Positions 1 through 33,494 of a DNA stretch of 33,494 nt are shown here, in pieces (position 1 is the first letter of the stretch; each line of letters starts with the position of its first letter). A model generated the notes under the pieces. The model had not been told where the DNA came from. It did not search any database and saw nothing but the letters and a program-made list of their open reading frames with translations. A program made the translations under genes and the position numbers. The DNA is from Pedobacter schmidteae (GTDB taxonomy: Bacteria > Bacteroidota > Bacteroidia > Sphingobacteriales > Sphingobacteriaceae). The stretch is taken from positions 1 to 33,494 of the forward strand of contig CAMDKO010000022.1 in the NCBI GenBank assembly GCA_945901155.1, in the 5' to 3' direction.

Positions 1-1
1 T

Positions 2-136
2 GGATACAAGTTCTCACAAAGATATTTTGTTTCAAGTAATTATTCTTTAGGTTTAAGTAATTGGAGTAACTCTAGTAATTCAACATGGAAAAATAACATA
101 GTTGGAATTTCAATAGGTTATTTTCTTAAGAAATAA
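2..136 (+). CDS. C-terminal end of an outer-membrane beta-barrel protein (partial)
   Basis: The gene enters from the left edge; only the last 44 codons are present and they end at TAA 134-136. The peptide starts GYKFSQRYF and ends IVGISIGYFLKK. Alternating polar and hydrophobic residues with an aromatic near the end are typical of the last strand of a Bacteroidota outer-membrane beta-barrel protein. The family cannot be named from so little sequence. The signal is clear in this frame only: the frame of the next remnant has stops throughout 37-129. Confidence 0.55.
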   Translation, partial: GYKFSQRYFVSSNYSLGLSNWSNSSNSTWKNNIVGISIGYFLKK

Positions 137-240
137 GCTTTAAACCTGGTCGTTTAGATGAAGGTGATCAGACTACAGGATATTACAATCAAGGGCGAAA
201 CCTATCTGTTGGTCTTTATTTACCTTTTGTTTTTAAATAG
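130..240 (+). pseudogene. Stub of a second beta-barrel gene (C-terminus only)
   Basis: A frame different from the preceding gene is open from 130 and ends at TAG 238-240. It reads FKPGRLDEGDQTTGYY and then NLSVGLYLPFVFK, another sequence that looks like the closing strand of an outer-membrane beta-barrel. The same frame has stops at 37-39, 58-60, 67-69 and 127-129, so it cannot be a full gene here, and it has no start codon or signal peptide. I infer a 3' remnant left by deletion or recombination between tandem paralogues. It could also be chance coding, but the composition argues against that. Confidence 0.35.
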
Positions 241-323
241 ATTTCTATTCTGTTTTCACGATTTAATCATTGGAATAATAAAAATAATTTCACATCTTTA
301 TTAGGCTTTTTAACTATAAAAAC

Positions 324-2234
324 ATGAAAAACATAAAATTTTTGCTGCTGAACTTATTGCTCGTTTGCGGGATCTCTGTTCAGAGTCAAACTAACCTAGT
401 AAAAGATTCAGGAAATCAGTTTTTGGCCTTTGCCTCTGCAGAACAAATGTCTGATCAATCAGATTTATTGCGTGACAATAAATTGGGGATTAATACTAAT
501 ATCCCAGAGTTACTCAGAAGACCTGAAAATAACGAGGTCCGCATTGAGCGTTATAAAACCATTGTTCTTAGAGATGGTGTAAAGATTTATGCAGACGTTT
601 ATTTGCCCGCAAAGCCGGGAAAATATCCAACCATTGTGGTTCGTACCTGTTATGGTGTACAGCGTGATGGTGGCCATCAAGACAAGATCAGGTTTGCACA
701 GCAGGGGTATGCCGTTGTATTTGCTGATATCAGAGGCCGCTATGAAAGCGAAGGCCAATGGGATCCATTCCGCGACGAATCAAAAGATGGTTACGATGTG
801 ATTGAGTGGGCAGCTGCACAATCGTTTTCAAACGGAAAAATAGCTACTCAGGGTGGCAGTTATTTAGGTCATAATCAATGGGCTGCCATGAGTGCTACAC
901 CTCCGCATTTGGTTGCAGCTTTTCCTGGTGTAGCTTCTACAAATATTTATGCTAACTGGTTAACCATGGGCGGGGCATTTCGCTTAAGTTTTAATTTTGG
1001 CTGGGGTGTGGTTCGCATGCCAAACCGAATCATGCTTCCTCAATATTGGCATACTGAAGCTTATACTCCTGAAGAGCTGAAATATGAAAATATTCTTTGG
1101 CATCTTCCATTAAAGGATGGCGACTTAAAGGCTTCAGGTTATGCGGTAAAACATTACCGCGATTGGATCAATCACGAGAGCTATGATGATTATTGGAAAT
1201 CGATTAGCGATGAAGAAAATTTTTCAAAGATGAATGTTCCTGCTCATACGTATGGTGGCTGGTTCGACATTTTTTTAATGGGAACGATAAACGGTTATAT
1301 AGGAATGAAAAACAAAGCTGCAACACCTGCAGCCCGTGCTGCTGCGCGAATGATCATTGGTCCATGGGGTCATGGTCCATCTCAGGCATTTGGTACGGTT
1401 GATTTTGGTGCTTCTGCAAACATGAAAATGTTTGAAAGAGAGCTTCAATTTTATGATTTCCATCTGAAAGGTATCAAGAATGGTTTAGACCTTGAAGATC
1501 CAGTTCAATTGTTTTACATGGGTATTAACAAATGGCGCAGTGAAAAGGATTATCCTATCCCTGGAACCGTTTATAAAAATCTTTACTTGAGTAGCGGCGG
1601 CAATGCCAATTCTTCTCGAGGTAATGGAACATTAAGTTTTGAAGCTCCAAAATCTGCAGCAGCAGACAAGTATACCTATGACCCGAAAATGCCGGTTATG
1701 ACCTTGGGTGGAAATAATTGCTGTGGCACTCCAACTCTGCCAGGACCTTATGATCAAAGGCCACTTGAGCGCAAACAGGATGTATTGGTATACACATCTG
1801 AATTCCTAAAAACACCTATTACTATTGCAGGACCTGTAAAAATGAAATTATTTGCCGCAACCGATGGTCCTGATACAGATTGGATGATCAAATTGGTAGA
1901 CGTTTCGCCTGATGGTGCAGCAATGCCTATCTCAGAAGGAATTTTAAGAGCTAGATTTCGTGAAGGTTTGGATAAGATCAAATTGTTGACACCGAATCAG
2001 GTGTATGAATATGATATCGAATTAACAGGAACTGCTAATGTATTTAAGCCAGGGCATCGCATCCGTATTGATATTACATCAAGTAATTTCCCACAGTTTG
2101 ACCGAAATCCAAATACCGGAGATCCTTTTGGTAGCAGTGACCGGGTTCGGATAGCACAACAAACTATACATCATGGCGGAGTGCGCTTGAGTAGTATTAT
2201 TCTTCCTACGGTTCGTCCTTTGGATGAAAAATAA
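324..2234 (+). CDS. Secreted CocE/NonD-family serine hydrolase (X-Pro dipeptidyl-peptidase S15-like)
   Basis: This 636-residue protein belongs to the CocE/alpha-amino-acid ester hydrolase group, which cleaves esters or amides, including acyl amino acids and beta-lactam side chains. A Sec signal peptide (MKNIKFLLLNLLLVCGISVQS) is followed by the alpha/beta-hydrolase domain from about residue 70. The probable catalytic triad can be read directly: Ser179 in GGSYLG, Asp315 in GGWFD and His350 in GPWGHG. The C-terminal part from about 400 fits the jelly-roll domain of the family (ends RIDITSSNFPQFDRNP). Length is typical. It stands alone, with a terminator right behind it. The natural substrate is unknown; periplasmic peptide or ester turnover is likely. 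Confidence 0.9.
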   Translation: MKNIKFLLLNLLLVCGISVQSQTNLVKDSGNQFLAFASAEQMSDQSDLLRDNKLGINTNIPELLRRPENNEVRIERYKTIVLRDGVKIYADVYLPAKPGKYPTIVVRTCYGVQRDGGHQDKIRFAQQGYAVVFADIRGRYESEGQWDPFRDESKDGYDVIEWAAAQSFSNGKIATQGGSYLGHNQWAAMSATPPHLVAAFPGVASTNIYANWLTMGGAFRLSFNFGWGVVRMPNRIMLPQYWHTEAYTPEELKYENILWHLPLKDGDLKASGYAVKHYRDWINHESYDDYWKSISDEENFSKMNVPAHTYGGWFDIFLMGTINGYIGMKNKAATPAARAAARMIIGPWGHGPSQAFGTVDFGASANMKMFERELQFYDFHLKGIKNGLDLEDPVQLFYMGINKWRSEKDYPIPGTVYKNLYLSSGGNANSSRGNGTLSFEAPKSAAADKYTYDPKMPVMTLGGNNCCGTPTLPGPYDQRPLERKQDVLVYTSEFLKTPITIAGPVKMKLFAATDGPDTDWMIKLVDVSPDGAAMPISEGILRARFREGLDKIKLLTPNQVYEYDIELTGTANVFKPGHRIRIDITSSNFPQFDRNPNTGDPFGSSDRVRIAQQTIHHGGVRLSSIILPTVRPLDEK

Positions 2235-2254
2235 TTAACAAAGAGCTTTTTCAT

Positions 2255-2287
2255 AAAAAAACCAGACAGATATTGTCTGGTTTTTTT
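2255..2287 (+). terminator. Rho-independent terminator after the CocE-type hydrolase
   Basis: Perfect 7-bp stem, CCAGACA at 2262-2268 and TGTCTGG at 2274-2280, with a 5-nt loop. An A-run precedes it and seven T residues (2281-2287) follow, so the stem can extend by A-T pairs. It lies 20-50 bases past the stop codon at 2234. Confidence 0.85.
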
Positions 2288-2289
2288 AT

Positions 2290-2828
2290 GTCTGTTAATA
2301 TCCTATTATTAAGAACAAACAAGCTAGACAAAAGCTTATGCCCTGTTTGAAAGTTCTTTTATTGACAATATTGAGGTTGGCACTTCTAAGGGATTGCAAC
2401 AAATACACGCATATTTGTTTGGCGGCTTGTACGATTTTGCAGGACAAATCAGACAAAAAAACATTTCAAAAGGCGGTTTCATCTTTTGAATCTGCATTAA
2501 ATGCTTCATTTGAAAATCTGGATAGCATCGGATAATTTCTTCCCGCTCATAGCCGCGGGGGCTTAGTTCTTTTTCTGTAGCAAAAAAGAACCAAAACGCT
2601 ACCGCTGCGCCTGATGCTATGAAAGTTAGTGGGTTGGCTAATGAAGTAATTGCCGCACCAGCCAATGCGGAACAACGGTTATTAAAGGTCTGTGCGAGCG
2701 TGGCGGAGAAAAAAAATGTGCTTTACTTTCATATTACTAGTAACGCTCACCTTAGTAACCTGTCAGATTTTGACTAAAAAGAATTAATACAAGACATTAT
2801 ACTTAGCCGACCAGTGTCCACCGCTTGG
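2290..2828. repeat. Gene-free stretch with inverted repeat, probable dispersed intergenic repeat
   Basis: About 540 bases with no credible gene. The reading frames present (for example 2336-2665 on the minus strand) encode a cysteine-rich, low-complexity peptide with no signal or domain. A perfect 9-bp inverted repeat, GTTCTTTTT at 2566-2574 and AAAAAGAAC at 2583-2591, sits beside the GC-rich block CCGCGGGGGC (2553-2562), unlike the AT-rich surroundings. Segments of this type, with a 'GGTTCTTTTT...AAAAAGAACC' core next to a GC-rich run, resemble intergenic sequences I recall from Sphingobacteriaceae genomes. That is recollection, not a search result. Confidence 0.4.
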
Positions 2829-3380
2829 TTATTTTTTATAGGGGATGTAATTGAAGCTGGCATTAACAGCTATTTTTTCAGCTATTTTCTTAAAAACAAG
2901 TTTAGGAATATCGATTTTATGATCAATCAGCATTACATCAAATGCTGTTTCAAGTACTAATGTATTTTCAGTAACAGTTATTTTTCCGCTAAACTTCCTC
3001 TCCTGATCAACCCCATGAATAGTCAATATCCCGCTAGCATTCACAGAATAAACTCCAGGTTTGCCTAAATCCAGAACTTCAATAATTTTTCCTTTAAATG
3101 TGGCATATGGAAATTTCTCGCTTTCCAGGTAGTTTTCATTAAAATGCTCCTGCATCAGCTTGTTTTTAAATTGAAAGGATGATACCGGAATGCGAACTAC
3201 GAGCTCACGGTTTGATAGATTAATTATCGAATTGGCACGTGTATTTTTTGCATCAATATCCTGAAGCGGAGTTTTAGAGAAAAAACTAACGTCACTTTTA
3301 TTGCTGCTGTAAAGTTTATTTTGTGCTGAAGCAAAATTGAAAGTCAGAATAAAGGCTACTAGTATCAAATATTGCTTCAT
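2829..3380 (-). CDS. YceI-family periplasmic protein
   Basis: A 183-residue exported protein with a clear signal peptide (MKQYLILVAFILTFNFASAQ) and a YceI-like lipocalin fold: SNKSDVSFFSKTP near the start, NYLESEKFPYATFKGK in the middle and the GILTIHGVDQERKF segment. YceI proteins form a barrel that binds isoprenoid quinones or other lipophilic molecules; some are tied to electron transport. Its ATG overlaps the stop of the upstream DUF5777 gene (ATGA, 3377-3380), so translation is coupled. It is the last gene of the Rieske/DUF5777/YceI operon. The ligand here is unknown. Confidence 0.88.
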   Translation of the reverse strand: MKQYLILVAFILTFNFASAQNKLYSSNKSDVSFFSKTPLQDIDAKNTRANSIINLSNRELVVRIPVSSFQFKNKLMQEHFNENYLESEKFPYATFKGKIIEVLDLGKPGVYSVNASGILTIHGVDQERKFSGKITVTENTLVLETAFDVMLIDHKIDIPKLVFKKIAEKIAVNASFNYIPYKK

Positions 3381-4252
3381 GGATTAACCTTCTTTTTTTT
3401 CTCAAATGAGAAAGTTCTTGAAATATTAAATCCGAAGTGAATATCTCCGCTTCCCCAGCTACCATCGGTTTCAGTTATAAATTGTCTTTCAGTCATGCCG
3501 AATGAATTGGTAAAGAGCAATTGAAAAACATGTCCGCCGGTTTCAAGATCAAAACTGAAAGCTAAATTATTTTTATAGTTATCATTAATCTGATTAGGAA
3601 GTACATAGTTGTATTCACCATTGATTGATGTACGTTTAGTCAATTTCATTCTACCACCTATTCCAGAGGCAAAAACTGTCCTATTGTCAGTAAATATATC
3701 TGCTCTATTTCTATGAATTAAAGCCGGACTTATCTGTAATGAGAATGCCTCGCTAAACTTTCTGGCAATGAGGATTTGAGCTGTATAACTACTTCTGTTA
3801 AATGCTGAAAGTTTCGGGACGGTTTTTTGTGTGCGAATGGCATATCCACCAAATAAAGTAACTGAAACGGGTATATTTATGGAACCTGTGCTTTGTCTGA
3901 TCAGTTTATATTTGGTGAAATAGTCGAATACTTTCTGAAAAGAACTCCTTCCCATTCCTATCATGAACCGGTCATTGATTCCATATTCTAAGCCTAAACG
4001 ATTTGTTGCTGCATCGAGTCCAAAAAAATCTTCAAATCCTCTATTTAAGCGATCAAAACGGTGAGAAATAATAAAATCTAAATTATTCTTACCAACAGTT
4101 TCAACAGAATGTCCGTTAATAATTCGTCTTGCCTTGAATGTAGCTGTCCTGACAAAAACTTCATTACTATCTGAAACAAGTTTCATTAGGTCTTCCTGTG
4201 AAAATGCAGAAAATGGAATCAATAGATAGAATAGCAAGAAAATCTTTTTCAT
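3377..4252 (-). CDS. DUF5777-family outer-membrane beta-barrel protein
   Basis: I set the start at ATG 4252 (291 residues). It places a signal peptide (MKKIFLLFYLLIPFSAFSQ) at the N-terminus and leaves a 22-base gap after the Rieske gene with AAGGAA in it, whereas the longer frame from 4285 would overlap that gene. The mature protein matches DUF5777: TFKARRIINGHSVETVG, then FDRLNRGFEDFFGLD, then beta strands ending in HFGFNISRTFSFEKK. Alternating strands and the aromatic C-terminal end suggest a barrel in the outer membrane. Function is not established. Its position between a Rieske protein and a YceI protein suggests a redox or lipid/quinone-linked envelope role. Confidence 0.85.
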   Translation of the reverse strand: MKKIFLLFYLLIPFSAFSQEDLMKLVSDSNEVFVRTATFKARRIINGHSVETVGKNNLDFIISHRFDRLNRGFEDFFGLDAATNRLGLEYGINDRFMIGMGRSSFQKVFDYFTKYKLIRQSTGSINIPVSVTLFGGYAIRTQKTVPKLSAFNRSSYTAQILIARKFSEAFSLQISPALIHRNRADIFTDNRTVFASGIGGRMKLTKRTSINGEYNYVLPNQINDNYKNNLAFSFDLETGGHVFQLLFTNSFGMTERQFITETDGSWGSGDIHFGFNISRTFSFEKKKKVNP

Positions 4253-4274
4253 AATACGTACAATTTCCTTAATA

Positions 4275-4721
4275 TCAGGCTTCAAATACTCTCAACGAGC
4301 TTCCAGATAATGTAGTACTATATTTTTTTAAATTAGAGGAGGCAGGACCTTTAGTTTTCGTTCCATTTGAATCGAAAACTGATCCATGCGCGGCATCAGT
4401 AAGGGAACAAGGGAAAGTGTTATCTCCTGCATTATAAATTACCGGATTGCCCTGGTGCGTACAAGCACTAGAAAGTGCGATATAGTTTGACCCATTTTTT
4501 GCAATAATAATACTATTCATGATTGTCCAGCCTTTTGTACTGATATCAGTATTGGTGCTTACATTTAATGTAAAATCAACTTTTGAACCTATTACCGGAC
4601 TTGTTGGATTACTTGTTGTTGGTGTAGCCGAGTCACTTTTACCGCATGCTCCAAGGCATGATGTGATTACTAGTGAGCCTGCACCTAAACCTAAGGCAGC
4701 GAGAAAATCTTTGCGTTCCAT
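4275..4721 (-). CDS. Rieske-type [2Fe-2S] lipoprotein with atypical ligand spacing
   Basis: A 148-residue lipoprotein: MERKDFLAALGLGAGSLVITSC gives a lipobox with Cys22, and the preceding motif resembles a degenerate Tat/Sec signal. The C-terminal half is a Rieske domain. The first ligand pair is Cys87-Thr-His89. The second reads Cys105-x6-His112 followed by GSVFD, where the usual motif is C-x2-H. Both cysteines that form the disulfide in classical Rieske proteins (CTHxGC and CPCH) are absent (Asn92 and no CPC). Spacing between the halves (15 residues) is normal. It is first in the operon, upstream of the DUF5777 barrel and YceI. Probable periplasmic electron carrier, or a Rieske fold that has changed its cluster. 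Confidence 0.82.
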   Translation of the reverse strand: MERKDFLAALGLGAGSLVITSCLGACGKSDSATPTTSNPTSPVIGSKVDFTLNVSTNTDISTKGWTIMNSIIIAKNGSNYIALSSACTHQGNPVIYNAGDNTFPCSLTDAAHGSVFDSNGTKTKGPASSNLKKYSTTLSGSSLRVFEA

Positions 4722-4853
4722 AATTAATTAGTTTTAATTTTTTAATTGTGTTAATTTCAGCTAGAATCTATTTTTCTTATTATACGTGATTAAGGCGTCA
4801 TTGGTTTGGCAGCATTTTAAATAACATCCATTTATTAACCTAAAATATATAAA

Positions 4854-5831
4854 ATGAAACAAATATGTGTTTTCCTTTTGTTTTTTTCAATGGCTGCATC
4901 TGCACAGCAAAAGCAATCCTTGTCAATTACACTTGAAAATGTAGAATATCCTTATCCACTAAATTTTATTTCGATGAGTATCGAAGGACAGGATGTTCGA
5001 ATGGCTTATATGGATATAAAACCTGCAAATTTTAACGGAAAATGCTTAATGCTTTTTCATGGCAAAAATTTTGGAGGTTATTACTGGACTAATTTAATTA
5101 AGTTTTTTAGTGAAAAGGGTTACCGGGTACTTGTTCCCGATCAGATTGGTTTTGGAAAATCATCGAAGCCATTTATTAATTATAGCTTTCATAGGTTTGC
5201 GGCAATGAACAGGCAATTAATGGATACTCTAAAAATTCAGCATGCTATAGTAATGGGGCATTCGATGGGTGGGATGCTTGCCAGCCGTTTCGCCTTATTA
5301 TATCCAGAGAGGACTGTTCAGCTAATTCTTGAAAATCCCATTGGTTTGGAGGATTACCGAACGTTTGTGCCCTATGCCAGCACCGAGACGATGTATCAAA
5401 CTGAGTTAAAAACTACACCAGAAAGCGTCAAAAAATATTATCAAAGTTCTTATTTTGTAAAATGGAAGCCTGAGTATGATGATCTGGTTCGAATTGCTTC
5501 GGGAGTAAGTGGAAGTTCGGAGTTTCCCAGATATGCTAAAGTTGCAGCGCTTACTTCTCAAATGATCTATGAGCAGCCTGTTATCTATGAATTGCCCCTA
5601 CTTAAGGTTCCTGTACTTTTACTTATTGGTACTCAAGACAAAACGATTGTTGGCAAAGCCAGATTAAGCCCTGAAGATCAAAAAAAGTTTGGACGATATG
5701 ATCAGCTGGGCAAGCAAACGGCAGCAAGGATACCCGGTTCGCGACTACTTGAATTTGAAAATTCTGGACATATTCCACATCTAGAGATTCCTGAAGAGTT
5801 TATCAGGGCTTTGGAGGCAAATATTAAATAA
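4854..5831 (+). CDS. Secreted alpha/beta hydrolase
   Basis: A 325-residue protein with a signal peptide (MKQICVFLLFFSMAASAQ) and a complete alpha/beta-hydrolase fold. The oxyanion region is FHGKNFGG, the nucleophile is Ser137 in GHSMGG, the acid is probably Asp262 in GTQDK and the base His306 in SGHIPH. Length and layout fit the epoxide-hydrolase/haloperoxidase-like group, but substrate cannot be read. It stands alone between the divergent Rieske operon and the convergent hisS. The 132-base upstream gap must hold promoters for both directions; no clear TAnnTTTG element was seen there. Confidence 0.88.
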   Translation: MKQICVFLLFFSMAASAQQKQSLSITLENVEYPYPLNFISMSIEGQDVRMAYMDIKPANFNGKCLMLFHGKNFGGYYWTNLIKFFSEKGYRVLVPDQIGFGKSSKPFINYSFHRFAAMNRQLMDTLKIQHAIVMGHSMGGMLASRFALLYPERTVQLILENPIGLEDYRTFVPYASTETMYQTELKTTPESVKKYYQSSYFVKWKPEYDDLVRIASGVSGSSEFPRYAKVAALTSQMIYEQPVIYELPLLKVPVLLLIGTQDKTIVGKARLSPEDQKKFGRYDQLGKQTAARIPGSRLLEFENSGHIPHLEIPEEFIRALEANIK

Positions 5832-5882
5832 GTTGATTAATACAGTTTTGGGATATGCCAGAGGTAAAAAATTTTATTGGAC

Positions 5883-7286
5883 TTAAGCTAATAATAACGA
5901 AGCAATCTCTTCTGCAGTCAATTTTTGTTGCTCGCCGCTTTTCATATTTTTAAGTGATAAAAGTCCTGTTTCCATTTCATCGCTTCCTATGAGTATAACA
6001 TAAGGTATGTTTTTATCATCTGCATAGGTCATTTGTTTTTTAAGCTTTGCGGATGAAGGGTAGATCTCTGCACTGATACCTTTATCTCTTAAGGTTTGTA
6101 GTAATGGAAGTGCAAATTTTTCTGCCTTTTGATCGAAATTACTAATCAGAACCTTAGTGCTTTCGGATGTGCTCTGAGGAAATAGTTTTAGCTCTTCCAG
6201 TACATCATAAATACGGTCGGCTCCAAAGGATATGCCTACACCGGTTAAATTGCTCAGGCCAAACATTCCGGTAAGGTCGTCGTAGCGGCCACCTCCTCCA
6301 ATGCTTCCCATGGCTACTTCATTGGTTTTAACCTCAAAAATAGCACCTGTATAATAGTTTAGTCCGCGGGCAAGGGTTATATCAAGTTCTAAATTGAGTA
6401 TTGAGACCCGATTGCTATCGGGTTGACTATTAAGTATTGAGAACTTATCGAGGTAACAAAATATAGTCTCAATTTCAGAAATTCCTTTCAAACCTATTTC
6501 AGATGAAGCAAGTACTGAACGAAGGTTATTCAGCTTTTCTTCATTTGATCCGCTCAGGTTGATGATTGGGTTAAGTGTTTTGATATCTGATGATGTAAAA
6601 CCGCGTTCAATTAGTTCTTTGGTCACTCCATCAAAGCCGATTTTGTCTAGCTTATCAATTGCGACCGTCATATCAATAATCAGTTCAGGTTTACCTATGA
6701 TCTCGGCTATGCCGGATAATATTTTGCGGTTATTGATCTTGATAGTAAAATCTTTCAGTCCGAGTTTACTTAATGCTTCCTGATATATCAGTACAAATTC
6801 TGCTTCATTAATTAAACTTTTAGATCCAACCACATCTGCATCGCATTGATAAAATTCACGGTATCTTCCTTTTTGCGGACGGTCGGCACGCCAAACTGGC
6901 TGAATCTGGAATCGTTTGAATGGAAATGAGATATCATTCCTGTGCATTACTACATAACGTGCAAATGGAACGGTAAGGTCATATCTTAATGCTTTTTCAC
7001 TAATTTCAGAAATCAGGAGTTGTGAGTTGCGGCTCTCAAGCTTATCGGCAGGGATATTTGAAAGATAATCTCCAGAATTTAAAACCTTAAAAATAAGTTT
7101 GTCACCTTCATCGCCATATTTTCCGGTCAGGGTGTTGAGGTTTTCCATTGTCGGAGTTTGAATCTCCTGATAGCCATATTTTTTAAATACCGCACTTATG
7201 GTATTAAAAATATGATTTCGCTTCACCATTTCGGATGCGGAAAAATCACGGGTACCTTTTGGAATAGATGGTTTGATAACTGCCAT
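5883..7286 (-). CDS. hisS: Histidyl-tRNA synthetase
   Basis: Class II aminoacyl-tRNA synthetase that charges tRNA-His in the cytoplasm. The 467-residue protein starts [11 protein letters not shown]. It has the motif 2 region [16 protein letters not shown] (about residue 131-147), the histidine-specific [14 protein letters not shown] loop (about 308-321) and motif 3-type [11 protein letters not shown]. The C-terminal anticodon-binding domain includes [11 protein letters not shown] and ends EIASLLLA. The gap after the phosphatase gene is 28 bases, so it may be cotranscribed, but a -7 element lies in that gap. Confidence 0.97.
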
Positions 7287-7290
7287 AGGT

Positions 7291-7298
7291 CAAATGTA
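7291..7298 (-). promoter_or_regulatory. Candidate -7 element just upstream of hisS
   Basis: TACATTTG on the minus strand matches TAnnTTTG, the -7 element of the main Bacteroidota sigma factor. Only four bases separate it from the hisS ATG, so a start site at the usual distance would give a leaderless or almost leaderless message. No matching -33 TTG is seen. The pattern also arises by chance in AT-rich DNA. Confidence 0.3.
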
Positions 7299-7314
7299 CA
7301 AAAACGCTGGAAGC

Positions 7315-7758
7315 TTAACGATTAGAACCGAATTCCTCTATGATCTCTAGGCATCTTTCTTCAATCATGATATAAACCGGTTCAAACTGACTATCATCAT
7401 GATAGGGATCAGGTACAATACCGTTCTTTAAAAATAAGCGAACCTTTCCAAAATCTGCATCACTACTAGCCATAGATAGTACATCCGAAAGATTGTTTTG
7501 ATCCATCACCAGAATATGATCGTACTTTTCAAAGTCAGTGATATCAAACTGTCTGCATGATTGATTGGTAATATCTACTCCATATTTTTGTGCCACAGCA
7601 ATTGAGCGCCCATCGGGTTTTTCGCCGATATGCCAGTTGCCTGTTCCTGCCGAATCAATCTCCCAGTTTAAATTTCTTTCCTTGACTAGGTGTTCTAAAA
7701 TACCATGAGCAAGCGGAGATCGACATATATTACCTAAACAAACCATTAAGATCTTCAT
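7315..7758 (-). CDS. Low-molecular-weight protein-tyrosine phosphatase
   Basis: A 147-residue cytoplasmic phosphatase. The P-loop is at the extreme N-terminus: Cys7-LGNIC-Arg13-Ser (C-x5-R). The general acid Asp117 lies in the DPYHDD motif near the C-terminus, where the family has it. Length is normal for the family. It removes phosphate from tyrosine of proteins such as bacterial tyrosine kinases (Wzb/Etp type) or from small molecules. No polysaccharide kinase is nearby, so the substrate is open. It follows the nuclease gene by 19 bases and precedes hisS, probably in one transcript. Confidence 0.93.
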   Translation of the reverse strand: MKILMVCLGNICRSPLAHGILEHLVKERNLNWEIDSAGTGNWHIGEKPDGRSIAVAQKYGVDITNQSCRQFDITDFEKYDHILVMDQNNLSDVLSMASSDADFGKVRLFLKNGIVPDPYHDDSQFEPVYIMIEERCLEIIEEFGSNR

Positions 7759-7777
7759 GAATATTAGCCGTTTAGGA

Positions 7778-8575
7778 TTAATTGATGAAAATACTGTTTA
7801 ATAATGCGGCAAGATGTATTCCACCTTTTAGTAATTGCTGATTAGCGGTTTCCAGGTTATCGTATATATATCTGTAGCTGAGTTTATCTCCAGATTTTAC
7901 CTTTGAATACAGGCCTTCACTTATTTTATAGGAATCAGTGATCCATTGTGCAGGGCCTTCTAACTGAAGAGATTGTAATTTGTATTTGTCAATGAAATTT
8001 ATAGAGTTGGTATATTCAGTATAACTCAAATCTTGTGATTCAATCAGATCACTATCCCAAACCCGATGCAAGTTTGTGTTTTGACCAAACCAGGTTAATT
8101 GTATTTTATTTCCTCCCAGATCTTCAAAGTGGCCGGTATGCATGGGCTGATGAATATCTCCAACCAGATGGATCAGTATTTTGAGGTACATGACTTTTTT
8201 ATCCTGAGCAAGTGATTTGTTTTTTAGTTCTGAACTCAAAAAAAGTATTTTGGTATAGGCATCGGTAACTGTATCTCTTTTTAATGCATAATCCAATTGG
8301 TCCATGGTTAATCCGGCAGGCAGGTTGATATAATGCCAGTTACCTAAATAATTATATGCCGGTTCTGATTTTATAAAGTCGGCCCAGTTGCTGGCCATAG
8401 CCATGGATTCTGTACCAAGAATATTTTTTACTTCCCCTTTTGCTTTTTTACTCAAATAGCTCTCTGCAACCTGTCCAACTACCCTGTGACCAAGCATTCC
8501 CCAGGCCATACTTTGACATGGGATATAGAGCAGCGTTCCAAAAAGGAATAGTTTTTTCAAAGACAAAATGTTCAT
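7778..8575 (-). CDS. S1/P1-family zinc-dependent nuclease, exported
   Basis: I use ATG 8575 (265 residues); the longer frame begins with a TTG two codons upstream. The signal peptide ends at SMA before Trp25, and this Trp becomes the N-terminal zinc ligand of the mature enzyme. The full set of zinc ligands is visible: Trp25 and His30 (WGMLGH), Asp in NWADFIKS, His in NWHYINLP, His/Asp/His in HLVGDIHQPMH, and His/Asp in HRVWD. The family cleaves single-stranded DNA and RNA and 3'-nucleotides, here in the periplasm or medium, probably for nucleotide scavenging. It starts just 7 bases after the lipoprotein gene. Confidence 0.93.
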   Translation of the reverse strand: MNILSLKKLFLFGTLLYIPCQSMAWGMLGHRVVGQVAESYLSKKAKGEVKNILGTESMAMASNWADFIKSEPAYNYLGNWHYINLPAGLTMDQLDYALKRDTVTDAYTKILFLSSELKNKSLAQDKKVMYLKILIHLVGDIHQPMHTGHFEDLGGNKIQLTWFGQNTNLHRVWDSDLIESQDLSYTEYTNSINFIDKYKLQSLQLEGPAQWITDSYKISEGLYSKVKSGDKLSYRYIYDNLETANQQLLKGGIHLAALLNSIFIN

Positions 8576-8582
8576 AATCAAG

Positions 8583-9086
8583 TTAATTTAGAGGTTTTTG
8601 AACGCAAATCGTTCTTTCTTTTAATGATAGCTTAAGTTGTAGATGCTGTTGTATACTCTCCAAATATAGGCTATCGGCAGTATTTTTTCTGATCACAAAT
8701 GCCGGTAGATATTGACCAATCCGATAGCATCCTGATATCTTTTGCTTAAAGTTTGATTTTGTAAAGGTTGCGGTAACAATTAGGGTATCTTTTTTTGTCA
8801 GGTAAGTTCCTTTGGCATATTCTGTCCAGGTTCCATTGTTAAAGCATGAGTCAGGATACATATTTACTTTCGCAAATGTTTGAATAGTAACATAAACAGA
8901 GTCGCATGAAAATCGAAACCGATGTTTGGAATACTGCAGTTTTTGATCCTGGAAATCCACACTATCTTCTTCCCATGTACCCTGAAAACTTTCTGTTCCG
9001 ATTCCCTGAAGATTTGGGTTGAATTTACAGGATGTAAAAGCAAGAAGGCTTAAGATTAAGAAGAAAAAATAGGGGTGTTTTGCCAT
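8583..9086 (-). CDS. Small lipoprotein of unknown function
   Basis: A 167-residue lipoprotein: MAKHPYFFFLILSLLAFTSC places the lipobox cysteine at about residue 20. The rest is predicted beta-rich (QGTWEEDSVDFQD, then RFRFSCDSVYVTIQTF) with further cysteines that could form disulfides. The layout resembles a lipocalin-like lipoprotein. I do not recognise a family. It lies between fumC and the S1/P1 nuclease, seven bases ahead of the latter, so the two are probably cotranscribed; an envelope-associated role is all that can be inferred. Confidence 0.8.
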   Translation of the reverse strand: MAKHPYFFFLILSLLAFTSCKFNPNLQGIGTESFQGTWEEDSVDFQDQKLQYSKHRFRFSCDSVYVTIQTFAKVNMYPDSCFNNGTWTEYAKGTYLTKKDTLIVTATFTKSNFKQKISGCYRIGQYLPAFVIRKNTADSLYLESIQQHLQLKLSLKERTICVQKPLN

Positions 9087-9100
9087 TTTTATATTTTAAA

Positions 9101-9126
9101 CCTCTCCGGGTATAAATACGGAGAGG
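9101..9126 (-). terminator. Hairpin between fumC and the lipoprotein gene
   Basis: Perfect 8-bp inverted repeat, CCTCTCCG at 9101-9108 and CGGAGAGG at 9119-9126, with a 10-nt loop. On the minus strand it is followed by TTTAAAATATAAAAATGG, a weak and interrupted T-run. It lies 9 bases beyond the fumC stop and 14 bases before the lipoprotein ATG. It may be an attenuating terminator, an mRNA 3'-end stabiliser, or part of the lipoprotein gene leader. Confidence 0.6.
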
Positions 9127-9134
9127 TAAATGAA

Positions 9135-10532
9135 TTATTTTAGTCCGCCAATCATATCTTCAGGACGTACCCATTGGTCAAATTGCTCATTGCTCAATAA
9201 ACCCAGGTCAAGAGCAGCTTCTCTGAGTGATTTATTTTCTTTCAATGCTTTTTTGGCAATTTTTGCTGCATTTTCGTATCCAATGTGTGGATTCAAAGCA
9301 GTAACTAGCATCAACGAGTTTTCAAGATGTTTTTTGATGCCCTCGTAATTTGGTTCTATACCTGATGCGCAATTATTTGTAAATGAAACACATGCATCAC
9401 CAATTAATCGTGCAGATTGCAGAAAATTAGCCGCCATTACTGGTTTGAAAACGTTCAGTTCATAATGTCCGTTTGATCCTGCTATGCTTATGGTAACATC
9501 ATTACCCATAACCTGTGCCGCAACCATAGTTACTGCCTCATTTTGAGTCGGGTTAACTTTTCCGGGCATTATTGAAGATCCTGGTTCATTATCTGGAATG
9601 TGGATCTCTCCAATTCCGGAACGCGGGCCGGAAGCAAGAAGACGTATATCATTTGCGATCTTCATCAGCGAAACTGCAATTTGTTTCAAGGCTCCATGGG
9701 TTTCTACTATGGCATCGTGCGCTGCAAGTGCTTCAAATTTATTTTCTGCTGTTATAAATGGCAGTCCCGTAAACTTTGCGATATAATCTGCAACTTTTAC
9801 ATCATATCCCTTTGGAGTGTTGATACCGGTACCTACCGCGGTTCCTCCTAATGCCAGTTCAGATAAATGGTCTAGAGTATTTCTGAGCGCTTTTAGTCCG
9901 TGGTTAAGTTGTGAAACATATCCCGAAAATTCTTGACCTAATGTTAAAGGGGTTGCATCCATTAAGTGAGTACGACCAATCTTAACAACATCTTTAAATT
10001 TTTCAACTTTCAATTGAAGCGCATCACGAAGTTTCTCAACTCCCGGAATGGTTACTTCTGATACCATTTTATAAGCCGCAATGTGCATAGCTGTTGGATA
10101 GGTGTCATTGGATGATTGCGATTTATTTACATCGTCATTGGGGTGAACAAATGTTGTGCCTTCACCCAGCTTATTGCCTTGCAGCACATGAGATCGATTT
10201 GCGATCACCTCATTTACGTTCATGTTAGATTGCGTACCAGATCCTGTTTGCCAGATTACCAGAGGAAACTCAGAAGCTAGTTTACCTTCAAGAATTTCAT
10301 CACAAACCTGGGCAATGAGATCGCGTTTCTCAACAGATAAGATTCCACTGTCTGCATTTGTAAATGCCGCCGCTTTTTTAAGGAAGGCAAAAGCTTCAAT
10401 TATTTCCGTAGGCATAGATGCCTCGGGTCCAATCTTGAAATTATTTCTTGAACGTTCGGTTTGTGCTCCCCAGTATTTATCTGCAGGCACCTTTACTTCG
10501 CCCATGGTATCGTGTTCTACTCTGTAATTCAT
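9135..10532 (-). CDS. fumC: Fumarate hydratase, class II
   Basis: Catalyses reversible hydration of fumarate to malate in the citric acid cycle, as an iron-independent homotetramer in the cytoplasm. The 465-residue length matches E. coli FumC. The signature loop [11 protein letters not shown] (about residues 317-327) and the substrate-binding segments [12 protein letters not shown] and [16 protein letters not shown] are present. The start [28 protein letters not shown] is standard. A hairpin follows the gene, and a -7-like element precedes it at 10558-10565. Confidence 0.97.
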
Positions 10533-10557
10533 CGGAATGAAATTAGTTGTTTTGCTA

Positions 10558-10565
10558 CAAATTTA
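10558..10565 (-). promoter_or_regulatory. Candidate -7 element for fumC
   Basis: TAAATTTG on the minus strand fits TAnnTTTG and lies 25 bases upstream of the fumC ATG, giving a leader of about 20 bases. No TTTG at the canonical 17-19-base spacing; the nearest is 24 bases upstream of the element (10590-10593). Confidence 0.45.
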
Positions 10566-10652
10566 GATTTTTTTACCTAGTGTCACTGCCAAAAATTCAG
10601 ATTTTACCATCTTTTATTCTAATATATTGTGAAGTGTTTATAACTCTTTTCT

Positions 10653-10681
10653 TTTGCTGATTGTAATATTTTATAATTTTC
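10653..10681 (+). promoter_or_regulatory. Weak promoter-like pair for the beta-lactamase-family gene
   Basis: TTTG at 10653-10656 is followed after 17 bases by TAATTTTC at 10674-10681, one mismatch from TAnnTTTG. It is 30 bases before the ATG at 10711. Confidence 0.3.
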
Positions 10682-10710
10682 AGTATTAAATTTTATATCT
10701 AACATTTTTG

Positions 10711-11925
10711 ATGATCCATTATTTCCGTCACCTACTGATTATTTCGTCTTTTATTGTCCTTATTCAGGGCTGCAATTCCAATCCTATTGAAAAAAGAAAG
10801 AAGAGAACGCTTTCTGATGAGCAAGTAGATAGCATAGCTTTAATCTATGACCCTAAAAAGGCAGATAAAAGAATTGATGATTTTATGATGAATCTTCACA
10901 GAAAATCTGGCTTTAATGGAAATGTATTGGTAGCAAAAAAGGGAAAGATCATTTATGAGAAGGCAATTGGCTGGGCAGACCATTTACATCGCGACAGTCT
11001 GAAAATAAACTCAGTGTTTGAGCTGGCATCAGTTACCAAAATCTTTACTTCTACAGCGGTAATGATGTTGGTTGAAGATGGAAAGCTCAAATTGAATCAG
11101 GATGTTAAAGAATTTTTCCCTGATTTTCCATATCATGGCATTACGGTTAAACTGCTGTTGACTCACCGATCTGGTATGATGAATTATGTATATTTTGTTG
11201 ATGATCTTTGGAAGGCTCAAAAGAAAGATGAGCGTCCTGGTATTACCAATCAGGATGTTATGAAGTTAATTGCAGAGCACAAACCTACACCGTACATGAA
11301 ACCAGATAGAAAATTCCACTATAATAACTCTAATTATATGGTTTTGGGAGCTATTATTGAAAAGGTTAGCGGGCAGAAATTCTCACAATTTATGGCTGAA
11401 CATATTTTTAAGCCACTTGGAATGAAGCAAACTGCAGTTTATTCTAAGGCAGAATATACTAAGATTCCGGCAGATGTGGTTGGTCACGACAGAACGTGGC
11501 GTCGCTCTGTGGCACAGAATTTTCTGGATGGCCCGGTAGGCGATAAAGGCATCTATAGTACAATACATGATCTATTTCTGTTTGACAGGGCTATGCGTAA
11601 GGGTAGTTTATTAGATACATCAACTATGGATTCAATTTATACTCCTCGAAATGAGATGCAGAGAGGCCATTTCAATTATGGTTATGGATGGCGAACCTTT
11701 GTTGATGGCAAGCAAAAAGTAGTATATCATACCGGCTGGTGGCATGGATTTCGGCACATTTATCTTAGACAATTAGATAAAGATGTGACCGTTATTTTGT
11801 TAAGTAATCTTACCAATGGGAGTCTATTAAAGCTGGATGAGCTTTTTAACGCAGCGGGTATGCCGGTTGTTCGAAGAAGTGCGTATTCCGGAAGTGGACA
11901 GAATTCAGTTTCGGACGACGATTAA
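10711..11925 (+). CDS. Serine hydrolase of the beta-lactamase (class C/PBP-like) family, lipoprotein
   Basis: I start at ATG 10711 (404 residues); a TTG one codon earlier is the only alternative. A lipobox LIQGC puts the lipid on Cys21. The hydrolase domain carries Ser107-Val-Thr-Lys110 (SxxK), Tyr204-Asn-Asn206 (YxN) and an HTG triad in YHTGWWHGF, which replaces KTG. These are the class C beta-lactamase/esterase EstB motifs. Likely a periplasm-facing peptidase or esterase acting on D-amino-acid peptides or small esters rather than an antibiotic-resistance enzyme. Single gene, convergent with polA. Confidence 0.9.
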   Translation: MIHYFRHLLIISSFIVLIQGCNSNPIEKRKKRTLSDEQVDSIALIYDPKKADKRIDDFMMNLHRKSGFNGNVLVAKKGKIIYEKAIGWADHLHRDSLKINSVFELASVTKIFTSTAVMMLVEDGKLKLNQDVKEFFPDFPYHGITVKLLLTHRSGMMNYVYFVDDLWKAQKKDERPGITNQDVMKLIAEHKPTPYMKPDRKFHYNNSNYMVLGAIIEKVSGQKFSQFMAEHIFKPLGMKQTAVYSKAEYTKIPADVVGHDRTWRRSVAQNFLDGPVGDKGIYSTIHDLFLFDRAMRKGSLLDTSTMDSIYTPRNEMQRGHFNYGYGWRTFVDGKQKVVYHTGWWHGFRHIYLRQLDKDVTVILLSNLTNGSLLKLDELFNAAGMPVVRRSAYSGSGQNSVSDDD

Positions 11926-11983
11926 TAAAGTACTATTTTCAGAATATACGTATCAATAAAACCCTTTAAATTCAAGCATAAAA

Positions 11984-14800
11984 TTAATGTGCTTCAAGCC
12001 AGTTACTGCCTTCGCCAACTTCTACCAGAATAGGTACTTTCATGTCAATTGCATTTTTCATGCGGCTTTCAATGATCTTTTTCATGATCTCAATTTCTGC
12101 CTTCGGCACATCGAATACTAATTCGTCATGTACCTGCATGGTCATTTTAGAATTTAGCTTTTGGTCAATTATATCTTGATGAATTCGGATCATTGCGATT
12201 TTGATCATATCTGCAGCAGAACCCTGTATTGGGGCATTTATTGCATTTCGCTCTGCAAAGCCGCGTACCGTCTGGTTAGCTGAATTTATATCTCTTAGGT
12301 ATCGTCTTCTGCCCATAATTGTTTCAACATATCCATTTTCTCTGGCAAAATTCATGGTATCGTTCATGTATTTCTTAATTCCGGGATAGGTATTGAAATA
12401 GTTTTCAATTATTTCACCTGCCTCTTTTCTTGGGATACCCAAATTTTGCGAAAGTCCAAATGCGGATTGCCCGTAAATAATTCCAAAGTTTACAGCTTTT
12501 GCATTTCTTCTTTGGGTAGAGCTTACCTCTTCTAGGCTAATTCCATAAACCTTTGCTGCCGTGGCGGTATGAATATCATGGCCCTGAACAAAGGCTTCCA
12601 TCATGTTTTCATCCTTGCTGATCTCTGCAATTATCCTCAGTTCAATCTGGGAATAATCGGCCGAAAGTAGAACATGATCTATATCCCTAGGGATAAAAGC
12701 TTTCCGCACTTCCTTACCCCGCTCGGTACGCACTGGAATATTTTGCAGGTTGGGGTTATTTGAGCTTAATCTTCCGGTGGCTGCAACAGCCTGATTGTAG
12801 GAAGTATGAATTCGACCTGTTTTCTTATTGATCATTTGTGGCAATGCATCAACATAGGTTGATTTGAGCTTTTGGAGCTGTCTGAAATCAAGAATATCGG
12901 CAACAATATCACTTTTATTTGCGAGCCTGCTAAGTACTTCTTCACCAGTTTGGTACTGCCCTGTTTTTGTTTTTTTTGCCTGAGGGTCTAGCATAAGTTT
13001 ATCAAAAAGTACTTCTCCCAATTGTTTTGGGGATGCGATATTGAATTTTACGCCAGCCTTTTCATATATCGTTTTTTCGAGCTGTCTTAAATCTGTTTCA
13101 AGAATTTTAGAAATCTCTACGAGTGCATTCTGATCTATTTTTACACCTTCTCGCTCAATGTCAGCGAGGACATAAACCAGCGGATTTTCAATTTCAACCG
13201 CTAATTTCCATGCATTTACAGATTTAAGAATAGGTTCGAAGGTATTTTTTAACTGAAGGGTAATGTCGGCATCTTCGGCTGCATACTCCTTAACCAGTTC
13301 AACATCAATATCCCGCATACTTCCCTGATTTTTGCCTTTTTGTCCAATCAGACTAGTGATACTCACCGGGCTATATTGAAGATAGTTTTCGGCAAGCAGG
13401 TCCATGTTATGGCGGGAATCTGGATCAATCAGGTAATGCGCAAGCATGGTATCAAAAAGCTCACCTTGAATATGAATACCATACCAGTTAAGAACAAGAA
13501 TGTCATATTTCAGATTCTGTCCGATCTTAGTTATTTCAGGGTTTTCAAGTACAAACTTGAATTCATTCAAGGTATTTTGACAATCAATTTGATCAGTAGA
13601 TAATGGAATATACCATCCTTGTCCAGGTTTGATACTGAATGAAAGGCCAACTAGCTCACAATCATTGGCATCCAGGCTGGTTGTTTCAGTGTCAAAACAG
13701 AATGATTTTTGAGAGGCTAATAAAGTAATGAGGGATGCTCTTTTTTCAAAGGTATTAGCCAGCTCATAATGATGAGCGGTGTTGTGAATATTTTTTAAAA
13801 CTACCGGGGTATCGTTATAGTTTGAATCATTTCTGTCATTTTCAGTAGTATCATTCTGCAAATTGTTAGCTCCAAAAAGATCCATTTGACCATTTTTTGT
13901 AGTTCCAGTTTTAACTTCAGCAACAGTGAAATCTTCTCCAAATACTCGACGACCAAGCGTGCGAAATTCTAGTTCAGCAAAAAGAGCCTCTAATACTTCA
14001 CGATTAGGTTGGTCAACATGTAATGCATCAACATCCAAATCAACTGGAGCATTGAGCAGAATGGTTGCCAGTTTTTTAGAAATCAGACCCTGTTCTGCAA
14101 AATTTTCAACGTTCTCTTTTAATTTACCTTTAAGTTCATGGCTATTTTTAATGATATTCTCTATTGAACCATATTGTTTGATTAGCAGTTTTGCTGTTTT
14201 TTCGCCAATTCCAGGTATTCCTGGGATATTGTCGACTGCGTCTCCCCATAGCCCAAGAATATCGATTACTTGATCAACATGATCGATTTCCCATTTTTCA
14301 AGGATCTCTTTTACGCCCAGAATCTCCATCCCATTACCCATTCTTGCGGGCTTATAAATGAGAATATTTTCTGAAACTAGCTGACCAAAATCCTTATCGG
14401 GAGTCATACAGTAAACAGTAAAGCCCTCTTTTTCGGCCTTTTTGGCTAATGTTCCAATTAGGTCATCGGCTTCATATCCATCACAAAAAATTACAGGAAT
14501 ATTAAAACCTTCAATTAATCGGACGATGTAAGGAATGGCTGCAGATAGATCTTCTGGCATTGCCTCGCGGTGTGCCTTATAGGCAGCAAAATCGGTGTGA
14601 CGCTCAGTAGGAGCTGAAGTGTCAAATACCACGGCCATGTGACTTGGATTTTCCTTTTTCAAAACTTCCAGAAGGGTGTTTGTGAATCCCATGATGGCCG
14701 ATGTGTTCAAGCCACCAGAAGTGAATCTGGGATTTTTGCTAAGGGCAAAATGGGCCCGGTATATTAATGCAAATGCATCTAAGAGAAATAGTTTTTTCAT
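11984..14800 (-). CDS. polA: DNA polymerase I
   Basis: A full-length 938-residue family A polymerase that fills gaps in excision repair and removes Okazaki primers. Domain order: 5'-3' exonuclease (about 1-290, with the GYEADDLIG and GDAVDNIPGIPGIGEKTA metal/DNA motifs), 3'-5' exonuclease (about 345-530) and polymerase (about 550-938). The proofreading residues are kept (FDTETTSLD, GQNLKYDIL, YAAEDADITL), unlike many family members. Polymerase motifs: SADYSQIELRI (A), RRNAKAVNFGIIYGQ (B) and QVHDELVFDV (C). It is last in a minus-strand run that includes tag and an alkyltransferase-like gene. Confidence 0.98.
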   Translation of the reverse strand: MKKLFLLDAFALIYRAHFALSKNPRFTSGGLNTSAIMGFTNTLLEVLKKENPSHMAVVFDTSAPTERHTDFAAYKAHREAMPEDLSAAIPYIVRLIEGFNIPVIFCDGYEADDLIGTLAKKAEKEGFTVYCMTPDKDFGQLVSENILIYKPARMGNGMEILGVKEILEKWEIDHVDQVIDILGLWGDAVDNIPGIPGIGEKTAKLLIKQYGSIENIIKNSHELKGKLKENVENFAEQGLISKKLATILLNAPVDLDVDALHVDQPNREVLEALFAELEFRTLGRRVFGEDFTVAEVKTGTTKNGQMDLFGANNLQNDTTENDRNDSNYNDTPVVLKNIHNTAHHYELANTFEKRASLITLLASQKSFCFDTETTSLDANDCELVGLSFSIKPGQGWYIPLSTDQIDCQNTLNEFKFVLENPEITKIGQNLKYDILVLNWYGIHIQGELFDTMLAHYLIDPDSRHNMDLLAENYLQYSPVSITSLIGQKGKNQGSMRDIDVELVKEYAAEDADITLQLKNTFEPILKSVNAWKLAVEIENPLVYVLADIEREGVKIDQNALVEISKILETDLRQLEKTIYEKAGVKFNIASPKQLGEVLFDKLMLDPQAKKTKTGQYQTGEEVLSRLANKSDIVADILDFRQLQKLKSTYVDALPQMINKKTGRIHTSYNQAVAATGRLSSNNPNLQNIPVRTERGKEVRKAFIPRDIDHVLLSADYSQIELRIIAEISKDENMMEAFVQGHDIHTATAAKVYGISLEEVSSTQRRNAKAVNFGIIYGQSAFGLSQNLGIPRKEAGEIIENYFNTYPGIKKYMNDTMNFARENGYVETIMGRRRYLRDINSANQTVRGFAERNAINAPIQGSAADMIKIAMIRIHQDIIDQKLNSKMTMQVHDELVFDVPKAEIEIMKKIIESRMKNAIDMKVPILVEVGEGSNWLEAH

Positions 14801-14837
14801 TTGAATACTAATCTTTTTGAGGTAAAACCTCTAATTT

Positions 14838-15407
14838 TTATCTGGCTATGCAGCCTTCGATATGGTCATTTATCATTCCTGTAGCTTGCATATAAGCATA
14901 GCAGATGGTTGTGCCAAAAAATTTAAACCCTCTTTTTTTCATGTCTAAACTTATACGGTCTGAAAGCTCAGTTCTTGCCGGAGCATTTTTATGATCTGTA
15001 TAGGTATTTATTATTGGTTTTTTATCGGGTAAAAACCCCCAGATATAATTTGAAAATGATCCAAATTTTTGTTGAATTTCCATAAATAATCTGGCATTGT
15101 TGAGGGTAGAATTTATCTTTAACCTGTTTCTAATTATACCTTGATCCATTAATAATTGTTCAACATCTTGTTCTGTGAATTCTGCTACTTTTTGGGCATC
15201 AAAATTTGCAAATGCTTTTCGGTAATTTTCGCGTTTTCTTAAAATGGTAATCCAACTTAATCCAGCTTGTGCACTTTCTAGAATAAGAAATTCAAACAAA
15301 GTTTGATCAGTATAAACTGGTTTGCCCCATTCCTCATCATGATACCGAACATACAATGGATCTGTACCACACCAGGCACACCTGATTATATTTTTATTTA
15401 GATCCAA
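14838..15407 (-). CDS. tag: DNA-3-methyladenine glycosylase I
   Basis: Removes 3-methyladenine from alkylated DNA to open base-excision repair. The 189-residue length matches E. coli Tag (187). The N-terminal RCAWCGTDPLYVRYHDEEWG carries the zinc cysteines and the conserved HDEEWG; AGLSWITILRKRENYRKAF and GTTICYAYMQATGMINDH complete the fold. The start is TTG at 15407: an in-frame TAA lies 6 bases upstream and no ATG is close enough to keep the zinc motif. A 37-base gap with a small hairpin (GAGGT/ACCTC, 14819-14831) leads to polA, so polA may be cotranscribed. Confidence 0.95.
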   Translation of the reverse strand: MDLNKNIIRCAWCGTDPLYVRYHDEEWGKPVYTDQTLFEFLILESAQAGLSWITILRKRENYRKAFANFDAQKVAEFTEQDVEQLLMDQGIIRNRLKINSTLNNARLFMEIQQKFGSFSNYIWGFLPDKKPIINTYTDHKNAPARTELSDRISLDMKKRGFKFFGTTICYAYMQATGMINDHIEGCIAR

Positions 15408-15457
15408 TTCTTTTTATTCATTTTGACATCAGAAAGCTAACTAATTTCAGCCATAGT

Positions 15458-15808
15458 TCAAATTGAATTAAAGTTCAACTCTTCCCAATATTCAAGCGCT
15501 CGGCGGTAGTGTGGAATAACGATTGATCCACCAACTAAATTTGCAATCATAAATATCTCGTTCATCTCATCAGTACTGACTCCTTCTTCATGGCATTTTC
15601 CAAGATGATATTTGATACAATCATCGCAGCGTAAAACCATTGATGCAACAAGACCTAGCATTTCCTTTGTTTTTACACTTAGTGCCCCATCGGCATACGT
15701 TGTTGTATCAAGTGCAATAAAGCGTTTGATATTAGTGTCCGCAGTTTCCATGATGCGGTCATTCATTTTAGTGCGATAAGCGTTAAATTCTTCGATCATT
15801 TTTCCCAT
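15458..15808 (-). CDS. Carboxymuconolactone decarboxylase / AhpD-like protein
   Basis: A 116-residue cytoplasmic protein of the CMD/AhpD superfamily. The AhpD catalytic layout is kept: Glu49, then Cys61-x2-Cys64-x3-His68 (CDDCIKYH), with Glu-to-Cys spacing of 12 as in AhpD; the intermediate AhpD histidine is Asp62. A redox-active CxxC makes a peroxidase- or disulfide-reductase-type role more likely than a decarboxylase. The gene is 50 bases upstream of tag and 20 bases after the alkyltransferase-like gene. Its role beside DNA-repair genes is not known; protection from alkyl hydroperoxides is one reading. Confidence 0.88.
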   Translation of the reverse strand: MGKMIEEFNAYRTKMNDRIMETADTNIKRFIALDTTTYADGALSVKTKEMLGLVASMVLRCDDCIKYHLGKCHEEGVSTDEMNEIFMIANLVGGSIVIPHYRRALEYWEELNFNSI

Positions 15809-15828
15809 ATCATCGTTCTGTTTTTACT

Positions 15829-16185
15829 TTACTTTAAATTCTGTTTTTTGTTAATTTCGAGCTCAATTGAAGGATCCCAGAATAGTTCTTTAAAATCTTT
15901 GATTTTGTCGTTTTCAATTTTAATACCTTCATTTTCTAATAATTGCTGCATCAAGTTTTCTGTTCCAAAATGAAATTTACCTGTAAGTAAACCATTTCTA
16001 TTGACCACTCTTTGCGCCGGCACCGGAGGATAGGCAGTATGTGCGGCATTCATGGCATAACCAACCATTCTTGCTGAACCCCTGGTTCCAAGGTAGGATG
16101 CTATTGCACCATAGGAAGTAACTCTTCCGGTGGGTATCAGTCTGACAACCTGATAAACCTGGTCATAAAAACTAAACTGTTCCAT
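15829..16185 (-). CDS. Alkyltransferase-like (ATL) protein, MGMT family without the active-site cysteine
   Basis: A 118-residue DNA-binding domain of the O6-alkylguanine-DNA alkyltransferase family. The region GRVTSYGAIASYLG is the helix-turn-helix, and GSARMVGYAMN includes the Arg39 finger that flips the base. The acceptor motif PCHRV is replaced by Pro56-Ala-Gln-Arg-Val60, so methyl transfer is impossible. ATL proteins bind O6-alkylguanine and hand it to nucleotide-excision repair, which is the likely function here. Its ATG follows the trmB stop directly (TAAATG), so the two are coupled. The C-terminal tail from about 90 is extra compared with minimal ATLs. Confidence 0.9.
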   Translation of the reverse strand: MEQFSFYDQVYQVVRLIPTGRVTSYGAIASYLGTRGSARMVGYAMNAAHTAYPPVPAQRVVNRNGLLTGKFHFGTENLMQQLLENEGIKIENDKIKDFKELFWDPSIELEINKKQNLK

Positions 16186-16836
16186 TTATTCGAAACTGAA
16201 TTTTAGGTAATTGATGTTTTTATCATTGGCAAGATACTTCTTCTCATAATATGTTTTTATGGAAAGCACCTCATCTGCTAATGACGAATTGTACAGATCA
16301 TCAGTCTGGGAATGGATTTTCAATCCCAGTTCTTCAATTTTTTGGCCAGTATAGGTATGTAAAAGATCGCTATCTGTTTTCAAGTGAATAGGTCCTTTTT
16401 CTATTAAAACCAGTTTATACATATTCAGGAACCTGGGCGAAGTAAGGCGTTTTTTTTCACGGCTGATCTGAGGTTGCGGGTCAGGAAACGTGATCCATAT
16501 TTCGGAAATTTCATTTTCTAAAAAATAATCGGTCAGATTTTCGATCTGAATCCTCAGAAAGGCAACATTTGGAATATTTTCTTCTATGGCAGTTTTTGCA
16601 CCTCTCCAAATTCGATTTCCTTTATAGTCAATCCCAATGAAGTTTATTTCAGGAAAAAGTCGGGCAAGATTTACAGTATATTCTCCTTTACCGCATCCTA
16701 ATTCAAGAATTACTGGGTATTTGTTCTTAAAATGTTGCTCAGCCCAATTACCTTTTAATATTTTTCCGTCTTCAAGTTCAATGACATTTTCAAAAGTTGT
16801 AATCTCTGCAAAGCGTCTTAGTTTATCCTTACCCAT
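16186..16836 (-). CDS. trmB: tRNA (guanine-N7)-methyltransferase
   Basis: SAM-dependent enzyme forming m7G46 in the tRNA variable loop. The 216-residue protein has the SAM motif [16 protein letters not shown] (about 41-56), the [15 protein letters not shown] segment and the [10 protein letters not shown] active-site region, where family members have FPDPW-type sequences. It begins the trmB/ATL/AhpD-like/tag/polA run and diverges from fcl across a very short promoter region. Confidence 0.95.
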
Positions 16837-16854
16837 TTCTTATGTTAAAGCCTG

Positions 16855-16862
16855 TAAAAATA
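16855..16862 (-). promoter_or_regulatory. Candidate -7 element for trmB
   Basis: TATTTTTA on the minus strand matches TAnnTTTG except for the last base and lies 18 bases from the trmB ATG. It sits next to the fcl -7 element on the other strand. Confidence 0.3.
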
Positions 16863-16866
16863 GTTT

Positions 16867-16874
16867 TATCTTTG
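16867..16874 (+). promoter_or_regulatory. -7 promoter element of fcl
   Basis: TATCTTTG is an exact TAnnTTTG match 18 bases upstream of the TTG start at 16893. It falls downstream of the upstream in-frame ATG at 16842, which it would leave outside the transcript. No TTTG is seen at -33; TGTTAAA (16843-16849) is at about the right place. Confidence 0.5.
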
Positions 16875-16892
16875 CTTCCATACTCTATAAAA

Positions 16893-17822
16893 TTGGAAAA
16901 AGGATCTAAAATATTTATTGCAGGGCATCGCGGGATGGTAGGATCTGCTATTTTCAGAAAACTTCAAAAAGAGGGCTATTCCAACCTGGTTTTTAGAACT
17001 TCATCTGAACTTGATCTGAGAAATCAACAAGCTGTGACCGAATTTTTCGCTGTTGAGAAACCTGAGTATGTATTTTTAGCTGCAGCAAAAGTGGGTGGCA
17101 TAATTGCCAATAATAGGTATAAGGCTGATTTTCTTTACGAAAACTTAGCCATTCAAATGAATGTTATCCACCAGTCATATTTGAATGGCGTGAAGAAACT
17201 GATGTTCTTGGGTTCAAGCTGCATATATCCAAAGCTTGCCCCTCAACCGCTTAAAGAAGAATATTTATTAACTGGCTTGCTCGAGCCTACGAATGAGCCT
17301 TATGCCATAGCAAAAATTGCTGGAATCAAAATGTGTGAGGCATATCGCCAGCAGTATGGATGTAATTTTATATCTGTGATGCCTACCAACCTTTATGGCT
17401 ATAATGATAATTATCATCCTAAAAATTCGCATGTTTTGCCTGCTCTGATCAGAAAATTTCATGAAGCGATGGTTAATTCCAGTTCAGAAGTTATCATTTT
17501 GGGTACTGGTAGTCCGAGGCGAGAATTTTTGTTTTCGGATGATCTTGCAAATGCCTGCTTCTTTTTGATGCATAATTATGATGATCCAGGGTTTATTAAT
17601 ATTGGAACGGGGCATGACATCACTATTAAAGAATTGGCTTTATTAATTCAAAAAGTAGTTGGCTTTGAGGGTGAATTAGTATTTGATACTTCGCAACCAG
17701 ATGGAACTCCACGTAAGCTTATGGATGTTTCAAAATTAAATAGTAAGGGTTGGCATTATTTGGTTGAACTGGAACAGGGTATTAGGCTTGTTTATGAGGA
17801 TTTCAAGAATAATTATGCATAA
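16893..17822 (+). CDS. fcl: GDP-L-fucose synthase
   Basis: NADPH-dependent epimerase/reductase that turns GDP-4-keto-6-deoxymannose into GDP-L-fucose for surface polysaccharide. I choose TTG 16893: it gives [20 protein letters not shown] at the N-terminus and 309 residues, the usual family size, and it lies behind a -7 element; the longer frame from ATG 16842 adds an unconserved 17-residue tail. The Rossmann motif is GHRGMVG. The SDR catalytic Ser (GSSCIYP) and the Tyr-x3-Lys (YAIAK) are present, as is [22 protein letters not shown]. No GDP-mannose dehydratase is in the window, so its partner is elsewhere. Confidence 0.92.
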
Positions 17823-17834
17823 AACAGGTTTTTT

Positions 17835-18287
17835 TTAATAAGTCTCGCTATCTGGCGGGATTCCATAATCAACCATTTCTGCTTCTTTTTTATTCCTGCT
17901 TCCAGTTGATTTTATCCATTGAGATACTTTTTCAATTATCTCAACTATTAAATCAGTATTTACTGTTTTGGCAGTAGTTTGTGAAATAAGTTCAATAATA
18001 GATTTTACGATAAAACCGGATTTTGGAAATAGAAATCTATTTAACAGAAGAGGCAAACCTATACTGAAAATGCTAGTAACCCAATCTTCACCATCTTTAG
18101 TTCCTGATTTATCTTTGCTTCCAGCAAAAAAGTTGTTCAGTTTGCGTAAAAGCATGAGTGGTATCCGAATTTTAGAAGTTATTTTTTGAGCTTCAACTTT
18201 AAGTTCAGTCTCTATTTCTGTTCTAACTACTTCTAAACGAACAACTTCTTCTCGTAAATCGTCAATATTCTGGATTTTTATTCTCAT
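17835..18287 (-). CDS. Unknown protein with N-terminal coiled coil, third gene of YtxH operon
   Basis: A 150-residue protein I do not recognise. The first 40 residues are charged and heptad-like (DDLREEVVRLEVVRTEIETELK), then a conserved-looking core includes DWVTSIFSIGLPLLLNRFLFPKSG, which could be a membrane or amphipathic segment, followed by a helix and a polar tail ending GIPPDSETY. Its start overlaps the stop of the holin-III-like gene (ATGA, 18284-18287), so it is translationally coupled. The gene order recalls the YqjD/YqjE/YqjK envelope operon of proteobacteria, where the third member is also small; homology is not shown. Confidence 0.75.
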   Translation of the reverse strand: MRIKIQNIDDLREEVVRLEVVRTEIETELKVEAQKITSKIRIPLMLLRKLNNFFAGSKDKSGTKDGEDWVTSIFSIGLPLLLNRFLFPKSGFIVKSIIELISQTTAKTVNTDLIVEIIEKVSQWIKSTGSRNKKEAEMVDYGIPPDSETY

Positions 18288-18631
18288 TTTCTATCCTTAA
18301 AAACTTTTTCAATTAAGATATTAATGATTTTTTTTTCGAGGTATTTGTCTTTTAAGGAATTAAGAATGAAAGCGAGTAACAGATAAATTCCTGCAAGGAT
18401 CAGAAAACCTCCATATGAATTATTCAAAACCTCGGACAGATAAAAACCAAGAGCTAAACTTCCAAACAAAAATGCGAGAATAGTAAGAATTAAAACCAAG
18501 CCATTTGCTAGCAAATTGGCAAATAATTGCGATCCCTTATCTACAGTTTTGAGTACAGTTAATTCTGTTCGAACTTTTATATACTCCGTTACTTTCTCAA
18601 CAATTTTTTGTTGTTCAAATTCTTCTTCCAT
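18284..18631 (-). CDS. Phage-holin superfamily III / YqjE-like membrane protein
   Basis: A 115-residue protein with an amphipathic N-terminus (VEKVTEYIKVRTELTVLKTV) and two hydrophobic segments, about residues 36-63 and 71-90. This is the pattern of the DUF1469/YqjE group, often annotated 'phage holin family' although it is chromosomal and not part of a prophage here. In Proteobacteria the YqjE homologue is an inner-membrane protein found with a ribosome-associated YqjD; here the upstream partner is a YtxH protein. A role at the inner membrane under stress or stationary phase is likely. The gap from YtxH is 12 bases. Confidence 0.82.
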   Translation of the reverse strand: MEEEFEQQKIVEKVTEYIKVRTELTVLKTVDKGSQLFANLLANGLVLILTILAFLFGSLALGFYLSEVLNNSYGGFLILAGIYLLLAFILNSLKDKYLEKKIINILIEKVFKDRK

Positions 18632-18643
18632 AAGAATTTAAAT

Positions 18644-18961
18644 TTACGTTTTTATGCTGTCTTTAATTGTTTCTTCTGTATGTACAGCAGCAGAGCTGGA
18701 GGCTCCTCGGGTTTCAGTAAATTCTACTTCTGCTGATTTCATCTTCGATTTAATTTCTTCAACAACTGTATCTTTAACTTCGCTTAAGTTATCGATTTCA
18801 TCTGCCACCCGATCCTTAATACTGTCTGCCAAATTCTTTAAAGCATCAGTTAACTTATCACGTGTTTCTGAACCTTTATCAGGTGCAAATAAAATACCTA
18901 TTGCAACTCCTGCTGCTAATCCGGCAAGCATAGCAGCTAAAACTTTTGTGCTATCATTCAT
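18644..18961 (-). CDS. YtxH domain-containing protein
   Basis: A 105-residue protein with a glycine-rich membrane segment (about residues 8-27, ending GILFAPDKGSETRDKL) followed by a long amphipathic helix of apolipoprotein-like repeats, rich in Asp, Glu and Lys. This is the standard YtxH layout: N-terminal transmembrane helix and a cytoplasmic or periplasmic helical tail. YtxH-family members are general-stress proteins in Gram-positives; function in Bacteroidota is unclear. It leads the operon with the holin-III-like gene and the unknown gene, and lies 49 bases after a sigma-54 regulator gene on the same strand. Confidence 0.88.
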   Translation of the reverse strand: MNDSTKVLAAMLAGLAAGVAIGILFAPDKGSETRDKLTDALKNLADSIKDRVADEIDNLSEVKDTVVEEIKSKMKSAEVEFTETRGASSSAAVHTEETIKDSIKT

Positions 18962-19010
18962 GAATTAAATGTTGATTTTTTTATTTTAAAAATAATGCTT
19001 TTTTTGCAAT

Positions 19011-20417
19011 TTATTTTTCTGGGTTGGTCGATTTCATTTTGTTATATAGTGTCTTTCTATCGATTTTTAAAATCTTTGCGGCCTTTGTCTTATTGAAGTT
19101 AACTTCTTTCAAAACATTGATAATCGTTTTATATTCTGCTTCTATTGAAGCATTTTTGATATTATGTTTATTAATATTTACAACAATGTTTGCTCCAAAT
19201 GCTTTTTCAATGGTGTATGCTTTGGCCAATGTGGAAATTTCAAGTGGCAGTGCTTTTAACTGTATCTGGTTTCCTTCACTTAACAGGGTAGCTCTTCTAA
19301 TCACATTTTTAAGTTCACGTATATTTCCCGGCCAGTTATAGGTCATTAGGCATTCGATCACCTCATTAGAGATATCAGTTACACTTCTATTGAGTTCTGA
19401 ATTAGCTTCTTTCAGAAAATGTTCAGCAAAGATCATAATATCTTCTCCCCTTTCTCTTAAATGAGGCACTGTAATATTGAATTCATTGAATCGGTGGAAA
19501 AGATCTTCCCTAAATCGTCCTTTTTGGATGGCTTCGCCGAGATTTTCATTGGTTGCAACAAGTATTCGAATGTCTAGGTCAATTTCTTTTGTACTTCCGA
19601 TACGTTTAACTTTTCGTTCCTGTACAGTTCTTAATAAGGCCGCTTGAAGCTCATATGACAAATTACCAATCTCATCTAAAAACAAGGTTCCACCATTTGC
19701 CATTTCAAAATGCCCAATCTTAGTGTATAATGCACCTGTAAATGAACCTTTTTCATGCCCAAAAAATTCACTGCCAGCCAGTTCTTTTGTTAAAGATCCG
19801 CAATCCATGGCAATAAAAGGCTTGTCTTTTCTTGGACTATTGAAATGAATACTTTTTGCAACAGATTCTTTTCCTGTTCCGCTTGCACCGTTTAGGATCA
19901 CACTGAAATTTGTCGGTGCTACCAGTTTGATCTGTTTTAACAGTTCCTTTGAGGCGGCTTCTATCCCTACAATAAATTCTTCAGGAGTGAATTCTTCTTT
20001 AGATTCGCGTTTGGCAATTGTTACGCTACTTAGATTTATATGCTGATTTATGGCTTTTTGAGCTTCAATTGCTTTGTTGATCGTATTTAAGATTTCGTCA
20101 GGATATAGGGGTTTTGTGATATAATCATAGGCCCCCATTTTAATTAATTCAACCGCTAGTTTTATATCTGAATACCCTGTAATAATAATTACTCCCGTAT
20201 CAGGATAAGTAGCTTTGATTTTGCGTAGCATTTCTCTACCATCGGTATCTTCCAATCTATAATCACAAAGCACAAGGTTAAATGGCTCTTTTGTCATTAT
20301 TTCAAGAGCATTATTACCGTTGGTACTGGTGCTTACTTCAAAACCGTTTCTGGTTAAAAATTTGGAAAGAAGTATACCGATATTCACCTCATCGTCAACT
20401 ATTAATATTTTATTCAT
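19011..20417 (-). CDS. Sigma-54-dependent response regulator (NtrC family)
   Basis: A 468-residue activator. Receiver domain: Asp8, Asp9, phospho-acceptor Asp52, then ITGYSD and the KPLYPDEI end. AAA+ domain: Walker A GASGTGKES, the sigma-54 loop reading GSFTGA (a tolerated variant of GAFTGA), Walker B TLFLDEIG, and the MTYNWPGNIRELKNVIRRA tail. C-terminal Fis-type HTH: FNKTKAAKILKIDRKTLYNKM. It therefore binds upstream sites and drives RpoN promoters once phosphorylated. No histidine kinase is in the window. It is upstream of the YtxH operon, which may be a target, but I find no clear -24/-12 element there. Confidence 0.95.
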   Translation of the reverse strand: MNKILIVDDEVNIGILLSKFLTRNGFEVSTSTNGNNALEIMTKEPFNLVLCDYRLEDTDGREMLRKIKATYPDTGVIIITGYSDIKLAVELIKMGAYDYITKPLYPDEILNTINKAIEAQKAINQHINLSSVTIAKRESKEEFTPEEFIVGIEAASKELLKQIKLVAPTNFSVILNGASGTGKESVAKSIHFNSPRKDKPFIAMDCGSLTKELAGSEFFGHEKGSFTGALYTKIGHFEMANGGTLFLDEIGNLSYELQAALLRTVQERKVKRIGSTKEIDLDIRILVATNENLGEAIQKGRFREDLFHRFNEFNITVPHLRERGEDIMIFAEHFLKEANSELNRSVTDISNEVIECLMTYNWPGNIRELKNVIRRATLLSEGNQIQLKALPLEISTLAKAYTIEKAFGANIVVNINKHNIKNASIEAEYKTIINVLKEVNFNKTKAAKILKIDRKTLYNKMKSTNPEK

Positions 20418-20551
20418 GGTGTGAATTTATATTTTAAGCCTTTCTTTTTTAGAAAATAGGGGACGGTAAGGTATAAATATTATCGCGAATGGAAAATTTT
20501 TTTACAAATTTTGATAGATTATACGGTTTTGGCTTGTCAATTCTGGACACA

Positions 20552-21334
20552 TTATTTCCCCGTAAACTCAGCTTTTCTTTTTTCCAAAAATGCTGCTACT
20601 CCCTCGTTAAAGTCTAATGAACCAAAGCAATTAGAGAATTCGGATATCTCTGTTTCAAATCCATTCTCGCCTTCTATATAATTGGCATTTACTGCTCTGA
20701 TAGCACAAGCCACTGCAGAAGGTGAACGGCTCATGATCTTTTTTAATAGTTCTTCAGACTTGGATATAATCAGTTCAGGTTCTGTAACGTGGTTAACCAG
20801 CCCAGTTCTATATGCTTCAGTTGCGCTAACCATTTCTGCAGTGAGGATCATTTCAAGGGCTCTTCCTCTGCCTATTAACTGACTTAGGCGCTGGGTACCT
20901 CCGTATCCTGGGATTATGCCCAGGCTAACTTCGGGTAATCCCATTTTTGCAGTTGTAGCGGCAACTCTGATATGACAGGCCATGGCTAGTTCAAGCCCTC
21001 CGCCAAGTGCAAATCCGTTGATTGCTGCAATTATTGGTTTTTCACTGTTTTGAATTACATCAAAAACTTTGCTTTGCCATTCGCGGGCAAGGGCTCTGCC
21101 CTCATCGGTATTCAAATCTGCAAATTCTGATATATCTGCTCCAGCAACAAAAGCTTTCTGCCCAGCTCCTGTTATAATCAATCCACTAACAGCTTCATTA
21201 TGAAATGAATGAGTAATAGCATGATGAAGTTCAACTAATGTGACCTTATTTAATGCATTTAGTTTACTTTCACGATTAATAGTGATGTATAAAATCCTGT
21301 CACGTATTTCAACGAGAAGATTAGTAAAGTCCAT
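20552..21334 (-). CDS. Enoyl-CoA hydratase/isomerase family protein
   Basis: A 260-residue crotonase-fold enzyme. The oxyanion-hole region is GAGQKAFVAGADISEF, and both catalytic glutamates of a hydratase are in place: in NGFALGGGLELAMAC and in LPEVSLGIIPGYGGTQRL. Hydrates trans-2-enoyl-CoA in beta-oxidation or butyrate-type pathways. It is in the cytoplasm and follows the B12-binding-domain gene by 45 bases, so they are probably cotranscribed. Confidence 0.92.
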   Translation of the reverse strand: MDFTNLLVEIRDRILYITINRESKLNALNKVTLVELHHAITHSFHNEAVSGLIITGAGQKAFVAGADISEFADLNTDEGRALAREWQSKVFDVIQNSEKPIIAAINGFALGGGLELAMACHIRVAATTAKMGLPEVSLGIIPGYGGTQRLSQLIGRGRALEMILTAEMVSATEAYRTGLVNHVTEPELIISKSEELLKKIMSRSPSAVACAIRAVNANYIEGENGFETEISEFSNCFGSLDFNEGVAAFLEKRKAEFTGK

Positions 21335-21379
21335 TTCTTTATATTGATTTAGATATACGTTTTTTCCTTGATGGAATGA

Positions 21380-21799
21380 TCAGAATATACGGTTTTCTTT
21401 GACCCAGTCAGTGATGTAAGAAACGATCTCATGGGTATTTGTTCCTGGCTGAAATAGTTTGCCTACGCCCATCTCGTTAAGAATCTTCATATCATCATCA
21501 GGTATAATTCCACCTCCAGTTACCAGCACGTCATTCAGGCCTTTTTCTTTCATCAAATGCATTATTTTAGGAAAAACCGTCAGGTGTGCACCTGATAAAA
21601 TTGAAATTCCTATTGCGTCAACATCTTCCTGAAGTGCCGCATTAACTACCATTTCGGGAGTTTGTCTAAGACCGGTGTAAATAACCTCCATACCCGCATC
21701 CCTAAGAGAGGTTGCGATGATTTTTGCGCCTCTATCGTGCCCATCAAGGCCAACTTTAGCAACAAGTACACGAATGGGTCTATTTAAGTTTCCTGTCAT
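21380..21799 (-). CDS. Stand-alone cobalamin B12-binding domain (methylmalonyl-CoA mutase small-subunit type)
   Basis: I start at ATG 21799 (139 residues, MTGNLNRPIRVLVAKVGLDGHDRG), the usual size for a lone B12 domain; the longer frame to 21958 crosses the glnS promoter and adds a non-conserved segment. The motif DGHDRG is the DxHxxG loop whose histidine coordinates cobalt; GISILSGAH and GGGIIPDDD complete the nucleotide-loop sites. Such domains pair with a separate mutase large subunit (methylmalonyl-, isobutyryl- or related acyl-CoA mutases). No large subunit is within the window. The enoyl-CoA hydratase follows it. Confidence 0.92.
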   Translation of the reverse strand: MTGNLNRPIRVLVAKVGLDGHDRGAKIIATSLRDAGMEVIYTGLRQTPEMVVNAALQEDVDAIGISILSGAHLTVFPKIMHLMKEKGLNDVLVTGGGIIPDDDMKILNEMGVGKLFQPGTNTHEIVSYITDWVKENRIF

Positions 21800-21912
21800 A
21801 ATTGATATAAGTAAAAGTAAGAAGAAATTGCATTGAATTCTGCAATTAAAACTCTGGCAAGTATTAAAAAGCACATCTGCCAAATTACTATAAGGTAAAC
21901 AGTAAATTTTGC

Positions 21913-21920
21913 TATTTTTG
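21913..21920 (+). promoter_or_regulatory. -7 promoter element of glnS
   Basis: TATTTTTG fits TAnnTTTG and lies 19 bases before the glnS ATG. The intervening leader includes ACGGAGT directly before the start. A second partial match (TAAATTTTG) lies just upstream. No clean -33 TTTG is visible. Confidence 0.5.
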
Positions 21921-21939
21921 TACCCTCTTAATACGGAGT

Positions 21940-23610
21940 ATGAGCGAAGAAAAATCATTAAATTTTTTAGAAGAAATCATTGAAGAGGATATCCGAAATG
22001 GTAAAAATGACGGTCGTATTCTAACCAGATTCCCACCTGAGCCAAACGGTTATTTACACATTGGGCATGCTAAATCTATTTGTTTAAATTTTGGTCTTGC
22101 TAAAAAATATAAGGGTAAAACTAATCTTAGATTTGATGATACCAATCCTACCACTGAAGATGTAGAATATGTTGATAGTATCCGGGAAGATATTAAATGG
22201 CTTGGTTTTGAATGGGACAAGGAATTATATTCTTCTAATTATTTTGATCAACTGTATGATTTTGCATTAAATCTAATCAGATTGGGTCTGGCTTATGTGG
22301 ATGATAGTACAGCTGAAGAAATTGCTGTAGCAAAAGGAACTCCAACAGAGGCAGGTGAACCTACTCCAAACAGAAGCAGAAGTATTGAAGAGAATGTGCA
22401 GCTTTTTGAAGACATGAAGGCTGGAAAATATCCTGATGGAGCTAAGGTTTTGCGCGCAAAGGTCGATCTGGCATCACCGAATATGCATCTGCGCGATCCT
22501 TTGATGTATCGTATTAAGCATGCCCATCATCACCGAACCGGCGATAAATGGTGTATTTATCCGATGTATGATTTTGCCCATGGACAATCTGATGCAATTG
22601 AGCAAATTACCCATTCTATTTGTACTCTTGAATTTATTCCCCATCGGCCCCTATATGAATTATTTATTCAAAAGTTAAATATTTTTCCTTCTAAGCAATA
22701 TGAATTTGCCAGGTTAAATATAAATTATACGGTTATGAGTAAGCGCAAGCTGCTTCAGTTGGTTAATGAAAATTATGTAACAGGTTGGGATGATCCGCGC
22801 ATGCCAACAATTAGTGGGTTACGCCGTCGCGGATATACGCCCCTTTCTATTCGTAATTTTAGCGAGCGCATTGGTGTTGCAAGAAGAGAGAATCTAATTG
22901 ACCTTGGTTTACTTGAATTCTGTATTCGTGAAGATCTTAACAAGTTGGCATGGAGAAGAATGGTAGTGATGGATCCAGTAAAATTGATCATTAGTAATTA
23001 TCCTAAAGATCAGATTGAAGTGATGGATGCTGAAAATAATCCGGAAGTTGAGGGTGGCGACGGATCGCGTCCTATTCCTTTTAGTTCTGAATTATGGATT
23101 GAACGGGATGACTTCATGGAAGAACCAACGAAGAAATACTTCCGTTTGGGTCCGGGCCTCATGGTCCGCTTAAAAAATGCCTACATCATTCAATGTGATT
23201 CTTTTGTGAAGGATGAAACCGGTCGTGTTTCAGAAATTCATTGTACTTATATTCCAGAGTCAAAGAGTGGGAGTGATACCAGTGGAATCCACGTGAAGGG
23301 AACAATCCATTGGGTTAGTGTTGCCGGAGCAAAAACTGCCGAAATACGTTTATATGATCGTTTATTCCGTGTAGAAGATCCATCAAACGAAGAGGGAGAT
23401 TTTAAAGAGTATATAAATCCGGATAGTTTATCTGTGATTAAAAACGCATTTATAGAGCCTGATCTGGCCAATGCAAAACCTGGTTTTGGATATCAGTTTA
23501 TACGTAAAGGTTATTTTAGTCTTGATATTGATTCAAGTTCTGATCATTTGATTTTTAATCGTACCGTAACTTTGAAAGACGCCTGGGCAAAGGAAATTAG
23601 CAAATCGTAA
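21940..23610 (+). CDS. glnS: Glutaminyl-tRNA synthetase
   Basis: Class I synthetase charging tRNA-Gln. The 556-residue protein has the HIGH-type signature PPEPNGYLHIGHAKS, the KMSKS equivalent VMSKRKL, and the GlnRS-specific segments RFDDTNPTTEDVEYVDSI and HRTGDKWCIYPMYDFAHGQSD. The C-terminal half is the two-barrel anticodon-binding region. The long insertion and the 'GDKWCIYPMYDFAHG' form separate it from GluRS. Starts at ATG 21940 behind a -7 element. It ends 3 bases from the convergent amidase gene. Confidence 0.97.
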   Translation: MSEEKSLNFLEEIIEEDIRNGKNDGRILTRFPPEPNGYLHIGHAKSICLNFGLAKKYKGKTNLRFDDTNPTTEDVEYVDSIREDIKWLGFEWDKELYSSNYFDQLYDFALNLIRLGLAYVDDSTAEEIAVAKGTPTEAGEPTPNRSRSIEENVQLFEDMKAGKYPDGAKVLRAKVDLASPNMHLRDPLMYRIKHAHHHRTGDKWCIYPMYDFAHGQSDAIEQITHSICTLEFIPHRPLYELFIQKLNIFPSKQYEFARLNINYTVMSKRKLLQLVNENYVTGWDDPRMPTISGLRRRGYTPLSIRNFSERIGVARRENLIDLGLLEFCIREDLNKLAWRRMVVMDPVKLIISNYPKDQIEVMDAENNPEVEGGDGSRPIPFSSELWIERDDFMEEPTKKYFRLGPGLMVRLKNAYIIQCDSFVKDETGRVSEIHCTYIPESKSGSDTSGIHVKGTIHWVSVAGAKTAEIRLYDRLFRVEDPSNEEGDFKEYINPDSLSVIKNAFIEPDLANAKPGFGYQFIRKGYFSLDIDSSSDHLIFNRTVTLKDAWAKEISKS

Positions 23611-23613
23611 ACA

Positions 23614-24420
23614 TCATAGATATTTCTTGTACAGATTGAATAGAATTTTTATTTCTCCTTCAGTCAAAATTCCTGTTATTTCTTTTTGTGAAAAATGAAG
23701 CTGGAAGGATTTCATAGCATTTAGGGGATTTTTGATATCATACCCAATAATGCGTAGAGCTTCTATTTGGTTAAATGTTTCTGGTATAGAATCACTTAAT
23801 GTTTCATCCTGCCATAAACCATAACCGTTTTCAGCAAGTGTTTTCCACGGAAAAGTGATGTTTGGATCCACTTTTCGGCCAGGTGCAATATCTGAATGGC
23901 CGATAAAATTAGCTGCAGGAATTGAATGTGTTTTCTTAAGAATTGCTAATACTTTTAATAGGCTGTTGATTTGTACTTGGGAAAAAGACTCGAATCCATT
24001 ATTATCAAGCTCTATTCCAATTGATGCGGAGTTAATATCAGTAAGGTTGCCCCATTTTGCCGCCCCACCATGCCATGCCCTTAAATAATCATTCAGCATC
24101 TGATAAATGGCCCCATCCTTGCCAATCACATAATGGGCACTAACTTGAGTTTTAGGCAATGTGAATGTTTTTAGGGTTTGCTCGGTCGAGTTTTGAGCGG
24201 TATGATGAATAATTACGTAATTGGGTTTTCGAAGTCCAAAATTTGTGGTACCTACAAAATCTTGACCTGTTAGATTTACAGGATTAGTGCGAATAGTTCT
24301 ACTTAATTCTTTTGTATGTTTTTTATATGCTTTGTTCGTTGGGCCGTAAGGGTTTGATGAACACGATGCTATGATCATGCTTATTCCAGCAATGAACATC
24401 AAACGTATTTTTATGCGCAT
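23614..24420 (-). CDS. N-acetylmuramoyl-L-alanine amidase (AmpD-like), lipoprotein
   Basis: I start at ATG 24420 (268 residues) because it gives a lipobox, IIASC with Cys20; the longer frame overlaps a probable terminator of the upstream operon. Amidase_2 domain (about 60-200): zinc ligands His72 or His73 in VIIHHTA, His175 in FIGHSDIAPGRKVDP and Asp185, with Glu137 in IGIELDNNG as the conserved catalytic acid. It cleaves the amide bond between muramic acid and the stem peptide. Being a lipoprotein, it probably acts in peptidoglycan recycling or remodelling at the periplasmic face rather than as cytosolic AmpD. Confidence 0.92.
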   Translation of the reverse strand: MRIKIRLMFIAGISMIIASCSSNPYGPTNKAYKKHTKELSRTIRTNPVNLTGQDFVGTTNFGLRKPNYVIIHHTAQNSTEQTLKTFTLPKTQVSAHYVIGKDGAIYQMLNDYLRAWHGGAAKWGNLTDINSASIGIELDNNGFESFSQVQINSLLKVLAILKKTHSIPAANFIGHSDIAPGRKVDPNITFPWKTLAENGYGLWQDETLSDSIPETFNQIEALRIIGYDIKNPLNAMKSFQLHFSQKEITGILTEGEIKILFNLYKKYL

Positions 24421-24530
24421 GGATGTTGTTTTTTCTTTAGCCAAAATACAAGAATGCTTTCGGAATGTTAAAAGAATATAAAAAATAGTTGAACATGTAT
24501 ATCCATCTTGAAAACAACATCCTTTTTCCA

Positions 24531-24561
24531 AAAGCAATAATATCGGAATCGGCATTGCTTT
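24531..24561 (-). terminator. Stem-loop after the DUF4249 gene
   Basis: Perfect 8-bp stem, AAAGCAAT at 24531-24538 and ATTGCTTT at 24554-24561, loop 15 bases. It lies 16 bases past the DUF4249 stop and is followed on the minus strand only by TTGG, so the T-run is short. It is compatible with a weak terminator, or with stabilising the 3' end. Confidence 0.45.
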
Positions 24562-24576
24562 AAGAATGAAAATGTA

Positions 24577-25404
24577 CTATTTCAAAACAATTGAAAGGGT
24601 TGATTTAGTGTGGGCACTGAATATTCCGAGGGCTCCGTTACTGATATTAGAATTAGGATTTGCTGGAGCTACCGGCGGACCGCCGTTTCCTCCAATCTGG
24701 CTAATTGCAAAGTAATATTTGAACACATTTCGGTCTATAGATTGCATTTCAATAGTGATGATATCGCCTGACTTCAAATCATCGCCATCATAATTGATTA
24801 CATCCGAAACAGCATTTCCATTATTAAACCGGTCTTCAGAAACAATATCTGCCTGATATTTATTATTGATCTTTACCAGGTATCGGTACTGATTCTGTAC
24901 ACCTGAAGGATCTTTATAATAGACAGTGGGATATATATTTGCATTTCCAAAAAAGCTAAGTTTTTTGAACCCTACAGAATCGGGGATTACAGGTAAAGGC
25001 ATGGTGGAGCTGGCAGTATACAACTTTCCATCTGCCAGAATTTCAAGCTTATAAGTTTGTCCGGGTGTTCCTTTTAACCTTTGACTTCTATACAAACCTG
25101 GGGATACTTCTATAAAAGTAATTGGCATGCCACCAGGAGTGATAATGTTCACATTTGCCCCTTTAAAACCATTGAAAGTATTTGACTCTGTAAAAGGGGT
25201 GGTTTTTGAAATTTTGACAAATTGATTTTCAATCTGGTCGCTGATACTGCCTTCTATCACTATAACTGACTCTGCCTTTTTCAGATCAAGATTGATTACT
25301 TTTTCGCAAGATGAAAACAAGAATAAACTGACAAGAATTACCAGCTTATAATTAAGTTTTGATGCCTGAAAAAAAGGTATAATGGTCATAAGAAAGTTCA
25401 TCAT
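24577..25404 (-). CDS. DUF4249-family lipoprotein
   Basis: A 275-residue lipoprotein. The lipobox LFSSC at about residues 29-33 is preceded by a hydrophobic stretch, then CEKVINLDLKKAESVIVIEG, the hallmark start of DUF4249. The body is beta-rich. In Bacteroidota these proteins are encoded next to a TonB-dependent receptor with a carboxypeptidase-like N-terminal domain and are thought to sit on the receptor or to bind its substrate, though the function is not proven. It follows the TonB receptor by 9 bases. The protein ends abruptly after AHTKSTLSIVLK, as is normal for the family. Confidence 0.9.
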   Translation of the reverse strand: MMNFLMTIIPFFQASKLNYKLVILVSLFLFSSCEKVINLDLKKAESVIVIEGSISDQIENQFVKISKTTPFTESNTFNGFKGANVNIITPGGMPITFIEVSPGLYRSQRLKGTPGQTYKLEILADGKLYTASSTMPLPVIPDSVGFKKLSFFGNANIYPTVYYKDPSGVQNQYRYLVKINNKYQADIVSEDRFNNGNAVSDVINYDGDDLKSGDIITIEMQSIDRNVFKYYFAISQIGGNGGPPVAPANPNSNISNGALGIFSAHTKSTLSIVLK

Positions 25405-25413
25405 TGTTTCATT

Positions 25414-27744
25414 TTAAAACTTAAAGTTCCAGGTAACAGAAGGAATTATTCCGAATAAGGTTGTTCTTACAGCCTGTGTTTTGCTTTTATCGTCTGGATC
25501 GTCTCTAAAATCGATTGAATAAGCATTTTTTCGGTTGTATAAATTATAGACCCCAAAAGACCAGCTCGATTGCAATTTCTTATTGGGTTTTCCTTCTAGC
25601 GTAGCCGAAAAATCAAGACGATGGTAATCTGGCATTCTGTCTGAATTCCGTTCAGGATAATAAAAAACGGTTGTATTATTTAACTGGTATTTACCTCCAG
25701 GGAAGGTTACAGCATTTCCGGTATTATATACAAATGTTGATGAAAATGTCCATCTTTCACTTGCTCTATAGATACCTACTAATGAAACATCATTTGTTCG
25801 ATCCTGTTTTGCAAGAAACCATTGGCCGCTGTTGATATCATTAAATTTGCGCTCAGTTTTTGAAAGTGTATATCCGATCCATCCATTGATTTTACCAAAT
25901 CGTTTTTTTAGAAATAATTCTATTCCATATGCTCTTCCATCGCCAAAAAGTAAATCAGCTTCTACATTTCTATTTCCACGTAGATCTGTTCCACTGCGAT
26001 ATTCAATTTGTCCCTGCATTTTTTTGTAATACATCTCTGCAGAAAATTCATACTTATCTTCATTTAAATTTCTGAAATATCCGAGTGCAATTTGATCAGC
26101 TATTTCCGGACTCACATTATTACTGCTCATAATGTACAGGTCTGTTGGAGAACCTGCCGTAGAATTAGACATTAGATGAAGGTTTTGTGTGTTTCGGGTA
26201 TAGGAACTCTTTAGTGAAGATAAACCATTCAATTGATAGCTTGCTGAGATTCTTGGTTCCAGGTTTAAATAATTTTTAACCAATTCACCGCTAGCATATG
26301 CCCTGGTTGAATTAGTTTTTCCATCCGCATCATACCTGTAAAAGTTACCTGGACCAAATAGAAAGAATGAACTGGCTCTGAGGCCATAAACCAAATTAAT
26401 CTTATCATTCAATTCCCATTCATCAGAAATATAGGCTGCTATTTCACTGCCTTTGCGCTTTTGAACTGCTACCTCATTTACACTTGAACTTGCACTTGCA
26501 GTAATTTTACCGGGAGCAATGGTATGGTGGATCAGATCAAGTCCGAAGCGGATATTATGGCTGTTATTTAAGGCTAGCTGAAAATCCTGTTTAAGGTTCA
26601 TATCCCTGATTGATGAGTTTACTTTAAAATTATTTTCTTGCAAAAAGTTCTGAATCACGTAATTATAATTACTGTAAATAAGTGAAGTATTAGAAAATAA
26701 TCGATTACTGTATAAATGGTTCCAGCGTAAGGTTGCTGTAGTATTTCCCCAGCCGAATCCAAATGTTTCGTTTAGGCCAAGTTCATCGCGACCAAAATAT
26801 CCAGAAAGATAAATAGTATTTTTTTCATCGATCTGGTAATTTGCTTTGGCATTTAGGTCGTAGAAAAATAGGGTGTTATTCTTGATGGAACTATCACCTG
26901 AAAATGCTAGAAATGCATCAGCATAGGTGCGGCGCCCACTGATCATGAATGAGCCTTTATCTTTAACAATCGGCCCTTCAAGTTTGAGCCTTGACGAAAT
27001 CAATCCAATTCCGCCTTCGGCAGTATACTCTTTCTTATTACCATCGTTCATTCTGATATCCAAAACAGATGATAATCTGCCTCCATACTGAGCCGGCATT
27101 CCTCCCTTAAAAACACTGACATCTTTTATTGCGTCTGAGTTAAAGGTAGAGAAGAATCCAAGTAAGTGCGAGGCATTGTAAACGGGAGCTTCATCCAAAA
27201 GTATCAGATTTTGATCTGTAGATCCTCCGCGTACATAAAAGCCGCTGTTTCCTTCGCCGGCAGATTTTATTCCCGGGAGCAATTGTAAAGTTTTAAGAAT
27301 ATCGCGCTCTCCAAAAAGTACGGGTACATTTCTGATTTCACTCAGATTAATTTTGGCTACACCCATTTGGGCATTTACCACATTGTCATTCCTCTTTTCG
27401 GAGCTGATTACAATTTCATCGAGAATATTGTCTGGAACCATATTCAAATCAAGCTTAGTGTCTGCATTGATGCTTATCCTTCTGTTGATTGTTCTATAAC
27501 CAACATAGCTTACGCTCAGATCATAATCTCCGGAGCTGAGTTTATATGAAAAGAATCCATAGGCATTTGAACTAGTTCCTACTTGTACCTTTCCGTTAAA
27601 TTTAAGGCTAACACCAATTAATGTCTCTCCAGAAAGTGAATCTTTTACGATTCCATTGATGGTATAATTATCTTGAGATTTGCTATTTATTGTAAAGAAT
27701 AGAAGTAGGAAACAAGTCAGGAATATATTTTTTAAAAATAGCAT
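25414..27744 (-). CDS. TonB-dependent receptor with carboxypeptidase-like N-terminal domain
   Basis: A 776-residue outer-membrane transporter. Signal peptide to about residue 23, then a carboxypeptidase-regulatory-like domain (about 27-112: YTINGIVKDSLSGETLIGVSL), a plug (about 113-235, with VPVLFGERDILKTLQLLPG, FYVRGGSTDQNLILLDE and SVFKGGMPAQYGGRLSSVLDI) and a 22-strand type barrel ending SVTWNFKF, with an aromatic last residue. No SusD partner is present; the DUF4249 gene takes that place. The substrate is not readable. A 60-base leader with inverted repeats precedes the ATG. Confidence 0.95.
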   Translation of the reverse strand: MLFLKNIFLTCFLLLFFTINSKSQDNYTINGIVKDSLSGETLIGVSLKFNGKVQVGTSSNAYGFFSYKLSSGDYDLSVSYVGYRTINRRISINADTKLDLNMVPDNILDEIVISSEKRNDNVVNAQMGVAKINLSEIRNVPVLFGERDILKTLQLLPGIKSAGEGNSGFYVRGGSTDQNLILLDEAPVYNASHLLGFFSTFNSDAIKDVSVFKGGMPAQYGGRLSSVLDIRMNDGNKKEYTAEGGIGLISSRLKLEGPIVKDKGSFMISGRRTYADAFLAFSGDSSIKNNTLFFYDLNAKANYQIDEKNTIYLSGYFGRDELGLNETFGFGWGNTTATLRWNHLYSNRLFSNTSLIYSNYNYVIQNFLQENNFKVNSSIRDMNLKQDFQLALNNSHNIRFGLDLIHHTIAPGKITASASSSVNEVAVQKRKGSEIAAYISDEWELNDKINLVYGLRASSFFLFGPGNFYRYDADGKTNSTRAYASGELVKNYLNLEPRISASYQLNGLSSLKSSYTRNTQNLHLMSNSTAGSPTDLYIMSSNNVSPEIADQIALGYFRNLNEDKYEFSAEMYYKKMQGQIEYRSGTDLRGNRNVEADLLFGDGRAYGIELFLKKRFGKINGWIGYTLSKTERKFNDINSGQWFLAKQDRTNDVSLVGIYRASERWTFSSTFVYNTGNAVTFPGGKYQLNNTTVFYYPERNSDRMPDYHRLDFSATLEGKPNKKLQSSWSFGVYNLYNRKNAYSIDFRDDPDDKSKTQAVRTTLFGIIPSVTWNFKF

Positions 27745-27766
27745 TCTATTAATCTATAAAAAGGTA

Positions 27767-27804
27767 TTATACTAACGTTTAGACTCTAGTATAACATACG
27801 TTAT
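27767..27804. promoter_or_regulatory. Overlapping inverted repeats in the leader of the TonB receptor operon
   Basis: TTATACTA (27767-27774) and TAGTATAA (27787-27794) form an 8-bp inverted repeat with a 12-base loop. A second, shorter one, ATAAC (27791-27795) and GTTAT (27800-27804), shares bases 27791-27794 with the first, so the two stems exclude each other. It lies between the -7 element (27810-27817) and the start codon. Confidence 0.4.
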
Positions 27805-27809
27805 TTCTA

Positions 27810-27817
27810 CAAAGTTA
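27810..27817 (-). promoter_or_regulatory. Candidate -7 element for the TonB receptor operon
   Basis: TAACTTTG on the minus strand is an exact TAnnTTTG match, 65 bases before the ATG at 27744, giving a leader of about 60 bases. No TTG at the -33 spacing was seen. Confidence 0.45.
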
Positions 27818-27929
27818 AAGAGTTTCAGCCATCTATTTTTCTTTGATTGGAAGTTAATTTAAGATAATTATATTTTAATATTGGTTTGACAATGCAATGC
27901 TACACTGAATAACCTATTTGTTAAATGGC

Positions 27930-27957
27930 TTGATCTATCCAAAGAACTATAATTTTG
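27930..27957 (+). promoter_or_regulatory. Promoter of the M49-like gene (-33 TTG, -7 TAATTTTG)
   Basis: TTG at 27930-27932 and TAATTTTG at 27950-27957 are separated by 17 bases, close to the Bacteroidota spacing. The start codon at 27991 gives a leader of about 30 bases. Confidence 0.55.
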
Positions 27958-27990
27958 GCTATATTTATTCTTCCATATAAATATTCCAAG

Positions 27991-29640
27991 ATGAAAATCA
28001 ATTATCTGTTAGTTTTAATTTCCTTTTTAGGCTTAACATCCTGTTCAACTAATTCAGAAAATAAAAGTGCAGCCGCCAAAGACAGCTTACAGACCTATGT
28101 AGCAGAACGCCTTCCAATTTATGCCAAAGTTAGGCTTACTACAGATATTCAAAAACTGACAGAAGATGAGCGAAAGGTCTTACCTCTTCTCATTAATGCA
28201 GCCGAGATCATGGATGAACTTTTTTGGAAGCAGAGTTATCCGCAGCGAGATAGTTTGCTGGCTACCGTTCAGGATCAGAAAACAAAGGAATTTATACTAT
28301 TAAATTATGGTCCATGGGATCGCTTGAATGATAATAAGCCTTTTGTTAAAGGAGTTGGTTCAAAGCCTGCTGGTTCAGGTTTTTATCCTGCTAATATGAC
28401 AAAAGAAGAGCTTGAAAGTTCAAATGTGGCAGATAAGAAGGGCTTATATTCTATGATTAGACGATCAGAATCAGGAAAATTATTTTCGGTTCCATACAGT
28501 ATTTATTTTAAAGATGATTTATTTAGGGTAGCTAATTTGCTCAAAGAAGCAGCAGCGCTTTCTGCTTCTGCACAGTTAAGACGCTATCTCACTTTCAGGG
28601 CTGAGGCTTTACTTACAGACAATTATATGGCTAGTGATTTAGCCTGGATGGATATGAAAAATAATGGTCTAGATATCATTATTGGTCCGATTGAGAATTA
28701 TGAAGACGGTCTATTAAATGCTCGTGCTGCTTTTGAAAGTTATGTATTGGTTAAGGATAAAGAATGGACAAAGCGATTGGAAAAATATGTAAGTATGCTT
28801 CCTGAGCTTCAGAATGGACTTCCGGTTGAAGCCGCCTATAAAAAGGAAAGGCCTGGAACTTCTTCTCAGCTTGCTGCATTCGATGTAGTTTATTATGCGG
28901 GAGATGGAAATTCTGGTGGAAAGACAATTGCAGTAAATTTGCCAAATGATGAGCGGATCCAGCAATTGAAAGGCACCCGCCGTTCGCAGTTAAAAAATGC
29001 AATGCGTGCTAAGTTTGATAAAATCATGGTACCTATTTCGGCTGAGCTGATAGATAAAAGCCAACAAGAGTACCTTAAATTTGATGCATTTTTTGCCAAT
29101 GTAATGTTCCATGAGGTAGCCCATGGTTTGGGAATTAAATCAACTATAACAGGTAAGGGTTATGTAAGAGAGGCCTTGCAAGAACAATATTCCTGGCTGG
29201 AAGAAGGAAAGGCTGATATTCTTGGTTTATATATGGTCAGTAGTTTACTTAAGAAAAGCGAAATGGAAGGAGATATCAAAGATTATTATACCACCTTTAT
29301 GGCCGGGATCTTGCGTTCTGTACGCTTTGGTGCTGGCGAAGCACATGGAAAGGCAAATATGCTATGCTTTAATTTCTTTAATAGTAAGGGCGCTTTTGAA
29401 CGTACTCCAGAGGGAACCTATAAGGTTAATTTCGAAAAGTTTGAGTCTTCTATGAATGAATTAACCAATAAGATTCTGGTTCTTCAAGGAAATGGAGATA
29501 AGGCTGCGGTTGAAAAAGTTCAAAAAGAAATGGCTTTAATTCATCCTGAGCTTAAATCAGACCTTGACCGATTGAGTAAAAAAGGAATTCCGGTTGATGT
29601 TATCTTTGAGCAAGGCCTGAGTGTTTTGGGACTACAATAG
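27991..29640 (+). CDS. Peptidase M49 (dipeptidyl-peptidase III-like) lipoprotein
   Basis: I choose ATG 27991 (549 residues): MKINYLLVLISFLGLTSC gives a lipobox with Cys18; the TTG at 27955 lies inside the -7 element. The zinc motif is His374-Glu-Val-Ala-His378 (HExxH), with the partner EEGKAD at 404-409, the counterpart of the EEcRAD motif of dipeptidyl-peptidase III. Classical M49 enzymes have HExxxH; the 5-residue form is noted as a variant. The fold extends over the whole protein (FWKQSYPQRDSL, NYGPWDRLND). Probable envelope-exposed metallopeptidase. Substrate unknown. Single gene, convergent with the DUF2911 gene. Confidence 0.85.
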   Translation: MKINYLLVLISFLGLTSCSTNSENKSAAAKDSLQTYVAERLPIYAKVRLTTDIQKLTEDERKVLPLLINAAEIMDELFWKQSYPQRDSLLATVQDQKTKEFILLNYGPWDRLNDNKPFVKGVGSKPAGSGFYPANMTKEELESSNVADKKGLYSMIRRSESGKLFSVPYSIYFKDDLFRVANLLKEAAALSASAQLRRYLTFRAEALLTDNYMASDLAWMDMKNNGLDIIIGPIENYEDGLLNARAAFESYVLVKDKEWTKRLEKYVSMLPELQNGLPVEAAYKKERPGTSSQLAAFDVVYYAGDGNSGGKTIAVNLPNDERIQQLKGTRRSQLKNAMRAKFDKIMVPISAELIDKSQQEYLKFDAFFANVMFHEVAHGLGIKSTITGKGYVREALQEQYSWLEEGKADILGLYMVSSLLKKSEMEGDIKDYYTTFMAGILRSVRFGAGEAHGKANMLCFNFFNSKGAFERTPEGTYKVNFEKFESSMNELTNKILVLQGNGDKAAVEKVQKEMALIHPELKSDLDRLSKKGIPVDVIFEQGLSVLGLQ

Positions 29641-29671
29641 GTTTAGCATATTTATATCATTTAACATCAAT

Positions 29672-30514
29672 TTATTGACTTGCCTGAGTAAGGATCTTTT
29701 CATTCAGCCGGATATATTCAGCATTGTTCAACACTTTAGCAGCTTCAATTCCAGCCCTGGCAGTTTGTGCAGCTCCCTTTTTATCGCCTATTTTTAACTG
29801 AATACGAGCTTTCTGGTATTTGAACCAGGGTGCTTTCTGATCACCGGCTTCGGCAATATTGATCCATTCTAATGCTTTTTTTAGGTCTTTCCCATTTTCA
29901 AAATAATAAATTGCTGCCGGGTAGAACGGCGGTTTTTCAGACTTCATAGCTGCATCAATATTGGCCATTACTTTAGAGTCGACCTCGGTTGCCATTTTTA
30001 TTGTTATCCGCGTATTTTCCCAAGAAAGATCAAGATTTGCACTTGAAGGCATCACATCGCTGAAATTGATACTGAAAGTTTCTAGGCGCTCAGTCAGTTT
30101 AATTGGCTTTACTTTAAAACGTAAAACATCTTCTGCCTGCTTATATTGGTAGGATCCCCATTGTTTAGTTTCTTTATTTAAAATAATAGTCCATTCATCT
30201 TTGCCTGGAATAGTAAAGAGGGCATATTCACCCGCTGCTACTGGATTTCCTTCTAGGGTAACTGCATCTGTAAAGGTGATGACAGTTGCATCATTAGCAC
30301 CCGTACGCCATACTTCTCCAAAAGGTATCAGATCTTTTTCTAAACTTCTGCCTTTGATATTTGGTCGTGAATATTTGACAGTTACTTTTCCTAGTCCAAA
30401 TTCTTGAATAAGAGTTTGTGAACTGCTTGATTGTGGCATTTTAAGTTGTGCACTGGCATTCATGCAAGCCAGGCTGATCAGTACAGATGTAAATAGAATG
30501 GATATTTTCTTCAT
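29672..30514 (-). CDS. DUF2911-family exported protein
   Basis: A 280-residue exported protein (signal peptide ending MNASAQ). The DUF2911 domain spans about 25-170: VKYSRPNIKGRSLEKDLIPFGEVWRTGAND is its hallmark, followed by the beta-rich AAGEYALFTIPG and EWTIILNK. The remainder (about 185-280) is helical, like TPR repeats (ALEWINIAEAGDQKAPWFKYQKARIQLKIGDKKGAAQ). Widespread in Bacteroidota; function unknown. Envelope localisation is inferred from the signal. Confidence 0.88.
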   Translation of the reverse strand: MKKISILFTSVLISLACMNASAQLKMPQSSSSQTLIQEFGLGKVTVKYSRPNIKGRSLEKDLIPFGEVWRTGANDATVITFTDAVTLEGNPVAAGEYALFTIPGKDEWTIILNKETKQWGSYQYKQAEDVLRFKVKPIKLTERLETFSINFSDVMPSSANLDLSWENTRITIKMATEVDSKVMANIDAAMKSEKPPFYPAAIYYFENGKDLKKALEWINIAEAGDQKAPWFKYQKARIQLKIGDKKGAAQTARAGIEAAKVLNNAEYIRLNEKILTQASQ

Positions 30515-30638
30515 GTGTTTTATGGATTAAACTTTCAAACTCCTAAACTATTGGATTATTGATAATTATTTATGTAGTAAATGTAAAAACAAAATTCATG
30601 TTTGGATCTTGAATTGGCTGGTAGGGACTGATTTTTAT

Positions 30639-31655
30639 TTATTCCCTGATCAGTTCATTGAATGCATAGTTTGTCAGCATTTCATGATTTCCTTCAAAAA
30701 TGGTCAGGCCCAAATTGCCGGATTGTTTTTTCAGAAATACCTTTCTGCCTGCTATACTTCCGAATTCGCCAAGTGCCTTTCTATATTCTAGTAAGTATAG
30801 CTTTTCAGAATCACTTACATAAATGGAACTATCAATTACCAGTTTATCTTTTAATATTTTATTATAAAAGTTGATGGAATGAGTAATGGGTACACTGCCC
30901 TGAATTCCATCATAAACACCGGCATAGATTTGAAATTCTGTTGTATTCAATTTTTCGACCGGGGTTTTCCAATAAATGGGAGATTTCTTAATTGCAATTT
31001 CCATATTCAGGCTGTCCTTAGAACTTGTGCAATCTAATATGTTTTCTGCATATTTCGTACCCATTATCTTACTTTGTGCATACCAGGCAGGCAAATCAGA
31101 AATCGGAACCCAGGCAGAAAAGCGTCTGATTAAATGTTTTGATTTCATAAAGGTTGCCAACGTAGCATAACCACCGCCGCTAGAACCAATAACATATATT
31201 CTTGACAGATCGACGTTGGAATTTTTGATCGCAAAGTCAATCGCATCATCAATATCAGCCAAAGCCAGATCGCTGCAGCAGGCGTCTTTTGTCCAGTTTA
31301 CTCCTCTAAAATCGGGATGGATATAGTTCAGGTCTTTTGTTTTGGAGAGAGCTGCCAGTTCATCTTTCTGTTCATAATTACCACTCCAGGAATGGAGACT
31401 CACCACTAATGGCTTAGGCGCAGCAGATTTAGATTTAAAGAAATAGGCCTTTTGCAAAGAATTATCTAAAGAAGATTTTAGTTCAACAACTTTAAAATCT
31501 GCATCCCATTTGGTTTGGCGCGAATCATCAAATGGGGTGAAAGAATTGGCGAATGGTTTTTTAAGGGCATTCCAAATAGTTTCGTTTTGGGTAATGAAGA
31601 TACCGGTGGCTAGGCCAAGGACTAAGATTAGGATGTAGGAAATTGTTTTTTTCAT
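30639..31655 (-). CDS. Prolyl-oligopeptidase-like alpha/beta hydrolase, membrane-anchored or exported
   Basis: A 338-residue protein with one N-terminal hydrophobic segment (about 5-20), which may be a signal anchor. The hydrolase domain has VVSLHSWSGNYEQ as the oxyanion loop, nucleophile Ser in VIGSSGGGYAT (about residue 160), a probable acid in GVYDGIQGSVP and base in EGNHEM near the C-terminus. Similar to S9-type peptidases and acyl esterases. Its partner gene is unknown. A 124-base gap separates it from DUF2911 gene, so cotranscription is doubtful. Confidence 0.83.
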   Translation of the reverse strand: MKKTISYILILVLGLATGIFITQNETIWNALKKPFANSFTPFDDSRQTKWDADFKVVELKSSLDNSLQKAYFFKSKSAAPKPLVVSLHSWSGNYEQKDELAALSKTKDLNYIHPDFRGVNWTKDACCSDLALADIDDAIDFAIKNSNVDLSRIYVIGSSGGGYATLATFMKSKHLIRRFSAWVPISDLPAWYAQSKIMGTKYAENILDCTSSKDSLNMEIAIKKSPIYWKTPVEKLNTTEFQIYAGVYDGIQGSVPITHSINFYNKILKDKLVIDSSIYVSDSEKLYLLEYRKALGEFGSIAGRKVFLKKQSGNLGLTIFEGNHEMLTNYAFNELIRE

Positions 31656-31920
31656 CTTGAATTTATTTACGGACCCTGAGTTTAGATAGGCACATTACCA
31701 GTAAATAAATTTAAACCTTTTTTGGATATAGCCGAGGCTTATAAACTCATGTTAGGTTTTTTATAGAGAGTGTAATAGAAAATTTAATCAAAGTGGACTT
31801 TAAACTGCATAATCTGTTTATTCTACATGATATTCGGATATATGTTGGACAGCTGAAAAGATTTTAAATTAATAATTTTTCTTTATCTTCATAATCGTTT
31901 CATAATTAAAGCTTTTACGA

Positions 31921-33147
31921 ATGCGGATTGTTTGTTTCATAATGCTGTTAATAGCTCAAAATATCAGTCTGTTTGCTTATCAGGATACTTCCCTGAATAA
32001 ACCCATTTCAGAACGGAATATTAGATTTATTGACTATCCTGATTTTCCTGAAGCCCATTCCACATGGGGTTCTATTGGGTATAATCCAGCCAATAACAAT
32101 GTCTATGTAGGTGTAACTAATCATGCTGATAAGGTGGGCTTTTATGAATATGACCCGACCCTTAAACAAATCCAGTTACATGGCTTCCTTAGTGATCTGG
32201 GACACCTGAGGCCTTTTCAGTGGCAGGGAAAGATGCACTCCAAAATTGTGGCAGGACCCAAGGGTGAAATATATTTCTCTACTGATGGGGGCGAATCGAG
32301 ACAAGAGTATTTGATGGACCATCCACATGGTTATGCCGGGGGCTTTTTTATGAAATGGAGTCCAGCAACAAAGCAACTTACCAATTTAGGAATGGGGATG
32401 CAGTACGAAAGTATTAAGGATGTAGAAGTAGATCTTCAATCGGGCCTGGTATATGCAATCAGTTATCCACAAGCGCACTTTCTCGTATTCGATCCCAAAA
32501 AAAACCTGTTGCATGATGCCGGCCGGCTAGGCAGTGCACATGTCCCACGTGTTTTGTTTACGGATTGGTGGGGCAATTGCTATTACGTAGACTGGAGACA
32601 GCGCTTGGTAAAATATGAGAAATCTACCGGGAAACTGCTTTTTGCAAAACAAAGTTTACCCGCCTTTCCGGGCACTCCGGGTGGGAAAATCGTAACAGGT
32701 ATTACCGCTTTTGCAAAAGATCCCAACAAAAATGTCATCTACCTGGTTACCTATGGTGCTAAACTGGTGGCATTTTATCCGGAGGAAACAGGGATCGGCA
32801 AGTGGGAAGATTTAGGCGGTGTATTCGAAACAAATCAGGGAGAAGACTGGAAACCCTATGTACCTAATTTAAATATAGGTTTGAATGGTAAACTCTATTA
32901 TGTAATTGGTGGACATGGCAATTATGTGCGGAAAGACAAAACAGTTCTGATTGAATTCGATCCTGATAAACGTAAGCCGAACATTCTTTTAGAATTTCCT
33001 ATTGGCCGTTTAACAGAAGTAACAGGCTCTGATATCCGCGACAAGGATGGCAATATGTACTTTGCCGGTCGTAAAAGACCAGACCGATCCGAAAATGGCA
33101 GTGTACCTTTTTTAATAAAATTTAACCCTGAAAAGGAGGTGAAATAA
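31921..33147 (+). CDS. Exported beta-propeller-like protein
   Basis: A 408-residue exported protein (signal peptide MRIVCFIMLLIAQNISLFAYQ). The mature sequence repeats a blade-like pattern with aromatic and glycine-aspartate turns: SIGYNPANNNVYVGV, KIVAGPKGEIYFSTDG, DVEVDLQSGLVYAIS, LFTDWWGNCYYVD, AFAKDPNKNVIYLV, GLNGKLYYVIG, RDKDGNMYFAG. That is about 6-7 blades, typical of NHL/SMP-30-like or YncE-like propellers. No catalytic motif is visible, so it could bind a ligand or act as a scaffold. The following gene is only one base past the stop and its Shine-Dalgarno sequence lies in the last codons of this gene. Confidence 0.78.
   Translation: MRIVCFIMLLIAQNISLFAYQDTSLNKPISERNIRFIDYPDFPEAHSTWGSIGYNPANNNVYVGVTNHADKVGFYEYDPTLKQIQLHGFLSDLGHLRPFQWQGKMHSKIVAGPKGEIYFSTDGGESRQEYLMDHPHGYAGGFFMKWSPATKQLTNLGMGMQYESIKDVEVDLQSGLVYAISYPQAHFLVFDPKKNLLHDAGRLGSAHVPRVLFTDWWGNCYYVDWRQRLVKYEKSTGKLLFAKQSLPAFPGTPGGKIVTGITAFAKDPNKNVIYLVTYGAKLVAFYPEETGIGKWEDLGGVFETNQGEDWKPYVPNLNIGLNGKLYYVIGGHGNYVRKDKTVLIEFDPDKRKPNILLEFPIGRLTEVTGSDIRDKDGNMYFAGRKRPDRSENGSVPFLIKFNPEKEVK
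33133..33140 (+). promoter_or_regulatory. Perfect Shine-Dalgarno site for the last gene
   Basis: AAGGAGGT ends 8 bases before ATG 33149 and lies in the codons for EKEV at the end of the upstream gene. It is unusual for this phylum, where most genes lack such a site. Confidence 0.7.
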
Positions 33148-33148
33148 T

Positions 33149-33494
33149 ATGTATTATCGAATTATATATTCTCTGATTACATTACTCTACGTTCCTTTTG
33201 TTGCGAGCGCTCAATATACATTCTTTAATCCCGCAGGAAGTTTTGCAGTTGAAACCTCACTTGAAAACACCGATGAACTAAGGATGCCAATATATCGGAA
33301 TGCAATGACCTCTCTTACGGTTTCTGGCGATTTTGTTTTAGGTGGAACAAGTGCACAAAAAGGATTGACACCGCTATTGTTTACTGGCTCTCTTTCAGAG
33401 CGCAAAATTATTGCAATTAAGCAATTGGATGATGTTATAAAAGGTCAGTTAAGTATTATAACCGGTTTTACCGCAACAAAATCAGGAAACGTTT
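33149..33494 (+). CDS. Exported protein of unknown function (partial, cut by the window end)
   Basis: ATG 33149 begins 1 base after the preceding stop (33145-33147), with a perfect Shine-Dalgarno site upstream. The first 115 residues are visible. Signal peptide: MYYRIIYSLITLLYVPFVASAQ. The mature part (YTFFNPAGSFAVETSLEN, then SLTVSGDFVLGGTSA, then LLFTGSLSERKIIAIKQ) has strand-turn periodicity like propeller blades, as in the upstream protein. Too short to name a family. The pair suggests a translationally coupled envelope operon. Confidence 0.75.
   Translation, partial: MYYRIIYSLITLLYVPFVASAQYTFFNPAGSFAVETSLENTDELRMPIYRNAMTSLTVSGDFVLGGTSAQKGLTPLLFTGSLSERKIIAIKQLDDVIKGQLSIITGFTATKSGNV

Follow-up and report, generated by a model that had tools for sequence, protein, structure and literature searches.

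A conserved gene module of the Bacteroidota joins DUF5777 and a YceI lipocalin to an exchangeable putative electron carrier

An isoprenoid is present in most solved structures of YceI-family lipocalins, and the Neisseria protein holds ubiquinone-8, according to the accessible text of PMC9113575 (cf. the accessible part of PMC8981238). Mutants of BcnA, a YceI protein, and of LcoA, a cytochrome b561, are described in the former as having increased lipid peroxidation, and its authors suggest that the cytochrome b561 re-reduces the quinone carried by the lipocalin. Cbp2D of Cellvibrio, a protein tied to cellulose use, combines a YceI-like domain with c-type cytochrome domains, as portrayed in the accessible portion of PMC8981238.

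Three genes in the window, by which we mean the whole stretch of 33,494 nucleotides analysed here, bring a YceI lipocalin together with a DUF5777 protein and a Rieske-like protein (Table 1). In the ORF reading all three lie on the minus strand and follow one another, in the direction of transcription, as Rieske-like, DUF5777 and YceI. The first two are separated by a 22-base gap (4253-4274), and the ATGA at 3377-3380 is common to the TGA of DUF5777 and the ATG of YceI, which gives a 4-base overlap. These co-directional genes and their spacings had been described in a sequence-only reading of the same DNA, with which both the coordinates and the Pfam families agree. The mechanical DUF5777 ORF begins at a TTG at 4285, and the ATG at 4252 was taken as the start. 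Pfam assigned DUF5777 to PF19089 (E 3e-91, 305.5 bits against a curated cut-off of 23.1), YceI to PF04264 (E 9.7e-13, 49.2 bits against 23.7) and the Rieske-like protein to PF00355 (E 5.8e-7, 29.8 bits against 20.3). The window sequences of the three operon proteins contained no CxxCH, and a Pfam scan of these genes and the two flanking genes found no cytochrome b561.

Table 1. Features of the Rieske-like/DUF5777/YceI operon, in window positions
Feature	Position	Strand	Description or basis
Rieske-like [2Fe-2S] lipoprotein gene	4275..4721	-	148 aa; Tat-like N-terminus, lipobox L-G-A-C26
DUF5777 outer-membrane barrel gene (barrel predicted)	3377..4252	-	291 aa from ATG at 4252; 12 predicted strands
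YceI-family lipocalin gene, divergent subfamily	2829..3380	-	183 aa
Rieske cluster-binding stretch, C87-T-H89 ... C105-S-L-T-D-A-A-H112	4386..4463	-	sequence
Rieske four-residue insert L107-T-D-A110, C-x2-H to C-x6-H	4392..4403	-	alignment A3

Export signals were judged by eye from the sequence of all three proteins, DUF5777 and YceI having Sec-type starts and the Rieske-like protein a Tat-like RKxFL start with an L-G-A-C lipobox; these starts suggest the export and the location of each. TatC is present in the genome itself (an assembly of 2.74 Mb in 191 contigs), in line with a cluster protein that is exported already folded. The five nearest named DUF5777 relatives, three from Daejeonella, one from a Sphingobacterium thalpophilum MAG and one from a Sphingobacteriales MAG, are 81-89% identical and have the same gene order adjoining HisS, which makes Daejeonella the probable genus of the window.

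DUF5777 was present in 153 of 395 sampled Bacteroidota genomes. Neighbourhoods were mapped for 221 DUF5777 genes, drawn from 140 fetched stretches hand-picked from the listed DUF5777 matches with strong matches favoured, from the window, and from 80 named loci that scored best for alignment A1, itself built from Rieske-linked members. The 140-stretch and 80-locus sets overlap, some of the 80 being the same genus genomes, and in L127, L147, L160 and L234 no DUF5777 stood at the expected position after ORF picking. Linkage was counted within three genes on the same strand, and 517 genes of the same stretches lying more than six genes from any DUF5777 served as control. YceI was found near 184 of the 221 DUF5777 genes and near 4 of the 517 distant genes. 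The corresponding counts were 142 and 22 for cytochromes, a class that here takes in any CxxCH ORF besides members of the cytochrome cluster and thus chance motifs, in the control too; 59 and 0 for Rieske-like proteins, the overall share of 59/221 being inflated because A1, which chose the 80 loci, consisted of Rieske-linked members; and 196 and 22 for either carrier. YceI was the direct same-strand neighbour of DUF5777 171 times, with a median gap of 3 bases and 162 of the gaps within 100 bases, and Rieske 57 times, with a median gap of 12 bases and 55 within 100.

The sequence-only reading had seen in these three genes a possible redox or lipid-carrier module, to be regarded as a coincidence of gene order if DUF5777 rarely lay with Rieske or YceI genes elsewhere. 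The counts for YceI and Rieske, and those for c-type cytochromes, which that reading had also wished to see, show that the arrangement is not coincidental. Gene order does differ between lineages, as chance placement without a functional link would have it: Rieske-DUF5777-YceI is the order in most Daejeonella and in Cytophagales, and YceI-DUF5777-Rieske that in other genera of the family and in three records of the genus (L060, L072 and L078). Dyadobacter fermentans (L211) shares the order of the window. Membership, however, is constant while the order changes, and with either carrier near 196 and YceI near 184 of 221 genes, against 22 and 4 of 517, chance is contradicted and hardly deserves further consideration. 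YceI and any redox neighbour were both lacking at 12 of the 221 genes, and 25 had a cytochrome but no YceI.

The carrier, in contrast to YceI, depends on the lineage. Among 21 loci of the genus set Rieske was found in 18, YceI in 21 and the cytochrome cluster in 3; in the family set (n=43) these numbers were 14, 37 and 26, and among 77 phylum-wide picks they were 5, 57 and 57. Rieske is thus a local variant of a broader rule and the minority carrier, cytochromes being the usual one. The idea of a redox module therefore stood, since a carrier lies near most DUF5777 genes, but Rieske as its typical partner did not hold outside some lineages. A search of titles and abstract openings in the open-access literature found no description of the module and no paper naming DUF5777. 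We conclude that the module is real and conserved, and undescribed within the literature searches made; the families of its parts are known, and what is new is their combination and the exchange of the carrier.

Small proteins of a single cluster, with a median length of 131 residues, are the carrier met most often. A C-x(2-6)-C-H motif was present in all 113 members (113/113), as CxxCH only in 53, Cx4CH only in 36 (L067, L095 and L102 are examples), both in 17 and other spacings in 7. Cluster identities were taken from one representative each, and the name 'cytochrome' rests on the haem motif, because the single member scanned matched Cytochrome_CBB3 below the cut-off (17 of 27 bits). A simple lipobox pattern was seen in 14 of the 25 cytochrome-cluster starts printed.

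Both kinds of carrier lie near only 5 of the 221 DUF5777 genes. A strict mutual exclusion of Rieske and cytochrome, which we had considered, was softened by these five loci, for example the order Rieske-DUF5777-YceI-cytochrome in L220, L221 and L250. Two genomes of the host genus, G470 and G493, have modules of both kinds, one with Rieske and one with a cytochrome, at different loci. For the tree and the conservation count, six identical DUF5777 copies were removed, leaving 215 of 221. On the tree of these 215 rows (30 without a label), a minimum of five carrier changes was counted, all of them forced by well-supported branches. A careful IQ-TREE analysis of 82 rows (4 unlabelled), thinned from the 215 to 40 Rieske-side and 42 cytochrome-side sequences, again gave five changes, with a bootstrap range of 5-5. 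Rieske-bearing groups in the tree include Daejeonella with Runella, other genera of the host family, Dyadobacter, Emticicia and Algoriphagus. Gene content thus suggests that one electron carrier was repeatedly replaced by another in the same functional slot.

The DUF5777 proteins of Daejeonella group with those of Runella and other Cytophagales, and not with the other Rieske-linked members of their own family; transfer between lineages may account for this odd grouping of sequences. A shortage of cytochrome c as the cause of Rieske use was rejected, since the genome itself has two cytochrome c assembly matches and 29 matches to Cytochrome_CBB3, of which 22 exceed the curated cut-off.

We call the carrier of the window Rieske-like because all four ligand residues are there but the second pair is C-x6-H: in the standard ligand test the C-x-H of the first pair was found and the C-x2-H of the second was not. 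This spacing was absent from the sequence-only reading. C87, H89, C105 and H112 are invariant in 23 of 23 aligned rows (A3). The predicted model has a Rieske fold, its best solved matches being 8hn2 (Z 13.3) and 5cxm (Z 12.8); mean pLDDT is 74.5, with residues 1-44 low and most of the domain at about 81 to 96. By sequence, too, the nearest solved Rieske protein is 5cxm (1.4e-17, profile A3).

C-x6-H occurs in 16 of 20 genus genomes. Among linked rows it was found in 15 of 37 (first set) and 5 of 23 (80-locus set), these C-x6-H rows all belonging to the host genus and the genomes of the two sets overlapping, and C-x2-H in 22 of 37 and 18 of 23, including the genus records with the order YceI-DUF5777-Rieske (L060, L072 and L078). 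Of 30 phylum-search loci read for spacing, two had C-x6-H, both from the host genus, so that among the Rieske sequences examined (linked rows and these 30 loci) none outside the genus has it. Such a spacing could weaken or abolish the cluster, to judge from the sequence. It could thus be envisaged that the host-genus protein has lost its cluster and is a remnant, the operon being no longer a redox system there; the departure of C-x6-H from linked rows outside the genus and the modest Pfam score (29.8 bits against 20.3) would fit such a loss. The inserted residues, however, vary (LTDA, LPAP, QQDA, LQDA, LQTA, LTGP) while both cysteines and both histidines are kept in all 16 insert-bearing genomes (16/16), and in a dead site not all of these ligands should have survived; loss of the cluster is therefore improbable. 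If the C-x6-H protein does hold a cluster, the known ligand spacing of the family widens.

Rieske subunits of the bc1/b6f type have an extra cysteine beside each ligand pair, forming a disulfide, and a protein without them may be expected to have a lower redox potential. These cysteines are absent from the window protein and from 23 of 23 A3 rows, and present in the distant linked proteins of L158 and L171.

Similar Rieske proteins were found in 281 of the 395 genomes. A Rieske protein dedicated to DUF5777 was ruled out as a description of the family, 34 of 94 related rows having no DUF5777 in their stretch of about 3.4 kb each. The Rieske tree (89 rows) had eight linkage changes, three of them forced by well-supported branches, in a tree of few columns where long branches meet. 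In the host genus, the gene for a paralogous Rieske lipoprotein of genome G537 shares its locus with thioredoxin-like, ApbE, DUF4266, DUF3570 and cytochrome b561 genes (L356 6427-10396, Pfam), a cluster that L357 resembles by lengths and sequence starts only. Another paralogue adjoins a flavohaemoglobin-like gene (L354 5398-7288). Judging by the contexts of L356 and L354, more than one envelope redox system of the host genus has a Rieske lipoprotein associated with it.

The DUF5777 protein was modelled with AlphaFold2 as a 12-strand barrel (pLDDT 89.6, pTM 0.83), and the DUF5777 profile gave no match at E 1 or better among PDB sequences. H64 and H241 are conserved at 1.00 across 215 DUF5777 proteins, and likewise F66, G78, Q120, T238, F243, G274 and F275. 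The top structural matches of the model were KdgM (Z 17.9, 167 residues aligned), FapF (17.6, 210) and NanC (17.4, 186), followed by VhGalP (16.8, 185), the COG4313 channel 4rl8 (16.5, 211) and the autotransporter NalP (16.2). With KdgM, NanC, VhGalP and 4rl8 among these matches, DUF5777 might be a channel specific for some small substrate, which YceI and its Rieske or cytochrome partner would process in the periplasm, and the accessible text on Cbp2D, with its YceI-like and c-type cytochrome domains and its tie to cellulose use (PMC8981238), points the same way. In contrast, no substrate-specific enzyme was common to most neighbourhoods in a scan of the larger neighbour clusters, and the matches also include the secretion and enzyme barrels FapF, NalP and LpxR (Z 15.1), so that we regard such a channel as doubtful. 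Matches of the predicted barrel thus mix channels, secretion barrels and enzyme barrels, and the fold does not tell the function. A known enzyme barrel was tried as an assignment and set aside, LpxR and OMPLA (Z 12.6) scoring below the best channels.

In one draft genome of the set, G488, whose Rieske protein is 92% identical to that of the window, the same neighbourhood has lost DUF5777 and keeps Rieske and YceI intact, 73 bases apart (L353 5383-6454); the single DUF5777 match of this genome (L067) belongs to the NrfD-linked type. Rieske and YceI may be the pair that is kept more tightly, or else the barrel of L067 serves both loci, and judging from this genome the DUF5777 barrel may not be essential at the locus. 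Matches to DUF5777 with internal stop codons in three genomes (G573:C98, G546:C8 and G411:C49) are probably decayed copies.

The YceI protein of the operon scores 48.9 bits, the other two of its genome 167 and 99.6, and it is the most divergent of the three. Eight PDB sequences were matched at E 0.01 or better by a profile of 32 DUF5777-linked YceI proteins; the best matches, 5ixg (1.9e-6) and 1y0g (6.7e-6), are both YceI, and several are named polyisoprenoid-binding or YceI.

Taken together, we propose, with a probability of roughly 40%, that YceI and DUF5777 form a conserved envelope redox module of the Bacteroidota which is served by an exchangeable one-electron protein and used in lipid repair or quenching. 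An electron-transfer role is likely and a quinone as the YceI ligand plausible. The carrier here would be a Tat-exported, lipidated Rieske [2Fe-2S] protein, its place being taken in most relatives by a small c-type cytochrome. The menaquinone pool, or else a periplasmic carrier, would supply electrons to this lipid-anchored protein on the periplasmic side of the outer membrane, and the YceI barrel would hold a quinone or another isoprenoid that the protein reduces or is reduced by; such an exchange beside DUF5777 is proposed because of the analogy with BcnA-LcoA and Cbp2D. DUF5777 could serve in the membrane as the docking partner of carrier and YceI, or let a small molecule pass. The sequence-only reading likewise allowed for a lipid or quinone moving across the periplasm and electrons reaching the outer membrane, which we would keep as a suggestion. 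By analogy with what has been proposed for BcnA and cytochrome b561, the likely use would be the repair or quenching of oxidised envelope lipids. ECF sigma genes, present in 45 of 141 records, may indicate stress control. A further cluster, represented in 35 records and frequently adjacent to these sigma genes, had only a weak outer-membrane-barrel match, and our guess is that it is anti-sigma-like; in L060, L078, L079 and others, the ECF sigma gene and the gene with the weak barrel match lie directly upstream of YceI-DUF5777.

In 10 records DUF5777 is linked to an NrfD/Fe-S/cytochrome set. L119, L154, L163, L185 and others have DUF5777 beside NrfD, Fe-S (Fer4_11) and cytochrome c; the records of this type also hold a predicted protein of about 290 aa and a small protein of 73-100 aa. 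An ethylbenzene-dehydrogenase-type protein is encoded at some of these loci, and L119 and L154 have a protein in which six CxxCH are combined with collagen-like repeats. The NrfD linkage and the six-CxxCH protein fit respiration or electron export better and thus speak against a repair role. They lend weight, as does the ethylbenzene-dehydrogenase-type protein, to an outer-membrane electron conduit of the porin-cytochrome type, for which a barrel with a haem lipoprotein is the general plan; DUF5777 would be the path through or along which the carrier sends electrons to the cell surface or receives them from it. In known conduits, however, a multihaem protein is enclosed by a barrel of some 20 strands or more; the predicted 12-strand barrel is small in comparison, and the window operon is without a CxxCH protein. 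It is unlikely that the module is such a conduit. It may be that one core is put to both uses, in the repair-like and in the NrfD contexts.

Beyond the envelope redox module proposed above, a bolder form of it can be put forward as a rather speculative suggestion: DUF5777 and a quinone-binding YceI lipocalin would be a fixed core, with a socket that takes an iron-sulfur or a haem protein (at least five exchanges); by way of the lipocalin the module would extend the quinone pool to the outer membrane, and the Daejeonella Rieske protein would have a working C-x6-H cluster. An operon slot that accepts iron-sulfur and haem carriers alike would show that one-electron transfer matters and the cofactor does not. 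DUF5777 carries no annotation beyond that of a domain of unknown function, and its tie to YceI and a carrier gives it a testable class of function.

When set beside the known systems, the module shares an outer-membrane barrel and redox proteins with the MtrCAB and Pcc conduits, but these have larger barrels and multihaem cytochromes, and the window has 12 predicted strands and a single-centre carrier. PetC3 of Synechocystis (5cxm) is the nearest solved Rieske by sequence, but has C-x2-H where the window protein has C-x6-H. The ApbE/DUF3570/DUF4266/thioredoxin-like flavinylation clusters are likewise an envelope electron-transfer set of unsettled function in the accessible part of PMC8238504, where YceI and Rieske are not mentioned, and the paralogous host-genus Rieske lipoprotein of L356 sits in one; they differ in that no ApbE, DUF3570 or DUF4266 model was matched by the three window proteins, nor ApbE or DUF3570 by the two flanking genes (Pfam). 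Cbp2D of Cellvibrio japonicus has the YceI-like (X158) domain and c-type cytochrome domains, but in the accessible text of PMC8981238 it is a single secreted multidomain protein with a carbohydrate-binding module and without a barrel. BcnA-LcoA is the nearest analogue: while its partner is a membrane cytochrome b561, and the accessible text of PMC9113575 makes no mention of an outer-membrane barrel, Rieske or c-type cytochrome, it resembles the present module in having a YceI protein adjoining a redox partner, in a short operon of the cell envelope.
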